From Aquabacterium sp. (GTDB taxonomy: Bacteria > Pseudomonadota > Gammaproteobacteria > Burkholderiales > Burkholderiaceae_C), in the NCBI RefSeq assembly GCF_016234775.1, contig NZ_JACRAH010000026.1, positions 1 through 64,000 of the forward strand: a DNA stretch of 64,000 nucleotides, in the 5' to 3' direction. The position numbers and the translations under genes are program-made. Shown here piece after piece: positions 1 through 64,000 of the stretch (position 1 is its first letter; the number at the start of each line of letters is the position of its first letter). Below the pieces are notes generated by a model. It searched no databases. It worked only from the letters and a program-made list of their open reading frames with translations, and had not been told where the DNA came from.

Positions 1-58
1 CAGCCTTGGTCAGGGTGTGCTTGTCAGCCAGGTGCTGGATCAGATCGGTCTTGTTCAT
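1..58 (-). CDS. HU-family DNA-binding protein, N-terminal fragment (cut by window edge)
   Basis: Only the first 19 codons are inside the window. They read MNKTDLIQHLADKHTLTKA, which matches the start of HU/IHF-type histone-like proteins (MNKTELI...). Such proteins form dimers that bend and compact DNA. The start is the ATG at 58; no strong Shine-Dalgarno sequence precedes it. The rest of the gene lies to the left of the window. The call rests on a short but very characteristic N-terminus, so the HU subtype cannot be assigned. Confidence 0.7.
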   Translation of the reverse strand, partial: MNKTDLIQHLADKHTLTKA

Positions 59-385
59 AAGTCGAAGTTCGAGTTGCACCCGCAATCGTCGGGCAAGCTA
101 TTGTGCAGTATTCATGGGGCTTGTGAAGTGTTCTGTCTCAAGGTGAGAGGGTGTGATGTTGGCCAGAAGTTCACGTTTGGCCGTGTTACGGGTACGGGTT
201 TGGCCCGATCGCTCAACGCCAGCTGCCCATCAGAGGCACGTCAAAGAGTTGCTCGCAGGCAACGAATCTGCATGAGCGCAGCCAGCAGGGCTCGCCATGA
301 TCTGGCGCAATGAAGCCTGAGCCCTGTCATCCGGATGTCGCGCATCGGGCGTAGCATCGGCCCACCCCCATCCAGCAAGGCCGAC
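59..385. other. Divergent intergenic region between HU-type gene and hemolysin III gene
   Basis: This 327-base stretch separates two divergently transcribed genes. I see no convincing coding sequence, RNA gene or strong hairpin. It must hold the promoters of both flanking genes, but no clear consensus promoter can be picked by eye. Confidence 0.5.
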
Positions 386-1000
386 ATGTACCACGGTGAG
401 CGATTGAACAGCGTGACCCATCTGCTCGGGCTGGCCCTGGCGGTGGTGGGCTCGGCCGTGCTGGTGGCACAAGCCGCTGAAGGCGGCGATGCCTTGCGGA
501 TCATTGGCGTGAGCGTGTTTGGCCTGACGATGATCGTGCTGTACGCGGCTTCGTCGCTCTATCACAGCGTGCGTGGCGCCAGCAAGGAGATGTGGGCCAA
601 GGTCGATCACTGCGCCATTTACCTGCTGATCGCCGGCACCTACACGCCTTTCACCCTGGTGACGCTGCATGGTCCGCTGGGCTGGAGCATCCTGGCCTTC
701 GAGTGGACGCTGGCACTGGTGGGCATCGGCAAGGAGTTGTGGTGGGGCCGCGAGACCGTGCCCTCGGTGCCGCTGTACGTGCTCATGGGCTGGTGCGGCA
801 TCGGTGCAGCCACGCCCTTGATGGATGGCCTGCACGACCAGGGCTGGATGTGGCTGCTGGCCGGTGGCCTGCTCTACACCGTGGGCATCGTGTTCTATGT
901 GCTGGACAAGCGCCTCAAGCACGCCCACGGCATCTGGCATCTGTTCGTGCTGGGTGGCACGGCCAGCCACTTCTTCACGGTGTGGCGTTTTGTGGTGTGA
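386..1000 (+). CDS. Hemolysin III / PAQR family membrane protein
   Basis: A 204-residue integral membrane protein with about seven hydrophobic segments. Family signatures are visible: GERLNSVTHLLG near the N-terminus, SSLYHS after the second segment, DHCAIYLLIAGTYTP in the middle, and HGIWHLFVLGGTASHF near the end. The spaced histidines and aspartate are the metal-binding residues of PAQR proteins. Bacterial members (YqfA/TrhA, hemolysin III) are linked to membrane homeostasis. An upstream in-frame ATG at 335 exists, but the family alignment begins at MYHGERLN, so 386 is preferred. The last 26 bases overlap the convergent cupin gene. Confidence 0.85.
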   Translation: MYHGERLNSVTHLLGLALAVVGSAVLVAQAAEGGDALRIIGVSVFGLTMIVLYAASSLYHSVRGASKEMWAKVDHCAIYLLIAGTYTPFTLVTLHGPLGWSILAFEWTLALVGIGKELWWGRETVPSVPLYVLMGWCGIGAATPLMDGLHDQGWMWLLAGGLLYTVGIVFYVLDKRLKHAHGIWHLFVLGGTASHFFTVWRFVV

Positions 1001-1325
1001 TGCCCGCCTCGCGGATGGTTTCATGCAGATGCACGGCCAACCAGAGCGCGCCTTGTGAGGCACTGAGCACGGTGTGGGGCGTGGCCGAGGGGATGAACAC
1101 GTAATCGCCCGCCTGAAGCGCCAAGCGCTTACCGGCGATATCGAGCTCGGCTTCGCCCTGCAACAGCAGCACCCATTCGTCCTGCGCTTGCAGGTACTGC
1201 TGTGATTCAAGCTTGGACGAACTCACGATGCGCTCGATGACCAGGCCCTTGTGGCGCAGCAGCGTGTCAAAGCGCTCGCCCTCTTCGGGGGACGAATCGA
1301 AGGAGAAGATGTTGCCTGTTTGCAT
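975..1325 (-). CDS. Small cupin-domain protein
   Basis: A 116-residue single-domain cupin. The middle contains the conserved double-stranded beta-helix pattern: E-W-V-L-L-L-Q-G-E-A, G-D-Y-V-F-I-P, then PHTVLSASQGALWLAVHLHET. A small hydrophobic substrate or metal-dependent function is typical of such proteins, but nothing here fixes the reaction. It lies 29 bases downstream of the TonB-dependent receptor gene on the same strand, so the two are probably cotranscribed. The ATG at 1325 is preferred over upstream extensions that run into the receptor gene. The 3' end overlaps the opposite-strand hemolysin III gene. Confidence 0.75.
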   Translation of the reverse strand: MQTGNIFSFDSSPEEGERFDTLLRHKGLVIERIVSSSKLESQQYLQAQDEWVLLLQGEAELDIAGKRLALQAGDYVFIPSATPHTVLSASQGALWLAVHLHETIREAGITPQNATP

Positions 1326-1354
1326 GGTTGGCTTGGCGTGAAGGCCGGGAATGC

Positions 1355-4081
1355 TTAAAAGGACAAACGCGCTTCCAGGGTCAGCATGCGGCCGCGGGCG
1401 TCGTAGTAGCGCTCGTCGTAACCGATCATTTGCCCTTTGTTCGGGCTGCCCTGGTTCAGCGACAACGGGGGCTTCGTGTTCAACAGGTTGATCACGCCCG
1501 CCGTCAACTGCCATGAGGCATCAACGCGCCAGCTTGTTTGCCAATCCCACAACAATTGGCCGGGCTGCTTGAGTCGCAGGCTCACCGGATCCCCCTCGGG
1601 CTGCCCATTGGCATCCAGGGGTTGAACACGAGCCGGCGCATCTTCAAAACCGGATTGATATCGCGCCGTCAGGCTGTGTGTCCAGCCCGCCCGGATCAAG
1701 CTGGTTCGCCAACTTGCACGCCACTTCAGACTGGGGCTGCCGTACAAGCCATCCCCAATATTGCTGAACCAGGGGCCGCCTGGATACAACTGGCTGTCCT
1801 CCCTCAGCAGCAGCGAAGTCCTCAATTGACTGTCGATCAAGCCAAACGACGTGCCGCGGCGAACTGTCGCGTCCAGATCAAGTCCCGCCGACATCAACTT
1901 GCTGAGGTTGTACGGGCTGCCCGACAAGGCCAATTGCGCGCCACCGTTGCCCGGTACTGTCGTCCACGTGCTGAGCGGCACCGCCAGCGGGTTGCCAAAA
2001 GCGACGTTCTCGTCCACGACGCCGATGCGGTCGTGAATGTGCACGGCCCAAAGGTCCAGGCCCACGCTGTGGCCCGCGATGGGCTCCACGCGCAAACCCA
2101 AGGTGGCTTGAATGGATTTTTCTGGCTGAAGCCGGCTGTTGCCGCCTGCAACCAGCGGCAAGGAAGCCGCCGCATCATTCAATGAACAGGGCTGCGCGCC
2201 CAGTTGCACAGCCAAGGTCTGCAGTGCAACGGTGCAGTCGTAGGATGTCGCGGTCACGCCGTCGGAACTGCCCGGCGCCGTCAACTGTTGCAGCGTCGGT
2301 GTGCGCAGCCCCGTTCCCAATGAGCCACGCCACATCCACTGTGGGGATGGCCGCCAACGAACATGGGTCTTGCCCGTCCAGGAGGAGCCCGCGCGTTCGT
2401 CATGGTCGCCCCGCACAGCGCCGCCCCAATCGACGGTAGGCGACACAGGCGCCAGCAACTCGGAGAACACGCCCCAGCTTAGACGAGACGCAGCAGAAGG
2501 AATCAACGCGACATAGCTGTTGGCACGCAAATCACCATCGCCTTGCGTTGCCAAAGTACCCGCAGCAGGGTCTGACAGCAGGCCCTGCGCAAACAGACTG
2601 GGGTGAAATGACAAGCGCTCCTGGCGAACGTTCGCACCCAGCGCCCATTTCAGTGGGCCGCCATCCAGCGGCAGCAGGTCCTTGGAGGCCACGCCCTGCC
2701 ACTCCAGCAAGGTCGATCGACCAGAAAGCCAATTGCCGTCATACGCCTGACGACGCAATGCAGCCAGACCCGCAGATGTTTGCGCTCCAGGCAGCGCGAG
2801 CGGGTCGAACACCCCACCATCCATCAAACTTTGCGCGGCATTCTGGCCAATGGCACCAGAGATGTCACTGCGTTGCTGGCTCACCGAGTAAGCCACACCG
2901 TGCTGCCAATTCCAATCGCCAACCCGTCCGTCTTGACGCACGGCGAGATGTCCTAAAGAGGAGGTGTCCTCAAAGCCTCGCCGCCCCATGTCCACGAAAC
3001 GATACAGCGCCCATGTATCCGTCAAACCAACCAAGGCGGGCATGGGTGCCAGATAGGATGTCACGAGGCTGCGCGTCCACAGCGCGTCCACCTGCAATCG
3101 ATGCCCTCGCCCCATGTCGCGGGTATAACTGGCCATCAAACTGTCCTGCACCTGAGCAGGTATCAGATCCACGTCGGCGGCGTAGTTATAGAGGCAGGTG
3201 TCGCCATCGACGTACTGGCCCTCAGGGCAAGAACCGCGTCTGTTGAAGTAGTGCCCGTCGTACTCGGTTGCGGGCGCGGTGAACAGCATCGCGCCGGCGT
3301 CTGCCACAAATGCATAAGCCTGCCCGGCATGTGAGAAATTGAACGCAGCCTGGCGCGCGTAGTCTCGCTGCGTGGCACGCAAGGCTGATCGACGCATGGT
3401 CGACACAGCCAGGTTCAAGCTCTGCCCTTGCTCGTCCAGGCTGCCCACGCTCTTGAGCGCACTGGCGCGCCACTCCCTGCCGCCACCTTTAGGCAGCGTC
3501 CAGCCCACCGTGGCCTCGTTCGCCTCGCCATCGCGGCGCGTGATGATGTTGACCACGCCGCCCAATGCATCGGCGCCGTACAAGGCAGATGCGCCGTCTG
3601 TCAGTACCTCAATGCGATCGACCATGGCCAGCGGGATGGTGTTGATGTCCACACCAGGCAGCGCCCCGCTACTCAACTGCCCACCAAAGGGCGCCACGCG
3701 CTGCCCGTTCAGCAACACCAACGTGTAGGCATCCCCCAGGTCATGGATGGACACGCTGGCGTAGCCACGCGAATCATTGCCCACCACCGATGTTGTGGGC
3801 ACCGCGCCCTGCATGGCAGGCAATTGCTGCAGCAACTCAGTGGTGGTACGCGCACCGGATCGGTCGATCTCGGCGCGCCGAATCACGGTCACCGGCAAGG
3901 CCGATTCGGCATCGATGCGGCGCAAGGCCGTACCCGTGATCTGCACGGCTGGCAGGCGGTCGGCTTCGCTGTCGGGGGTGGATCGCGATGGCGCAGTCTG
4001 GGCGAGCGCTGCGGTGGCCATCGAGGCGCACAACAGGGCAACGGCCCATGCCACCGCCTGGTGGGGGCAGGGTCGGTTCAC
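1355..4081 (-). CDS. TonB-dependent outer membrane receptor
   Basis: A 908-residue protein with an N-terminal signal peptide (cleavage expected after AALAQ). A TonB plug domain spans roughly residues 45-170 and includes SVSIHDLGDAYTLVLLNGQR, VDRIEVLTDGASALYGADA and GGVVNIITRR. A long beta-barrel follows and ends in the aromatic residue F (LEARLSF). Such receptors import siderophores, vitamins, metal complexes or carbohydrates across the outer membrane using TonB energy. The ligand is not evident: no extracytoplasmic sigma or anti-sigma pair and no dedicated ABC importer lies nearby. The downstream cupin gene is the only probable operon partner. Confidence 0.9.
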   Translation of the reverse strand: MNRPCPHQAVAWAVALLCASMATAALAQTAPSRSTPDSEADRLPAVQITGTALRRIDAESALPVTVIRRAEIDRSGARTTTELLQQLPAMQGAVPTTSVVGNDSRGYASVSIHDLGDAYTLVLLNGQRVAPFGGQLSSGALPGVDINTIPLAMVDRIEVLTDGASALYGADALGGVVNIITRRDGEANEATVGWTLPKGGGREWRASALKSVGSLDEQGQSLNLAVSTMRRSALRATQRDYARQAAFNFSHAGQAYAFVADAGAMLFTAPATEYDGHYFNRRGSCPEGQYVDGDTCLYNYAADVDLIPAQVQDSLMASYTRDMGRGHRLQVDALWTRSLVTSYLAPMPALVGLTDTWALYRFVDMGRRGFEDTSSLGHLAVRQDGRVGDWNWQHGVAYSVSQQRSDISGAIGQNAAQSLMDGGVFDPLALPGAQTSAGLAALRRQAYDGNWLSGRSTLLEWQGVASKDLLPLDGGPLKWALGANVRQERLSFHPSLFAQGLLSDPAAGTLATQGDGDLRANSYVALIPSAASRLSWGVFSELLAPVSPTVDWGGAVRGDHDERAGSSWTGKTHVRWRPSPQWMWRGSLGTGLRTPTLQQLTAPGSSDGVTATSYDCTVALQTLAVQLGAQPCSLNDAAASLPLVAGGNSRLQPEKSIQATLGLRVEPIAGHSVGLDLWAVHIHDRIGVVDENVAFGNPLAVPLSTWTTVPGNGGAQLALSGSPYNLSKLMSAGLDLDATVRRGTSFGLIDSQLRTSLLLREDSQLYPGGPWFSNIGDGLYGSPSLKWRASWRTSLIRAGWTHSLTARYQSGFEDAPARVQPLDANGQPEGDPVSLRLKQPGQLLWDWQTSWRVDASWQLTAGVINLLNTKPPLSLNQGSPNKGQMIGYDERYYDARGRMLTLEARLSF

Positions 4082-4177
4082 GGGCGGGCTTTCTGGGCAA
4101 GGTCAAGCTGAGCTGCGAGTGTAGGCGCAGCTCAACCCGGCCCGCAGGCCGCCAGCCCTTCAGCTTAGGGGGGCGCT

Positions 4178-5098
4178 TCAGCCCTCGTCGAGCAGATCCC
4201 CCAGTTCGACCTGCCACCCCGCCAGCTCATCGCCCGTGATCTGCAACCACGCCAGCGCCGCTTCCGAATAAGTCTTCCAGTCGGCATCGGGCTCCAGCCC
4301 TTCGTGCTCACGCATCAGGTGGTCGGCAATGAGGCCGGCGGCCAGCAGGTTGTGGATGTCGCTGTCGATGCGGCTTTCGCCCAGGCTGCCCAGGTCGTGG
4401 TGCAGGCGGATCGAGGCGATCACCAGCGGGTGCATGCGCCAGGCGCGCGCCACCAGGGCGCCCACCACGGCGTGGTCGGTCTTGTGGTTGGCGTTTTCGG
4501 TGGCCACGAAAGAGCGGTCCTTGCGGGCCATGGCCTCCACGAGCGTGCCGGTGTAGCCCTTGCAGCTTTGCACCATCACGGCCATGCCGGCGTGGCAGAA
4601 CAGGCCGAAGGTGTAGGCCACGTCGGGTGACATGCCCGGCAGCTTTTGCGCCAGGTAGGCCAAAGCCGTGGCACGCTTGCCAGCGCGCTCCCAGAAGCGC
4701 GCCAGGTGCGGGCTGTTGACCTTGATGGCCCGTTGCGCCAGAAAACCCGTCATCACCGCCGCAGTCTGGTCCAGGCCCAGGCGGTTCAAGGCCTGGCCGA
4801 TGGTCTGCACCGGTTGGCCTGCGGCATACAGCGGGCTGTTGGCGGCCTTGAGCAAGGCCATGGACATGCCCACATCGCTGGTGGCGATCCGCGATACCTC
4901 GTTGAGATCGGGCTCGGCAGCGCTCAAGGCCGTTTGCAAGCGCGCCAGCAACTCCGGATAAGGCGGAAACACGATGCTTTGCATCGGCCCGCTATGGCGG
5001 AGCTGGTCCAGCACCTCGATGACGGAGGTGGCAAAGGCGCTGAGTTTGGCCTGGCTGTCTTTGGCCGGCGCGGCGGTGGCAGTGGCGGTATCGGTCAT
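4178..5098 (-). CDS. HDOD-domain signalling protein
   Basis: A 306-residue protein whose residues ~30-225 match the HDOD domain, a degenerate HD-type fold used in bacterial signalling. Examples are FPPYPELLARLQ, MSMALLKAANSPLYAAG, TIGQALNRLGLDQTAAV and the helical stretch around DVAYTFGLFCHAGMAVM. The metal-binding HD pair of true phosphohydrolases is not obvious, which is usual for HDOD proteins. No output domain such as EAL or GGDEF is attached. The ATG at 5098 begins MTDTATATAAPAKD, a low-complexity leader; an upstream extension to 5176 lacks family similarity. Confidence 0.85.
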   Translation of the reverse strand: MTDTATATAAPAKDSQAKLSAFATSVIEVLDQLRHSGPMQSIVFPPYPELLARLQTALSAAEPDLNEVSRIATSDVGMSMALLKAANSPLYAAGQPVQTIGQALNRLGLDQTAAVMTGFLAQRAIKVNSPHLARFWERAGKRATALAYLAQKLPGMSPDVAYTFGLFCHAGMAVMVQSCKGYTGTLVEAMARKDRSFVATENANHKTDHAVVGALVARAWRMHPLVIASIRLHHDLGSLGESRIDSDIHNLLAAGLIADHLMREHEGLEPDADWKTYSEAALAWLQITGDELAGWQVELGDLLDEG

Positions 5099-5238
5099 GC
5101 AGGGCGATAGAAGACAACACAAAGGTGAACCGTCATCTTCGTCTGCCAACGCCCGAACTGAACGCCACCGCCTCACCCCGCCGTGAGCTTCGGCACACTT
5201 TCATCCGCTCGATGGAGGCGAAGCGCCCCCACCCCGGA

Positions 5239-6606
5239 TCAACCCAACATGCGGGCGATCAAGGCACCCCGGTATTGCTCCGCCAGGGGGATCCGCACAT
5301 GCAGCGGACTGCCTGGCGCCACTTCGATGGGTTCGCCGTCCATATTGCGCATGGCTTCCAGTTTCACGATCTGGTTGCCGGCCGGGTGGATGACCTCGAT
5401 GGTGTCGCCCACGGCAAACTTGTTCTTGACCTCGACTTCGGCCCAGCCGTCTTCGATGCCGCGCACTTCGGCCACGAACTTGCTGCGCTGGAACTCCGAG
5501 TGCCCGGTGATGTAGTTCTGATAGTCCTGCGCGGGGCGGCGCTCCAGGAAGCCTCCGGTATAGCCCCGATTGGCCATGCCTTCGAGTTGCAGCAACAGAT
5601 CCGGGTTGAAGGGCTTGCCGGCCACGGCATCGTTGATGGCCTGGCGGTAGACCTGGGCCACGCGCGCCACGTAGTACAGCGACTTGGTGCGGCCTTCCAC
5701 CTTGAGCGAATCCACCCCGATGGCCGCCAGACGGGCGACGTGCTCCACGGCGCGCAGGTCCTTGGAGTTCATGATGTAGGTGCCGTGCTCGTCTTCCATG
5801 ACGGGCATCAGCTCGCCGGGGCGCTCGGATTCTTCCAGCAGGTAGACCTGATCGGCCGCCGGGTGGCGCTGTCCATCACCGCAGGATGAGAAAGCCCTGT
5901 TGGCCTCTTCCTGCTCCTTGCCGAAGTTGAAGTCGCCTTCCAGCTTGATGGGGATCACCTCGCCCGTGTCCGACATCTCGGAGCCCGTGTGGGTCTTGTA
6001 ATCCCAGCGGCAGGCGTTGGTGCAGGTGCCCTGATTGGGGTCGCGGCGGTTGAAGTAGCCCGACAGCAGGCAGCGGCCCGAGTAGGCGATGCACAGCGCG
6101 CCGTGCACGAAGACTTCCAGCTCCATGTCCGGGCATTCCTGGCGGATCTTCTCGATCTCGTCCAGGCTCAGCTCGCGCGACAGGATGATGCGCTTGACAC
6201 CGATCTTTTCCCAGAACTTGACGGTGGCGAAATTGGTGGTGTTGGCCTGCACGGACAGGTGCACCGCCACCTCGGGCCACTTCTCGCGCACCATCATGAT
6301 CAGACCGGGGTCGGCCATGATGATGCCGTCGGGTTTCATGGCGACGACGGGTTCGATGTCACGCAGATAGGTGCGGACCTTGTCGTTGTGCGCCAGCAGG
6401 TTGCTGGTGACGTAGAACTTCTTGCCGCGCTGCTTGGCCTCGGTGATGCCTTGCTGCAGCTGCTCCAGCTTGAATTCGTTGTTGCGGGCGCGCAGGGAAT
6501 AACGCGGCTGACCGGCGTAGACGGCATCGGCGCCAAAATCGTAGGCGGCGCGCATCTTGTCGAGCGAGCCGGCGGGCAGGAGCAGTTCGGGAGCAGGGCG
6601 TGTCAT
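5239..6606 (-). CDS. trhP: tRNA uridine(34) hydroxylase TrhP (YegQ, peptidase U32 family)
   Basis: A 455-residue U32-family protein, close to the length of E. coli YegQ/TrhP. The N-terminus ELLLPAGSLDKMRAAYDFGA and the U32 signature ELEVFVHGALCIAYSGRCLL are clear. They are followed by GYFNRRDPNQGTCTNACRW, whose cysteines fit the iron-sulfur cluster ligands known for TrhP and RlhA. TrhP uses prephenate to hydroxylate U34 of tRNAs on the way to cmo5U/mcmo5U. Length separates it from RlhA (~650 residues). A C-terminal beta domain (DTIEVIHPAGNQIVKLEAM) is present. The start at 6606 (MTRPAPELLLPAG) matches the family; it is divergent from the following YhcG-like gene. Confidence 0.9.
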   Translation of the reverse strand: MTRPAPELLLPAGSLDKMRAAYDFGADAVYAGQPRYSLRARNNEFKLEQLQQGITEAKQRGKKFYVTSNLLAHNDKVRTYLRDIEPVVAMKPDGIIMADPGLIMMVREKWPEVAVHLSVQANTTNFATVKFWEKIGVKRIILSRELSLDEIEKIRQECPDMELEVFVHGALCIAYSGRCLLSGYFNRRDPNQGTCTNACRWDYKTHTGSEMSDTGEVIPIKLEGDFNFGKEQEEANRAFSSCGDGQRHPAADQVYLLEESERPGELMPVMEDEHGTYIMNSKDLRAVEHVARLAAIGVDSLKVEGRTKSLYYVARVAQVYRQAINDAVAGKPFNPDLLLQLEGMANRGYTGGFLERRPAQDYQNYITGHSEFQRSKFVAEVRGIEDGWAEVEVKNKFAVGDTIEVIHPAGNQIVKLEAMRNMDGEPIEVAPGSPLHVRIPLAEQYRGALIARMLG

Positions 6607-6784
6607 GGGGCGTATTTTCACGCATGAACCTGTGCGACGCCACCTCGGGCTCAAATGTCCCTCGCCATGGGCGCTTGCCCGCCCAACAGGGTGATCGCAC
6701 CATGTGAAAGAAGGGGCACGCCACTGGCATACTCAAAAGAGGACATGCCCCGTCCGGCTGGCCATTTCAGGATATGAATCGCGC

Positions 6785-7330
6785 ATGAGCACCCCCGTCG
6801 ATCCCGGCTTCGCCGAAGTCTTGCAACTGATTGCCAGCGCGCGGCTGCGGGCGGTACAGGCCGTCAACACGGCACTGATCGATTTGTACTGGCAAGTGGG
6901 CGCCATCATCAGCCACAAGATCGAGACGGCTGAATGGGGTGAGGGTGTGGTCAATCAGCTGGCCGAGCACATCGCCAGCACCCATCCTGGGCTTCGGGGC
7001 TTCACCAGGCCCAACCTGTACCGCATGCGGCAGTTTTATGAGGCGTACCAAGGCCAGGACTTGGTCTCACCACTGGTGAGACAACTGCCCTGGACACACA
7101 ACCTCATCATCCTGAGCCAGGCCAAACTACCCCAGGAGCGCGAGTTCTACCTGCGCCAGGCAGCCCAGGAAAAGTGGAGCAACCGAGAGTTGGAGCGGCA
7201 GTTCGAATCGGCCTTGTTCGAGCGCACCGTGCTGCAGCCAGCAAAAGTCTCACCAGTGGTGAAATACACCCACCCAGCACCTCAACATGCCTTCACAACA
7301 ACAAGCCCGAACCGCGCCCATGCTCACTGA
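6785..7330 (+). pseudogene. Truncated YhcG-family (DUF1016) nuclease, N-terminal domain only
   Basis: A 181-residue product matching the N-terminal helical domain of YhcG/DUF1016 proteins: ALIDLYWQVGAIISHKI, GVVNQLAEHI, GLRGFTRPNLYRMRQFYE, LPWTHNLIILSQ and REFYLRQAAQEKWSNRELER. Complete members have about 340 residues, with a C-terminal PDDEXK nuclease domain after a stretch like VLSPPKLSPVVRELHP. Here the similarity fades after SPVVKYTHPAPQHAF, and the frame ends 11 bases inside pepD. The catalytic domain is therefore missing. The gene may be a deletion remnant or may still express a stand-alone N-terminal domain; I favour a remnant. Confidence 0.75.
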
Positions 7331-8789
7331 CAACGCCACCGCCGCCCTGGATCAGCTAGAACCCAGCGCCGTCTGGGCTCACTTTGCCACGCTGTGCCGC
7401 ATCCCGCGCCAGTCCAAGCAGGAGGACGCCCTGCGCGAGCATCTGCGCCAGTGGGCCGAAGGCCTGGGGCTGGGCACCCTGGTGGACACGGCCGGCAACC
7501 TGATCATCCGCAAACCCGCCACAGCGGGCCGAGAGGGCACGCCCGGCCTGGTGCTGCAAGGGCACCTGGACATGGTTTGCCAGAAAAACAGCGACAGCAC
7601 CCACGATTTCAGCCGTGACCCGATCCGCCCCGTGCTGGAGGGTGGCTGGGTGAAAGCTGAAGGCACCACCCTGGGCGCCGACAACGGCATGGGCGTGGCC
7701 ATGATCATGGCCTTGCTGGCCGACAAGACGGTCGCACACGGCCCGCTGGAAGCGCTGTTCACCGTGGACGAAGAAGCCGGCATGGGCGGTGCGCAGGGCC
7801 TGCAGCCCGGTTTGCTGCAAGGCAGGCTGATGCTCAACCTCGACACCGAAGAGTGGGGCGAGTTCTACCTGGGCTGCGCCGGCGGCATGGACGTGAACGT
7901 GCAACGCCCCGGCGTGGCGCAGCCCCTGCCCGCCGGCCACGAGGCCTGGCGCCTCAGCCTGACGGGCCTGCGCGGCGGGCACTCCGGCGTGAACATCCAC
8001 GAAGAGCGCGGCAACGCCATCAAGCTGCTGGTTCGGATACTGGCCGATCTGAACGCCCGCCAGCCACTGCGCCTGGTGGCACTGCAAGGCGGCACCGCAC
8101 GCAATGCCCTGCCGCGCGAGGCCTTTGCCGTGATCGCGCTGCCCGCTGGTCAAGCCGCAGCGCTGACGGAGGCCCTGGGCCGCTGGCAGGCCTTGCTGGC
8201 GCAGGAGCTGGAAGGCGTGGAGCAAGGCATCAAGCTGCAAGCCGAGGCCGCATCGGCCAGCCACATGCTGCACGAAGCCGAGCAAGCCATCTGGCTGCGC
8301 AGCCTGCATGCCGCCCCGCATGGTGTACGCCGCATGAGCCAGCGCGTGCCGGGCGTGGTTGAAACATCCAACAACCTGGGCATGGTCGACCTGGGCCCGC
8401 AAGGCGGCAGTTGCAACTTCATGGTGCGCTCGCTGCGTGACAGCGGCAGCCAGGCCCTGGCCGACGAGATCGTGAGCCTGTGGGCGCTGTCTGGCACCAG
8501 CGCCGAGCGATCCGGCACCTACCCGGGCTGGACGCCCAACCCCGATTCGCCTTTGCTGACCTTGTGCCAGCAGGTATACCAACGTGCGTTCCAGAGCGAC
8601 TCCCGCGTGCAGGTGATCCACGCCGGCCTGGAGTGCGGCATCATCGCGGCCAAGTACCCGGGCATGGACATCGTCTCGTTCGGCCCCACGATCCGGGGCG
8701 CCCACGCTCCCGGCGAGCAGGTGGAAGTGGCCTCGGTGGGCCGCACCTGGCAACTGCTGCAGGCCATCGTCTCGGCCATCGGAGCCTGA
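7320..8789 (+). CDS. pepD: Aminoacyl-histidine dipeptidase PepD (M20C family)
   Basis: A 489-residue cytosolic metallopeptidase that hydrolyses Xaa-His dipeptides such as carnosine. Di-zinc M20 motifs are visible: VLQGHLDMVCQK, GTTLGADNGMGVAM with the bridging aspartate, and the general base in FTVDEEAGMGG. DTEEWGEFYLGCAGG and LECGIIAAKYPGMDIVSFGP near the end complete the set. Length agrees with E. coli PepD (485). The ATG at 7320 (MLTDNATAALDQ) is preferred; an in-frame ATG at 7287 would add 11 unconserved residues. Neither start has a strong ribosome binding site, possibly because the native upstream region was changed by the deletion that truncated the YhcG gene. Confidence 0.92.
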   Translation: MLTDNATAALDQLEPSAVWAHFATLCRIPRQSKQEDALREHLRQWAEGLGLGTLVDTAGNLIIRKPATAGREGTPGLVLQGHLDMVCQKNSDSTHDFSRDPIRPVLEGGWVKAEGTTLGADNGMGVAMIMALLADKTVAHGPLEALFTVDEEAGMGGAQGLQPGLLQGRLMLNLDTEEWGEFYLGCAGGMDVNVQRPGVAQPLPAGHEAWRLSLTGLRGGHSGVNIHEERGNAIKLLVRILADLNARQPLRLVALQGGTARNALPREAFAVIALPAGQAAALTEALGRWQALLAQELEGVEQGIKLQAEAASASHMLHEAEQAIWLRSLHAAPHGVRRMSQRVPGVVETSNNLGMVDLGPQGGSCNFMVRSLRDSGSQALADEIVSLWALSGTSAERSGTYPGWTPNPDSPLLTLCQQVYQRAFQSDSRVQVIHAGLECGIIAAKYPGMDIVSFGPTIRGAHAPGEQVEVASVGRTWQLLQAIVSAIGA

Positions 8790-9416
8790 GTGCCTGGTGA
8801 TGGCCTCGCCTTGAACGCACCGCGCCGCCTCCTGTGCGCGCGATGTGATCGCCCGCAAAGCGCCTGCATCTGCACCTGGATCACACCCACCGCCAACGAA
8901 GCCCGCGTGCTGATCCTGCAGCATCCGCTGGAAGTGAAGCAGGCCAAAGGCAGCGCCAGGCTGTTGCAGCTCAGCCTGCAACACGCCGAACTGCAGGTGG
9001 GCGAGACCTTCGATCCAGACAATCTGCATAGCTGGCTGGCGGCAGACGAAACCCGCACATCGCACACGATCTTGCTCTACCCGGCCCACCCCGACTTGCC
9101 TGCCCCCACCGTCGACGTGAGCAAGGCGCATCCATCGCAGATCAAGCTGGTCGTGCTGGACGGCACCTGGCGCAAGAGCCTGAAGATGCTGCACCTCCAT
9201 CCTGCACTCCAGGTGCTGCCGCGCATGGCCCTGAGCCCCGATGCGCCATCCCGCTACCTGATCCGCAAGGCCCACCGCCCGGATCAGCTGTCCACGCTGG
9301 AAGCCACCTGCATGGCACTGGCTGAGCTGGAACACGCACCAGATCGCTACACCCCATTACTCACGGCCTTCTCGTCATTTGTGAGCGATCGCTTGCACCA
9401 CAGTCAACACGCATAA
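8790..9416 (+). CDS. DTW-domain tRNA-uridine aminocarboxypropyltransferase (TapT-like)
   Basis: A 208-residue DTW-domain protein. It has an N-terminal zinc-type cluster (CARCDRPQSACIC) and the eponymous motif in VVLDGTWRKSLKM, followed by SRYLIRKAHRPDQLSTLEA. E. coli TapT (YfiP) installs the 3-amino-3-carboxypropyl group on U47 of tRNAs from S-adenosylmethionine; this protein has the same architecture. The reading frame begins with GTG at 8790, immediately after the pepD stop codon, so translation is likely coupled. A TTG at 8811 or another non-ATG start is also possible because no in-frame ATG precedes the cysteine cluster. Confidence 0.85.
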   Translation: MPGDGLALNAPRRLLCARCDRPQSACICTWITPTANEARVLILQHPLEVKQAKGSARLLQLSLQHAELQVGETFDPDNLHSWLAADETRTSHTILLYPAHPDLPAPTVDVSKAHPSQIKLVVLDGTWRKSLKMLHLHPALQVLPRMALSPDAPSRYLIRKAHRPDQLSTLEATCMALAELEHAPDRYTPLLTAFSSFVSDRLHHSQHA

Positions 9417-9534
9417 CCACGCGAAATCAGAGGTCTTTCAGGCGCGCCCTTGCTGGCTCTGTTCTACTGGTTCGGCTGTACGTCGTATTGGTTGCCGTAA
9501 ACGCCCACCTTGCCTCTGCAGCACCGAGGCGAAG

Positions 9535-11421
9535 GTGCCTGACACCTCGCGTCTTTCCGCCTTCGCCATGCCTGAACAGCTCACCTGGCGTGCCAGCCAG
9601 CTACCCGTGCAAGCTGACGTTGCGCGTGAGAACCAGAAAGTACAAGGCGCTCGCTTGCACATACGCAGCAGCCTGATCTGGCTGGTCGCTGCCTGCATGC
9701 TGCCAGGCATCTTGCTGAGTGCCTGGTTCATCGTCTCCGATTACCGGCAACACAAGGCGCAGGCCATCCAAAATGCCATCGCGATCGCACGCGCTGCCAC
9801 GGCCAATCTGGACCGCGATCTGGCCGGCACATCTGCTGCGTTGCGCGTGCTGGCCACCTCCAGCGCGCTGAACAACGATGACCTGGCGACCTTCTACACC
9901 CAGGCGCTGAACGCGCTGCCCTACCAGGCGGTGTCCAACTACGTGTTGATCGATGAGGCCGGCCGTCAGTTGCTCAACACGCTCAAACCCTGGGGCAGCC
10001 CACTGCCAACGGTTGGCGGGCCTCCCCAGTTGGGACGCATCTTCGACACGGGCGAACCGGTGCTCACCGATGTGTTCATCGGCCCCGTGACCGGCAAACC
10101 CATCCTGGCACTCGGCGTGCCGGTCAAACGCGGCAAACAAACGGTGTACAGCCTCAATGCCGGCATCTTCCCGGAACGCATCGCCAAAGTACTGTTGTCC
10201 CAGAACCTGCCGAGCCACTGGATCAGCGCCGTGCTGGACAGCAAGGGCCACATCGTGGCACGCACGCACGAGATGGACCGCTTCGTCGGCAAGCCAGCCG
10301 TACCAGACCTGATCCGCATGTCCAGGCAATCATCAGAAGGGGTGCTGGAAACCATCACACTGGAGGGCATCCCGGTGATCACGGCCTACAGCCGCTCCCG
10401 CGTATCGGACTGGTGCGTGGCCGTGGGCATCCCGCAGGCGCAGTTGACCGCCGAACTCAAGCGCTCGCTGATTACCCTGCTGATAGCCAGCATGCTGGTG
10501 TTCGCCTCGGCACTGTGGGTCGCGTGGCGCCTGGCGGTCACCCGCGTGATGCAGCCCGCCAACGAACTGCTCAAGCGCATGCAGGCCATCGCGCAAGGTC
10601 AGGAACCTGGCCCGGTTGATGTTCGCCATACCCCGCAAGAGTTCATCATGCTGGAGCACGGTTTCGCGGACATGAGCAAACGTCTTCGCGAACGCGAACA
10701 GGAACGCGACGCCAAACTGGCCGCCGAAGCCGCCAACCGAGCCAAAACGGCCTTCCTGTCGCGCATGAGCCATGAATTGCGTACGCCGCTCAATGCCGTG
10801 CTGGGCTTCACCCAGGTCCTGCAGCTCGACCACGGCGATCCCCTCACGGAACGCCAGCGCAACATGATCGGCCTGATCGACAGCGCAGGACAGCATTTGC
10901 TGAGCATGATCACCGACGTGCTGGATTTCTCTCGCATCGAGTCCGGGCAGTTGCGCATCGAGTTCGAACGGGTGGATGCCAGCAGCCTGGTCCAGGAGTG
11001 CCACCACATGATGGCCGCAGAGGCCAGCCAGGCCGGCCTGCAACTGATCGTCGCCGTCGACAGCCCGAGCGGCGCCGTGCGCGCTGACCGCACGCGCCTC
11101 AAGCAGGTCCTGCTCAACCTGTTGAGCAATGCGCTCAAATACACCCGTCCGGGCGGGCATGTCACGCTCAGCCTTCAGCGGCACGGGAGTCAGCTGCGAT
11201 TTGCCGTGCAGGACACCGGGTTGGGCATGTCACCCGACCAGCTCACCCACCTGTTCGAACCCTTCAACCGACTGGGGCGACACCACAGTGACAAACCGGG
11301 CACCGGCATCGGCCTGGTCATCTGCAAGCAACTGCTGGCGCTGATGAGCAGCGAACTGCAGGTTCGAAGCGAACCCGATCAAGGCAGCACGTTCTGGTTT
11401 GACCTGCCCGAGACCCCTTGA
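9535..11421 (+). CDS. Membrane sensor histidine kinase with extracytoplasmic sensor domain
   Basis: A 628-residue sensor kinase. A transmembrane helix at ~45-67 (LIWLVAACMLPGILLSAWF) leads into a periplasmic region of about 245 residues with Cache-like features. A second helix follows at ~313-335, then a HAMP-like linker, the HisKA phosphoacceptor (SRMSHELRTPLNAV, His413) and the ATPase domain (LLNLLSNALKYT, DTGLGM, GTGIGLVICKQL). The GTG at 9535 is preceded by a GAGG sequence; an ATG at 9568 is an alternative. No response regulator is adjacent, so it may signal through the hybrid kinase immediately downstream or a distant partner. Confidence 0.88.
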   Translation: MPDTSRLSAFAMPEQLTWRASQLPVQADVARENQKVQGARLHIRSSLIWLVAACMLPGILLSAWFIVSDYRQHKAQAIQNAIAIARAATANLDRDLAGTSAALRVLATSSALNNDDLATFYTQALNALPYQAVSNYVLIDEAGRQLLNTLKPWGSPLPTVGGPPQLGRIFDTGEPVLTDVFIGPVTGKPILALGVPVKRGKQTVYSLNAGIFPERIAKVLLSQNLPSHWISAVLDSKGHIVARTHEMDRFVGKPAVPDLIRMSRQSSEGVLETITLEGIPVITAYSRSRVSDWCVAVGIPQAQLTAELKRSLITLLIASMLVFASALWVAWRLAVTRVMQPANELLKRMQAIAQGQEPGPVDVRHTPQEFIMLEHGFADMSKRLREREQERDAKLAAEAANRAKTAFLSRMSHELRTPLNAVLGFTQVLQLDHGDPLTERQRNMIGLIDSAGQHLLSMITDVLDFSRIESGQLRIEFERVDASSLVQECHHMMAAEASQAGLQLIVAVDSPSGAVRADRTRLKQVLLNLLSNALKYTRPGGHVTLSLQRHGSQLRFAVQDTGLGMSPDQLTHLFEPFNRLGRHHSDKPGTGIGLVICKQLLALMSSELQVRSEPDQGSTFWFDLPETP

Positions 11422-11589
11422 ACGACGCGCCCTGCTGTTGCATAGTCCCCCCAGCCAAGCCTGATTTGGTGAAGGGCGCTATTCCGCTTGAATGACCCTT
11501 TCGCTATCCTGTGTATCCCGATGCGGTGCCTGAGCCTTTCTGGTGGCTGCATACCCGCGCGTTGACGGCCGTCAGGCCAGGGAGGCTGC

Positions 11590-14211
11590 ATGCGTCTTTC
11601 TCAGCGTCAAACGTATCAGCATGGCACCAGGGTGGACGCCTTGAGCGACATACGGCATGAACGTGTAGATCTGTCGGCGCTGATGAGTGCCATCCCTGAC
11701 CTTGTCTGGGTGAAGGATCTGGATGGCGTCTATCTCGCCTGCAACCCCGAGTTCGAAAAGTTCTTCGGCGCCCGGGAAGCGGACATCATCGGCAAGCGGG
11801 ACCATGATTTTGTCGGGCTAGAACAAGCTGAGTACTTCCGCCAGAGTGATCTGGCCGCCATGGCAACCGGGCGCTCGCACACATCGGAATCGCTGATCAC
11901 CTATGCCAGCGATGGGCGCCAGGTGCTGGTGCAATCGGTCAAGACGCCACTGTTCGACGCGCACGGCCTCCTCTACGCTGTCGCCGGCGTATCCCGTGAC
12001 ATCACAGCCCTGCGACAGACTCAACAGGAACTCAAGAAGGTCAACCGAGCCTCTCGCCTGCTGGCTGAAACCAGCAGCATGCTGATTCACGCCGCCACAG
12101 AAGACGACCTCTTGCATCAGGTGTGCGAGCTCGCTGTCAAAGAGGCTGGCTACCTGATGGCATGGATTGGAGAAGGCCGCCACGATGAGATTCGTACCGT
12201 CCATCCGATTGCCTGGGCTGGTGGTGCATCCGACTATCTGGGTGGATTGCGCTTTTCATGGGGCAACGACGAACGTGGCCATGGCCCCTGCGGCACCGCC
12301 ATCCGCACGATGCAGCCCGTGTGCAACCAGAACTTCCTGACCAACCCGGCCATGGCCCCCTGGCGTGATGCGGCGCTTCGGCATGGCTTTCAATCGTCCG
12401 CCGGACTGCCCTTCAAGCTGGACGACAACAAAATCGGCGTGCTCTCGCTCTACGCGGCGGAGCCTGATGCCTTTCAGGCTGACGAAATCGACCTGTTGAC
12501 CCGGATGGTTGGGACGCTGAGCTATGGTCTCAATGCCACCCGCGCTCGGCACAGCCGGGACCAGGCGCTGACGGCGCTCAAAGAAAGCGAGTTCATGTTT
12601 CGATCCCAGTTCGATCTGGGCAACATCGGCATCAACATCACCACGCCGGACAAACGCTGGGTGCGCTACAACCGCCGCTATTGCGAGATGCTGGGGTACA
12701 CCGAAGACGAACTTCGGCAGATGAAGTGGGAGCACCTCGTCCACCCGGAAGACCGGGCCGCGGCCCTGGCAAGCTACCAGCGGCTCCTCAACGGTGAGGT
12801 TGATCACTACCAGATGGACCAGCGCGCCGTGCGCAAGGACGGACGCATCATCGATCTGACCGTCTCGGTGGCCAGCTACCGTGCGGACGGACAGACCCAA
12901 CTGGTCATCGCCTCGCTGCTGGATGTGACCGACAAGCTGCAGACCCAGCGCGAGTTGCAGCAGTATCGACAGGAGCTCGAACAGTTAGTGTGCCAGCGTA
13001 CGCGGGAGCTGGAACAGGCCCGCAACGAGGCCGTCAAGGCCAACCAGGCCAAAAGCACCTTCCTGGCCAACATGAGCCACGAGATACGCACCCCGATGAA
13101 CGCCATCATCGGCTTGCTCGCGCTGCTCAAGCGAGACGTCACCGAGCCTGTTCACGCGCAGAGGCTGGAGCAAGCCGACGCTGCATCTGCCCACCTGCTG
13201 CAGATCATCAACGACATCCTGGACATCTCCAAGATCGAAGCGGGGCGCCTGACCCTGGCAGAACGCGACTTCGACTTGCGCGATGTCGTCGCCCATGTAT
13301 TCGACATGGTGCGCGTGCGCGCCACACAAGCCAAAGTGGACTTGGTACAAGACCTCGACCCCTCCCTGCCCAAGTACCTGCATGGCGACGACATGCGCCT
13401 GCAGCAAATCTTGTTGAACTTTGCGAGCAACGCCGTCAAATTCACCGAAAGAGGCAGGGTGTCACTGTCGGTCAAACTGGTGAAACCGACCGAACACGAT
13501 CGCAGTGACCAGACGTGGTTGAAGTTGTCACTGGAGGACACCGGCATTGGCATTGCCCCCGACAAGCTCGATGACCTGTTCAAGGCCTTTGAACAAGTCG
13601 ACCGCTCTTTGACCAGGCGCTATGGCGGCACCGGCCTGGGTCTGGCCATCAGCAAGAGGCTGGCCGAGCTCATGGGCGGGCGCATTGGCGTGCGCAGCCA
13701 GCCCGGGTTGGGCAGCAGCTTCTGGGTCGAACTGCCCTTCTCGCCAGCCCGACAAAGCCCCGGTGACCCCGAAGCGCGCGCGCGGGCCCTGCAACCCTTG
13801 CGCCTGGATCAACTCAAAGGCCTGCGCGTGCTGCTGGCAGAAGACAACGCCATCAACCGGCTGGTGACCATCGAGGGGCTGGCCGGCTCGGGCATCGAGT
13901 TCGACGTGGCCCTCAATGGCGAAGAAGCTGTGCTCAAGGCCAGCCGCCATCAGTACGACCTCATCCTCATGGACGTACAGATGCCCCTGATGAACGGGCT
14001 GGAAGCCACGCAGTTGATACGCCAGCTAGCCGGATACGGCGGCACGCCCATCCTGGCCATGACGGCCAACGCGTTCGAGGAAGACCGCCGTGAGTGCCTC
14101 GCGGCGGGCATGACAGATCACATCAGCAAGCCCATCTCTCCACATTTGCTGCAAGAGCGCATCGCCCACTGGGCGGGCATGTGTCCCGGCGACAGGCCGC
14201 GCGACAGCTGA
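11590..14211 (+). CDS. Hybrid sensor histidine kinase/response regulator (PAS-GAF-PAS-HisKA-HATPase-REC)
   Basis: An 873-residue soluble hybrid kinase with no transmembrane helix. The order is a PAS domain (~30-145, [18 protein letters not shown]), a GAF domain (~150-325, with GPCGTAIRT), a second PAS/PAC (~335-460, [17 protein letters not shown]) and a coiled-coil linker. Then come HisKA ([15 protein letters not shown], His497), the ATPase ([18 protein letters not shown]) and a receiver domain ([11 protein letters not shown]; phosphoacceptor Asp795 in LMDVQMP). GGGAGG lies 4 bases before the ATG at 11590. It is one of two kinases in a row with no DNA-binding regulator; a phosphotransfer protein must act elsewhere. 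Confidence 0.9.
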
Positions 14212-14248
14212 GGTCTAAACTGAGAAAAGGATCACTCCGAACCGCTCC

Positions 14249-15031
14249 ATGATTCCCAATAGCTGGCACACCTACGATCAATACGGCTACGCCCTGGTGG
14301 CGATAGTGGGCACCTTCGCCGCGGTGGCCATCATCCAATGGGCGATTCAGCATTCACGCTGGGCGGAGTGGGCCCGCACGCTGCACGGTGTGGCGCCGCC
14401 GTTCATCAACATCATCGGTGTGCTGTTCGGCCTGACCTTGGCTTTCCTTGCCAATGACACCTGGAGCGCCCACGATCGAGCGATGCAGGCGGTCTACAAG
14501 GAAGCGGATGCCCTCCAGAGCATCCATACGCTGTCCAACAAGCTGCCCTACACCTTGCAGACCCAGACGCGTGATGCCCTGCTGTCCTATGCCCGTGCCA
14601 TCGCAGAGGAATGGCCTCAACTGGCCAGACGCCACCAGAGCCGAGAAGTGCGCCAGCGAGCCGACACGCTGATGAGCCTTTTGTCCAGTGATGAAATGGC
14701 CAAGGCTGCAGGCAGCAATGTGCAGTCATTGATGCTGCACAAGGCCAGCGAGCTGCGTGACGAGCGCAACCAGCGCGTCGGCCTGAGCCAGACGCACGTC
14801 AACCCGCTCAAGTGGCTGGGCATGGCCTTCCTGGGGCTGTTGACGCTGATGTCCGTCGCGGTGGTGCATGTGGACAACCCACGCGCGGCCTTCGTGGCCA
14901 TCATGCTGTTTGCGCTGGCGGCCGCCCCCACGGCTGCCATCGTGCTGATCCAGGGCAACCCGTTTCAGGAACCCACGGCCGTGACAGCGGCACCGATCGA
15001 ACGCGTCATCCTCGACATCACGCCCCACTGA
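14249..15031 (+). CDS. DUF4239 (bestrophin-like) membrane protein
   Basis: A 260-residue membrane protein with four hydrophobic helices: ~14-32, ~47-70 (INIIGVLFGLTLAFLANDTW), ~190-208 and ~213-235. A long helical soluble loop (~75-185) carries YKEADALQSIHTL and other amphipathic stretches. This layout and the GLTLAFLAND motif are typical of DUF4239 proteins, sometimes described as bestrophin-like; their function is not established. It follows the hybrid kinase by 37 bases on the same strand and may be cotranscribed with it. Confidence 0.75.
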   Translation: MIPNSWHTYDQYGYALVAIVGTFAAVAIIQWAIQHSRWAEWARTLHGVAPPFINIIGVLFGLTLAFLANDTWSAHDRAMQAVYKEADALQSIHTLSNKLPYTLQTQTRDALLSYARAIAEEWPQLARRHQSREVRQRADTLMSLLSSDEMAKAAGSNVQSLMLHKASELRDERNQRVGLSQTHVNPLKWLGMAFLGLLTLMSVAVVHVDNPRAAFVAIMLFALAAAPTAAIVLIQGNPFQEPTAVTAAPIERVILDITPH

Positions 15032-15050
15032 AGCTCGCTGCGAGCCACGA

Positions 15051-15284
15051 TCAGTAATGCGGCGGCAACTCGTCGCGCAAACTGCGGAAGCTTCCCTGGC
15101 TGGTATCGGTGGACTGCTGGCGCAACTGCAACACCTCGCGGATCAGCATGTCGATCTGCTGCTGTTGGCGCACGATCAGCTGATTGAGATCCTCCACCAG
15201 ATCTTCGGTGAAGCTGGCCTTGATCTCCAGATCGGTCAGGCGCTTGTCGATGAGGTCGCTTTGTTCCATGCTGCTATTGGACAT
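15051..15284 (-). CDS. slyX: SlyX family protein
   Basis: A 77-residue coiled-coil protein with the SlyX pattern: LIDKRLTDLEIKASFTEDLV, then EDLNQLIVRQQQQIDMLIRE, ending in the conserved RDELPPHY. SlyX proteins are small, widespread and of unknown function. The gene starts 6 bases downstream of the DHH phosphoesterase stop codon, so it is the last gene of that operon. Confidence 0.9.
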   Translation of the reverse strand: MSNSSMEQSDLIDKRLTDLEIKASFTEDLVEDLNQLIVRQQQQIDMLIREVLQLRQQSTDTSQGSFRSLRDELPPHY

Positions 15285-15289
15285 GATAT

Positions 15290-16249
15290 TCACGCACCCC
15301 AGGCAGCCTCGGCAAACGCCTGAATGAAACGCGACAGCAAGTCGGAGGGCAGGGCATCGATGCCCGCCGCCCGTGCCCGGCCATTGCCGCCAAAGGTCTG
15401 GCACACGGCTTCAGCGCCCGACGGCCTGTTCAAAGGCGCCCTTACGCTGACCGAGTAGCTGCCGTCGGCCTGCTGGCGCAGCACGGCATGGGCCCGATCC
15501 GGCTGTGCGTTGGCCAGTTCGTTGGCGAGCACACCCATCACGCGCCGGGCCCAGGGCGCATCGGGCAGGCACAGCACCTGCGCGCCAGGCCCCTGCCACA
15601 GAGGCTGAAGCGATGCCGCCTGCTGCAGGTCGGCCTGGCGCTGCGCGTCCAACTCGTCGATGATCGGCTCGGCTGCCAGCATGTCCAGGGGATCGCGGTA
15701 AGCCTGCATGCAGCGGTACAGGTGCTGCGGGGCCAGCAGCACGTCCAGTTCAGAGTCACCGTAGGCGTTGTAGTTGATGGCTTCACCCATGCGCTGGAGC
15801 GCCGCACGCGCCGGCGCATCGAAGCCGGAGGCCTTGGCCAGCGCATCGGCCACCTGCGCGAGGTTGTCGCCATAGGCGCCCACCAGCGCCCAGGCGCGGC
15901 TGGCGCCATGGATCAGGCGATCCACCAGCAAGCTGGTGCACACATCACGCCCCAGGTCCACATGGGCAAGCAACAAGGGGTGCTGAGGGACCTCGCCCGT
16001 GGCGTGGTGATCGACATAGCGAATGCGCACGCCTCGCGCCAACAGCGCATGCAGGGCGGCCTGGTTGCGCTGCATGGACAGGTCAAACACATTCACCTCG
16101 TCGCCCGCGCGCGCCTGGACGCGGCTCAGCAAGGTGATCTCGCGCTTGAGGCCGGTGATCAGGGTGGCCTCGGCCGGCTCGAACCAGCGCCATTGCACCG
16201 TGGCACACAAGCCATCGGCATCGCCATTGCAGACATCGAAGCGCTGCAT
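15290..16249 (-). CDS. DHH-family phosphoesterase
   Basis: A 319-residue protein with DHH superfamily features: DVCNGDADGLCA at the N-terminus, YVDHHATGEVP as the DHH motif, and a C-terminal DHHA1-like motif in FGGNGRARAAGIDALP. DHH proteins use two manganese ions to cleave phosphoester bonds in oligonucleotides, nucleotides or polyphosphate. The substrate cannot be told from sequence; this short form is not RecJ. Its ATG lies two bases after the stop codon of the APH/kinase gene, so the two are tightly coupled. Confidence 0.8.
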   Translation of the reverse strand: MQRFDVCNGDADGLCATVQWRWFEPAEATLITGLKREITLLSRVQARAGDEVNVFDLSMQRNQAALHALLARGVRIRYVDHHATGEVPQHPLLLAHVDLGRDVCTSLLVDRLIHGASRAWALVGAYGDNLAQVADALAKASGFDAPARAALQRMGEAINYNAYGDSELDVLLAPQHLYRCMQAYRDPLDMLAAEPIIDELDAQRQADLQQAASLQPLWQGPGAQVLCLPDAPWARRVMGVLANELANAQPDRAHAVLRQQADGSYSVSVRAPLNRPSGAEAVCQTFGGNGRARAAGIDALPSDLLSRFIQAFAEAAWGA

Positions 16250-16251
16250 GA

Positions 16252-17751
16252 TCAGACTGCCTTTCCTGGCGGTGCCATGTTCAGCCAGCGACGCGTCAGA
16301 TCGGCGGCCGACCAGGTCTGGCGGGCATCCACATCCAGCGCTTCGGGGCCTTCTTCAGGCAGCAAGGCATCCCCGCCATGGGCCTGCCTGGCCAGCACCG
16401 CCAGATCGGCTTCGGAAGGGTCTCCACCTTTGGCCTGCCGGTGCTGGATGCGCTCCTGCAAGACGGGCAAAGGGGCGTGGCAATGCAGGATGGCGAACGG
16501 CACGGCGCGGTCACGCGCCAGTTGCCTGAAATGGGCGCGCTCTGACGCATCGAGAAAAGTCGCATCCACGATGACGGGGTAGCCGCACGACAGGGCCAGT
16601 GCGGCCAGTTCGTGCAATCGCGCGTAGGTCGCTTGCGTAGAAGCACGGTCGTACTGCCCCGTGCCCAGCAGTTGCCTGCGGATCACATCGGAGCGCAGAC
16701 GCACGGCACCCGCGGCCATCAACATCGGCGCAGACACATGACTCTTGCCCGAGCCGGACAGCCCATGCGTGATCAACAGCGCAGGCCGCGTGGGCTCGAT
16801 CAGCTGCAAAGCCAACGCGAGGTAATCCGGCCCTTCGGCCGCAGGTGCCCGATCCTGATCCGCTTGCTGATCCTGGCGCAGTCGGGCCACCAGTGCCCTC
16901 ACCAGCGCCCGGTAGACCAGGTAATAGCGCAGGACGGGCAAGCCGGCATGGTCACCACGGGCATCCAGATACGCGTTGATGAAGCGCCAGGCCAGGTCGG
17001 CGCGCGCATGCGCCATCAGGTCCATGGCCAGAAAGGCGATGTCGCTGAGCCCGTCTATCCAGCGCAGGGCAGGGTCGAACTCGATGCAGTCAAAAGCCGT
17101 GACCTCGTCACCCAGCACCACGGCATTGGCCAGATGCAGGTCGCCATGGCCCTCGCCGACACGGCCTTGTTCCTTGCGCTGCTGCCACAGCGGCTGCAAG
17201 CGGCGCGCCTCATCCTGCAACCACGGCTGCAGCCGGGCGCAGGCATCCTGGCAGCCATGCTCGGCCAGGCCCGTCAGCAGCACGTCCACCGGCTGGGTGA
17301 TGCCCTGCGGGCTGCCCCAGTCGGTATCAGGCCCTGCGACGGCGGCCTGCGCATGAAACGCCGCCAGGCGCCGGGCCAGTTTATCCAGATGCACGGCCTG
17401 CAGGGTGTCGGCGGTCAGGTGCTCGCTGAGCAGGGCGCCAGGTGCGAACTGCTTCATTTGCAGAACGTACTCGAAGGGCTGGCCTGTGCCGTTCAGAACC
17501 GGTGCGGCGGCAGAGCCGGTGAGCGCGTGCACGCCGAGGTAGATGTCTGGCGCCAAACGGCGGTTGAGCTGCAACTCGACCTCGCACAGGTGCTGGCGCG
17601 TGCGCAGCTCACTGAAGTCCAGAAACGACAAATGCACGGGCTTCTTGATCTTCCAGGCACATTGCCCGTCCAGCAGCACCCAGGAGATGTGCGTCTCGAC
17701 CAGTTGCGCGTGCCACTGTTGTTGCAGGGTGCGAACCAGTTCGAGCGACAT
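16252..17751 (-). CDS. Bifunctional aminoglycoside phosphotransferase-like / P-loop kinase fusion protein
   Basis: A 499-residue two-domain protein. Residues ~1-310 form an APH-like kinase fold with GHGDLHLANAVV (catalytic loop) and FDCIEFDPALRWIDGLSDIA (metal-binding aspartate region). Residues ~320-490 form a P-loop NTPase of the AAA_33/zeta-toxin-like type with ITHGLSGSGKSHVS (Walker A, near residue 330) and the downstream LRSDVIRR. Fusions of this type are common in proteobacteria but uncharacterised; antibiotic resistance should not be inferred. GGGAGA lies 7 bases before the ATG at 17751. It is followed almost directly by the DHH and slyX genes. Confidence 0.82.
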   Translation of the reverse strand: MSLELVRTLQQQWHAQLVETHISWVLLDGQCAWKIKKPVHLSFLDFSELRTRQHLCEVELQLNRRLAPDIYLGVHALTGSAAAPVLNGTGQPFEYVLQMKQFAPGALLSEHLTADTLQAVHLDKLARRLAAFHAQAAVAGPDTDWGSPQGITQPVDVLLTGLAEHGCQDACARLQPWLQDEARRLQPLWQQRKEQGRVGEGHGDLHLANAVVLGDEVTAFDCIEFDPALRWIDGLSDIAFLAMDLMAHARADLAWRFINAYLDARGDHAGLPVLRYYLVYRALVRALVARLRQDQQADQDRAPAAEGPDYLALALQLIEPTRPALLITHGLSGSGKSHVSAPMLMAAGAVRLRSDVIRRQLLGTGQYDRASTQATYARLHELAALALSCGYPVIVDATFLDASERAHFRQLARDRAVPFAILHCHAPLPVLQERIQHRQAKGGDPSEADLAVLARQAHGGDALLPEEGPEALDVDARQTWSAADLTRRWLNMAPPGKAV

Positions 17752-17768
17752 GGCGGTATCTCCCTTGC

Positions 17769-18401
17769 TCACGCCACTGGCTTGCGCCACACACTGGCCA
17801 GCCAGGGTTGTTGATCACGCGGCAAGCCTTCGGGCCGGTAGTAGTGCGTCAACTCGACAAAACCGGCGCCGATCATGAAGGCGCGCCAGCCTGCCAGCTC
17901 GTGGTACGCGCCATATCGCCCGGCCTGCCAGCCTTCCTCACCTTGCCCGCGGGGGTTGGAGCTGAACAATACACCGCCCGGCCTCAGCGCCGCATGCAAG
18001 TGGGTGAGCACCTGCGGCAAGGCCTGGCTGGGTACGTGGAACAAGGATGCATTGGCAAAAATGCCGTCGAAGCGGGCCGCAGGCAGGTCCAGCGCCAGAA
18101 AGCTCTGCTCCAGCACCTCGCAACCACTGTGTTCGCGGGCCATGGCGGCGAAGCTGGGCGTGCCTTCCAGGCCCGTGGCACGGTGCCCGAGCAGGGTAAA
18201 GGTTTTCAGATCTCGACCGGGGCCGCAGCCAAGGTCCAGGATCTCGAACGGAGCCATGCCCTGAATGTGGCTCAGCAGGGCGCGGATGTTCTGACTGACA
18301 TCGTGGTCACGCGTGCCCTGCCAGAACTGCGCCGCTCTCGCTTCGTAGTACGCGATGGTGTCTGACTCGATGCGCTGCAGGATGTCCGGTGTGAGGTCCA
18401 T
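17769..18401 (-). CDS. Class I SAM-dependent methyltransferase
   Basis: A 210-residue protein with the SAM-binding motif ILDLGCGPGRDLKTF, the acidic second-strand position LEGTPSF, FANASLFHVPSQALPQVL and the post-motif LRPGGVLFSSNPRG. The substrate is unknown. The start at 18401 (MDLTPDILQRIES) fits the family's usual N-terminal helix; a longer frame to 18512 adds unrelated residues. It precedes the APH/kinase gene by 17 bases and heads the minus-strand run that ends with slyX. Confidence 0.82.
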   Translation of the reverse strand: MDLTPDILQRIESDTIAYYEARAAQFWQGTRDHDVSQNIRALLSHIQGMAPFEILDLGCGPGRDLKTFTLLGHRATGLEGTPSFAAMAREHSGCEVLEQSFLALDLPAARFDGIFANASLFHVPSQALPQVLTHLHAALRPGGVLFSSNPRGQGEEGWQAGRYGAYHELAGWRAFMIGAGFVELTHYYRPEGLPRDQQPWLASVWRKPVA

Positions 18402-18616
18402 CCCTTCATGGTGACACAGGATGGGGGGATGACCTACGAAACCCATCGCCTGCCCAGGCAACCATGAAATTCCGGACAAAACAGGGCTTGCCGAAAAACC
18501 CGTTGACGACACACTACGCCGAGCGGTACTCCTTCACGCTCACGCCCGTTTTATCGCGTCAGCCCCTGTGCCCAGGGGGCCGGCTTCGCCCCACAAGACC
18601 CCTCGTATCTGGGACC

Positions 18617-18904
18617 ATGTCTCAAGCCAGCTCAAACCTGACTGACATGTGGATACCTGACTCGATTTACAAAAAACTGCCCGCGCTCTACGCCGCAGCT
18701 GGCGTAGCGCTCCTGCCTGCATTCGGCATCACCGGCCCCAGCGTGCTCAGTGCCGCCATGCTGGTCACGGCTGGCGTGCTCACCGCCTTGTGGCGTTACA
18801 AGCATCGCCAAGCCACCGAAGCCGACTCCACCCTGACCCACAAAGATGAATGGGCCCAGCGGCGCGAGCGTCGGCTGGAAGCAGCGCGCATGCGTGGGCA
18901 TTGA
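18617..18904 (+). CDS. Small membrane protein of unknown function
   Basis: A 95-residue product with two hydrophobic stretches at ~17-36 (LPALYAAAGVALLPAFGI) and ~39-57 (SVLSAAMLVTAGVLTALW). A strongly charged tail follows (RYKHRQATEADS, WAQRRERRLEAARMRGH). I do not recognise a family. The ATG at 18617 is chosen because the longer frame from 18464 starts with unconserved low-complexity sequence. It stands alone on the plus strand before the alpha-2-macroglobulin gene. Confidence 0.5.
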   Translation: MSQASSNLTDMWIPDSIYKKLPALYAAAGVALLPAFGITGPSVLSAAMLVTAGVLTALWRYKHRQATEADSTLTHKDEWAQRRERRLEAARMRGH

Positions 18905-19057
18905 ATCAGCACGCGACAGCACCAGGCAGCCTGGTACGCCCTGCCACCATCCTCTTTAAGGGGGTTGGTATCCCCACACGCCCAGGCGTGACCCCGCCGT
19001 ATAGTTTCGCGATCGCTGGATGCCCATCATCCAGCCGCCAAACAGGGGAAAAGCGCC

Positions 19058-22000
19058 ATGCGCTCGTCATCAAACAAGCAGGATCGTCATCAAACCGGCC
19101 GTCTGTCCATGCTGGCAGGGCTGGCCATGGCCGTGGCCTCGGTGGCCGTCATCGGACACGCTCTGGCCGTGACGGTGCAGACCATGTCGCCCCAGGGCGA
19201 GGTGGCCAAGGTGCGCCAGGCCCGTGTCACTTTCTCGGATTCGATGGTGAAGTTCGGCGACCCGCGCCTGCCTTCGCCGTTCGATGTCAGCTGCCAGAAC
19301 GACAAGCCCGTCACCGGTACCGGCCGATGGGTGGATGACAAGACCTGGGTCTACGACTTCACGCAGGATGTGCCCGCCGGCACCCGCTGCGGCATCAAGC
19401 TCAGCCAAGGCGTCAAGGCCTTGAGCGGCGAAGCCGTCACGGGCGACACGCGCTTTGCCTTCAGCACGGGCGGCCCCGCGGTGGTGCGCGCCTACCCCTC
19501 GCCCGGCGAATACAACAAGATCGAAGAAGAGCAGGCCTTTGCCCTGTTGCTCAACGGTGCGGCGACCCAGGCCAGCATCGAAAAACACGCCTATTGCGAA
19601 GTCAGCGGCGTGTCTGAACGGCTACCCGTGGCCGTCATCACGGGCCCCGTCCGCAACGACATCCTCAAGGCCGTGAGCCTGCTGCCCCAGCAGGAACGCG
19701 CCGTGGTGCTGCGCTGCGCCCGCCCCTTGCCGCCTGATGCCAATGTGAACCTGGTGTGGGCACGCGGCATTGCCACGCCGTCCGGTGTGCCCAACTCGGC
19801 AGACCGCAAGCTGGACTACAAGGTGCGCCCGCCGTTCACGGCCAGCTTCACCTGCGAACGCGTCAACTCGCGATCCGACTGCCTGCCCATCCGCCCGATG
19901 CGCATCGAGTTCTCGTCGCCGGTGCCGCGCAAGCTGGCCGAGCGCATCGTGCTCAAGTCGTCCGATGGCGAGCACAAGCCCCTGGTGGAGCAGAACCGGG
20001 GCGAGACCGAAGAGCGCCTGGTGGGCGTGGAAAGCGGCGGCATCCGCAAGTGGTTCCACTTCTTCACGCGCAACAAAGGCGAGGTCAAGATCGACCCGTC
20101 CGAGAGCGCCGTGAGCGCGGTGGAATTCAAGCCCGACTTCCCGCCCACGGCAGCCGTCAGCATCGAGATCCCGGCTGATCTGAAGGATGACTCGGGCCGC
20201 GGCCTGAGCAACGCCAGCGCCTTCCCGATCAAGACGAAGACGGCCGACTCCCCGCCGCTTGCGAAGTTCCCGCGCGCCACCTTCGGCATCCTGGAGCTCA
20301 ACGCCGAGCCCACGCTGCCTGTGACGGTGCGCCATGTGGAAGGCGATCTGGCTGTGAAGGGCTTGCAGGCGGGTGCCGATGTGGCCAAGGCAGATCAAGC
20401 CAAGCCCGCGCACGGTACAGCGCCCTCTGGCAAAGTCAAGAAGGCCAGCGCCGTGCGCGACCTGACCGTGGTGGATGACGCCGCCATCATCGACTGGCTG
20501 GCCATGGTCAAGCGATATGACGAAACCAACCGACGCCGTGAAGAGGTGGAGTCAGAGCTGGGTATCAAGCTGCCGCCACCGCCTGTCAAGGCCAAGCAGA
20601 AGAGGCAGCGCAAGGCGAACCGCTATGGTCAAAGCGATGAACAAGGTGAATACGACGATAACGAAGAGCAACGCGACTACAGCCCCGAAGCCCAGGGCCT
20701 GGTGCAGACGCGCACCGTCAGCCTGCTCAACAAAGAAAAAGCCGCCAAACGCCTGAGCCTGCCCAGCCAGGCCAGGACCGACCCACATCCCTTCGAGGTG
20801 ATCGGCATCCCCATGCCGCAGCCTGGCTTCCATGTGGTTGAGATCGAATCGCCCCGACTGGGCAAGACCTTGCTGGACCGCGATGCCCCCATGTTCGTGC
20901 GCACCAGCGTGCTGGTCACCAATATGGGCGTGCACTTCAAGTGGGGCGCGGTCAACTCCGGTGTGTGGGTGACCACGCTGGACAAGGGCAAGCCCGTGCC
21001 TGAGGCACAGGTGCAGATCTCGGATTGCCAGGGCCAGGTCGTGTGGAAGGGCCACACCGACAAGAACGGCTTTGCCATCGTCAAGCAGGAGCTACCCACA
21101 CCGCGCTGGGGCTACTGCCAGGGCTACGAGACAGGCCGTGAAGAGGGCTACTTCATCAGCGCCCGCAAGATCGACGACAAAGGCCGCGCCGACATGTCCT
21201 TCGTGTGGTCTACCTGGAACGATGGTATCGAGTCCTGGCGCTTCCACGTGAATAACGTGGGCCATGACACGCAAGAGCCGCAACGCTTTCACACCGTGTT
21301 CGACCGCACCTTGCTGCGCGCCGGCCAGACCGTGTCCATGCAGCACCATGCCCGCGCCGAGCAGCTCACCGGCATGCGCCTGCTGCAGGGCAGCGAACTG
21401 CCCGACGAAGTACGCATCGTGCACGAAGGCTCGGGCCAGGAGTTCAAGTTCCCGCTGAGCTGGCGTGATCAACGCCATGCGGACACCAGCTTCAAGATCC
21501 CGGAAGACGCCAAGCTGGGCACCTACAGCGTCTCACTGCGTCGGCCCGGTGGGCATCGCGGCCATGTGAGCACGGGCTCCTTCCGCGTCGAAGAATTCCG
21601 TCTGCCCGTGATGACAGGGCGCCTCATCGGCCCCAAGGCCGCGCTCATCCAGCCCAAGGAAGTGCCCATCGGCCTGCAGATCAACTACGGCAATGGCGGC
21701 GGCGCGGCGGGCTTGCCCGTGCGTGTGTCTGCCCAGTTGGGTGAGGCCGACATCAACACCGCCTTGCGCACCAAGCGCTTCCCCGGCTTCAGCTTCCAGC
21801 CACCACGCGCCCCGAGTGACCCGAATGCACGCGGCTTCTTCTCGGAAAACTATGTGGACGAGGACGACAACGAGACCTCGCAACACACGCGCGACGATCG
21901 ATCCAAACTGGTGGCCGACAAACTGGCCGCCACCCTGGATGCCAAGGGTGCGGGCAACGTGACACTGAGCAAGCTGCCCGAGGTGGCCACACCGCGCCAG

Positions 22001-25000
22001 TTGCTGGTGCAGGCCACGTATGCCGACCCGAACGGCGAAGTGCAGACACTGAGCCAGACGCTGTCTGTGTGGCCCTCGGCCATCGTGCTGGGCCTGCGCA
22101 CGGATTCGTGGGTGTCGGTCAAACAGAAGGTGGCCACGCAGGTGATGGCGCTGGACACCAACGGCAACCCTCAGGCCAATGTGAGCGTGAAGGTCAAGGC
22201 CGTGGTGCACCGCACCAGCTCCACGCGCAAACGCCTGGTGGGCGGCTTCTACGCCTACGACAACCAGAACGCCGATGAAGAACTGGGCGAGGTCTGCAGC
22301 GGCACCAGCGATGCACGCGGCCTGGTGCTGTGCGAAGCCGAGATGAGCACCACGGGCGAGGTCGAGCTGATCGCCGAAGCCAAGGACAGCGGTGGCCACC
22401 TGGCCCGCTCCGCCGCCTCGGTGTGGGTGACACGCCAGGGTGAAGTCTGGTTCGGTGGCGACAACCAGGACCGCATGGATGTGATCCCCGAGCGCCGCAA
22501 CTACGAAGCCGGCCAGGTCGCCAGGTTCCAGGTGCGCAGCCCCTTCCGCCATGCCACAGCCCTGGTGGCCATCGAGCGCAACGGCATCATCGAGACCATG
22601 ACGGTCGAGCTCAACGGCAAGGACCCGACCATCGAGGTGCCTGTTAAAGCCGAATGGGCACCCAACGTCTACGTGTCCGTATTGGCCGTGCGAGGCCGCA
22701 TCCGCGAAGTGCCTTGGTATTCCTTCTTCACCTGGGGCTGGCGCGCGCCCACCGAGTGGTGGCACGCCTACCGCACCGAGGGCCAGCAGTACCAGGAGCC
22801 CACGGCCATGGTCGACTTGTCGAAGCCTGCTTTCAAGTACGGCATCGCCGAGATCGAAGTGGGCATGGGCCCGCACACCCTCAAGGTGGAGGTGCAACCC
22901 GACAAGACCAGCTACCCCATCCGCGCCAACAGCCAGGTGCGCGTGAAGGTCAGCCTGCCCGATGGCACACCTGTGCCCGCCGGCACCGAAGTGACGCTGG
23001 CAGCGGTGGACGAGGCCTTGCTCGAACTCAAGCCCAATGACAGTTGGGACCTGCTCAACGCCATGATCAAGCAGCGAGGCTATGGCGTGGAAACCGCCAC
23101 CGCACAGATGCAGATCATCGGCAAGCGGCACTATGGCAAGAAGGCCGCGCCAGCAGGTGGCGGCGGGGGCGACTTCCCGGCCCGCGAACTGTTCGACACC
23201 TTGCTGCTGTGGAACCCCCGCGTGGTACTCGATGCCAAGGGCGAAGCCGTGGTCAAGGTGCCCTTGAACGACTCACTCACCAGCTTCCGCATCGTCGTGG
23301 TGGCCGATGCCATCAAGGGAGACAAGGCCGCACTGTTCGGCACCGGCCACGCCAGCATCCGCGCCACGCAGGATCTGCAGATCCTCTCCGGCGTGCCACC
23401 GCTGGTGCGCGAGGGTGACCAGTACACCGCCATGTTCACGCTGCGCAATACCACGCCCAAGCCGATGGACGTGGTACTGAATGGCCAGGCCGGCAACGCC
23501 CTGCCAGAGCAGCGCGTGCACATCGAGCCCAATGCCGCCGCCGAGGTCAGCTGGGACGTGACCGTGCCCTTCAACATCCCGCAGGTGGAATGGCAGGTGA
23601 GCGCCCAGGGTGGTGGCGCACAAGACCGCATGAAGTTCACGCAGAAGGTGGTTGAGGCCGTGCCTGTGACGGTACAGCAGGCCACGCTGATGCAGCTGGA
23701 CAAGCCCATCAGCATCCCGATTGCACCACCGGTCAAGGCCTTGCCCGATGGCAAGGGCGCCCTGCGCGGCGGCATCGAAGTGGGCTTCAAGCCGAAGCTG
23801 GCCGATGGCCTGCCGGGTGTGCGCGACTTTTTCAGCCGCTATCCCTGGTCTTGCCTGGAACAGAAGGCCTCGATCGCCATCGGCCTGCGTGACACGGGCT
23901 ACTGGCAAGCCATCGCCGGCCAGATCCCGCTGTACCTGGACGAAGACGGCATGGCCAACTACTTCCCGCCGGCTGCGGGCTGGCACAACACGGGCAGCGA
24001 CTCTCTCACGGCCTACCTGCTGTCCGTCACCGATGAAGCCAGCAAGCTGGGTTATGACTTCCACATCCCGCCCGAGACGCGCGACAAGATGGAGCGCGGC
24101 CTGATCGCCTTTGTGGAAGGGCGCATCAAGCGCGACTTCTGGATGCCGGCCTTCCTCAAGAACGGTGATCTGGATGTGCGCAAGCTGGCGGCACTGGAAG
24201 CGCTCAGCCGCACCGGCCGCGTGCAGCCCCGCATGCTGGGCTCGATCCAGATCCTGCCCAACCAGTGGCCTACGGGTGCCGTGATCGACTGGCTGATGGT
24301 GCTGGAGCGCGTGAAGGACATCCCCGATCGCGACAAGCGCCTCAACGAGGCCGAGCAGGTGCTGCGTGCTCGCTTGAATGTGCAGGGCACGCGCCTGGGC
24401 TTCTCGACCGAACGCGATGACAGCTGGTGGTGGCTGATGAGCAATGGCGACGTCAACAGCGTGCGCATGATCCTGGGCGCGCTGGACAAACCCGCCTGGA
24501 CCAGCGACATGCCCCGCCTGGTGACCGGCACGCTGCAACGCCAGCAGTTCGGGCGCTGGTCCACCACGGTGGCCAATGCCTGGGGCTCGGTGGCCATCGA
24601 GGCCTTCTCTCGCAAATTCGAGAAGGACCCGGTCAGCGGCACGTCGCGTGTGGGCTTCGAGCCTGGTGGCAATGCACAGGCGTTGAACTGGGCCACACAA
24701 AGCACGGGGGCTACGCTGGCCCTGGGCTGGCCCACGGGCTTTGCCGTGGGTGGCAACAAGGCCTCGACCGCCGTGAAGGTCACGCATGAAGGCACGGGCA
24801 AGCCCTGGGTCACCTTCACCAGCAAGGCGGCCGTGCCGGTGGTCACGGCGTTCAGCTCGGGATACCGCATCACCAAGACCATCACGCCGGTGGAGCAGAA
24901 GGTCAAGGGCCAGTACAGCCGCGGTGACGTGCTGCGCGTGCACCTCGACATCGACGTACAAGCCGATGCCACCTGGGTCGTGCTCAACGACCCGGTGCCC

Positions 25001-25282
25001 GGCGGCGCCACCATCCTGGGCAGCGGCCTGGGCCGTGACAGCCAGATGGACACCAACTCGGAGAAGGAAGACGACCGCGGCTGGCTGGCCTACAAGGAGC
25101 GCAGCTTCGAGGCCTACCGCGTGTACTACCGCTACCTGCCCAAGGGCTCGTTCAACATCGAGTACACGGTGCGCCTGAACAACCCGGGCAGCTTCGGCTT
25201 GCCGCAAACGCGCATGGAAGCGATGTATTCGCCCGAGATGTACGGCGAATCGCCCAATGCGGCGGTGGTGGTCAAGCCTTGA
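19058..25282 (+). CDS. Bacterial alpha-2-macroglobulin (large exported protease trap)
   Basis: A 2074-residue exported protein, one of the largest in the window. A signal sequence is at ~15-37 (LSMLAGLAMAVASVAVIGHALA). Macroglobulin domains MG1 onward follow, then a bait-like region rich in charged residues, the A2M domain (ELFDTLLLWNPRVV, SLTSFRIVVVADA) and the thioester domain. The thioester signature PWSCLEQ is intact (Cys1599, Gln1602), so covalent trapping of proteases is possible. A C-terminal receptor-like domain ends the protein. Bacterial homologues (MagD/ECAM, YfhM, YfaS) protect the periplasm from host or competitor proteases. The gene is followed 36 bases later by pbpC, the classic partner that repairs peptidoglycan. 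Confidence 0.93.
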   Translation: MRSSSNKQDRHQTGRLSMLAGLAMAVASVAVIGHALAVTVQTMSPQGEVAKVRQARVTFSDSMVKFGDPRLPSPFDVSCQNDKPVTGTGRWVDDKTWVYDFTQDVPAGTRCGIKLSQGVKALSGEAVTGDTRFAFSTGGPAVVRAYPSPGEYNKIEEEQAFALLLNGAATQASIEKHAYCEVSGVSERLPVAVITGPVRNDILKAVSLLPQQERAVVLRCARPLPPDANVNLVWARGIATPSGVPNSADRKLDYKVRPPFTASFTCERVNSRSDCLPIRPMRIEFSSPVPRKLAERIVLKSSDGEHKPLVEQNRGETEERLVGVESGGIRKWFHFFTRNKGEVKIDPSESAVSAVEFKPDFPPTAAVSIEIPADLKDDSGRGLSNASAFPIKTKTADSPPLAKFPRATFGILELNAEPTLPVTVRHVEGDLAVKGLQAGADVAKADQAKPAHGTAPSGKVKKASAVRDLTVVDDAAIIDWLAMVKRYDETNRRREEVESELGIKLPPPPVKAKQKRQRKANRYGQSDEQGEYDDNEEQRDYSPEAQGLVQTRTVSLLNKEKAAKRLSLPSQARTDPHPFEVIGIPMPQPGFHVVEIESPRLGKTLLDRDAPMFVRTSVLVTNMGVHFKWGAVNSGVWVTTLDKGKPVPEAQVQISDCQGQVVWKGHTDKNGFAIVKQELPTPRWGYCQGYETGREEGYFISARKIDDKGRADMSFVWSTWNDGIESWRFHVNNVGHDTQEPQRFHTVFDRTLLRAGQTVSMQHHARAEQLTGMRLLQGSELPDEVRIVHEGSGQEFKFPLSWRDQRHADTSFKIPEDAKLGTYSVSLRRPGGHRGHVSTGSFRVEEFRLPVMTGRLIGPKAALIQPKEVPIGLQINYGNGGGAAGLPVRVSAQLGEADINTALRTKRFPGFSFQPPRAPSDPNARGFFSENYVDEDDNETSQHTRDDRSKLVADKLAATLDAKGAGNVTLSKLPEVATPRQLLVQATYADPNGEVQTLSQTLSVWPSAIVLGLRTDSWVSVKQKVATQVMALDTNGNPQANVSVKVKAVVHRTSSTRKRLVGGFYAYDNQNADEELGEVCSGTSDARGLVLCEAEMSTTGEVELIAEAKDSGGHLARSAASVWVTRQGEVWFGGDNQDRMDVIPERRNYEAGQVARFQVRSPFRHATALVAIERNGIIETMTVELNGKDPTIEVPVKAEWAPNVYVSVLAVRGRIREVPWYSFFTWGWRAPTEWWHAYRTEGQQYQEPTAMVDLSKPAFKYGIAEIEVGMGPHTLKVEVQPDKTSYPIRANSQVRVKVSLPDGTPVPAGTEVTLAAVDEALLELKPNDSWDLLNAMIKQRGYGVETATAQMQIIGKRHYGKKAAPAGGGGGDFPARELFDTLLLWNPRVVLDAKGEAVVKVPLNDSLTSFRIVVVADAIKGDKAALFGTGHASIRATQDLQILSGVPPLVREGDQYTAMFTLRNTTPKPMDVVLNGQAGNALPEQRVHIEPNAAAEVSWDVTVPFNIPQVEWQVSAQGGGAQDRMKFTQKVVEAVPVTVQQATLMQLDKPISIPIAPPVKALPDGKGALRGGIEVGFKPKLADGLPGVRDFFSRYPWSCLEQKASIAIGLRDTGYWQAIAGQIPLYLDEDGMANYFPPAAGWHNTGSDSLTAYLLSVTDEASKLGYDFHIPPETRDKMERGLIAFVEGRIKRDFWMPAFLKNGDLDVRKLAALEALSRTGRVQPRMLGSIQILPNQWPTGAVIDWLMVLERVKDIPDRDKRLNEAEQVLRARLNVQGTRLGFSTERDDSWWWLMSNGDVNSVRMILGALDKPAWTSDMPRLVTGTLQRQQFGRWSTTVANAWGSVAIEAFSRKFEKDPVSGTSRVGFEPGGNAQALNWATQSTGATLALGWPTGFAVGGNKASTAVKVTHEGTGKPWVTFTSKAAVPVVTAFSSGYRITKTITPVEQKVKGQYSRGDVLRVHLDIDVQADATWVVLNDPVPGGATILGSGLGRDSQMDTNSEKEDDRGWLAYKERSFEAYRVYYRYLPKGSFNIEYTVRLNNPGSFGLPQTRMEAMYSPEMYGESPNAAVVVKP

Positions 25283-25318
25283 TCGGCCTGCGATGGTTTC
25301 GATGAAGGCCGTTCGCCC

Positions 25319-27667
25319 ATGAGCCTCAAGCGGTACAGCAGGCTCATGCCCGTCAGCGTCGCCATGGCGCTGACGGGCGCAAGCACGGCTGTCCACGCCC
25401 TGCCCAGCTTCGACCAAGTCAAGACCAGCTATCGCTCGTCAGACACGCTCCTGCTTGATCGACAGGGCCAGCCCTTGCAAGCCGTGCGCACCGACAAGAC
25501 CGCCCTGCGCGGCGAATGGGCCACGCTGCCCCAGGTGTCGCCCGCCCTGCGCACCGCCTTGCTGCTGTCGGAAGACAAACGCTTTTACGAACACACCGGT
25601 GTGGACTGGCAGGCCGTGGGTGCGGCCGCCTGGGGCAATCTGTGGAACAGCCGCACGCGCGGCGCCTCCACGGTGACCATGCAGCTCGCCGGCCTGATGG
25701 ACCAGGACCTGGCCATGCCACAAGGCGGCCAGCAAAGCCGCTCCGTGGTGGCCAAGATCGGGCAAGCCTCCACCGCATGGCGGCTGGAGCGCAGCTGGCG
25801 CAAGGATCAGATCCTGGAGGCCTACCTCAACCTCGTGGGCTTCAGAGGCGAAGTGGTCGGCATCTCGGCCTTGTCGGCCCGCCTCTTCCACAAATACCCC
25901 AGCGGGCTGGATGCCGAAGAGGCGGCGATCACCGCGGCGCTGATCCGCTCGCCCAACGCGCCCGCGGCGCGCGTGGCCGATCGCGCTTGCGGCGTGCTGC
26001 AGGAACAAGGCCTCAAACCCGATTGCAAGACCCTGGCCACTTACACGGCACAGGTGCTGGCCAGCAAGCGCAACGAGCGCCTCAATGCAGACGATCAACT
26101 GGCACCGCATCTGGGCCAACGCCTGCTCGCAGTCTGGCCAGCCAGGACGCCGCGCCCCGCCAGCATCACCACCACGCTGGATGCCCGCCTGCAGCGCTTT
26201 GCCCGCAACACCTTGCGCCAGCACCTGCGTGAACTGCGTGATCGCCATGTCGAAGACGGCGCCGTGATCGCCCTGGACAACGCCACCGGCGAGGTGCTGG
26301 CCTGGGTAGGGTCGAGCGGCGAGCTGTCACAAGCGGCGGATGTGGATGGCGTGATGGCCCTGCGCCAGGCTGGCTCCACGCTCAAGCCCTTTCTGTATCA
26401 GATCGCGATTGAACAACGCTGGCTGACTGCAGCCTCTATCCTCGATGACTCGCCCGTGGGCCTGACCACCAGCAGCGGGCTCTACATCCCGCAAAACTAC
26501 GATCACGCGTTCAAAGGGCCCGTGTCGCTGCGCACCGCCTTGGGCTCGTCGCTGAACGTGCCGGCGGTGCGCACCCTGGTGATGGTGACACCAGAACGCT
26601 TCGCTCAGCGGCTCACCGCCCTGGGCCTGCCCTTGAGCCACAACGGTGACTTTTATGGCTACAGCCTGGCATTGGGCTCTGCCGAGGTCACGCTGGCGTC
26701 CTTGAGCAATGCTTACCGGGCGCTGGCCAATGGCGGGCAATATGGGCCATGGCGTGTGCAAGCCGCTGACGCAAACACCACCAGCGACAGGCAGCACACC
26801 AATGCAGCGCCCTGCAACGCAGCAGACGCCACACATTCCCAAGCGCCCAAGCCGGCACCTTCGTCAAGCGCGGCACTCATGAACCCTGCTGCCGCCTACA
26901 TCGTGGCCGACGTGCTGGCCGACCGCGAAGCCCGCGTGCCCACCTTCGGCCTGAGCAACGCCCTGGCTGCGCGCTACTGGGCCGCCGTCAAGACGGGCAC
27001 CAGCAAGGACATGCGCGACAACTGGTGCGTCGGGTTTTCGAAGCGCTACACGGTGGGTGTGTGGGTGGGCAATGCCAATGGCGACCCGATGTGGGACGTG
27101 TCCGGCACCACCGGCGCTGCGCCGGTCTGGCGCGCCGTGATGGACGAACTGCACAGGCGTCATCCCGATCAGCAAGCGAGCCAGCCGCCATCCCCGCCCA
27201 AAGGCCTGCTGCAACAGACGGTTCACTTCGAGCGCAACCTGGAGCCGCCCCGCAACGAGTGGTTCATCGCCGGCACCGAGCAAGCCGATATCCGTCTGGC
27301 CAGTCAGATGGGCGCCGCCCGCACGCTGATTCATGCCCCCAGCGACCGCACCATCTTCGCACTCGACCCGGACATCCCGCTGCAGGCCCAGAAGATCGCG
27401 TTTGCGCTGGTGCCCGGTGTGTCACCCAAGTGGTCATGGCGCCTGGATGGCAAGCGCCTCGGTCCCGCCACCAACATGAAATGGGCCATGTGGCCCGGCC
27501 CACACCTGCTGGAACTGGTGGATGCCAGCAACAAGGTCATGGAGGCCGTGCGCTTTGAGGTACGCGGCGCGCAGGTCAAAAGCAAGACATCCACGGCGGA
27601 TGTGAGGCCAGTTCGCCACATTGGCAAGCCTGCAACGCACGCACAAAACCCGAGCCAGATCAAATGA
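25319..27667 (+). CDS. pbpC: Penicillin-binding protein 1C
   Basis: A 782-residue bifunctional peptidoglycan synthase anchored by an N-terminal hydrophobic segment. The glycosyltransferase (GT51) domain shows LLLSEDKRFYEHTGVDWQAV and STVTMQLAGLM. The transpeptidase domain shows the SxxK motif in AGSTLKPF (Ser353, Lys356), SSLNVPAVR as SxN, and KTGTSKDMRDNWCVGF (Lys558). The last ~100 residues match the BiPBP_C domain. PBP1C activity in E. coli is poorly defined, but genetic linkage with alpha-2-macroglobulin is conserved, and the pair is thought to defend and repair the wall. An insertion rich in Thr/Ala (around residues 485-520) interrupts the transpeptidase region. Confidence 0.92.
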   Translation: MSLKRYSRLMPVSVAMALTGASTAVHALPSFDQVKTSYRSSDTLLLDRQGQPLQAVRTDKTALRGEWATLPQVSPALRTALLLSEDKRFYEHTGVDWQAVGAAAWGNLWNSRTRGASTVTMQLAGLMDQDLAMPQGGQQSRSVVAKIGQASTAWRLERSWRKDQILEAYLNLVGFRGEVVGISALSARLFHKYPSGLDAEEAAITAALIRSPNAPAARVADRACGVLQEQGLKPDCKTLATYTAQVLASKRNERLNADDQLAPHLGQRLLAVWPARTPRPASITTTLDARLQRFARNTLRQHLRELRDRHVEDGAVIALDNATGEVLAWVGSSGELSQAADVDGVMALRQAGSTLKPFLYQIAIEQRWLTAASILDDSPVGLTTSSGLYIPQNYDHAFKGPVSLRTALGSSLNVPAVRTLVMVTPERFAQRLTALGLPLSHNGDFYGYSLALGSAEVTLASLSNAYRALANGGQYGPWRVQAADANTTSDRQHTNAAPCNAADATHSQAPKPAPSSSAALMNPAAAYIVADVLADREARVPTFGLSNALAARYWAAVKTGTSKDMRDNWCVGFSKRYTVGVWVGNANGDPMWDVSGTTGAAPVWRAVMDELHRRHPDQQASQPPSPPKGLLQQTVHFERNLEPPRNEWFIAGTEQADIRLASQMGAARTLIHAPSDRTIFALDPDIPLQAQKIAFALVPGVSPKWSWRLDGKRLGPATNMKWAMWPGPHLLELVDASNKVMEAVRFEVRGAQVKSKTSTADVRPVRHIGKPATHAQNPSQIK

Positions 27668-27722
27668 TGTGCCCCACGATGGGGACTACACTGAACTGAC
27701 CACTTTCCATAACGAGAAACAC

Positions 27723-28076
27723 ATGCAAGTACTGCTGCAAACCGATACCCATGTTGACGGCCGCCAAGGCATGGCCGAACACCTCGAGACCGTGGTCAAG
27801 GAAGCGTTGCACCGCTTTGGCGATCACGTTACCCGCGTGGAAGCCCACGTGACGGACGCAGCCCACCACAACAAGCCCAATCCGGATGACATCCAGTGCA
27901 CGCTGGAAGCGCGCCTGACCGGCCTGGAGCCTGTGGTCGTCAAGGAGTTCGCCCCCAACGCCCACCAGGCCATTGCTGGCGCCGTGGCCAAGCTCAAGCG
28001 TGCCGTGGCCTCGTCCATCGAGAAGCACGACACCCGCCGCCACCCTCGCCCTGAAGTGGACGACGCGGCCGAGTAA
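27723..28076 (+). CDS. HPF/RaiA-family ribosome-associated protein
   Basis: A 117-residue protein resembling the ribosome hibernation/sigma-54 modulation family: MQVLLQTDTHVDGRQGMAEH, an alternating beta-strand region around VTRVEAHVTDAAH, and a positively charged helix AIAGAVAKLKRAVASSIEKH. It diverges from canonical HPF, so ribosome binding is inferred from family membership. The ATG at 27723 is the natural start; upstream codons lie in the pbpC gene. A short hairpin (CCCCA-CGA-TGGGG) lies in the 55-base gap after pbpC. Confidence 0.75.
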   Translation: MQVLLQTDTHVDGRQGMAEHLETVVKEALHRFGDHVTRVEAHVTDAAHHNKPNPDDIQCTLEARLTGLEPVVVKEFAPNAHQAIAGAVAKLKRAVASSIEKHDTRRHPRPEVDDAAE

Positions 28077-28080
28077 GCAC

Positions 28081-29499
28081 TCACACCTGTCGTTCATGTG
28101 CCGGTTCACGCCGGCGCATGCGCAAGAACAAGGTTTGCGCTGGCCTCAAGGTGAGGTTGAGTTGTGCCACGGGTTCGGGCTGGCCCGGCTCCTTGCTCAG
28201 TTCGTAACGCTGCAGCAGCATCGCGGCCACCAGCGTCATCTCCGTCATGGCGAAGTGCTGGCCAATGCACACGCGTGGCCCCAACCCGAAAGGCATCCAG
28301 GCGCTGCGCGGCAAGGGTGGCGCATCGGGCATGAACCGTTCTGGCCGGAAGGACTCCGGCTGCGGGAAGCTGCGCGCATCGTTGTGCAGCACCCAGGGTG
28401 CAACGATGATCATGCTGCGCCGAGGGATCGTCCAGGGCCCCACCTTGATCTCCTTCACCGCCCTGCGGGTCAACAAGCCGGCGGCCGGTGGATACAGCCG
28501 GAGTGTTTCCTTGATCGTCGCCGTCAGATAGGGCAGTTGCGGCAGGTCTTCGGCTTGGGGCGTACGCGCGCCCAGCACGCGACTGACTTCCTCATGCGCC
28601 AGTGCGGCCTTGTCGGAATGCGCGGCCATCAACCATGCCCACCATTGCAAGGCCTTGGCCGAGGTGTCAAAGCCCGCCAGGAAGATCACCTTGCATTGGG
28701 CACGCAGTTCAGCTTCGCTCAGGCGGCCACCACCTTCTTCATCGCGCGCCGCCAGCAGCAGGGCCAGCACGTCCTCCTGTGGCGCCTGGTCCACTGGCAT
28801 CTGGCGACGATCGGCAATGTGCTTGTCAATCACTTCGTCAAACAGCCGCATGGCATGGCGCTTGGCCGCCTTGCCCGGCAAAGGCCAACTGTCTGGCAAG
28901 GTCAGCGGCACCATCAACTCCTGCATGGCGATCTCGTTGAGCGCATGTGAAGCCTTTGTCACTTGCCGAGCCGTGTCACCCAGATCGGTGCTGAAGAGGG
29001 TGCGGCAGATCACATCCATGGTCACACGCGCGGTCAGCTCGTCCATGTTGATCAGGCCCGAAGCGCCAGGCATATCGGGCACCAGACGATCCAGCAAGGG
29101 GGTGGCAGCGTCCACCATCAAGCGAGCGTAACCAGCAACCCGCCGAGGCGAGAACGCCGGCATGAGCAAGCGATGCAGGCGTTGCCAGTCCTCACCCTCG
29201 GCCATCATCACGCTGGGGCCTTGAACACGGCTGAACACCTCGATGGCGCGCTCCTGGCGGATCAGGCTGGCTGCGTTGTCAACCATCACGGCACGCACCA
29301 GCTCGGGCGAGCCCAGCAGACAGACCTTTTCCCAGTACATCTGCACGAAGACGATGTCACCCCACTCTCGGTGCATCTGGCGCGTGTAGCCCAGGAAGTC
29401 ACGTGAGATCGCCTGCATGTGTGGTGCGCCAAACCAGGGGCAGGGTGGACCAGGCAGGCGGTGGGCCACTTCTGGCGCGCTGAGATTGTGTTGAGTCAT
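28081..29499 (-). CDS. Cytochrome P450
   Basis: A 472-residue heme monooxygenase. The heme-binding loop FGLGPRVCIGQHFA has the thiolate Cys411. The I-helix oxygen-binding segment is LAGFDTSAKAL and the K-helix contains KETLRLYPPAAG; ESFRPERFMP precedes the heme loop. No transmembrane anchor is present, so it is a soluble class requiring separate redox partners, and none are encoded nearby. The substrate is unknown. The ATG at 29499 (MTQHNLSAPEVAH) is 126 bases from the divergent AraC gene, which is a plausible regulator. Confidence 0.92.
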   Translation of the reverse strand: MTQHNLSAPEVAHRLPGPPCPWFGAPHMQAISRDFLGYTRQMHREWGDIVFVQMYWEKVCLLGSPELVRAVMVDNAASLIRQERAIEVFSRVQGPSVMMAEGEDWQRLHRLLMPAFSPRRVAGYARLMVDAATPLLDRLVPDMPGASGLINMDELTARVTMDVICRTLFSTDLGDTARQVTKASHALNEIAMQELMVPLTLPDSWPLPGKAAKRHAMRLFDEVIDKHIADRRQMPVDQAPQEDVLALLLAARDEEGGGRLSEAELRAQCKVIFLAGFDTSAKALQWWAWLMAAHSDKAALAHEEVSRVLGARTPQAEDLPQLPYLTATIKETLRLYPPAAGLLTRRAVKEIKVGPWTIPRRSMIIVAPWVLHNDARSFPQPESFRPERFMPDAPPLPRSAWMPFGLGPRVCIGQHFAMTEMTLVAAMLLQRYELSKEPGQPEPVAQLNLTLRPAQTLFLRMRRREPAHERQV

Positions 29500-29625
29500 G
29501 AGGGCGCATGCTAGGGAACCCACTGCGATCTGTCTTGAACGAACTCGACATCGACGGCCCCTTTCGTCGACCGGCATCGTGCATGCCTATACTGCCGACA
29601 CCTTCCGCTGAGATGGATCCACCTC

Positions 29626-30543
29626 ATGCCTGCGCTTGAGTCGCATAGCCCTCACAAAACGCCCAGCATGGATACAGCGCGGCTGTATCTGCCACGTCCC
29701 TCACTGGCGCATTGCCTGCGCGGCGCCCTGGTTCGCGACACACGAGGCGTGACGCTGACCGATGCGCAGCGCTTCAACTTCTTTCCTGCCACGCCCTACT
29801 GCGCCATCACCTGGTTCATCGAAGGCGAATCGCTGGAAGTGCAAGACGGCACGCGCGACCATGAGCGCAGCCCCCGGACGCCTTACCCCGCCCGCATCAT
29901 GTTCAACGGGCCCTTTCCGCGCCCTTATGTGAGCTGGAGCAAGGGGCCTTTGTATGCCTTCATGGTGGGCTGGATGCCTGAAGCGATGGCCGCGTTGACC
30001 GGCATCGACCCCGCTGCGTATGTGAACCGGGTTGCGCCTGCGCACGAGGTGTTGAGCCCTCAATGGATGGACTGGTGCCAGCAGGTGCAAGACGCGCCTG
30101 ACGACATGGCGCGCATCCAGTTCATCGAGTCCACACTGGACCCCATGTGGCGGGCAGCACGACCAGACGGCATCCCCGGCAGCCAGCTGGTGGAGGACTG
30201 GTCATCGCACGTGGCCTTGCGAGCGGCCACATCGGGCCTGGGCCGCAGCCTGCGCCAGGTCGAGCGCCGCATCAAACAGTGGACAGGCCTGCCACTGCGC
30301 GAGTTGAAGGGCTTGGGCAAGCTGGAGCGGGCCTTCTTCGAGACCATACAGGCCATGGAGAACGGCACCGACAACTGGTCTGACGTGGCCGAACAGGCCG
30401 GCTTTGCCGACCAATCCCATCTATGCCGTCAGACCCGGCGCCTCACCGGCTTTGCCCCTGAAGAACTGCGCCGACGCATTGCCGAAGACGAGGGCTTCTG
30501 GTGCTATCGGGTATGGGGCTTCCAGGAGCAGGCCTCCACCTGA
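29626..30543 (+). CDS. AraC-family transcriptional regulator
   Basis: A 305-residue regulator with a C-terminal AraC-type double helix-turn-helix (~205-290). SLRQVERRIKQWTGLPLREL is the first recognition unit and DVAEQAGFADQSHLCRQTRR is the second. The N-terminal ~170 residues (FFPATPYCAITWFIEGESLE) resemble the DUF6597/AraC-like sensory domain. It is divergent from the cytochrome P450 gene and may regulate it. The ATG at 29626 is used, though an internal ATG at 29668 cannot be excluded because neither has a strong ribosome binding site. Confidence 0.87.
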   Translation: MPALESHSPHKTPSMDTARLYLPRPSLAHCLRGALVRDTRGVTLTDAQRFNFFPATPYCAITWFIEGESLEVQDGTRDHERSPRTPYPARIMFNGPFPRPYVSWSKGPLYAFMVGWMPEAMAALTGIDPAAYVNRVAPAHEVLSPQWMDWCQQVQDAPDDMARIQFIESTLDPMWRAARPDGIPGSQLVEDWSSHVALRAATSGLGRSLRQVERRIKQWTGLPLRELKGLGKLERAFFETIQAMENGTDNWSDVAEQAGFADQSHLCRQTRRLTGFAPEELRRRIAEDEGFWCYRVWGFQEQAST

Positions 30544-30574
30544 TCCCTGCGCGGGCAGCACTTGCTTGAAGAGG

Positions 30575-31042
30575 CTAGAGGCCCAGCTCGCTCAGGCTGG
30601 GATGATCATCAGGCCTGCGGCCCAGCGGCCAGAAGAACAAGCGTTCCGAGGCCTTGATCGGCATGTCATTGATGCTGGCGTAGCGGCGTTCCATCAGGCC
30701 TTGGGCATTGAACTGCCAGTTCTCGTTGCCATAGGAGCGATACCACTGGCCGGCATCGTCATGCCACTCGTAGGCAAAGCGCACGGCAATGCGCGTATCC
30801 GAATGCGCCCACAACTCCTTGATCAAGCGGTAATCGAGCTCGCGCGCCCACTTGCGTTGCAGCAATGCCCGCACCTGATCACGCCCGACCGGGAACTCGG
30901 CGCGGTTGCGCCATTGCGTGTCTTCGGTGTAGACCAGCACCACCCGATCCGGATCGCGGCTGTTCCAGGCGTCTTCGGCCAGGCGGACCTTCTGCGCAGC
31001 CGAATCGGCGGTGAAAGGCGGGAGTGGGGGGCGGGCTTCCAT
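30575..31042 (-). CDS. NTF2-like protein, DUF1348
   Basis: A 155-residue protein of the DUF1348 branch of the NTF2/SnoaL-like fold: [67 protein letters not shown] and [14 protein letters not shown]. The function is unknown, possibly small-molecule binding or detoxification. The start at 31042 is chosen because AAGGA lies 6 bases upstream; longer frames run into the operator region. It is divergent from the TetR gene and both share a region with two operator palindromes, so TetR repression of this gene is likely. Confidence 0.83.
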
Positions 31043-31079
31043 GTGGTGTCCTTGCATGGCCAGTGGCATCATCAACAAA

Positions 31080-31097
31080 GTAGACAACTCTGTCTAC
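31080..31097. promoter_or_regulatory. TetR-type operator palindrome, site 1
   Basis: A perfect 7-bp inverted repeat, GTAGACA-ACTC-TGTCTAC, in the divergent region. It is repeated almost exactly 38 bases away. Paired palindromes between a TetR gene and its divergent target are the usual layout for autoregulated repression. Confidence 0.8.
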
Positions 31098-31117
31098 ATG
31101 GGTGCAATCTACACGAA

Positions 31118-31135
31118 GTAGACAAGTCTGTCTAC
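31118..31135. promoter_or_regulatory. TetR-type operator palindrome, site 2
   Basis: GTAGACA-AGTC-TGTCTAC, with half-sites identical to site 1. It ends 9 bases before the TetR start codon, so binding would block the regulator's own expression as well as that of the divergent NTF2-like gene. Confidence 0.8.
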
Positions 31136-31144
31136 AATGCGCGC

Positions 31145-31726
31145 ATGACCAGCCTTTTTCAGGGTGAAGCCCTGCCCACCAACGCTCGCGAGCGGATCCT
31201 GCACACGGCGCACCGCCTGTTTTATGCACACGGCATCCGCGCCACCGGCATCGACAAGGTGATTGCCGAGGCAGGCATCACCAAGGTCACGTTCTACCGG
31301 CACTTTCCCAGCAAGAACGAGCTGATCCTGGCCTACCTGGCCTTGCGCCACGAACGCTGGATGCAGTGGTTCGACGCCACCTTGGCCGCACACGGCGGCA
31401 AGGCCACGGCCCTGGTGCCCACGTTGAAAGCCTGGTTCGAGAGCGATGGCTTTAGGGGCTGTGCCTTCATCAACGTGGTGAATGAGCTGGGCGAAGAACT
31501 GCCGGAGGTGGTGGCGGTTTCTCAAGCGCACAAGCAGGACATGACGCGGGCGATCGCGGCCTTGTTGCCGGCTTCGCGGCAGCGGGCTGCGTTGGCGCAA
31601 GCCCTGGCGATGGTGGTGGATGGCGCGATCGTGCAGGTGCAGATGACGGGGGATGCGCCAGGGGCTTTGAGTGGGTTGCAGAGGGTGGTGAAGGCTTTGA
31701 TGGCGCCGTCCGAAAAAAGCCAATAA
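31145..31726 (+). CDS. TetR-family transcriptional regulator
   Basis: A 193-residue repressor. The N-terminal helix-turn-helix is clear: ERILHTAHRLFYAHGIRATG, then IDKVIAEAGITKVTFYRHFP and KNELILAYLALRHERW. The C-terminal ligand domain contains FRGCAFINVVNELGEELPEV, typical of the YcdC/AcrR-like group whose ligands are not known. The ATG at 31145 lies just after operator site 2. It probably represses itself and the divergent DUF1348 gene. Confidence 0.9.
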   Translation: MTSLFQGEALPTNARERILHTAHRLFYAHGIRATGIDKVIAEAGITKVTFYRHFPSKNELILAYLALRHERWMQWFDATLAAHGGKATALVPTLKAWFESDGFRGCAFINVVNELGEELPEVVAVSQAHKQDMTRAIAALLPASRQRAALAQALAMVVDGAIVQVQMTGDAPGALSGLQRVVKALMAPSEKSQ

Positions 31727-31737
31727 CCTGCTTAAAA

Positions 31738-32119
31738 CTACCCCCACGCCTCACCAATCGTCTCCGCCTGTTCCAGCACCAACTCCACCGCCGCATCAGC
31801 CAAGTCAGGCGGGTACTTGTACTTGCGCAAAATCCGCTTGACCATCAACCGTAGCTTGGCTCGCACATTCTCGCGCTGCGCCCAGTCCACACTGATGTTC
31901 TGGCGCAGGCTGGTCGTCAGCTCGTGGGCGATCTTCTTCAACGTCTCGTCGCTCAGCTCCCGCACTGCCGATTCATTGGTGATCAAAGCGTCGTAGAACT
32001 TCACCTCGTCATCGCTCAGGGGCAGGGCCATCGAGGGCGATGTCGTAGCCACTCATGTGGGTGTAGCCGACTTCGATGAGCCAACTCAGTGCTTCCTGTT
32101 CGAGTTGATCCTCTGTCAT
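31738..32119 (-). pseudogene. hsdR: Type I restriction endonuclease subunit HsdR, collapsed remnant (start joined to end)
   Basis: Two pieces of HsdR are joined out of frame. From the ATG at 32119 the first 36 codons read MTEDQLEQEALSWLIEVGYT and on to DIALDGPAPER, the typical HsdR N-terminus, and stop at 32009-32011. In the next frame, from about 32020 to the stop at 31738, the extreme C-terminus (DUF3387-type) appears: LSDDEVKFYDAL, ISVDWAQRENVRAKLRLMVK and RILRKYKYPPDLADAAVELV. The whole nuclease and helicase core of roughly 850 residues is missing. The joint falls around 32010-32022, where the sequence CTGAGCGA can be read by both parts. No functional product is expected. Confidence 0.8.
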
Positions 32120-32180
32120 ACGGCTGCCAGGTGGTTCAATTTTTTGCTTGCTTGACGTGCGAGTTGGGCTAAACTGTAGT

Positions 32181-33092
32181 TCAAGTGGATTGGGGGTTCC
32201 TGGTCGGCGCTACAGCCTCGGTGGGTTCATCGGGGCTTTTCGCTTTCTGGAACGGATAAACCATCAAACCCACGTTTTCGTACCCGCTGCCCACGCGGGC
32301 ACGGCCTCCGTCGCAGAAGAACTTTTGCTTCAACAGCTCAAAAGCCTGGTTGGCCTGAGCTGGTCGGATGTAGTTCAACCCCACGGGCCTGGCCACCAAA
32401 TCGGCCAATTGCAAACCGGTCAGGTTGGTCTTCTTATCTGCAAACACGATGTCGAATGGCAAGATGCGGTTGCCTGGATTGTCGCCATCGCATATACGCC
32501 GAAACTCCAACTCCAGTTCAGCGTCTTCCTTCTTGCCCCGGCATTCCACCAGCACATGTGTCTTGACCTGGTCCTGACCTTTCTCAGCCAGGAACTCGCG
32601 CAACGCCTCCAGGCATATGCCCAAGGCGATGTGATACGGGTTGGAGTCGGCATTGCCGCTTTTGCTCACGCGGGCCTTGTCCACCACACAGGAGATCAAG
32701 ATGAAGTTGCTGGCATCCATGATGGATGACAGGCGCTCCATGAAATCGTCTCTTGTCGGGCGGTAGCTCAAAAAGGCGAAATCGCCCTTCTGTTTGCGGA
32801 TCTCGTTTTCGTGCAACACCACGCTGTCGTGGCCAAAGTAGTTGAACTTCAGCTTCTCGACCGCAGGGATGATCTTCTCGGCGTAGTGACGTTTGTGAAA
32901 GATGCACAGCGCCAGAACAAATACCGGGTAGTCCTTGTCGATGCTGGCCAGTGAATGGTCCCCGCTTTCGTCCACGTAAACCACGTAGTCGCTGAATCGG
33001 CGGTCAGCCTCGGCAGGCGGCGCCACCTCCACAGGAATGGCTTCTGCAGATTCAAAGAGCGCGTACTGCGTGCCTTGACCGACGGAACTCAT
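32181..33092 (-). CDS. DUF3800-domain protein within a collapsed type I restriction locus
   Basis: A 303-residue protein with DUF3800 hallmarks: YVVYVDESGDHSLA near residue 40 (first acidic residues), HVLVECRGKKEDAELELEFR, and LTGLQLADLVARPVG near residue 245. The family has an RNase H-like fold with conserved acidic residues and is often found near mobile or defence genes; its role is not settled. The gene is complete. Its ATG overlaps the stop codon of the hsdM fragment, showing that it once belonged to the same operon as the restriction genes. Confidence 0.78.
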   Translation of the reverse strand: MSSVGQGTQYALFESAEAIPVEVAPPAEADRRFSDYVVYVDESGDHSLASIDKDYPVFVLALCIFHKRHYAEKIIPAVEKLKFNYFGHDSVVLHENEIRKQKGDFAFLSYRPTRDDFMERLSSIMDASNFILISCVVDKARVSKSGNADSNPYHIALGICLEALREFLAEKGQDQVKTHVLVECRGKKEDAELELEFRRICDGDNPGNRILPFDIVFADKKTNLTGLQLADLVARPVGLNYIRPAQANQAFELLKQKFFCDGGRARVGSGYENVGLMVYPFQKAKSPDEPTEAVAPTRNPQST

Positions 33093-33202
33093 GTCAGTTC
33101 AACTCCTTGACCAAGGGGCGGAACACCTCCGACATCCGCAAGGCTGTTGGCGCGCAGCTTGTCGGCGGTGGCCCAAAGAGTCTTTTTGATGTCGTCGAGC
33201 AT
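33089..33202 (-). pseudogene. hsdM: Type I methyltransferase subunit HsdM, N-terminal remnant
   Basis: A 37-codon frame whose first 19 residues, MLDDIKKTLWATADKLRAN, are the standard start of HsdM proteins (usually followed by MDAAEYKHLVLGLIFLKYIS). The similarity then ends and 18 unrelated residues (SLADVGGVPPLGQGVELT) lead to the stop. These could be a fragment of a later gene of the operon. The stop codon overlaps the DUF3800 start codon. The methyltransferase core and the specificity gene hsdS are absent. Confidence 0.75.
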
Positions 33203-33543
33203 GGGTCCCGGAGCGGTCTTCTTTGTGGAATGCCTGAGCGGCAACACAGCCGCCGCAAACCTTGATCTTAATTTGGGGCCAGGGGCGAAGACGGCTGGGA
33301 GAGCGCTGAATATGAAAAAACCGCCCGGAGGCGGTTTGAATCGCATTGGCCAACGAGAACATGTCTGGCCGGCAAACGTAGGCTGACATCCTGTTACCCG
33401 GAATTTAGTGCACATGATCCGCCTTCAAAGGCCGCGCGTTCATGAGGCACATCCAGCAGCGCCATCTGCGACGAGGGCGCCGCTGGATTCATGTCGCGTC
33501 GGCAGTTCGGAGTACATATGCAATCAAGTGCACCCAGACACGA
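33203..33543. other. Intergenic region upstream of the hsdM remnant
   Basis: A 341-base stretch without a convincing gene. It contains one strong minus-strand terminator (33312-33337). Base composition is more AT-rich than the flanking core genes. A frame running through it on the minus strand is only an upstream extension of the hsdM remnant. Confidence 0.5.
33312..33337 (-). terminator. Rho-independent terminator, minus strand
   Basis: On the minus strand the sequence reads AAACCGCC-TCCG-GGCGGTTT followed by TTT, a perfect 8-bp stem with a 4-base loop and a run of six T including the stem end. It should end transcripts coming from the PPKPK repeat gene to the right and insulate the restriction remnants to the left. 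Confidence 0.88.
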
Positions 33544-33663
33544 TCAGTGCCATCCTTGGTACTGAATGTTGGATCTGGGCTTGAGCGGAACGGGAATGGT
33601 GCCCGATGGAAATTCGTCTATGCCTGTTTCACCCTCGTCACGAACCTTTGGCTTGGGTGGCAT
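33544..33663 (-). CDS. Micro-ORF or detached fourth repeat of the PPKPK protein
   Basis: A 39-codon frame starting MPPKPKVRDEGETGIDEFPS and continuing GTIPVPLKPRS before its stop. It is a further copy of the repeat unit found in the gene just upstream, but in the next reading frame. A 55-base segment (33664-33718) stands where about 30 bases of repeat would be expected. An AAGGAG sequence (minus strand, 33674-33669) lies 5 bases before the ATG, so re-initiation is possible; otherwise it is the lost C-terminus of the upstream gene after an indel. Confidence 0.45.
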   Translation of the reverse strand: MPPKPKVRDEGETGIDEFPSGTIPVPLKPRSNIQYQGWH

Positions 33664-34042
33664 TCATGCTCCTTGTCGACATGCTATGCCTCACACACAA
33701 AATTTCTGACAGGCTCTCAAACCCAAATTCACCACCATCACGCGCTTTTGGCTTTGGGGGGACAACAGGTGTACCAGTTGGGTACTCGTCAACACCTGTT
33801 TCACCGTCTTCACGTGCTTTGGGCTTGGGCGGGATGATGGGCGCACCAGACGGATACTCATCAAACCCAAATTCGCCACCATCGCGCGCTTTTGGCTTTG
33901 GGGGGACAACAGGTGTACCAGATGGGTACTCGTCAACACCCGTTGTGGCCGGATTGCTTTCATAAGCCCAACTCGTTGCCGCCAACATTGCGCAAAAAGT
34001 TGATACCAACATTTTGCGGATACACAACCCATGCTTGTACAT
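33638..34042 (-). CDS. Small exported protein with three 24-residue PPKPK repeats
   Basis: A 134-residue product. A signal peptide (MLVSTFCAMLAATSWA) is followed by three tandem units of 24 residues (residues 37-108), each of the form DEYPSGTPVVPPKPKARDGG ending EFGF or ETGV. The tail ESLSEILCVRHSMSTRS... looks frameshifted, because another repeat continues downstream in the next frame. AAGGAGG lies 4 bases before the ATG and supports this start. I do not recognise the family. The paralogous protein next door shares the core motif, and a Ser/Thr kinase and ECF sigma gene lie just upstream on the same strand. It may be a secreted peptide precursor or envelope-associated ligand; that is inference. 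Confidence 0.6.
   Translation of the reverse strand: MYKHGLCIRKMLVSTFCAMLAATSWAYESNPATTGVDEYPSGTPVVPPKPKARDGGEFGFDEYPSGAPIIPPKPKAREDGETGVDEYPTGTPVVPPKPKARDGGEFGFESLSEILCVRHSMSTRSMNATQAKGS
33719..33934 (-). repeat. Three tandem 72-bp coding repeats
   Basis: Three head-to-tail 72-base units, each coding 24 residues (D-E-Y-P-S/T-G-T/A-P-V/I-V/I-PPKPK-A-R ...). Units 1 and 3 are nearly identical in DNA, while unit 2 differs more, giving an A-B-A pattern. The repeats are within one reading frame and are not a CRISPR array. Confidence 0.9.
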
Positions 34043-34046
34043 AGAA

Positions 34047-34084
34047 CCTCCTTGCTGTAGTAGAGCTTACATACTGCAAGGAGG
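34047..34084 (-). promoter_or_regulatory. Leader hairpin that sequesters the ribosome binding site of the PPKPK repeat gene
   Basis: On the mRNA strand CCTCCTTGC (5' arm) pairs perfectly with GCAAGGAGG (3' arm). Inside, a further GTA/TAC pairing follows one A-A mismatch, leaving a loop of about 12 bases. The 3' arm is the Shine-Dalgarno sequence of the gene that begins 4 bases later at 34042. Folding should therefore block translation unless it is melted or refolded. It could act as a thermosensor or a protein/ligand-controlled switch; no known riboswitch class is recognised. Confidence 0.6.
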
Positions 34085-34100
34085 CTCAATACATGGGAAT

Positions 34101-34134
34101 CCCCACAAAGTGGGGCAAGAGGGCATCATCCCTC
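34101..34134. other. Pair of short hairpins between the two PPKPK genes
   Basis: CCCCAC-AAA-GTGGGG (34101-34115) and GAGGG-CATCAT-CCCTC (34119-34134) lie just downstream of the second PPKPK gene and upstream of the first. No T-run follows on either strand, so they are not standard terminators; they may slow RNA polymerase or protect mRNA ends. Confidence 0.45.
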
Positions 34135-34141
34135 ATGTGCA

Positions 34142-34543
34142 TCAAGGCTGCGCGGCTTTGGCCTTGATGGCGCCGGCAGCTTCAAGGCCTTCCTTTTTGG
34201 GCTTAGGAGGAATTGGCAAGGTGCCCGTTGGGTATTGATTGCCGCCACCTTGACCGCTCAACTGAACAGCCGCACCTTCTTTCTTAGGCTTGGGCGGAAT
34301 AGGCAGCGTGCCAGTGGGGTATTCCTTATCGCCCTTTGTGGTCAACCCACCAGCGGAGACAGGCTCGATTCGCTTGATCGCACCGGTTGCAGGCGCCACT
34401 TTCGTTGCCACGCCAGTAGAGGCCGCTTGCGCAATAGGCGCCACATCCGTGGCGGCTTGCACGGTACCGAAACCCGCCGCAAGCGCGAAGAATGTGATGG
34501 CCGAACCGATATAGCGCGATTTCAGCGAAACAAGATTGATCAT
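34142..34543 (-). CDS. Small exported protein with two YPTGTLPIPPKPKKEG motifs
   Basis: A 133-residue product. A signal sequence (YIGSAITFFALAAGFGTVQAA) is followed by an Ala/Thr/Val-rich segment and two copies of YPTGTLPIPPKPKKEG about 30 residues apart, then an Ala/Lys-rich end. The start at 34543 is supported by GGAG 7 bases upstream. It is a paralogue, by core motif, of the neighbouring repeat protein. It lies 96 bases downstream of the Ser/Thr kinase gene on the same strand, so coexpression with the kinase or sigma operon is plausible. I recognise no known family. Confidence 0.65.
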   Translation of the reverse strand: MINLVSLKSRYIGSAITFFALAAGFGTVQAATDVAPIAQAASTGVATKVAPATGAIKRIEPVSAGGLTTKGDKEYPTGTLPIPPKPKKEGAAVQLSGQGGGNQYPTGTLPIPPKPKKEGLEAAGAIKAKAAQP

Positions 34544-34639
34544 TGCAATGCTCCAGTTTATGCAGGACGTCAAGAAAAATACTTCTGTAACCCAGAGAAC
34601 GCTAAAACACCACCAGCACCGACATGGCGTTGCAAGTTT

Positions 34640-37600
34640 TTACATGCCAGTTGCCACCGCAGTGGCCAACAGTTTTCGGAGCTCGTCCAGCGGCTCCTTG
34701 AAATGATAGGCCACCACTGACTGTTCTCGAAATGCCTTACCCGCCAGATTGGCCTGCTTGAGCGCCCCAGCATGATCGCCGATGGCGAACAAACATAAGC
34801 CATAACGCGCACGCGTAGCAGCCAAGTACGGATTACCAATGTACCCGTCCGACAATGTCTTGATTGCACGCTCGAAGTATGGTCGCGCTTCGAGGGGCAC
34901 TTTCTGGCCCATTTTCAATCGCGCCATCTGATCGCTGGCACTAAAGATGGCAAGGCGAAACTGGTCGTTTCTGGGCGTGCGGTCCACCGCCTCATATCTG
35001 GCGATCACCGTTGTCGCGGCTTGGTTAAAACGCCCCATTGCCATCAACAGAGCCGTCCGCCCCGTTGACATCTGGGCTGGGGACGCAGCAAGCTCCGCGT
35101 TCTTATCCACGGTCGGAGAGCCCAGCCACTTTGTGGCTTGGGTCAGATTGCCTTCGGCCAGGTAACTGGCACCCACGGCTTCGTCTATTGCCAGCACGTA
35201 AGGATGCTGCTCTCCCAGCCGCTTGGTCAACCTTACCCGTGCCTCCAGCAGTGTTGCCCTGGCCTCGGTGGGGCGACCGATGTCGTCCAGATACCAGGCC
35301 ATCACGGTTTCAATGCGTCCGTCAATGGGGACAGCATTGCCCAACATCGATTGCAGGCGCAGAGCCTCAGTGAGGTGCTGACCGACTTCGCCCAAACGTC
35401 CATCGAACAAGGCCAGTTCGCCCAGAGCCAGGTGGGCCTGGAAGACAGTCCGTAGGTCGACCGAACCTAAATTGGTCAGGATAACCTTGCTCGCATGGGC
35501 CACCAAGTCCCGCCCCCCACCTGACAAGCCAATCGACGCACTCAAACGTCCCAACTGCAACTCGATCGCCGCGCTGCTGACATGATCAGCACCCAGCACT
35601 GTCGCCATGGTACGGTGTGCATCTTGCAATTCTTGTAGAGCCTGCGAGAAGCGCCCCACCTGGGCAAGACTCATAGCCAGTTGGTAGCGCTCTTGCGCAA
35701 GCCTCGCTGAATGCGTGCCCCACAAGCGAGCACGAATCTCCATGGATTCCTCGTACTTCGCAAATGAGGCCTTGTTGTCATTCTGAAGACTCAGCAGATC
35801 ACCCATCGCGACCAGAGCCTCTGCGTGCTGCGACGTGTTAACGGCATAGGTGCCTAGTTGTTGCAATGCCGGAGCAATCAGCTCTTGTGCACCTCGAATA
35901 TCTCTGGCTTTGAGCAAGAGCTGCGCTTTGGCCACTTGTATGCCGTAACACAACGTCACAGGCCGCATCTGGTTGGCAGCACACAAGTTGTAGCCGCGAT
36001 TCAGACTACCTCCGGCTGCAGCCGTGTCACCACGTGCGTCCTGACTGTCGGCCAGATCGCGCCAGGCCTGCACTCGCTCACCAACGTCCGCGTTCATGGC
36101 GGTCAGTTGTTCTGCGCGTTGCAGACGCAAGGCAATCGCCTCATCCGTGATCGCCAGGTTGTGCAGCAGGCCTCCCACCACGCCTTGCAGCTCAACCCGC
36201 ACCTGTGGCTGGTCTTTCAGCTGCGTGCCAAGGGCACGGGCGCTGTTGACCAGCAACTGCTCCACCGTCTGCTGGCGCTTGCGCAAGGCGTCGGGCTGTT
36301 CCACGTCGCCGTTCTCGAACAGGCCCACCAGGAAGTCCTTGATGGCATTGGCTTTGGCTGCCTCCTGCCGGGCCTCCTGGGCCTGCCACAGGGCCACGCC
36401 CAGACCCACGCTGAGTGCGGCCATCACGGCGCCCACTGCGCTCAAGGCCCAGGCATGGCGCTGTACGTATTTGCGCGTGCGGTACCAGCGGCTGTCAGGC
36501 TGGGCGGCAATCGGCTCTTTCGCCAGATGGTGCTGGATGTCCTGCGCGAAGGCTTCGGCCGTGGCGTAGCGGCGTACCGTCTGCTTCTGCAAGGCGGTGA
36601 GCACGATCACATCCAGGTCCCCCTTGAGCAGCTGGTGCAGGCGCCGTGGGCTGGTGTGGAAGTGCGTGGCGAGATCGCTGAGCGTGACGGCCGTCGGGTG
36701 GTGCGTCTGCACGTCGGCATCCAGCCAGACCTGGCTGGGGCGGCGCGGGTCGGTGGCGAGGATGGCTTCTTCCAGCGCACCGCGTGTGCCGCGTGGCAGG
36801 CGGTAAGGGCGCTGGCCCGTGAGCAGCTCGAACAGGATCACGCCCAGGGCGTACACATCGCTGGCGGTGGTCAGCGGTTTGCCGGCGATCTGTTCGGGCG
36901 CGGCGTAATCAGGGGTGAGCACATGGCCGTTGTGCTGGGTCAGTTCGGTGGAGACGGCGACTGCGCCGGTTTCGCTGTCGCGTATCAGCTTGGCGATGCC
37001 GAAGTCCAGCAGCTTGACCTCGCCTTGCTCGTTGACCAGGATGTTGCTGGGCTTGAGATCGCGGTGCAGCACAAGCTTGGTGTGCGCGTACTGCACGGCG
37101 CTGAGCACCTGCAGGAACAGGTTCAGGCGCTCACGGATGTTGAGCTGGTGCGCATCGCAATAGGCGGGCAGGGATTGGCCCTCGATGTACTCCAGCACCA
37201 TGAAGGGCAGGCCTTGCGGGGCGGTGCCCACGTCGTACAGGCGGGCGATGTGGCGGTGTTCGAGGCTGGCCAGGATGTCGCGTTCGCGGCGCAGGCGTTC
37301 GGCCAGCAGGGCCTGGCCCGGGCCGGCATGCGGCATCTTCAAGGCCACCTGGCGGCGGATCTGGCCATCATCACGCTCGGCCAGCCAGACCACGCTCATG
37401 CCGCCCTGGCCCAAGGGGCGGATCAGGCGATAGGGCCCGAGCATGTCGCCCGCAAACAAGCCGGACTGGCTGCTGTGGGCACCTTGGCCTCCACCATGCT
37501 CGGCATCATCCGATGCTGATGCAGCGGGTACCGGCTCCAGCTTGGGCAAGGCCGCCATGAATGCGCCACCATCGAGCTCCCGCCGGTCGGCCAGCAACTG

Positions 37601-37732
37601 GCGCAATGCGGCAGCGGTGTCCTCGTCCAGGTTCTGGCGCTGCAGCCAGGCCTCGCGCTGATCGGCGGGCTGCGCCAGCGCCTCGTCCAGCAATGGCATG
37701 AGGCGGGGCCACAGGGCCATGGGGATCTTCAT
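34640..37732 (-). CDS. Membrane Ser/Thr protein kinase with TPR-like C-terminal sensor
   Basis: A 1030-residue Hanks-type kinase. Kinase motifs span ~95-380: [12 protein letters not shown] (glycine loop), VALKMPH (Lys), HRDLKPSN (catalytic Asp225), DFGIAKL and APEQIAG, then [13 protein letters not shown]. One transmembrane helix at ~425-447 ([22 protein letters not shown]) is followed by ~580 residues of helical TPR-like repeats, probably periplasmic. Such kinases occur beside ECF sigma factors of the TIGR02999 group, as here. The start at 37732 ([14 protein letters not shown]) is preferred over an upstream ATG. The C-terminal half is visibly less GC-rich than the kinase half, hinting at domain replacement. 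Confidence 0.9.
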
Positions 37733-37757
37733 GGCCACGACAATGTGAGTGCAAAAG

Positions 37758-37918
37758 GAGAGGCTGAGAGCCTTTCCACGTGTCCGAGCAGACCGCTCTG
37801 GCAGCGCCAATCAAGGCGCAAAGCACAGCCGTAGCTCGGGCTACGGAGAGCATTTGCAACGCTGAGTGGGGCCGCCAGAACGGGATGAGCGGGCATGGGG
37901 AAGGGCTCTCAGCCTCTC
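37758..37918. repeat. Long-range inverted repeat between ECF sigma and kinase genes
   Basis: GAGAGGCTGAGAGCC at 37758-37772 is the exact reverse complement of GGCTCTCAGCCTCTC at 37904-37918, extendable to about 20 bp with one mismatch. The right arm overlaps the stop codon of the sigma gene; the left lies 26 bases before the kinase start. A small internal hairpin, CCGTAG-CTCGGG-CTACGG, is in the loop. The whole leader could fold and modulate kinase expression. Confidence 0.7.
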
Positions 37919-38480
37919 AGGCCTTGAGGGCGGCGAACAGGAAGCTGCGGGCACGCTCCCAATCACGCTCGACGGTGCGGGTGCTGACAGCCAGCACTTC
38001 GGCGATCTCGGCGTTGTCCAGGCCGATGAAGTAGCGCATCTCCACCACCTTGACCAGGCGGGGGTCGATGGCGCCCAGGGCCTCCAGCGCTTCGTGGATG
38101 TGCAGCACCTCGTCTTCGCCGCTGGGCAGGCCCGAGGCCACGGCGGTGTCCAGGGTCACGAACGCCATGTCGCCGCCACGGCGCTGCGCCTGTTGTTCGC
38201 GCGCCAGGTCCACCACCACCGAGCGCATCACCTTGGCCGCATACGAGAGGAAATGCGAACGGTCGTTGAGCGAGAGCTCTTCCAGCTTGAGCAGGCGCAG
38301 GTAGCACTCGTGCACCAGGGAGGTGGTGTCGAGCATCACGCGTTCGTCGGTCTTGCGCATGCGGGCCGAGGCGATGCGGCGCAGCTCGGGGTAGAGCAGA
38401 TCGAACAGACGGTTGAGCGCATCGGCCTGGCCTTCCTGCGCAGCCGCCAGCAACAGTGTGACTTCTCCAACCTTGCCCAT
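37917..38480 (-). CDS. ECF sigma factor (TIGR02999-type) paired with Ser/Thr kinase
   Basis: A 187-residue extracytoplasmic-function sigma factor. Region 2 shows LLYPELRRIASARMR, then SHFLSYAAKVMRSVVVDLAR; region 4 shows IDPRLVKVVEMRYFIGLDNA and AEVLAVSTRTVERDWERARS. Members of this group are encoded with Hanks-type kinases rather than anti-sigma factors, and phosphorylation is thought to control their activity. The start at 38480 (MGKVGEVTLLL) fits the family. The kinase gene starts about 185 bases downstream on the same strand, after a structured leader. It may drive the downstream PPKPK genes. Confidence 0.87.
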   Translation of the reverse strand: MGKVGEVTLLLAAAQEGQADALNRLFDLLYPELRRIASARMRKTDERVMLDTTSLVHECYLRLLKLEELSLNDRSHFLSYAAKVMRSVVVDLAREQQAQRRGGDMAFVTLDTAVASGLPSGEDEVLHIHEALEALGAIDPRLVKVVEMRYFIGLDNAEIAEVLAVSTRTVERDWERARSFLFAALKA

Positions 38481-38555
38481 GAAACTGACTCCACAAACGC
38501 CAACAGCCACCGCACCGGGTGGCGCAGTGGCATTGTAGGGAGCTTCTGCCCGCTA

Positions 38556-39212
38556 TCAGCTGGCCTTGAACTGCTGCAAGAGCCCGCCCAGCAGCACTTC
38601 GATCATCACCTCGACATGGCGATCGCTGGGCACCTCAGGGAACCAGGTGTCGTCCGGCCCCATGACCAGATGGCGTGCGGTCAAGCCATGGATGCCTTCC
38701 CAGAAGATCTGGGTCATCAGGTCGATGTCGATATCCGCCTGGCTGACCACGCCTGTTTGCGCCAGTTCAAGCCACAGGCTGCGGCTGAAGGCGTAAGGAT
38801 CTTCGGTGGGATCGCCATGCTGCACACGCGCCGATTCGTTGGGCGCATGCGGACGAGGCTGCATGAACACGAAGGCGTATTCCGCCGGATGCGTCATGCC
38901 GAAGTGGATGTAGGCGCGCGCCATGCCACGGATGCGGTCCGCCGGCGCCTGGTGCTCGTTGGCCGCGCTGCTCATCACCTTGGTGAGTTCCAGCAGATCT
39001 TCGTCCATGGCCTGCGTGATCAGCATGGCCTTGTCTTCGAACAGCGAGTACACGACGGTGGTGGAGTAACCGGCCAGCTCGGCCACCTTGCGCAGCGATA
39101 CGTCGCCCAGGCCACCCTTCCTGATCAGCTTGCGCACGATCTTGATGATGGCCTTGCGGCGTTGCTCTGCTTCGCGCAGCTTGCGTGTCTCTTTGGCGGA
39201 TGTGGTGGCCAC
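38556..39212 (-). CDS. TetR-family regulator divergent from the ceramide-type cluster
   Basis: A 218-residue regulator. The DNA-binding part is RKAIIKIVRKLIRKGGLGDV, then SLRKVAELAGYSTTVVYSLF and EDKAMLITQAMDEDLLELT. The C-terminal part (HFGMTHPAEYAFVFMQPRP ... IFWEGIHGLTARHLVMG) resembles WHG-type TetR ligand domains. The GTG at 39212 is chosen because AGGAGAG lies 7-9 bases upstream and the resulting length is normal; ATG codons at 39314 and 39341 give longer, unconserved tails. It is divergent from a six-gene run and is the natural candidate for its regulator. Confidence 0.85.
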   Translation of the reverse strand: MATTSAKETRKLREAEQRRKAIIKIVRKLIRKGGLGDVSLRKVAELAGYSTTVVYSLFEDKAMLITQAMDEDLLELTKVMSSAANEHQAPADRIRGMARAYIHFGMTHPAEYAFVFMQPRPHAPNESARVQHGDPTEDPYAFSRSLWLELAQTGVVSQADIDIDLMTQIFWEGIHGLTARHLVMGPDDTWFPEVPSDRHVEVMIEVLLGGLLQQFKAS

Positions 39213-39339
39213 GAACCGGCTCTCCTGGTCTGATCCTGTCCCTGTATTACCTCGCGTTTTGCGACTCGGTGTGGACAGGGTTTGTCTGGATAACTCTCTG
39301 ATTGGGCACAGCATATTCTGATAACACTGTATTTTTTTC

Positions 39340-39729
39340 ATGCGCCGTTTCTTTTTCATGACCTTGATCAAACACGCCTTGTGCTCACTGGCCTGGATCC
39401 CGGCGCTGCTGCTGGCGGCCTGCCACGCCTCGCCGCCCCACGAGCCGAATGACCAGGAGGTCACCCGCGCCGAAGCCTTGCGCCCGGCGGATGCGCAACT
39501 GGCCGCCAAGTACGAGCGGTCCTGCCAGGCCTGCCATGGCGTGCGCAGCGCGGCCCCGCTGACGGGCTTCGAGCCCGCGTGGGCGCCACGCGTCGCCAAG
39601 GGTGCCGATGTATTGCTCCAAAAAGCCCGCGACGGTTTCAACGGCATGCCCGCCAAAGGCCTGTGCAGCGACTGCACCGACGACGACCTGCGCGGCCTGA
39701 TCGCCTTCATGAGCCAGCCTGCCCTTTAA
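39340..39729 (+). CDS. Exported monoheme cytochrome c (lipoprotein)
   Basis: A 129-residue c-type cytochrome. A lipoprotein signal ends in LLLAAC (lipidated Cys28), and a single heme-binding motif CQACH is at residues 62-66. A C-terminal GMPAKGLCSDCTDDDLRGLI supplies the distal Met and resembles cytochrome c5-type proteins with an extra CxxC pair. It probably accepts electrons from the FAD oxidase encoded 14 bases downstream. A start at 39358 is an alternative. First gene of the cluster reading to the ceramidase gene. Confidence 0.85.
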   Translation: MRRFFFMTLIKHALCSLAWIPALLLAACHASPPHEPNDQEVTRAEALRPADAQLAAKYERSCQACHGVRSAAPLTGFEPAWAPRVAKGADVLLQKARDGFNGMPAKGLCSDCTDDDLRGLIAFMSQPAL

Positions 39730-39743
39730 GTCCGACAAGCCCC

Positions 39744-41165
39744 ATGAGCCAACCCACTTTTGAAACCGTCCTGCCACGCCGCCAGTTCATCGCCACGGGC
39801 GCTGCAGCCACCTTGGGCAGCCTGCTGCTGGGCTCCGGCCTGCTGGAATCTGCTCAGGCTGAAACGGCTGCGAGCAAGGGGGCGCCGGCCAGTGCGCTGC
39901 AATGGCACAACTGGTCTGGCGCGCAGCAAGCTCGCCCCGCCGCCCTGCCCACACCGGGCAGCGAGGCCGAGTTGCAAGCCTTGATGGCGTCCGCACAAGG
40001 TGAAGTGCGTGCCTTTGGCTCCGGCCACTCCTTCACAGCGCTGGTGCCCACGCCGGGCAGCATCGTGTCGCTGGATCGCCTCTCGGGCATCGTGTCGGTA
40101 GACCGCGCCGCCATGACGGCCACCATCCATGCCGGCACGCGTCTGGGCGTGCTGTCTCGCGCACTGGATGCTCAGGGCCTGGCCTTGCGCAACCTGCCGG
40201 ACGTGGATGTGCAGACCATCGCCGGTGCCATCTCCACCGGCACGCACGGCACGGGCATGGCCCTGCCTGCCCTGCACGCCGACATCGTGGGCATGCGCAT
40301 CGTCACCCCTGGTGGCAAGGTGGTGGAGCTGCGGGAAGACAAGGACCGCGACCTGCTCGCCGCCGCACGCGTCTCGCTGGGCAGCCTGGGCGTGATCTCG
40401 CAAGTCACCATGCGCGTGCTGCCGGCCTACAACCTGCATCGCAAGGTCTGGCTGCGCCCCATCGAAGATCTGCTCAAGCAGGCGCCGCAACTGGCGCAAC
40501 AGCACCGTTGCTTCGAGATGTACTACCTGCCCTTCACGGGCTATGGCGCCGCCATCTCGCACGACATCTACACCGGCACCGAGCTGATGCTGCCCAAGCC
40601 CAGCGATGACGCCGTCATGGCCGACCTGCGCACCCTGCGCGACTGGCTGGGCCGCTTCCCGCAACTGCGCCAGTGGGCTGCGCAGAAGTTCATCGATCCC
40701 AACATGACCGACGAGGCCCGCCACCGCGCCTACCGCCTGCTGTCGTCCGTGCGGCCGATGAAGTTCAATGAATCCGAGTGGCATGTGCCGCGCGAACAGG
40801 GCATTGCCTGCCTGCGCCAGATCATTGGTGCCATCGAGAAGCACAACGAAGCCTTCTTCCCCATCGAGTTCCGCTTCATCAAGGGCGACGACGCCTGGCT
40901 GAGCCCCTTCCATGGCCGCGACAGCTGCTCGATCGCCGTGCATGCGGCTGCCGATGAGCCCTATGACTACCTGATCAAGGACTGCGCCCCCATCTACCGC
41001 GCCCACCAGGGCCGCCCACACTGGGGCAAGTTGCACGAGATGGGCTTCGCCGAGCTGTCCGCCATGTACCCGCGCTGGAACGACTTCCAGACCGTGCGCA
41101 AGCAGTTTGACCCACAAGGCCGCATGCTCAATGCGCACCTGCGCAAGCTCTTCGTCAAGGCTTGA
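39744..41165 (+). CDS. Exported FAD-linked oxidase (sugar-1,4-lactone oxidase family)
   Basis: A 473-residue flavoprotein with a twin-arginine signal (LPRRQFIATGAAATLG). The FAD_binding_4 domain includes FGSGHSFTALVPTPG, where the histidine is the usual covalent flavin site, and DVDVQTIAGAISTGTHGTG. A C-terminal ALO-type domain ends the protein (HWGKLHEM, YPRWNDFQTVRKQFDPQGRM). Although the fold suggests a lactone oxidase, the context with a PLP enzyme, cytochrome and ceramidase suggests it oxidises a sphingoid-type substrate and passes electrons to the upstream cytochrome. It overlaps no neighbour; the PLP gene follows by 17 bases. Confidence 0.85.
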   Translation: MSQPTFETVLPRRQFIATGAAATLGSLLLGSGLLESAQAETAASKGAPASALQWHNWSGAQQARPAALPTPGSEAELQALMASAQGEVRAFGSGHSFTALVPTPGSIVSLDRLSGIVSVDRAAMTATIHAGTRLGVLSRALDAQGLALRNLPDVDVQTIAGAISTGTHGTGMALPALHADIVGMRIVTPGGKVVELREDKDRDLLAAARVSLGSLGVISQVTMRVLPAYNLHRKVWLRPIEDLLKQAPQLAQQHRCFEMYYLPFTGYGAAISHDIYTGTELMLPKPSDDAVMADLRTLRDWLGRFPQLRQWAAQKFIDPNMTDEARHRAYRLLSSVRPMKFNESEWHVPREQGIACLRQIIGAIEKHNEAFFPIEFRFIKGDDAWLSPFHGRDSCSIAVHAAADEPYDYLIKDCAPIYRAHQGRPHWGKLHEMGFAELSAMYPRWNDFQTVRKQFDPQGRMLNAHLRKLFVKA

Positions 41166-41182
41166 GAGCGAGGTCATTCAAC

Positions 41183-42463
41183 ATGCCTATTATCAGCAGA
41201 CGCGGCTTCATCGGCGCCACCGGCATCGCGGCAGTGGCCGGCGCCATCACGCTGCGCCCCACCGACAAGGGCGCCCCTTATGAGTCGTATTTCGCGGACC
41301 TCAATCAGGCACTGAATGCCGCCGGCATCGCCACACCCGCCATGGTCATTGACCGTGAACGCCTGCACGCCAATGCCCGCCATGTTCAGAAACATGTGCA
41401 GGGTCGGCTGCAGCTGCGCCTGGTCAACAAGTCGCTGCCTTGCCTGCCCCTGCTCGATGAACTCGGCAAGCTGACGGGCACCCAGCATCAGATGGTGTTC
41501 AACCTGCCCTATCTGCAACTGCTCACGCAACAACGCCCGCACAGCCAGGTCTTGCTGGGCAAGCCTTTGCCCGCAGCAGCGGCCGCGCGCTTCTATGCTG
41601 CTGCACCTACGTCGGGCTTCGATGCCAGCCGACAGCTGCAATGGTTGGTGGACACGCCCGAGCGCCTGAAGCAATACCGTGATCTGGCGCGCGGCCTCAA
41701 GCAGGCCATGCGCGTCAACATCGAGATCGACGTGGGCTTGCATCGCGGGGGCGTGCCCGATCTGGACGTGATGAAACAGATGGTGCAACTGATCCAGGAA
41801 GAACCACTGCTGCAATGGTCTGGCCTGATGGGCTACGACGCCCACACCGAAAAAATCCCTGAGGTGGCCGGCCTGCGCGACAAGGCCCGCTTGCACTCGA
41901 AGCAGACCTACCAGCACTTTGCCGACTTCATGCGCGCCAGCCCGCTCAAGGCAGAGCGCGAGATGCTCACGCTCAACACGGGCGGCTCGCCGAGCTTCAA
42001 GCTGCATGATGGCAGTGGTGCGGCCAACGAAGTGGCCGTGGGTTCCGCCATGGTCAAGCCCACGGATTTCGACACGCCGCTGCTCACCGATCTGGTTCCT
42101 GCTGCCTTCATCGCCACGCCGCTGCTCAAGACCGGCCCCTTCGTCGCCCCCGATGGCGTGGAAGAACTCAGCGCCGCCGCTGGCTGGTGGGACCCTAACC
42201 AGCGCCATGCGCACTTCATCCATGGCGGCCACTGGCTGGCCCGCCCCGAATCCCCCGCAGGCCTGAGCCCCAGTGGCTTGATCGGCCCCTCGTCCAACCA
42301 GCAGATCCTGCTGGGTTCGGGCAAACAGGCCCTGCGACCTGACGATTTCGTGTTCCTGAGGCCCACCCAGAGCGAGGCCGTCTTGCAGCAGTTTGGCGAC
42401 ATCGCCGTGTACGAGAAAGGCCGCATCACCGAGATGTGGCCCGTGTTCCCGGCACAGGCCTGA
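41183..42463 (+). CDS. Exported DSD1-family PLP enzyme (D-threonine aldolase / D-serine dehydratase-like)
   Basis: A 426-residue protein with a twin-arginine signal (ISRRGFIGATGIAAVAGA). It is an alanine-racemase-type barrel domain: PAMVIDRERLHANARHV, then LRLVNKSLPC with the probable Schiff-base lysine, VNIEIDVGLHRGGVP and MGYDAHTEKIP. The C-terminal D-serine dehydratase-like domain contains HAHFIHGGHWLA with histidines placed to bind metal. Export of a PLP enzyme is unusual but matches the exported oxidase beside it. GAGG 8-9 bases upstream supports the ATG at 41183. Confidence 0.82.
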   Translation: MPIISRRGFIGATGIAAVAGAITLRPTDKGAPYESYFADLNQALNAAGIATPAMVIDRERLHANARHVQKHVQGRLQLRLVNKSLPCLPLLDELGKLTGTQHQMVFNLPYLQLLTQQRPHSQVLLGKPLPAAAAARFYAAAPTSGFDASRQLQWLVDTPERLKQYRDLARGLKQAMRVNIEIDVGLHRGGVPDLDVMKQMVQLIQEEPLLQWSGLMGYDAHTEKIPEVAGLRDKARLHSKQTYQHFADFMRASPLKAEREMLTLNTGGSPSFKLHDGSGAANEVAVGSAMVKPTDFDTPLLTDLVPAAFIATPLLKTGPFVAPDGVEELSAAAGWWDPNQRHAHFIHGGHWLARPESPAGLSPSGLIGPSSNQQILLGSGKQALRPDDFVFLRPTQSEAVLQQFGDIAVYEKGRITEMWPVFPAQA

Positions 42464-42518
42464 TCGCCGCAATCCAAGGCGCGGCACCGCCCGCGCCACA
42501 CCGTTGTGGAGTGTATTG

Positions 42519-42953
42519 ATGATGAAGCGTTTGCCCATCGTCGGCCTTGTCACGGCCGTCACTTGCTGGCTGTCTAACCAGGCAGCCCATGCGGCCAGCC
42601 CCAACGACGCCAAGGGCCTCTGGCTCAGCGGCGACAAGGGCGCCGTGATCGAGTTCAAGGACTGCGCCGACACCGCAGGCGCCCTGTGCGCCACCGTGGT
42701 GTGGGACAAGGACGCCGGCACGCCGCTGGACACCTGCGGCCTGCTCATCGCCAAGCTCAAGAAGTACGACGACGAAGCCTGGCGCGATGGCTGGGTGCAT
42801 GACCCGCGCACCAAGAAGAACTACAAGGCCGCTGTGCGCGTCAACAAGGACACCCTCTCGCTGCGCGCCTTCATCGGCGCCGAGATCCTGGGCGAGACCG
42901 AAGAGATGAGCCGTGTGGCCTCTCTGCCAGGTGCGGCCTGCAAATCCCATTGA
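42519..42953 (+). CDS. DUF2147 exported protein
   Basis: A 144-residue exported protein with a signal peptide (VGLVTAVTCWLSNQAAHA). The DUF2147 pattern follows: AKGLWLSGDKGAVIEFKDC, ATVVWDKDAGTPLDTCGLLI, GWVHDPRTKKNYKAAVRVN and LSLRAFIGAEILGETEEMSR. The function is unknown; members are often found with lipid or envelope genes. Two ATGs are adjacent; the first at 42519 has GGAG 8 bases upstream. It sits between the PLP enzyme and the porin in the same run. Confidence 0.85.
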   Translation: MMKRLPIVGLVTAVTCWLSNQAAHAASPNDAKGLWLSGDKGAVIEFKDCADTAGALCATVVWDKDAGTPLDTCGLLIAKLKKYDDEAWRDGWVHDPRTKKNYKAAVRVNKDTLSLRAFIGAEILGETEEMSRVASLPGAACKSH

Positions 42954-42983
42954 CATCCATCAGTTCAAAAACGGAGACAAACC

Positions 42984-43898
42984 ATGACGTTCCAAGCCTC
43001 TCACATTGCCCTGTCCTGCAGCCTGGCTGCGCTCACCTTGGCCGCTGCGCTGCCTGCCCATGCTGCAGCGCCTGGCGAGCCCGAGATTCAGAGCTATGCC
43101 ATCGACATGGAAGCCAGGGTGCTGACAGACCGCCGTACCAATGGCCTGTCCGACACCTACCTGCGCCCCGGTGCCGAGTTCACGGTCACCGCCGCGCATG
43201 AATCCGGTTTCCTGGGCTACCTGCAACTGGGCACCGTGGCCAAGGAAAGCTTCCCCGATGGCAACAAGACTACCGCGCTGGCGGCATTGGGCTACCGCTG
43301 GGGCAAGCCCGATGGCTGGCACTTTGGCGCTGGTGCGGCGCATGAGATGTTCCCCGGTTCGTCCGTTGAAGCGCCCGACAATGCACTCGACCCCACGACC
43401 ACCCTCAAGACCAACTTCGACACCACCTTCGGCTTGTTCGAATTCGGCTACGGCATCGTGGAGGCCCGCTATCTGCTGGTCCTGAGCAAGGACTTCCGTG
43501 GCAACAACACCTCGGTGGTGTGCGGCGCTGCGGCTCAGATTGGCATGATTCAAACCGGCGGAGAAGACCTGTCTCAAGCCATGTCCTGCTATGGCCGTGG
43601 GTACCACCACAGCCGTGGCTCGCAGTTGCTGCAAGTCGAAGCCAAGATCCCGCTCAACAGCAACACCAAGCTGTTCACACACTTGGGCTACACGGCGGTG
43701 CGCAACTTCTCCTTCCTCAACACGGTGGACTACAAGATCGGCCTGATCCACACCCGATGGGGATTCGACTTCGAAGCCGACATCGTGGGCGGCTCCATGC
43801 GCAACAGCTACTACGGCAACACGGCCACCACCGACGGCACCTCGGTCAAACGCATCGACAAGCCAGCGCTGATGGCCAGCATCGCCAAGCGCTTCTGA
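42984..43898 (+). CDS. TorF-like putative outer membrane porin
   Basis: A 304-residue outer membrane protein with a signal peptide ending HAAAPG. Alternating beta-strand stretches such as GFLGYLQLGTVAKESFPDG, YRWGKPDGWHFGAGAAHEMF, LFEFGYGIVEARYLLV and WGFDFEADIVGGSMRNSYY suggest a beta-barrel that ends in the terminal Phe. It belongs to the TorF/Gcw_chp type. By position it probably lets products of ceramide cleavage or the substrate itself cross the outer membrane. GGAG lies upstream of the ATG. Confidence 0.72.
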   Translation: MTFQASHIALSCSLAALTLAAALPAHAAAPGEPEIQSYAIDMEARVLTDRRTNGLSDTYLRPGAEFTVTAAHESGFLGYLQLGTVAKESFPDGNKTTALAALGYRWGKPDGWHFGAGAAHEMFPGSSVEAPDNALDPTTTLKTNFDTTFGLFEFGYGIVEARYLLVLSKDFRGNNTSVVCGAAAQIGMIQTGGEDLSQAMSCYGRGYHHSRGSQLLQVEAKIPLNSNTKLFTHLGYTAVRNFSFLNTVDYKIGLIHTRWGFDFEADIVGGSMRNSYYGNTATTDGTSVKRIDKPALMASIAKRF

Positions 43899-43936
43899 TC
43901 AACGCGACGGTCACAACCCACCACCAGGAGCCCGAC

Positions 43937-45967
43937 ATGCACACACCTCGCCGACTCTCCATGCTGGCCGCCACGGCTGCCACGGCATGGGCGCTCATGC
44001 CCCACCAGATCGCCCATGCGGCCACCGCTCAACCCTATCAACTGGGCGTGGGCATGAGCGACATCACCGGAGAGGCGGCCGAGGTCGGCATGATGGGCTA
44101 TGCCGAACTGAGCCAGAAGACGGCCGGCATCCACCAGCGCCTGCGTGCCCGCGCCTTCATCGTGCAGGATGCGGCCACGCAAAAGTCCGCCGTCATCGTC
44201 ATCACGGACACGGGCCTGGTCACACAGTCCATCCACCAGGCCGTGCTCAAACGGCTGGCCGCGAAGTACGGCGCGCTGTACAACGCACAGAACGTGCTGA
44301 TCAGCGCCACCCACACGCATGCCGGCCCAGGTGGCTATTCGCACTACGCGCTCTACAACATCACCATCCTGGGCTTCCAGCAAAAGACCTTCAACGCCAT
44401 CGTGGACGGCATCGTGGAGGCCATTGACCAGGCCCATCAGCGCAAGGCCCCTGGCGACATCCTGCTCAACCAGGGCGAACTGACGAACGCCAGCCGCAAC
44501 CGCTCGACGCCGGCCTTCCGCCTCAATGCCGCCGCAGACCGCGCCGCATTCCCTCAGGAAATCGACCCGCTCATGAGCGTGCTGACCTTCCGCCAAGGTG
44601 GCAAGGCCGTGGGCGCGCTCAGCCTGTTCCCCACACATGGCACGAGCATGACCAACCAGAACAAGCTCATCAGTGGCGACAACAAGGGCTACGCCGCTTA
44701 CCACTGGGAGCACGAGCATGCCGGTGTGCGCTACCGCACTGACAAGGCGCCCTTCGTGGCCGCCTTCGCCCAGACCAACCCGGGTGACATGTCACCCAAC
44801 CTGAACCTCAAGCCAGGCAGCGGCCCCACCGAAGACGAGTTCGAGAACACCCGCATCATTGGCCTTCGCCAGGCTGACAAGGCCCTGAGCCTGTCGGCAC
44901 AATCCACCACCTTGCTGCAAGGTGCGGTGGACTACCGCATGCGCTATGTGGACATGAGCCAGGTCACCGTGTCCGGCGCCTACACGCCCGATGGCAAGCC
45001 GCACACCACCTGCCCCGCCGCCCTGGGCACCAGTTTTGCGGCAGGCAGCGAAGAAGATGGGCCCGGCCCCGGCATTGCCAAGGAGGGCCAATCCAATCCC
45101 TTCCTGGCCGCTGTGGGTGGATTCGTGTTCTGGCCGTCGGAATCACTGCGCCAATGCCATGGCGTCAAGGAAGTCGTGATCCCGGTGGGCGACATGAAGC
45201 CCTACCCCTGGTCGCCCGAAGTGCTGCCCCTGCAACTGGTGCGCCTGGGCCAGCTCTACCTGGCCACCTTGCCCGGCGAGCCCACCATCATGTCCGGCTA
45301 CCGCATTCGCCGCCAGTTGGCGCAAACGCTGGGCGTGGACGTCAAACAGGTGCTGGTGGTGGGCTACACCAACGCCTACACCCAATACATCACCACGCCC
45401 GAGGAGTACAGCATCCAGGACTACGAAGGAGGCAGCACGCTGTTTGGCCCCTACACCCAACCGGCGTATCAACAGGAGCTGGACAAACTGGCGCGGGACA
45501 TGGTCAACAGTACCCCCACGATCAACAACCTGCAGCCACGTGACCTGAACTGCTGCCAGATGAACTTCCAGACCGGCGTATTGATGGACCTGCCAGCCTT
45601 CGGCAAGCGATTTGGCAGTGTGCTCAAGGATGCATCAGGCAGCTACAAGGCGGGTGATACCGTGAGCGTGCGCTTCCAGACCGGGCACCCCAAGAACAAC
45701 CTGCGCCGCAACGGCAGCTTCCTGGAAGTGCAACGCCAGGTAGGCGGCAACTGGGTGGCCGTGGCCGATGATGGTGACTGGTCCACCCGCTATCGCTGGA
45801 CACGCACCTTTGGTGCCGAGTCAGCCGCCGACATCAGCTGGACCATTCCCGCTGGCACGCCGGCTGGCAGCTACCGCATCGTGCACTATGGCGATGCCAA
45901 GAACCTCATCGGCACGATCACCTCGTTCACGGGGACATCCAGCGTCTTCCAGGTTCAAGCCAACTAA
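43937..45967 (+). CDS. Neutral/alkaline ceramidase (exported)
   Basis: A 676-residue exported enzyme with a signal peptide (MLAATAATAWALMPHQIAHA). Ceramidase motifs are clear: GMSDITGEAAEVGMMGYAE, SATHTHAGPGGYSHYALYN (zinc-binding histidines) and LISGDNKGYAAYHWE containing the catalytic serine loop. SVRFQTGHPKNNLR occurs in the C-terminal Ig-like domain. It hydrolyses ceramide to sphingosine and fatty acid outside the cell. Length and domains match the Pseudomonas enzyme. AGGAG lies 7 bases before the ATG. It ends the run that starts with cytochrome c. Confidence 0.93.
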   Translation: MHTPRRLSMLAATAATAWALMPHQIAHAATAQPYQLGVGMSDITGEAAEVGMMGYAELSQKTAGIHQRLRARAFIVQDAATQKSAVIVITDTGLVTQSIHQAVLKRLAAKYGALYNAQNVLISATHTHAGPGGYSHYALYNITILGFQQKTFNAIVDGIVEAIDQAHQRKAPGDILLNQGELTNASRNRSTPAFRLNAAADRAAFPQEIDPLMSVLTFRQGGKAVGALSLFPTHGTSMTNQNKLISGDNKGYAAYHWEHEHAGVRYRTDKAPFVAAFAQTNPGDMSPNLNLKPGSGPTEDEFENTRIIGLRQADKALSLSAQSTTLLQGAVDYRMRYVDMSQVTVSGAYTPDGKPHTTCPAALGTSFAAGSEEDGPGPGIAKEGQSNPFLAAVGGFVFWPSESLRQCHGVKEVVIPVGDMKPYPWSPEVLPLQLVRLGQLYLATLPGEPTIMSGYRIRRQLAQTLGVDVKQVLVVGYTNAYTQYITTPEEYSIQDYEGGSTLFGPYTQPAYQQELDKLARDMVNSTPTINNLQPRDLNCCQMNFQTGVLMDLPAFGKRFGSVLKDASGSYKAGDTVSVRFQTGHPKNNLRRNGSFLEVQRQVGGNWVAVADDGDWSTRYRWTRTFGAESAADISWTIPAGTPAGSYRIVHYGDAKNLIGTITSFTGTSSVFQVQAN

Positions 45968-45987
45968 CGCCGGCCGGCCAGGCGCGA

Positions 45988-47856
45988 TCACAGCCACAAG
46001 GTGACGGTCGTGCCCTTGCCCAGCTCACTGCGCACCTGCATGCGCCCACCCATCAGCTCGATCAACTCCTTGACGATGCTGACGCCCAGGCCCGTGCCGG
46101 GGATGTTGCCCGACTTGTCGGCACGGAAAAAGCGCTCACCCAACCTGGCCAGGTGTTCCGCCGACAGCCCCAGGCCATGGTCTTCGATCTCGACAGCGAA
46201 GCGGTGGCGCCCCTGCTCGGCATCAGCCACCAGATAGCGCACATACACAGGGCCGCCATCAGGCGAATACTTGTAGGCGTTGGACAAAATGTTGAGTACC
46301 GCCTGCTGCATCTTGTGCATGTCCACATGCACCGGCATGGGCAACAGCGGCTCGTCCACCACGGGGGCGTCACGGCCGGAGGGTGCCTTGAAATCGGCGA
46401 TCACGGGGTTGACCACGTCGGCCAGGTCCACCGTCTCCAGCTTGAAGTCCTGCCCACGACGGGCTTCGATGCGCGCCAGATCCAGCAACTCATTGAGGAT
46501 GGCCGCCATCGATTGGCTCTGGCGGTACACGCTGCTGAGCATGTCCTTGCGCGTGGCCTCTTTCAGATCGCGTGTCAGCATCAGCTCGGTGAAGCCCAGG
46601 ATACTGACCATGGGCGTGCGCAACTCATGGGCGGCCATGGACAGGAACTCCGACTTCATCTGATCCAGCGTGTACTGCTTGGTCACATCACACACATACA
46701 GGACCCGGGTGACAGCATCCGATTCACTGCGTTGCCCGCTGAGCGACAATACCACCCGGTTGGGCGAAGACACCATCAGGATCTGTTCCTTGAACGCAAC
46801 TGCTTGCCCGGGATCCTTGAAGCAGGCATCCAGGCTCTCATAGGTCGAACCAGAAGCGGCCAACGATTTCAGCCTCGCATCCAGTTGTGGTGCGTCCAGG
46901 CCGATCACCTCGCTGGGCTTGAGCCCCGTCAGATTCATGAAGGCCTGGTTGGCAAACAACACCTGCCCGTCCTTGCCAAACGTGACGAGGCCATCTGCGC
47001 TGAGCGCAAAAATGGCACTCAACTGGTCGTTCTGTTCGGCCAACTGGCGTTCATGCGCTTTCTGCTGACGCAGACCATCTTCGATCAGCATCATCTGCTG
47101 ACGCAGCAACATCGAAGCCTCGTTCAAGGAGGCCCCCAACTCGACCACTTCCACGGGGCCAGGGCTGATTGTCAGTTGCCGACCTTCTGCATTGACCAGC
47201 TCGGTGGCAAAACGCCGCGCTTCATCGAGGGACTGCATGGGTTTGCGCAGAAACAGTGCGAGCAGCGTGGCACACAGGGTCACCGCCATCACGGCCACCA
47301 CCAGCGTGTTGCGCCAGATGCGTTTCCGCAGATCCGACAAGGCCTCTGCTCGGTAGTCCAGGTGAACCCAGCCTATGACCTGATGCGTCTGTATCGGGTA
47401 CCAGACCGAGATCTGGCCCTGCGCCTCGTCGGTCACCGTGGACGTATCGGCGCGCGTCGGTACAGCCACGACTTGCGAAGGGGGATCGAACACGAGTCGT
47501 GGAGCTTGCGCACGACCTCGCGCCACATGGCTGAGCGTCTGCCCCGAGGCATTGAACACGCGCAGACTCCGGATCTCATCGAAGTCCGCCGAGCGGAGCA
47601 CGAGCTCTTCGAGCTGATCAAGGCTCTCGGTCAGGATGAGGTTGCCGCTCGCAATGGCCACATTGCGGGCCATCGACTGCGCCTGCCCTTCATGCCCTCG
47701 CAATGCAATCGAGGCCTGTTCGGAAGCTGTATAGCCACCCAGCAAGCCGAGCGCCAGCACCAAAGCCATGGACACCATCAGCACCAATTGATGATGCAGG
47801 CGCCTGGGCCACAGCCAGCGCTTGATCACATCGGGGAAGCGTGAGGTATCCATCAT
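45988..47856 (-). CDS. Membrane sensor histidine kinase with PAS domain, paired with PhnD-like binding protein
   Basis: A 622-residue sensor kinase. The first helix is ~26-48 (LVLMVSMALVLALGLLGGY), followed by a periplasmic region of about 125 residues and a second helix ~185-205 (TLVVAVMAVTLCATLLALFL). Then come a HAMP-like linker, a PAS domain (AIFALSADGLVTFGKDGQVL), HisKA (MAAHELRTPMVSILG) and the ATPase domain (LNILSNAYKYS, DHGLGL, GTGLGVSIVKEL). Its start lies 17 bases after the stop of the PhnD-like gene, so the binding protein may present a ligand to the sensor. No response regulator is adjacent. ATGs at 47856 and 47853 cannot be separated. Confidence 0.87.
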   Translation of the reverse strand: MMDTSRFPDVIKRWLWPRRLHHQLVLMVSMALVLALGLLGGYTASEQASIALRGHEGQAQSMARNVAIASGNLILTESLDQLEELVLRSADFDEIRSLRVFNASGQTLSHVARGRAQAPRLVFDPPSQVVAVPTRADTSTVTDEAQGQISVWYPIQTHQVIGWVHLDYRAEALSDLRKRIWRNTLVVAVMAVTLCATLLALFLRKPMQSLDEARRFATELVNAEGRQLTISPGPVEVVELGASLNEASMLLRQQMMLIEDGLRQQKAHERQLAEQNDQLSAIFALSADGLVTFGKDGQVLFANQAFMNLTGLKPSEVIGLDAPQLDARLKSLAASGSTYESLDACFKDPGQAVAFKEQILMVSSPNRVVLSLSGQRSESDAVTRVLYVCDVTKQYTLDQMKSEFLSMAAHELRTPMVSILGFTELMLTRDLKEATRKDMLSSVYRQSQSMAAILNELLDLARIEARRGQDFKLETVDLADVVNPVIADFKAPSGRDAPVVDEPLLPMPVHVDMHKMQQAVLNILSNAYKYSPDGGPVYVRYLVADAEQGRHRFAVEIEDHGLGLSAEHLARLGERFFRADKSGNIPGTGLGVSIVKELIELMGGRMQVRSELGKGTTVTLWL

Positions 47857-47872
47857 GGGCTCGGGTAGGGTG

Positions 47873-48736
47873 CTATTGCAGGTACCGTTCCAGGCGGTAT
47901 TTCTCCAGCACCTGGTAATCGCGCGCATGGTCCGCCGCAACGGGGTTGCTCATGGGCACGTCCTTGAACACGGAGCTCATGTCAGGCTCGCCGGCCAGCC
48001 TCAGCATCGCGGCTTTCAGCGCCTGCTGCACCTTCACAGGCACGCGAGGATGGGCACTCAAGGGGTGAGGTGCCGCACCCGGAGTCTCCATCAACACACG
48101 CAACATGGCGCGCACTTCAGGTGGCTCCTTGTCCAATGTGGCTCGCAATCCACCAGAGGCGGCTGTCTTGCCGACAATGGTCTGCCGGTACGCATTGGTG
48201 TGCGTCTTGGCGTACATCGGTGTGATGTTGACCTTGTCGAGCTCGGCCAGCTGGGCGCGGATCATCAAGGAGGCACCAAAGGCATTGGGGGCGGGGAAGG
48301 CCAAGGTCTTGCCTTCAAGTTCCTTGACGGACTTGATCGGGTCATCCTGGCGAACCACCAGCAGGCCCGTCAACAGCTTGCTGTCCCGCACCAGGGGCAC
48401 ATAGCCTTGCGCCTTGAAAGCCATCAGCTGGTGGTAGGGGTTCATGTAGGCAAAGTCGGGCTTGCCAGTCATCACCTCGTCTTCAAAGGCGGGAATGTCC
48501 TTGGCCACTTTGAGGGTGAGCGTCACGCCGGCTTCCTGGCCCACTCTCTCCAGAATGGGCACCCACACGCGGCTGATCTCGACGGCCTGGAACTGAGGAA
48601 CCACCGCCACCGAATACACAGGCTTGGCAGGCGAATCGGCCCAGGCCCGCGACACCATCGCCCCGCAGACAAGCAGCATGGCAAGCGAGTGGCACGCCAG
48701 GCGGCGGCTCATTCGAGATACGTTGACGTGCATCAT
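47873..48736 (-). CDS. PhnD-like phosphate/phosphonate-type periplasmic binding protein
   Basis: A 287-residue exported binding protein with a signal peptide (LACHSLAMLLVCGAMVSRAWA). The Phosphonate-bd pattern is seen: YSVAVVPQFQAVEISRVWVP, DIPAFEDEVMTGKPDFAYMN, LVVRQDDPIKSVKELEGKTL and AFPAPNAFGASLMIRAQLA. No ABC permease or ATPase gene lies nearby, and a histidine kinase gene follows, so a sensing rather than transport role is likely. AGGAGG is 4 bases before the first of two adjacent ATGs (7 before the second). Confidence 0.8.
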   Translation of the reverse strand: MMHVNVSRMSRRLACHSLAMLLVCGAMVSRAWADSPAKPVYSVAVVPQFQAVEISRVWVPILERVGQEAGVTLTLKVAKDIPAFEDEVMTGKPDFAYMNPYHQLMAFKAQGYVPLVRDSKLLTGLLVVRQDDPIKSVKELEGKTLAFPAPNAFGASLMIRAQLAELDKVNITPMYAKTHTNAYRQTIVGKTAASGGLRATLDKEPPEVRAMLRVLMETPGAAPHPLSAHPRVPVKVQQALKAAMLRLAGEPDMSSVFKDVPMSNPVAADHARDYQVLEKYRLERYLQ

Positions 48737-48886
48737 GTGTCCTCCTCGGACTTCACCCTGAATCGAATGTCGGCAGATCCAAGCCGCAGCAAGAGGGCTG
48801 GACACCCCAAGCAACATGTGCGAACGCCCACTATTGCGCGTTTTTTCATATTGGCTGGGACCACAAGGCCCGCACAGAAGTCAGAG

Positions 48887-49795
48887 TCAGCCCAAAGCAA
48901 ACACGGCGTCGCCATCACGGGTCGCGGCACCCGCCCGCACCAGCTCCTGCGCCATGAAGGCCGCCATCGCTTCGGGGTCATGCGGATAGTGCGCCTGCAT
49001 GGCGACATTGCCTTCGATGCTGGCGCGCACCATGTCGGTCAGGTCGGCCAAGGTCAGCCGCCGCGCTTCCAGCAGCTTGAAGGCCAGCAGCACCTTGAGG
49101 GCGTTGTCCGAATTGCGGCGCGGCTCGGCCATGAACCAGTCGATGCGCGAATGCGCCGCCTGCAGGCTGGCCGCCACATCGGTGAATGGTGCGCCATGGC
49201 CAGGGATCACCAGCTTCGGTGCCAACTGACCGATCAGATCCAGTGTGGCCTTCTGCTTCTCAAAACCGGGAATGCCCGCCAGTTCGGGAAAGATCACCCC
49301 AAAGCCCTTCTGCCACAGCGCATCGGCCGACAGCAGGATGCCCAGGCGCTCGCACCACAGCATGACCATGGCATGGTCGTGCCCGGCGGCAGGCAGCACG
49401 GTCCAGTCCTCGCCGCCCAGGTGCAAGGTTTCGTGCGGATGGATCAGGCGGTCGTAGCTGAAACGTGGGCACTGCTGGCTGGTGCGGCGGTAGCTGAGAC
49501 GTTCTTCGTCCCAGCTGTCCACCAGTTCGGCTTCGCCAGGCGGGATCCAGACCTCGCAGCCATGCTGCGCTTTGAGTTGCGCGTTGCCGCCGGCATGATC
49601 CGAATGAATGTGGGTATTGACGATGCGCACCAGGGGCCGGCCTGCACGCGCTTCGTCTATCAGGCGGATGGTGTCGTCGATGTGGGTGACATAGCCCGTG
49701 TCCACGACGGAGGCGCCGTCATCGTCCAGAAAGACGATGTTGTTGGACGAGAGCCACCCGCGCTCCAGAACGCGGATGCTGTCAGGCAAGGTCAT
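48887..49795 (-). CDS. Metallo-beta-lactamase-fold hydrolase
   Basis: A 302-residue MBL-fold protein. The metal motif is NTHIHSDHAGGNAQL, with later ligands in AAGHDHAMVMLWCERLGILL, LSADALWQ and VIPGHGAPFTD. The C-terminal helical domain (LKVLLAFKLLEARRLTLADL) is typical of glyoxalase II-like or thioesterase-like members of the superfamily. The substrate cannot be assigned. It is not a beta-lactamase by any specific feature. It stands between the PhnD-like gene and a small unknown gene on the same strand. Confidence 0.85.
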   Translation of the reverse strand: MTLPDSIRVLERGWLSSNNIVFLDDDGASVVDTGYVTHIDDTIRLIDEARAGRPLVRIVNTHIHSDHAGGNAQLKAQHGCEVWIPPGEAELVDSWDEERLSYRRTSQQCPRFSYDRLIHPHETLHLGGEDWTVLPAAGHDHAMVMLWCERLGILLSADALWQKGFGVIFPELAGIPGFEKQKATLDLIGQLAPKLVIPGHGAPFTDVAASLQAAHSRIDWFMAEPRRNSDNALKVLLAFKLLEARRLTLADLTDMVRASIEGNVAMQAHYPHDPEAMAAFMAQELVRAGAATRDGDAVFALG

Positions 49796-49872
49796 GCAGT
49801 GTCACCCCGCACCCGGTACAAGGGTGCGCGGAGCGATCATAGGGCAGGGAAAACGCCCTGGCCCTCGTGAGC

Positions 49873-50187
49873 TCAGGAATGGTGCCTGGCGCGGCCGCCA
49901 CGCACCTTGGCTGCGGTCATGCAGGGCACGGGCACATGGGCCTCAGGTTGCGCATGCAAACGCTCCCAGTAATCCACGGCCTTGGCCACCCATTCGCAGT
50001 ATTCCGGATCCTCCGGCGCGTAGTAGGGGATGCCGCGCGCGGTAAAGGCCTCCAGCTCGTCGGCAACCGGGTTGGCGCGGGATTCTTCCAGCTCCAGCTC
50101 CAGGGCGTGCATGGCGTGAACGCGCTCAATGGCACGGGGGGCCATCAGTTGTTCGCGCAGGGCTTGGGCGGTGGTTTTTTGACCCAT
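49873..50187 (-). CDS. Small conserved-type protein of unknown function
   Basis: A 104-residue soluble acidic/helical product (TTAQALREQLMAPRAIERVH, AMHALELELEESRANPVADE, DPEYCEWVAKAVDYWERLHA). No signal peptide, helix-turn-helix or membrane segment is apparent and I recognise no family. The start at 50187 has GGAGAG 7 bases upstream. It is divergent from the vgrG gene. Confidence 0.55.
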   Translation of the reverse strand: MGQKTTAQALREQLMAPRAIERVHAMHALELELEESRANPVADELEAFTARGIPYYAPEDPEYCEWVAKAVDYWERLHAQPEAHVPVPCMTAAKVRGGRARHHS

Positions 50188-50443
50188 GGTCAGACTCTCC
50201 GGTGAATGCAATGGCTATATCGACATCGGCCACTACCCGGACAGCTTGAGCCCCCCGCCGCGCCTGGAACCTCGAAACAAAGCCCGGAGCGTGCGCCAGT
50301 TCACGAACGGTTACGGGATGGCCGGGATTGGTTACAGCAGGTTGCACATACACCCCAAGGGGGTGGACGTCGCCAGGGGTGTTCAACCTGAAAATTGCCA
50401 CGCAGATCTGAACAAACACGAAACACAGCAGGGAGCCCGACAC

Positions 50444-53400
50444 ATGGGGCTGGATTCTTCCTTTTTGCAAGGCGGGCTCGATAGCGCTCGCTCCGCCGTG
50501 GGCTCGCGCCTCCAATCGGCTGCGCACGATGCCATGCACGACGCATTCGGCGGCCTGCTCGATGGCGCACTGGCGGCCATCCTCGGCCAATGGGGCAGCG
50601 AAACCCGCCTCTACACCCTGAGCGCCCCCGGCAGCGAGCGCAGCCTGCCGGCTGACCTGATGGTTGAAAGCTTTGCGTTGCACGAGGCGGTGTCCGAGCC
50701 GTTTTCGCTCTACATCAACGCCCTGGTGCTCAACAGCCACGTCGAGCTCAAGCAGCTCTACGCGCGCGCCATCACCCTGCAGACCACCCTGGCCGACGGC
50801 AGCCGCGCCCGGCGCAGCGGCTACGTCACCGAAGCCCGCTCGCTCGAAGCCGACGGCGGCTTTGCCCGCAAAGGCCTGCTGGTGCAACCCTGGATCGCGC
50901 TGCTGGGCCACACGCTCAACAGCCGCGTCTGGCAGGACAAGTCCGTCATCGAGATCGTGGAAGACGTCTTCGCCGACCACGACACCATCGCCGCCTGGAA
51001 ATGGGACGATGACGTCGAGCGTTATGTGGCTGAGGGCCTGTTCGCCCGCAACGCCGGCCGCCGCGCCTACTGCGTGCAATACCGCGAAACCGATCTGGCC
51101 TTCGTTCAACGCCTGCTGGCCGAAGAAGGCATCTGCTGGCGCGTGGAGGAAGACGAAACCGCACCGGGCGGCCACACCCTCGTCTTCTTCACCAACAGCG
51201 CCCGGCAGCCGCAAGACGCCATCAGCGCCAGCAGCCTGGGTGGCGCCGGCATCCGCTACCACCGCAGCAGCAGCCAGGAAGCGCAAGACAGCATCCAGGC
51301 CCTGTGTAGCGGGCGCCAGCTCGGCCCCACCGCCACCGCCGTGCAAGGTTGGGATTACAAAGCCAACGCCGCCATCACGGCCGATGCCCCCACCGCCCAC
51401 GACTGGGGCGGCAGCGAAGCCACCAGCCTGCAAAGCTGGCTCACCAGCTACGACCCCACCGGTGACTTCGTCTTTGGCAACAACGCCGAAGCCCAGTTCG
51501 CCGCAACCCGCCTGCAAGAAGCCCACGAAGCCCGCTACAAGACCTGGCTGGGCCGTGGCACCGTGCGCACCCTGCGCGCCGGCACCTGGTTTGCGGTCAC
51601 CCAATCCACGCTGGATCCGCTTTCAGCCTTCGGCCTGGGCGATGAGGACAAACAATTCTTCGTCACCCGCTGCGACGTGGTCGGCATCAACAACCTGCCC
51701 AAGGACCTGAGCGACCGCATCGCCAAAACGCTGGGTGAGGCCGATCTGCCCGCCCTGGAAGACGCCGCCGGTGGCCGCGACCACATCCCTGTTGACCACG
51801 CTGCCCTGCACGCCCAGGCCGGCCAAAGCGGCTTTGCCTGCCAGTTCCAGGCCTTGCGCCGCAACGTGCCCTGGCGTGCCGTGCTGATGGACGACACCGG
51901 CCTGCGCCCGCGCCCAAGGCCCACCGCACTGGGCCCGCAAACAGCCATCGTGGTGGGTCCGGATGGCAGCGTCAACGCCAGCGGGGCCGACGAGCTCTAC
52001 ACCGACCAGCTCGGCCGCGTGAAAGTCAAGTTCCACTGGCAGGCCAACGCCTTTGCCTCCCAGCGCGCCAACATCGACCACAGCTGCTGGCTGCGCGTCA
52101 TGCAGCGCCTGGCCGGCCCCGGCATGGGCCACCAGTTCATCCCCCGCATCGGGCAGGAAGTACTGGTTGGCTTCCTGGGCAACGACATCGACCGCCCCTT
52201 CGTGATGGCGGCGCTCTACAACGGCCGCGGCGAATCCGGCGTGCCCCGCACACCTGGTGGCCAGGCCGCCGAGGCCGACACCACCGCCCTGGCCGAATCC
52301 ACCGACCACCGCCCCAGCAGCCAGATGAACCTGGTGGGCGCAGGCTCAGGTGGCAACAGCCCGGCCTGGCACGGCGCGGCACCCAACGCCGCCACCGAAG
52401 GCAGTTCGGGCCAGAACAACGCAGCCGCACTCAGCGGCGTCAAGAGCAAGGAATTCGGCGGCAGCGGCTACAACCAGCTCGTGTTCGACGACACGCCCGG
52501 CCAGTTGCGCACCCAACTGCACAGCACCCAGAGCCAGACCTGGCTGCAAATGGGCCATCTGCTACACCAGGCCGACAACCACCGCGGATCTTTCCGGGGC
52601 CAGGGCTTCGAGCTGCGCACCGACGCCTGGGGTGGCCTGCGTGCCGCACGCGGCGTGATGCTCAGCACTTTTGGCCTGGGCAATGGGCTGGGCCAGACCA
52701 GCACACCAGCTGGTGACAACGCCCCCGGCATGGCCCTGGCCAAACAGGCACAGCAACTGGCCAGCACCTTCCACCAGGCCGCCGGCACCCACCAGACGGT
52801 TGGCTTGGCCACGGCGGCGGGCAGCCTGGGTGGCAACAAGAGCACCCTTGATGACAAGGCCGCGCCTGCTGCAGCGCTCACCAGAAGCCTGAGCGGCATG
52901 GTCAGCACCAGCAGCCTGCCCAACGCCCAAGCCGACGCGGCAGACAAAGCCACCGGCACCGGCCAGAGCAAGGTGCCCCACATGGCCGACCCCAACATCG
53001 CCCTGGTGGGCAAAGCCGGCATTGGCCTGACGGCAGGCCAGGACCTGCACCTGAGCGCACAAGACATCACCCAGATCGCCAGCGGGCAGGACACCCACTT
53101 CGCCGTGGGCGGCCAGGCGCGCATCCACACCGGACAGGCCATTGGCTTGTTGGCGGGTGCCATTCAGCCGGGCTCGGAAGCCGCAGGCAAAGGCCTGACC
53201 GTGATCGCCGCACAAGGGCCGATTGATATGCAGGCTCAGGCTGGGCCTGCGCAGATTGCGGCCAAACAGACGCTGGAGTTGAAGACGGCCAGTGGGGTGG
53301 TCAACATCGTGGCAGCCAAGCGCATTGTGCTGGCCGTATCTGGTGGTGCCAGCATCACGATGGACGAAGGCAGCTTCACTGCCCAATGCCCCGGCAAGAT

Positions 53401-53851
53401 CACCGTCCAAGCTGGGCAGAAGTCCATGCAAGCCGGCCAGAAGATGAACTCAGATCACCCCGCCTTCCCGACAAGTGAATTCGCCTACAAGGTACCTCTG
53501 CGCGTGAACTTTGATAACGCGCCTATGGGCATGCAAAGCGGTTGGCAGGGCATGCCTTACAAGGTATTTGCGGATGGTGCCCAGATTGCGAACGGCGTGT
53601 TGGATGGCAGTGGTGGCATTGACATCCAACACTCACCAATCACTCGCAAATATGTCGTGGAAATGGCGAACGGGATTAGGTACGAACTACCAGTGATTGA
53701 TGAGTACTCAAACCCTGAGCAGGGCGAACTGGCTGCTCAGGGCTTTATCAAACATGAAGCAGGCACGCCTCCTGGCGATACCGGCGCAACCCGAGTTCCA
53801 GCATCTGCCGTACGCGATGGCTATGCGCGCGGTGTCAATGGCCTTGCCTGA
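50444..53851 (+). CDS. vgrG: Type VI secretion VgrG spike protein with C-terminal extension
   Basis: A 1135-residue VgrG. The N-terminal gp27-like part (~45-420) contains LYTLSAPGSERSLPADLMVE and LCSGRQLGPTATAV. The gp5/OB part contains TDQLGRVKVKFHWQANAFA, CWLRVMQRLAGPGMGHQFIP and GQEVLVGFLGNDIDRPF. A DUF2345-type beta-helix (~780-1005) contains VVNIVAAKRIVLAVSGGASI. The last ~125 residues (VPLRVNFDNAPMG, YKVFADGAQIANGVLDGSGG, YVVEMANGIRYELPVIDEYS) form an added beta-rich domain resembling transthyretin-like cargo adaptors. GGGAG is 8 bases upstream of the ATG. It is followed by an effector gene with a 14-base gap; no other T6SS genes lie in the window. Confidence 0.92.
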   Translation: MGLDSSFLQGGLDSARSAVGSRLQSAAHDAMHDAFGGLLDGALAAILGQWGSETRLYTLSAPGSERSLPADLMVESFALHEAVSEPFSLYINALVLNSHVELKQLYARAITLQTTLADGSRARRSGYVTEARSLEADGGFARKGLLVQPWIALLGHTLNSRVWQDKSVIEIVEDVFADHDTIAAWKWDDDVERYVAEGLFARNAGRRAYCVQYRETDLAFVQRLLAEEGICWRVEEDETAPGGHTLVFFTNSARQPQDAISASSLGGAGIRYHRSSSQEAQDSIQALCSGRQLGPTATAVQGWDYKANAAITADAPTAHDWGGSEATSLQSWLTSYDPTGDFVFGNNAEAQFAATRLQEAHEARYKTWLGRGTVRTLRAGTWFAVTQSTLDPLSAFGLGDEDKQFFVTRCDVVGINNLPKDLSDRIAKTLGEADLPALEDAAGGRDHIPVDHAALHAQAGQSGFACQFQALRRNVPWRAVLMDDTGLRPRPRPTALGPQTAIVVGPDGSVNASGADELYTDQLGRVKVKFHWQANAFASQRANIDHSCWLRVMQRLAGPGMGHQFIPRIGQEVLVGFLGNDIDRPFVMAALYNGRGESGVPRTPGGQAAEADTTALAESTDHRPSSQMNLVGAGSGGNSPAWHGAAPNAATEGSSGQNNAAALSGVKSKEFGGSGYNQLVFDDTPGQLRTQLHSTQSQTWLQMGHLLHQADNHRGSFRGQGFELRTDAWGGLRAARGVMLSTFGLGNGLGQTSTPAGDNAPGMALAKQAQQLASTFHQAAGTHQTVGLATAAGSLGGNKSTLDDKAAPAAALTRSLSGMVSTSSLPNAQADAADKATGTGQSKVPHMADPNIALVGKAGIGLTAGQDLHLSAQDITQIASGQDTHFAVGGQARIHTGQAIGLLAGAIQPGSEAAGKGLTVIAAQGPIDMQAQAGPAQIAAKQTLELKTASGVVNIVAAKRIVLAVSGGASITMDEGSFTAQCPGKITVQAGQKSMQAGQKMNSDHPAFPTSEFAYKVPLRVNFDNAPMGMQSGWQGMPYKVFADGAQIANGVLDGSGGIDIQHSPITRKYVVEMANGIRYELPVIDEYSNPEQGELAAQGFIKHEAGTPPGDTGATRVPASAVRDGYARGVNGLA

Positions 53852-53865
53852 TAAGAAGATCCATC

Positions 53866-55893
53866 ATGCCTCCTACCGTCACTATCAAGACACCTGTTCT
53901 GCGTAGCCAGATGGCTGTAACCGCCACGTCGCCCTGGTTTGTCAAGGACTCGGAATATCAGCCTCATGACGGCAGTTTCAAGCTTTTGATCAACGGGCAA
54001 GAAGCCTTCGGTGCCGTACACAATGCCATTGCGAACGCCCAAAAGTCTGTCTGCATCATCTGCTGGGGCTTTCAGCCCTCCATGTATTTCATTCGCGACG
54101 GCGCATCGCCCTCAATCGGAGAACTGCTGGAGCAAAAAGCAGCAAAAGGCGTTCAGGTCCGAATTCTGAGTTGGGCACTGAAGCCTGGCCTCCTCAACGT
54201 CACAGGTTTTAGTGAGTCCAACACACCTGGACGTTGGGATTCAGGTATCAAGGACATGCCGGAAACCAGCACACGGAAGCAATACAAATACGACCGCTGG
54301 TGGTACAACGAATACGACGAAGAGCAAGAATGGTCTGATGAGGTTGCAAAAGATCTTCGTGCTTTGTTTGGCAACAAGAAATCGCAGAATCTACATTTTT
54401 ACGGGCGAGGCTTTTCCGGCGCGGACAGAGTACTCATTCGTTCCAAGGGTTATGACGACACTGGGCTGTCGTGGACGACCAAAGCTGCACTGGCTTCAGC
54501 CCCTACCCATCATCAGAAAATGGTGCTCATTGACTACGAAGACAAGGATCTTGCAACCGGCTTCGTCATGGGGCACAACATGCTCGACGCCTATTGGGAC
54601 ACGTCAGAGCACAGTTCATTCCCTCGATCGTTCTTACGCACAGGCACACCTGACTCTGAACCAAACAAGCACGCCAACGGCAAAGTTCCTCGCCACGATT
54701 TTTCGAGCCAGATCACGGGGCCTCTGATTGGAGATCTTTTCAACAACTTCGCCGTTGCATGGAAAGAGGCTAAAGGGGAAAAGCTAAAGAGTGCAAACTT
54801 CGCCTCCTACCCATACCGGGAAACGGACGCACTACGGTATATCAAAGGGCAACTGCTGCGCACTCAACCTCAATACGGGAAAGAGGACATCAAGAAGTGC
54901 TACCTGCAGGCCGTCAACAATGCAACTCAATATATCCATATTGAGAACCAATATTTCCGTTGGCCACCCTTGGCAGAGAAAATCAAGGCCGCAGCACAAG
55001 GACAGGGAGCTGGAGGGCGCAAACCAGAAACCCATGGCTCCTTGTACCTATTTGTCATTACCAACTCCAAGGATGAGGGCGTAGGGCCTGGTGCTACAAA
55101 CACTTACCGCATGATGGATGCACTGGGCAGAGCTGACACAATGCCCCAAGTCGCCAGAAAACAAAATCTGGACACGCTGGAACCCCAACTGGATAGTGCG
55201 CGCAAGGAAGTTGGCCGGTTGGAGCGCGAAAAAAGTGCCCTAGATAGCGAAGCGCGTCTTTATCAGGGACTACCCAACACCCCTGACGCTCTTACCAAGC
55301 GCTACCAGTCAATCAACGTACAGCTTGAACCTGCCCGTATGAAGCTAGCGGAACTGGAAGCACAAAACGCCGCTTTAAAATCAGAATACAACACGCAAAG
55401 GAAGGCGCTGAAAAAATCTGACGAACAGCCAGAAGACAGCCGGTGGGAAGAAGATACAGGCGGGGCAACAATTCAACCTAAAAATATTCCGGGACTGAAA
55501 TGCCACGTCTGCACATTGGTTGCACCAGACACGCTCGCAGGTGAGCCTTGGGTAGAGGTATACATCCATGCGAAACTAATGTTGATTGATGATGCCTTCA
55601 TGACTCTCGGAAGTGCCAACATCAACACGCGCAGCATGCAGACCGACAGCGAACTCAATATTGCTCACCATAGACCAGAGATTACAGTTGCGACACGGAA
55701 AGCACTATGGGAGAGTCATACCCACGGGAGATGCGGAAATGAGTCAATGGGTCTAAACGGCATGTCGATCGCTTACAAAACTTGGGGGGACATCCTGACT
55801 CAAAATGCGGCGCAAAAAAACAAACGCCGCAAACCGATTGCGCAAGTGGTCGCATTCGTACGTCTTAGTGATGATCGTGCAAACAAAGACTGA
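53866..55893 (+). CDS. Phospholipase D-family T6SS effector (Tle5-like)
   Basis: A 675-residue protein with two HxKx4D phospholipase D motifs: THHQKMVLIDYEDKDLA (His216) and VYIHAKLMLIDDAFMTLGSA (His568). The phosphatidyltransferase fold is thus bipartite, and it would cleave phospholipid head groups in target membranes. Between the halves, residues ~435-520 form a charged coiled coil (LEPQLDSARKEVGRLEREKS, LAELEAQNAALKSEYNTQRK). No signal peptide is present, as expected for VgrG-delivered cargo. It lies between vgrG and a Sel1-type lipoprotein, the standard effector/immunity arrangement. Its base composition is clearly more AT-rich than the vgrG body. Confidence 0.88.
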   Translation: MPPTVTIKTPVLRSQMAVTATSPWFVKDSEYQPHDGSFKLLINGQEAFGAVHNAIANAQKSVCIICWGFQPSMYFIRDGASPSIGELLEQKAAKGVQVRILSWALKPGLLNVTGFSESNTPGRWDSGIKDMPETSTRKQYKYDRWWYNEYDEEQEWSDEVAKDLRALFGNKKSQNLHFYGRGFSGADRVLIRSKGYDDTGLSWTTKAALASAPTHHQKMVLIDYEDKDLATGFVMGHNMLDAYWDTSEHSSFPRSFLRTGTPDSEPNKHANGKVPRHDFSSQITGPLIGDLFNNFAVAWKEAKGEKLKSANFASYPYRETDALRYIKGQLLRTQPQYGKEDIKKCYLQAVNNATQYIHIENQYFRWPPLAEKIKAAAQGQGAGGRKPETHGSLYLFVITNSKDEGVGPGATNTYRMMDALGRADTMPQVARKQNLDTLEPQLDSARKEVGRLEREKSALDSEARLYQGLPNTPDALTKRYQSINVQLEPARMKLAELEAQNAALKSEYNTQRKALKKSDEQPEDSRWEEDTGGATIQPKNIPGLKCHVCTLVAPDTLAGEPWVEVYIHAKLMLIDDAFMTLGSANINTRSMQTDSELNIAHHRPEITVATRKALWESHTHGRCGNESMGLNGMSIAYKTWGDILTQNAAQKNKRRKPIAQVVAFVRLSDDRANKD

Positions 55894-55897
55894 AGCA

Positions 55898-56950
55898 ATG
55901 CGATATAGCCTGTTTGCAATCACCCTAGTCCTCGCACTTACTGGCTGCAGCGACTCAACCAACAAACGCCCCAAGGATTTTGCAGTGCCTGATCTACCTG
56001 AAATCAAGGCCAAGTTAGCCTTCACTTGCTCACACGAGTTAGACAGAATACCGGCCAGAGACCCAGAAGCCGATCAACTATATAAATACGCTCGCTGGTT
56101 GAGAAAAAGTAATTTAACAAAACGTGACCCGAGCGTGTTTCCCATCATCGAACGACTTATTCGGATTTCAACGGCTTCTGGTCATGACAAAGCCAACCTT
56201 GAACTCCGCGAATTGATCGCCAACGGAGAAGCCAAAAGCTTAACGCCCATTGCTGAGGCGATCAATCTAACAGAAGACCTCATCAACCGAGGCGTCCCAG
56301 GCGGGTACTACGACATGGGCCAGTATCTTGAAAGAGGTTATGGCGTGGTTCAGGACCACGATCTGGCCTTGAAATATTTCCGCAAGTCCGCTGATCTCGG
56401 AAGCCCTGATGGGCAGTATCTCGTGGGCAGAAAACTATTACCCGTTGATGCGGCACCTGACGTTGCCAAAGCAATGTTGCTTTGCGCCACAGAACAGGGG
56501 CATGGGACAGCTGGATTGGAACTCGGCGTCGATCTAAAAACAGACAAGCAGTACGAAAAGAGCTTGGTCGCACTTCAACTTAGCGTCAAAGCAGGACACT
56601 ATTCAGCCGCTTCCTTCTTGCAACATGGTTTCGAAGGGCCTCCAGCGAACGACGAACTCTACTACTTAGGTCAACAAAAGGACCTTGATCGAGCCCGCCG
56701 TTACGAAGCTATCGGCAAGACACTCTTCGACTACGACTACTTAAATCCAAAGGTCCCGGAGATCGATGAAATCGTTCCCCTGCCTCCTGCCAAGCTTCCA
56801 CCATGGGATGGCAAGCTCAAGTGGCTGGAAGAGCACAAAGCCAACGTGCCACCACCCCTACCCAGCGAAGCACGCATCGCTGAGATGGCCAAAGCCAAGG
56901 GTCTGGACCCAGCCACGGGCCGCCCACTCGCTTGGGGCAACACACGTTAA
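55898..56950 (+). CDS. Sel1-type lipoprotein, probable immunity protein for the PLD effector
   Basis: A 350-residue lipoprotein (signal FAITLVLALTGC with the lipidated Cys). The middle holds Sel1/TPR-like helices: GGYYDMGQYLERGYGVVQDH, LALKYFRKSADLGSPDGQYL and AKAMLLCATEQGHGTAGLEL. The C-terminus is Pro-rich. Immunity proteins of Tle5-type phospholipase D effectors are often periplasmic Sel1 proteins encoded just downstream, as here; that role is inferred from position and fold. The start at 55898 follows the effector stop by 4 bases. Composition is AT-rich like the effector gene. Confidence 0.8.
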   Translation: MRYSLFAITLVLALTGCSDSTNKRPKDFAVPDLPEIKAKLAFTCSHELDRIPARDPEADQLYKYARWLRKSNLTKRDPSVFPIIERLIRISTASGHDKANLELRELIANGEAKSLTPIAEAINLTEDLINRGVPGGYYDMGQYLERGYGVVQDHDLALKYFRKSADLGSPDGQYLVGRKLLPVDAAPDVAKAMLLCATEQGHGTAGLELGVDLKTDKQYEKSLVALQLSVKAGHYSAASFLQHGFEGPPANDELYYLGQQKDLDRARRYEAIGKTLFDYDYLNPKVPEIDEIVPLPPAKLPPWDGKLKWLEEHKANVPPPLPSEARIAEMAKAKGLDPATGRPLAWGNTR

Positions 56951-56981
56951 CGATCCAGCCCACCGAGCCACGAGAACAACA

Positions 56982-57461
56982 ATGCCAAGCAAAAACACCA
57001 TCTGCCTCTGGTTCGACGGCACCGCCGAAGAGGCCGCGCAGTTCTACGCCAGAACCTTCCCTGACAGCACCGTGGGTGCCATCCTTCGGGCCCCGGCCGA
57101 CTACCCGTCCGGCAAGCAAGGTGATGTGCTGACCGTCGAGTTCACCGTGATGGGTATTCCTTGCCTTGGCCTGAATGGTGGCCCGGCGTTCAAGCACAGC
57201 GAGGCCTTCTCTTTCCAGGTGGCCACGGACACCCAGGAAGAGACCGATCGCCTGTGGCATGCCATCATCGACAACGGCGGTCAGGCCAGTGAATGCGGGT
57301 GGTGCAAGGACAAGTGGGGGCTGTCGTGGCAGATCACGCCTCGCGTGCTCACCACCGCCATGGCCAACCCCGATCGTGCCGTGGCCAAGCGTGTCTTCGA
57401 AGCCATGATGCAGATGAGCAAGATCGACATCGCCGCGATCGAGGCCGCCCAAAAGGGTTGA
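56982..57461 (+). CDS. VOC-superfamily protein (PhnB-like)
   Basis: A 159-residue protein of the VOC/glyoxalase fold, PhnB-like branch: TICLWFDGTAEEAAQFYART, GDVLTVEFTVMGIPCLGLNG, FKHSEAFSFQVATDTQEETD, GQASECGWCKDKWGLSWQIT and AMMQMSKIDIAAIEAA. These are often mis-annotated as 3-demethylubiquinone methyltransferases; no methyltransferase motif is present. The function is unknown. The start at 56982 fits the family. High GC content resumes here after the AT-rich effector genes. Confidence 0.85.
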   Translation: MPSKNTICLWFDGTAEEAAQFYARTFPDSTVGAILRAPADYPSGKQGDVLTVEFTVMGIPCLGLNGGPAFKHSEAFSFQVATDTQEETDRLWHAIIDNGGQASECGWCKDKWGLSWQITPRVLTTAMANPDRAVAKRVFEAMMQMSKIDIAAIEAAQKG

Positions 57462-57484
57462 GACGCAAGGCCAAAGCCCTTTTG

Positions 57485-58633
57485 TCAACTCGATGGTGTG
57501 GGCACCGTACCGGGCACCACCACCCGAATCGGCATCGATTGCCTGACCACATCCCAGCCCTGGGCGTCCACGCCATCGATCACGACCAGGAAGAGGTCGT
57601 GCACGCCAGGTTGCAGGCCTCCTGTGTTGAGTGTCAGCGTGATGTGGCCGTCCCAGATGTTCCAGGATTGCAGCTCGCGCACCTTGGCGTCCTGTAATGA
57701 CACGGCGTCACGCAGCTCCACGCGTTGCCAGCCCGCGCGAGCATCATTGCCCACGATGACCCGGCTGTCGTCCGACCACAGTTCGCGCACTTCCGGCTTG
57801 GGCAGAGGGTTGTTCACGCCGTCCTCCACCTGCCCAAAGTTGCCAAAGTAGTTCTGCTCGATGAAGTGCCTCAAGCGCATAGTGGGGTCGGCATAGACCC
57901 TCTCGACTTGCTTGTTCTGATTGATGTAGGTCTTGCCGTTCACGTGCGCACGGGTCACGACCTTGCCGTCATTGGCTCCCTGCGTGCCCGTATAGACCAT
58001 CATCTCCAACAAAGCCCAGTCACTGTTGGCCTTGATGACCTGCCCACCCCAATAGACGCTTTTGTCAGTGGCTGAGCGATTCACAAAGGTCATGAGGCCA
58101 CCACCACCGTTGGGATAGTCATGCACCTTGATTTCGCAGTCACCATCGACGATGGTGTTGCGCCAGTTCACGCGCTCATGCTTCCATTGAAAGCTCTTGG
58201 TGTAGGGCTGGCCGTCCAGCAGCAGCACGCTGCGAACCCAATGGGCCTTGTAGAAGTAGCGCTGCTCCGCAATCGGAAAGCCTGGATCGAAATGGCGGGT
58301 TGCGTTGTAGTGGGTGCTGTCTTCAGGTGTGAACAGCACCTTGCCCCGTTTGGGATCGGACATCACCTTGGTGGGGTGGCCCAGCTCGTTGAAATACCAA
58401 CCGTTGCCGTTGCTGATGTTGGCGCCCGACTGGCACGCCTCGATCATGCCGGTTGAACCGCCCAGAAAGGTCTGCGTGACGTCTGATGTACCGAAGGCAC
58501 CATCGATCGTCACCGGATCGCCATGCATATAGCCAGCGCCGCCGCATCCGCCCAGCATCCAGCTCGGTGCCGTGGTGGACAAGGCCAGCCAACCCAGGGT
58601 TTGCCGACGAGAGATCTTGTTTTGCTGGTCCAT
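57485..58633 (-). CDS. Exported protein of unknown function with twin-arginine/lipoprotein-type signal
   Basis: A 382-residue protein starting KISRRQTLGWLALSTTAP, a twin-arginine-like signal, followed by a glycine-rich lipobox-like LGGCGG. The rest is beta-rich: GWYFNELGHPTKVMSDPKRG, YFYKAHWVRSVLLLDGQPYT, SFQWKHERVNWRNTI, GGGGLMTFVNRSATDKSVYW and WALLEMMVYTGTQGANDGKV. This layout suggests a jelly-roll, carbohydrate-active or adhesin-like domain, but I do not recognise a family. Two perfect inverted repeats lie in its upstream region. The gene for a 775-residue unknown protein lies upstream on the same strand. Confidence 0.55.
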   Translation of the reverse strand: MDQQNKISRRQTLGWLALSTTAPSWMLGGCGGAGYMHGDPVTIDGAFGTSDVTQTFLGGSTGMIEACQSGANISNGNGWYFNELGHPTKVMSDPKRGKVLFTPEDSTHYNATRHFDPGFPIAEQRYFYKAHWVRSVLLLDGQPYTKSFQWKHERVNWRNTIVDGDCEIKVHDYPNGGGGLMTFVNRSATDKSVYWGGQVIKANSDWALLEMMVYTGTQGANDGKVVTRAHVNGKTYINQNKQVERVYADPTMRLRHFIEQNYFGNFGQVEDGVNNPLPKPEVRELWSDDSRVIVGNDARAGWQRVELRDAVSLQDAKVRELQSWNIWDGHITLTLNTGGLQPGVHDLFLVVIDGVDAQGWDVVRQSMPIRVVVPGTVPTPSS

Positions 58634-58658
58634 ATGACGGGTCCTGAAAGCGATCAGG

Positions 58659-58688
58659 CAGTTTAGTGATCTCAATATCACTAAACTG
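58659..58688. promoter_or_regulatory. Perfect 12-bp inverted repeat (A)
   Basis: CAGTTTAGTGAT-CTCAAT-ATCACTAAACTG, 12-bp arms with a 6-base centre, 26 bases upstream of the unknown exported protein gene (minus strand). The AT-rich core and position suggest an operator; on RNA it would also form a strong hairpin. No T-run follows on either strand. Confidence 0.75.
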
Positions 58689-58692
58689 GTAA

Positions 58693-58728
58693 GCATCTGC
58701 AGCAAGTGTGAACAAGTGCTGCAGATGC
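58693..58728. promoter_or_regulatory. Perfect 12-bp inverted repeat (B)
   Basis: GCATCTGCAGCA-(12 bases)-TGCTGCAGATGC, immediately beside repeat A but of unrelated sequence. It lies 33 bases after the end of the 775-residue gene and may act as a factor-binding site or mRNA 3' stem; it lacks a terminator T-run. Confidence 0.7.
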
Positions 58729-58760
58729 CGTCGGTTCAAGATCAAGACAGCCGTGCAGGC

Positions 58761-61088
58761 TCAGCTCGTCGGCAGCACCACCTTCGACAACACAAACGCC
58801 CGCACCGCACTGGCGTCATAGCCCAGTTCGTTGCTCCAGCCATCGGTGGCTGTGGAGTCCACATACAGGTTCTCGCTGAAGCCGGCCACGAGGCAGCCAG
58901 CGGGATGATCGACCAGGCAGGATGCCGGCATGTTCACGGTCATCAGATCGTGCACGGACATCGTGGCAGGTGATCCGCCCGTCGGGTCTTCGTTGACCAT
59001 CGGCGTGCCCGGGTCGTCCACCGGCAAGGGCTGCCCCGGGTTGAGCGGGTCCTGCGAGCGGTTCAGCACGGTACGCACGCCCCGCACGGTCACGAAGCTG
59101 TAGTTGGCAAAGCCATGCGGGTGCCAGGCCTGATAAGGCAGGCTGACCACGTCGCTGTCCTGCGCCTGCAGCACGCCACAACAGTCGTCGGCGAAGGTCG
59201 CGCCAATGGAGGGCGCGGGGATCTGCGCGTAGCAATGGTTGTTGTCCACATGCAGGGTGATGATCATGCTGTTGCCCACGACCAGGCCCAGTGGCTCGGC
59301 ATCGGTCGTGTAGATGGTGCCGGTGAGATCAGGCACATCGGGCACCACGAACTTGATGCCCTGCGCATGGATGTCGATGGGCTGACCCAGGGCATCGAAC
59401 AGATCGACCTTGAGCTGGTACTGGCCACTGTCATCACTGGTGCCTGACACCACGGAGCCATCGCCGTTGTAGCTCAGGCCCGGTGCGAACAGGTGCGTGG
59501 GGAACTTGGCGCTGCTCAGGTGCTCGACGATTTCACCGGCGCTGGGCGGGGTGTCCCACACGCCTTCCGGTGCCACCGAGGCGTAGGGAATCTGCGTGAG
59601 ATCGGGCACTTCGATGCCGCCACCCGCCGGCACGGGCTTGGGTCCCAAAGTGAAAGGCGTCCAGGCCGGGAAGACGCCACTGGGCGTGTTCACATCGTGG
59701 CGGTAGTAATGCTGGATGCCATCCTTCAAGGCATGGAAGGCACCGCTGAAGCCGCGTCGCCATGAGATCTGATAGTGGCGCACGCCCAGCGCCTCCAGCT
59801 CATTGGCAAACAGCAAACGCGGGCGCAACAGGCCACCCCAGGGGCGACCATCGGCGGTCAGGCCACGCCGGGCGGTCAGCACGGCAGGCGAGGTGCTGTC
59901 CTTCAAGGCCTTGCTGGTGCCATAGATCTGGCTCAGGGGCACGCCACCGATGGCCAGGAAGGCGACCCACCGCCCCACGCCTTGGGGCCCCACCACAGGC
60001 GGGCAGGGTGCGCAGGTATGGGCAAAGGGGCTGTGGGTATAGAGCTTGACCTCGGTGCCTGACATGTAGTCCCACCAGGTGTGGCAGGCCACCGGCGTGG
60101 GCGCATAGATGGTGAACTTCAAGGGGCCAAAAATGGGTTGCGTGGCCTTGAAGTACAGATCAGGCGTGTCGTGGTTGTGGCAGCCCTGGAAGAACACGGT
60201 GCGGAAGTGGCCGCAGCTGTCGGTGATGGCCGTGCCCACGCGCTGCATGGTCACGAAGCGCGGGAACAGCCAGCACAGCAAAGGCCTGATCAACACGGGG
60301 TTCTGGATCAGGGCCTGCTGGAACTGCAAGGCGCTGCCGGCTTGCGCCAGGTAACGCAGTTCGGTGGCTTCGCTCAGCTTGGTCAGTGTGGCGGCGCTGT
60401 CTGCCGTCAAGGCATGGCTTTGTGCGGCCAGGGTGGTGGTGTTCAACCTCCGCAAGGAAGCACCGGTGACGGACAAAGGCAAAGGCCCCGGCCCAGGCTC
60501 CGGGATGGGGCCAGGCACACGCTCCGGCACCGCGATGATGGGATCCTTGATGCGGGCGTTGGCGATGATGTCGCGCAGGCGATCGAGCACCAGCACGGGC
60601 AGCTTGGGGATGAGGATGTAGAGCGGGTCCACCTCGTAGATCTCGACCGTCGCGTTGCACACGGGGAAGTCCACCACCGCACCGCCAATCGTGACCTTCT
60701 TGAGCAACTGGCCTTGCACGAACACGGCGCTGCGCAACCAGCACAACCAGATGGGCTCGTAGATGACGAAATCAGCCTTGAGCTCGCGCAAGCGCGGGTT
60801 GTAGCTCAGGTGCTGTTCGATGGCGCCACGGCGCATCAATTCGGCGAAATCGGGCTCCTTGTCTGACAGGCGGGGCCCCACGAGCACACGCAAGGTGTCT
60901 GCGGGCACCGTGGCTTGCACAGGCAGCCTGGCTTCGCCCTTGTCGTTGAGCGGCGCACTACCCAGAAAGCGCGCTTCGGAACTGAAGGCGTAGGCCATGG
61001 CCTCCACCTTCTGCGTGCTTCTGGCCACGTCCAGCAGCTGGGCCTGGATCTGGATCGTCAATGGGGAAGCGGTGTCTTTGGGGTTCAT
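58761..61088 (-). CDS. Large Cys-containing protein of unknown function
   Basis: A 775-residue protein with no recognisable signal peptide. The N-terminal ~110 residues (IQIQAQLLDVARSTQKVEAM, LGSAPLNDKGEARLPVQATV) look like a small beta-sandwich. Next comes VCNATVEIYEVDPLYILIPK, then a long segment with several Cys and His motifs (FFQGCHNHDTPDLYFKATQP, CHTWWDYMSGTEVKLYTHSP, HTCAPCPPVV). A C-terminal beta-rich half follows (VKFPT..., YQLKVDLFDALGQPIDIHA). Proteins with an ATVEIYEVD-like stretch occur in several phyla without a function, as far as I recall. The ATG at 61088 has AGGAG 7 bases upstream. Confidence 0.5.
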   Translation of the reverse strand: MNPKDTASPLTIQIQAQLLDVARSTQKVEAMAYAFSSEARFLGSAPLNDKGEARLPVQATVPADTLRVLVGPRLSDKEPDFAELMRRGAIEQHLSYNPRLRELKADFVIYEPIWLCWLRSAVFVQGQLLKKVTIGGAVVDFPVCNATVEIYEVDPLYILIPKLPVLVLDRLRDIIANARIKDPIIAVPERVPGPIPEPGPGPLPLSVTGASLRRLNTTTLAAQSHALTADSAATLTKLSEATELRYLAQAGSALQFQQALIQNPVLIRPLLCWLFPRFVTMQRVGTAITDSCGHFRTVFFQGCHNHDTPDLYFKATQPIFGPLKFTIYAPTPVACHTWWDYMSGTEVKLYTHSPFAHTCAPCPPVVGPQGVGRWVAFLAIGGVPLSQIYGTSKALKDSTSPAVLTARRGLTADGRPWGGLLRPRLLFANELEALGVRHYQISWRRGFSGAFHALKDGIQHYYRHDVNTPSGVFPAWTPFTLGPKPVPAGGGIEVPDLTQIPYASVAPEGVWDTPPSAGEIVEHLSSAKFPTHLFAPGLSYNGDGSVVSGTSDDSGQYQLKVDLFDALGQPIDIHAQGIKFVVPDVPDLTGTIYTTDAEPLGLVVGNSMIITLHVDNNHCYAQIPAPSIGATFADDCCGVLQAQDSDVVSLPYQAWHPHGFANYSFVTVRGVRTVLNRSQDPLNPGQPLPVDDPGTPMVNEDPTGGSPATMSVHDLMTVNMPASCLVDHPAGCLVAGFSENLYVDSTATDGWSNELGYDASAVRAFVLSKVVLPTS

Positions 61089-61205
61089 GACCATTCTCCT
61101 GAGTGAGGCATCACACAGGTCGATGCAAGATGACATCGACCGTTGGCCTGACTCTAGGAGCACGCGCCTTGCAGCGCTTCCCAAACCTTGGGGGGCTGAA
61201 CAAGG

Positions 61206-61895
61206 TCAGGCTAGGGGGGTACCGGGCAGCCCGATGGCACGCTGAATCTGGGCCAGCCTTCTGGCTTGCGCTTCGCTCACGCGCTGTCGGATCTGCGTGA
61301 CCAATTCCGTTCGCGCGCGCGACGGATGGCCCGCATCAAAAGGTGGTGCAGGGTTGTATTCGATCCCCAGCTGAATGGCTTCGGCCACATCCTGCCCATG
61401 CAGTTGCGCGGCCAGGTACAGCGCGAAGTCGATGCCAGCGGTCACGCCACCACCGGTGATCAGCTGACCATCGTGCACCACGCGCTCATCGGTCGCGATG
61501 GCGCCAAATGCGTCCAGCATGTCCATGGATGTCCAGTGAGTGGCAGCACGACGCCCTTGCAACAGCCCCGCGGCCCCCAGCAGCAAGGCCCCCGTGCACA
61601 CAGAGGTCACGTACGAGGCCTGCTCGCCAACACGGCGTATGAAGTCAATCGTCGGTGCGTCGGTCAGCAAGGGCGTGACACCGTAACCGCCGGGCACACA
61701 CAGTACATCCAGCTTCGCCACGTCATCGCATCGCAAGGTGGGCATCAATGGCAGGCCGTGCTCGGTGACCACCGGTGCGGTCGTGTGCCAGATCAGATCA
61801 ACTCGCGTATCAGGCAAACGGCAAAGCACCTCGTAAGGGCCGATCAAATCCAGCACGGTCAGTTGGGGGAAAAGCAGCAGGCCGATGTGCGTCAT
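61206..61895 (-). CDS. DJ-1/PfpI-family protein (isonitrile hydratase-like)
   Basis: A 229-residue protein with the DJ-1/PfpI nucleophile elbow SVCTGALLLGAAGLL (reactive Cys) and GPYEVLCRLPDTRVDLI at the N-terminus. LCVPGGYGVTPLLTD, ATHWTSMDMLDAFGA and TAGIDFALYLAAQLHG follow. Length and motifs fit Pseudomonas isonitrile hydratase-like proteins, but the substrate is not proven. AGAGGA precedes the ATG at 61895. It is divergent from a GlxA-type regulator of the same fold, a common pairing that suggests regulation. Confidence 0.85.
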   Translation of the reverse strand: MTHIGLLLFPQLTVLDLIGPYEVLCRLPDTRVDLIWHTTAPVVTEHGLPLMPTLRCDDVAKLDVLCVPGGYGVTPLLTDAPTIDFIRRVGEQASYVTSVCTGALLLGAAGLLQGRRAATHWTSMDMLDAFGAIATDERVVHDGQLITGGGVTAGIDFALYLAAQLHGQDVAEAIQLGIEYNPAPPFDAGHPSRARTELVTQIRQRVSEAQARRLAQIQRAIGLPGTPLA

Positions 61896-62013
61896 GGTGA
61901 GTCCTCTCTATGGATGCGATCAGTTGATGAAACCATGCGTGATATTTTTAAAATTCCACGGTTGGCACGAATGACAAATAGCGTTGAAAATCTGCCAACT
62001 AGAGATCACAGCC

Positions 62014-63018
62014 ATGCGTGAAGCGAACACCCCCATCATCAACATCGTCATGGTCGTCTTCCCCGACTTCCTGTTGCTGGATGCCACCGGACCTCTGCAG
62101 GTGTTCACCATGGCGGATCAGGAAGCGACCAAGGCCGGCCTGGGGCCGAGGTATCGCCTATGCACGGTGTCGGTCGAAGGGGGGCTGGTGAGCTCGTCCA
62201 GCGGGCTGGCCGTTCAGACTGACCCACTGCCACGCCCTGCCAGCCTGAAAGGCGCCACCTTGTTCGTCGCCGGCGGAGAGGGCACGGAAGGCGCCATGCA
62301 AAACAAGCGCCTGATCCGCTGGCTGCAACTCGCAGCTGCTCATGTGGCACGCTGCTGCTCGATCTGCACCGGTGCTTTCGTGCTGGCCGAGGCCGGCCTG
62401 CTGGATGGGCGCCGCGCCGTGACGCATTGGCAAGACGCCCCCCTGTTCAAGCAACGCTTCCCCCAGGTGGCCTTGCTGGATGACGCCATTTACGTTCACG
62501 ACGGCCATCTGCATACGTCGGCAGGGGTGACGGCGGGCATGGACCTGAGCCTCAGCCTGGTCGAGGCCGACCACGATCGCGCGCTGTCCCTGCGGGTGGC
62601 CAAGCGCATGGTGCTGCCCTTGCGCCGAGCTGGCGGGCAGCGTCAGTTCAGCGCGGAACTGCTGGCGCAAGGCTCGCAGGGAAGCGAGCTGGTCGATGAA
62701 CTGATCAGTTGGCTCCAAGCTCGCTTGAAGCAGGAGATCAACGTGTCAGACATGGCGCACGCCCTTGCCTTGTCCGAGCGAACCCTGCATCGCCAATTGA
62801 AGACACAGACGGGCCAGAGCCCGGCCCGCTTGCTCGCACGTCTGAGGCTGGAGCGTGCCTGTCAACTGCTGGAAGCTGGCAAGCTGCCGCTCAAACGCGT
62901 CGTGCAACAAGCAGGCTTTGGCAGCGAGTACAACCTGAGGCGCGTCTTCCATCAACAGCTCGGGGTGTCGCCTGGCGACTACATGTCGCGTTTCGGCGCC
63001 GGACGAACCCACTGTTGA
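62014..63018 (+). CDS. GlxA-type transcriptional regulator (DJ-1/PfpI domain plus AraC HTH)
   Basis: A 334-residue regulator. The N-terminal DJ-1/PfpI-like domain (~8-195) has FPDFLLLDATGPLQVFTMAD and CCSICTGAFVLAEAGLLDGR. The C-terminal AraC domain (~225-325) contains NVSDMAHALALSERTLHRQL, ARLLARLRLERACQLLEAGK and VVQQAGFGSEYNLRRVFHQQ. It probably controls the divergent PfpI gene in response to a small molecule. The ATG at 62014 (MREANTPII) matches the family start. Confidence 0.9.
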   Translation: MREANTPIINIVMVVFPDFLLLDATGPLQVFTMADQEATKAGLGPRYRLCTVSVEGGLVSSSSGLAVQTDPLPRPASLKGATLFVAGGEGTEGAMQNKRLIRWLQLAAAHVARCCSICTGAFVLAEAGLLDGRRAVTHWQDAPLFKQRFPQVALLDDAIYVHDGHLHTSAGVTAGMDLSLSLVEADHDRALSLRVAKRMVLPLRRAGGQRQFSAELLAQGSQGSELVDELISWLQARLKQEINVSDMAHALALSERTLHRQLKTQTGQSPARLLARLRLERACQLLEAGKLPLKRVVQQAGFGSEYNLRRVFHQQLGVSPGDYMSRFGAGRTHC

Positions 63019-63118
63019 GGCCCACTTTGTTGCGCTCTGGTCCGGCATTTACGATTGATTACGGAGCAGAACATTCCACAGCCATTAAGGTGGAGCCCGC
63101 ACTCAAGGAGCCCCACGC

Positions 63119-64000
63119 ATGAAGTTCAGGACCACATCGTTTGCAGCGCTGCCAGGCGGCATGCTGTTGGCGTTGATGTCCCTGCATGCACATGCAAGCT
63201 ACACGGTGACGACGCTGGCCCCCATTGCCAGCGAACATGACAGCTATGGGGAGGTCATCCATTCACAGGGCGCGACCCTGGGTGAAGCCTACGTCAGGCA
63301 AAACTGCCCCGTCAGCCAATGGATGAACTGCCTGATGAACGGCTATGCACCCCGTCAGCCCCGCGCAACCTGGTGGTCATCAACCGGCGAGGCGCCGACA
63401 CTGCTTCCATGCCTGAGCGACAAGGTCGACCCATCCACCAACTGGGACATGCCCTGCCAGGCTGAAGCCATCAACAGCCGTGGCGTGATGGTCGGGCGCA
63501 GCTATGCACCCAAAGGGGCGTTTGATGTTCAGATGCGCCCCGTGCTCTGGTTGAACCCCGACAGCCGGCCCGTCGACCTGAGTGCACAGCTGCAAGGCCT
63601 GCCCGCCTACCTGTCGGCGCAAGCGGTAGGCATCAACGATCAAGGGTGGGTGCTGGGCCGCGCTCAAGCTGGCAACGGCCATGCTGGCGACTTCTCCTTC
63701 CTGCTGCGCGATGGCCTGGCCACGGTGTTGCCCGCGGCGGGTGCACAGTCCGTCAAAGCCAAAGCCATCAACGCAACGATGGCCGTGGGGGATGGGCTGT
63801 ATGACCGAGGTGGGGCATCCGGCGTGATCCTGTGGACACTGGGTGGCCCTACCCAAACCTTGCGCTCGATCGATGGCACCGAGAACCATGTGTACGCACA
63901 AGCGCTCAGCTCGGCAGGCCATGTGGCTGGCTTTTACTGGGCGCCGGGCAGCAAGCAGGGCAACCGGGCCTTCAGCTGGTATCAAGGGCGCTCACAGACC
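63119..64000 (+). CDS. HAF-repeat exported protein, 5' portion (cut by window edge)
   Basis: An open frame of 294 codons that runs off the right end. The ATG at 63119 has AAGGAG 8 bases upstream and is followed by a signal peptide (AALPGGMLLALMSLHAHA). Short repeats of the HAF type appear: AINSRGVMVGRSYAPKG, AVGINDQGWVLGRAQAGNG and an imperfect copy around SSAGHVAGFYWAPG. Such repeats form beta-propeller-like exported proteins of unknown role. Six cysteines lie in the N-terminal 100 residues (counting signal-proximal to mid-region), possibly as disulfides. The C-terminus, often a PEP-CTERM anchor in this group, is not visible. Confidence 0.75.
   Translation, partial: MKFRTTSFAALPGGMLLALMSLHAHASYTVTTLAPIASEHDSYGEVIHSQGATLGEAYVRQNCPVSQWMNCLMNGYAPRQPRATWWSSTGEAPTLLPCLSDKVDPSTNWDMPCQAEAINSRGVMVGRSYAPKGAFDVQMRPVLWLNPDSRPVDLSAQLQGLPAYLSAQAVGINDQGWVLGRAQAGNGHAGDFSFLLRDGLATVLPAAGAQSVKAKAINATMAVGDGLYDRGGASGVILWTLGGPTQTLRSIDGTENHVYAQALSSAGHVAGFYWAPGSKQGNRAFSWYQGRSQT

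Follow-up and report, generated by a model that had tools for sequence, protein, structure and literature searches.

The closest described systems are PknS-EcfK of Xanthomonas citri and PknT-EcfP of Vibrio parahaemolyticus, in each of which an ECF sigma factor is encoded beside a transmembrane Hanks-type kinase. PknS possesses periplasmic TPRs, and in the available parts of the report the ectodomain is proposed to restrain the kinase and to inhibit auto-activation: full-length PknS was unphosphorylated without stimulus, versions without the periplasmic part were phosphorylated, and activation via the periplasmic region was left by the authors to future work (PMC13147305). In ECF43 members, QTTA-like motifs of region sigma2.2 carry a phosphorylated Thr, according to the accessible text of both reports (PMC8999054, PMC13147305).

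The locus described here lies in the window, i.e. the whole stretch of 64,000 nucleotides of Aquabacterium sp. (contig NZ_JACRAH010000026.1) that was analysed. It resembles both pairs in the position of the sigma factor gene beside that of a transmembrane Hanks kinase, and its kinase has a predicted TPR ectodomain like that of PknS. A Thr stands where most sigma factors have an acidic residue, the respective motifs being DTTS in the window, STTA in EcfP (PMC8999054), and QATE in EcfK with QTTA as the ECF43 consensus (PMC13147305, as far as these sources are available). The window operon differs in that it additionally contains the genes of two small, apparently exported proteins, A and B, whereas the accessible parts of the reports on PknS and PknT mention no small exported partner (PMC13147305, PMC8999054).

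Organisation of the operon

The genes are arranged on the minus strand in the order sigma factor, kinase, A and B, and the following features were assigned:

37917..38510, minus strand: ECF sigma factor (TIGR02999 / PF07638) by family matches, sigma2.2 motif DTTS at residues 61-64
34640..37810, minus strand: Hanks-type Ser/Thr kinase, kinase domain at about residues 127-340, one predicted TM helix, TPR ectodomain
34142..34543, minus strand: protein A, beginning like a signal peptide, with a low-complexity region, two copies of the motif and a conserved tail KKEGLEAAGAIKAKAAQP
34271..34336, minus strand: motif copy 1 of protein A (YPTGTLPIPPKPK), profile E 1.7e-11
34181..34249, minus strand: motif copy 2 of protein A (YPTGTLPIPPKPK), profile E 3.1e-12
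33638..34042, minus strand: protein B, beginning like a signal peptide, with three tandem 24-aa units and a C-terminus unlike that of B in a relative
33731..33946, minus strand: the three motif units of protein B, each of 24 aa and in frame (TRF and profile)
33544..33663, minus strand: stray fourth copy in another frame, past the stop of B, matching the C-terminus of the intact B from the same-genus genome G159

The N-terminal start of the kinase gene is uncertain. Its stop is separated from A by 96 nt, and A from B by 99 nt. The latter gap (34043-34141) contains a possible hairpin (CCCCACTTTGTGGGG) without a T run; G159 also has a possible hairpin between A and B (L018, 9245-9348), which is longer, of different sequence and likewise without a T run. 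Upstream of the sigma factor gene (window 38511-38560), a stretch around TACAAT (CTCCCTACAATGCCACTGCGCCA) is nearly identical in five of the six loci (window, L018, L025, L026 and L027) and looks like a conserved promoter. A promoter common to A, B and the sigma factor was considered and rejected, as none was seen upstream of A or B in a comparison by eye, for which several of the printed positions lay near, not at, the start codons. A simple scan of positions 33400-38800 gave three promoter-like sites, of which one precedes the sigma factor gene, and two terminator-like sites; the means in shuffled sequences were 1.1 and 4.0, respectively. No RNA family reached its gathering score between 31500 and 39000.

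The GC content amounts to 55.6-56.5% over positions 32001-36000, which comprise the ectodomain, A, B and a DUF3800 gene, versus 61-67% in the remaining 2-kb blocks outside the two dips; a second dip (51-57%) was observed at 54001-58000. The DUF3800 gene (32181-33092) adjoins an ORF of 104 residues (31738-32052) that matches only the C-terminal end of the HsdR-like type I restriction model PF11867 and is possibly what is left of an inserted element.

The sigma factor and the kinase

The sigma factor matched TIGR02999 with 186.8 bits (cut-off 126.15) and PF07638 with 165.5 bits (cut-off 21.1). In its sigma2.2 motif, Thr residues occur in place of acidic residues, and the first residue is still Asp. 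The gene directly downstream encodes the kinase (PF00069, 152.3 bits). Based on the family matches, the adjacency of both genes and the Thr in sigma2.2, the pair is provisionally designated as ECF43-type. A single TM helix was predicted by eye at about residues 453-476 of the kinase, which would place the kinase domain inside the cell and the TPR domain in the periplasm. The best PDB match was 9EED, i.e. PknS of X. citri, covering query residues 27-427 and thus also the region before the kinase domain, and this match strongly supports a relationship between the two kinases.

In the structural model the ectodomain is mostly a TPR superhelix, in which pLDDT mostly exceeds 85 in blocks beyond model residue 110 but lies mostly between 34 and 73 for residues 1-110. 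TPR superhelices are known to bind linear motifs, and the Foldseek hits of the model included such entries (KLC1-peptide and APPBP2-degron); these hits are generic solenoid matches, with TM scores of 0.2-0.5 by query length in most of the matches listed and large rmsd. With charges of +3 to -5 the ectodomain is roughly neutral, and a charge match with the basic protein A was not seen.

Kinase domains were 90-95% identical in 10 pairs from five orthologs (two orthologs fell out of this comparison), and ectodomains 40-71% identical in 21 pairs from seven orthologs (window 34640-36370 and L030-L036). Along the ectodomain alignment, identity decreased from 88% in columns 36-115, just behind the TM helix, to 70% in columns 116-155 and 43% in columns 156-600. 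Judged by these alignments, the outer part of the receptor evidently changes fast, whereas its base stays fixed, as does the motif of A and B, a pattern indicating a sensor that diversifies while the signalling core is conserved. The conserved membrane-proximal part also resembles that of kinases without motif proteins. A co-variation of motif variants with the ectodomain was considered and abandoned because the pattern is not a clean one: the motif variant of A differs from that of B within the same genome.

The motif and protein A

The motif common to A and B is [YFI]PxGxxx[IVL]PPKPK, present in two copies in A and in three tandem 24-residue copies in B. A profile of 24 positions detected six copies in the genome of the window, every one at this locus, five with E values of 5.4e-13 to 1.7e-11 and the stray copy with 1.8e-5. 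Seven of the 13 motif positions (P2, G4, P9, P10, K11, P12 and K13) are invariant in the 16 in-frame copies compared, which come from six genomes, and these positions use all their synonymous codons. Over all pairs of these copies, pS was 0.76 and pN 0.19, the copies within one gene not being independent of each other; purifying selection on the motif as protein is strongly supported. Beyond PPKPK, the residues differ between A and B: all eight copies of the A proteins continue with Lys and an acidic residue, so that a Lys-Lys pair is present, and the eight copies of B contain no such pair (next residues AR in five, then AK, AQ and ST).

The A proteins possess a single motif copy in four of six genomes and two copies in the remainder. 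In pairwise comparisons among four genomes, their last 31 residues differed at 12.5-15 of 23-24 synonymous sites and at 3.5-8 of 69-70 nonsynonymous sites (14.5/23.5 and 3.5/69.5, respectively, for the A proteins of the window and G159). The tail is thus under purifying selection, with strong constraint. Beyond motif and tail, A barely aligns among relatives. The AlphaFold model of A, calculated from an alignment of six rows, had a pLDDT of 52 and a pTM of 0.13, from which A is predicted to be intrinsically disordered, the same scores being expected from so shallow an alignment. After the presumed signal peptide, the net charge of A is +5 to +7.

An initial interpretation of the window, referred to here as the sequence-only reading, had described two adjacent genes for signal-peptide proteins of no named family, sharing a motif with an aromatic-Pro start and a conserved Gly-Thr. 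Its positions for the two genes, the repeats and the stray copy proved correct, and the motif is real; the Thr after Gly, though, occurs in nine of 16 copies and is not conserved, and 14 of the 16 begin with Tyr. The presence of signal peptides was assessed visually in the six A and the two B proteins, from a basic N-terminus, a hydrophobic segment and an AxA-type cleavage site; the outcome agrees with the reading, and by this inspection A and B are apparently exported by Sec. The absence of a named family was borne out as well: Pfam gave only matches below cut-off (DprA_N, E 0.089 for A; TerS_C, E 0.013 for B), neither protein matched NCBIfam or PHROGs, and A had no match in the PDB.

Protein B

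By TRF, a 72-bp array with 3.0 copies was detected at 33728-33944. In G159 the same operon occurs, and its B contains five in-frame copies and ends with ...GLDSFPTGTIPVPPKPKSTIQY. Over 105 bases this tail aligns with the stray stretch in the window (...GIDEFPSGTIPVPLKPRSNIQYQGWH; 70%, E 1.5e-10), and past the third unit window B continues with about 60 bases of other sequence up to its stop, so that the original end is out of frame. Because of this match to the tail of an intact protein, window B looks like a disrupted array. The three tandem units and the additional copy of the sequence-only reading are present, but the latter looks like a remnant of the original C-terminus of B. Units 1 and 3 of window B differ by 3 bases and unit 2 differs from either by 22-23; the near identity of the outer units suggests that the array has been copying itself. 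The spacers between the units, of which there are three in the window and five in G159, are acidic, and the net charge of B is -3/-4. B is present at two of the six motif loci and broken in the window, so that B, if not A, is dispensable.

Distribution

The motif profile matched six of 42 genomes of the genus, two of 399 in the family sample (both of the same genus, G000 and G159) and one of 398 in the phylum sample, the window's own genome. Within the samples searched the motif proteins thus appear to be restricted to Aquabacterium, and the profile search through proteobacteria proposed by the sequence-only reading showed no wider spread in these samples. Kinase orthologs (E <= 1e-100) occur in eight of the 42 genus genomes. 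All six motif genomes are among these eight and the motif is found in none of the 34 others (Fisher p = 5.3e-6, relatedness ignored). In every one of the six, the motif proteins are short, apparently exported and adjoin the genes of the ECF sigma factor and the Hanks kinase, as had been proposed; sigma factor, kinase and A follow in the same order at all six loci, two of which also have B.

There are two exceptions among the kinase genomes. In G315 the kinase runs off the contig end. In G336 a signal-peptide-like protein of 104 residues occupies the place of A and contains GQDRQFPAPNPRPPVPPRMP, by eye a loose version of GDNQYPSGTPVVPPKPKK (looser RQFPAPNPRPPVPPRMP) that the profile does not detect; the ectodomain of this genome is the most divergent of the seven compared, and a second, partial kinase match was found on another of its contigs. 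Leaving aside the kinase locus truncated in G315, six of the other seven carry A with the motif and the seventh a looser version. Neither membership in a named family nor scattered homologues without signal peptides, the two outcomes named beforehand as speaking against a new family, were observed.

Ten of 12 initially matching genomes (E 6e-4 to 0.01) were dropped as weak; the family sample, in which the profile matched G000 and G159 alone, contained at least G005 and G015 of these ten. G334, in which the motif profile had no match, was dropped as well. No match was obtained for A in plasmids, for B of G159 in phages, or for the kinase in viral contigs; the motif profile gave 50 pattern stretches in viral contigs, none of which was confirmed by tblastn, a weak check for 24 residues. 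A phage or plasmid origin was rejected on these results. In searches of one open-access library, nothing was found on the motif, on a small exported partner of such kinases, or on a protein kinase with an ECF sigma factor in Aquabacterium.

Genes behind related kinases

Behind divergent kinases of the family, the next gene varied among 38 loci (those of 42 rows besides the window and G159; G061, G275, G375 and G074 were left out). A signal-peptide-like ORF followed the kinase at 16 of the 38 loci, versus 174 of 760 random positions (p = 0.01). These 16 ORFs start 46-232 bp behind the kinase, nine of them at 80-120 bp. As this enrichment is only mild, an exported last gene was not retained as a general feature of these operons. 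Behind one related kinase (L089, G259), a signal-peptide-like protein is followed further on by a small protein resembling, by eye, members of the Spy/CpxP group. At a further locus (L114, G197), a second ECF sigma factor (VLDTTALVHE) and a second kinase ORF lie directly behind the first kinase, which by gene content represents two sigma-kinase modules in tandem.

Possible functions of A and B

The gene order, the constraint on the motif and the co-occurrence with the kinase make it, in our judgement, probable that A and B are tied to the kinase pathway; these data do not decide between an action on the kinase and an origin as products of the pathway. A constrained short motif, a disordered exported protein and a variable copy number, together with a TPR-superhelix receptor encoded alongside, lead us to prefer the former. 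A and B might be exported, intrinsically disordered partners that dock on the ectodomain of the co-encoded kinase, a direct binding that we infer and regard as plausible rather than probable. In a more elaborate form, they would be built-in ligands whose genus-specific motif docks on the conserved base of the ectodomain while the outer TPR part diversifies, and would set the state of kinase and sigma factor; in all its parts together this is unlikely to hold. YPxGxxx[IVL]PPKPK would act as a short linear motif docking on the ectodomain, perhaps on its membrane-proximal part. This site is a guess, because the model is least certain there and the part resembles that of kinases without motif proteins. 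Docking would fix the signalling state of the kinase, and a restrained state is likelier than an active one, given the proposal that the ectodomain of PknS inhibits auto-activation. If a stimulus removed or sequestered A and B, the sigma factor could be phosphorylated by the kinase on a Thr of its DTTS motif and would then switch on its regulon; the copy number (one or two in A, three or five in B) may tune avidity. The docking proposal is weakened by the lacking charge match, the generic fold matches, the uncertain model of the base and the varied genes behind related kinases. Among the three functions offered by the sequence-only reading, a kinase ligand is still the preferred one. A wall-binding repeat found no positive support here.

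Somewhat less plausible, but not far behind, is that A and B are outputs of the pathway, namely sigma-induced Pro/Lys-rich proteins of the periplasm or surface, which would shield or bind an envelope polymer such as LPS or peptidoglycan and leave the kinase untouched. The positive net charge of A would suit this function, the varied ORFs behind related kinases, at 16 of 38 loci with a signal-peptide-like one, fit exchangeable target genes well, and the ECF43 sigma factor EcfP answers polymyxin, an envelope stress, according to the accessible part of the report (PMC8999054). However, B is net negative, inspection by eye revealed no TACAAT segment ahead of A or B like the one before the sigma factor gene, and the invariant Pro and Gly exceed the needs of charge binding. 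A multi-copy precursor, cut by proteases into small secreted peptides that serve as signals or antimicrobials, appears improbable. Such precursors are known for insect proline-rich peptides, and three or five units with acidic spacers, the 3-base difference between units 1 and 3 as a sign of copying within the array, and the Lys-Lys pair in all A copies would fit; it is on account of this pair that the precursor is kept as a rival. It is not the main reading since the single-copy form of A is the commoner one; furthermore, the B copies have no Lys-Lys pair, A and B differ past PPKPK, and no exporter or protease was found among the four operon genes by family matches. A fast-evolving orphan at the operon tail, fortuitous, of low complexity and without selected function, is very improbable. 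Its occurrence in one genus among the samples searched, the low complexity outside the motif and the decay of B in the window are consistent with it, but the substitution pattern of the motif and the strongly constrained tail of A in four genomes argue against it, as does the retention of A, or of its looser version, at all seven uncut kinase loci.

If the preferred docking of A and B on the ectodomain applies, the operon encodes a candidate partner for sensing by the extracytoplasmic TPR domains of sigma-activating Hanks kinases. This candidate is small and its 13-residue motif can be made as a peptide, so that binding and signalling are directly testable. The fixed motif beside a diversifying receptor would moreover be a case of sensors that change while the signalling core stays the same.

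Comparison with known systems

In Pseudoxanthomonas suwonensis, the one Xanthomonadales relative compared, the kinase gene is followed by a long ORF that does not contain the motif. EcfK is encoded in a T6SS region, as stated in the available part of the report (PMC8999054), whereas the TssC genes found in the window's genome lie on other contigs (C34 and C35). A T6SS link was set aside as uninformative, since TssC (VipB, PF05943) matched in 40 of 42 genus genomes. TonB has a proline-lysine-rich periplasmic segment. A and B, presumed to be periplasmic, are similarly Pro/Lys-rich, but neither has a match to TonB or to another Pfam family over the cut-off, and a role as spacer would not explain the invariant Pro-x-Gly. 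CpxP is a folded helical protein. In the CpxP-CpxA system a small exported protein sets the state of a membrane sensor kinase (PMC4160245, in its accessible part), as is proposed for A and B; in contrast to that system, A is predicted to be disordered and repeats a linear motif, and the window kinase is a Hanks kinase.
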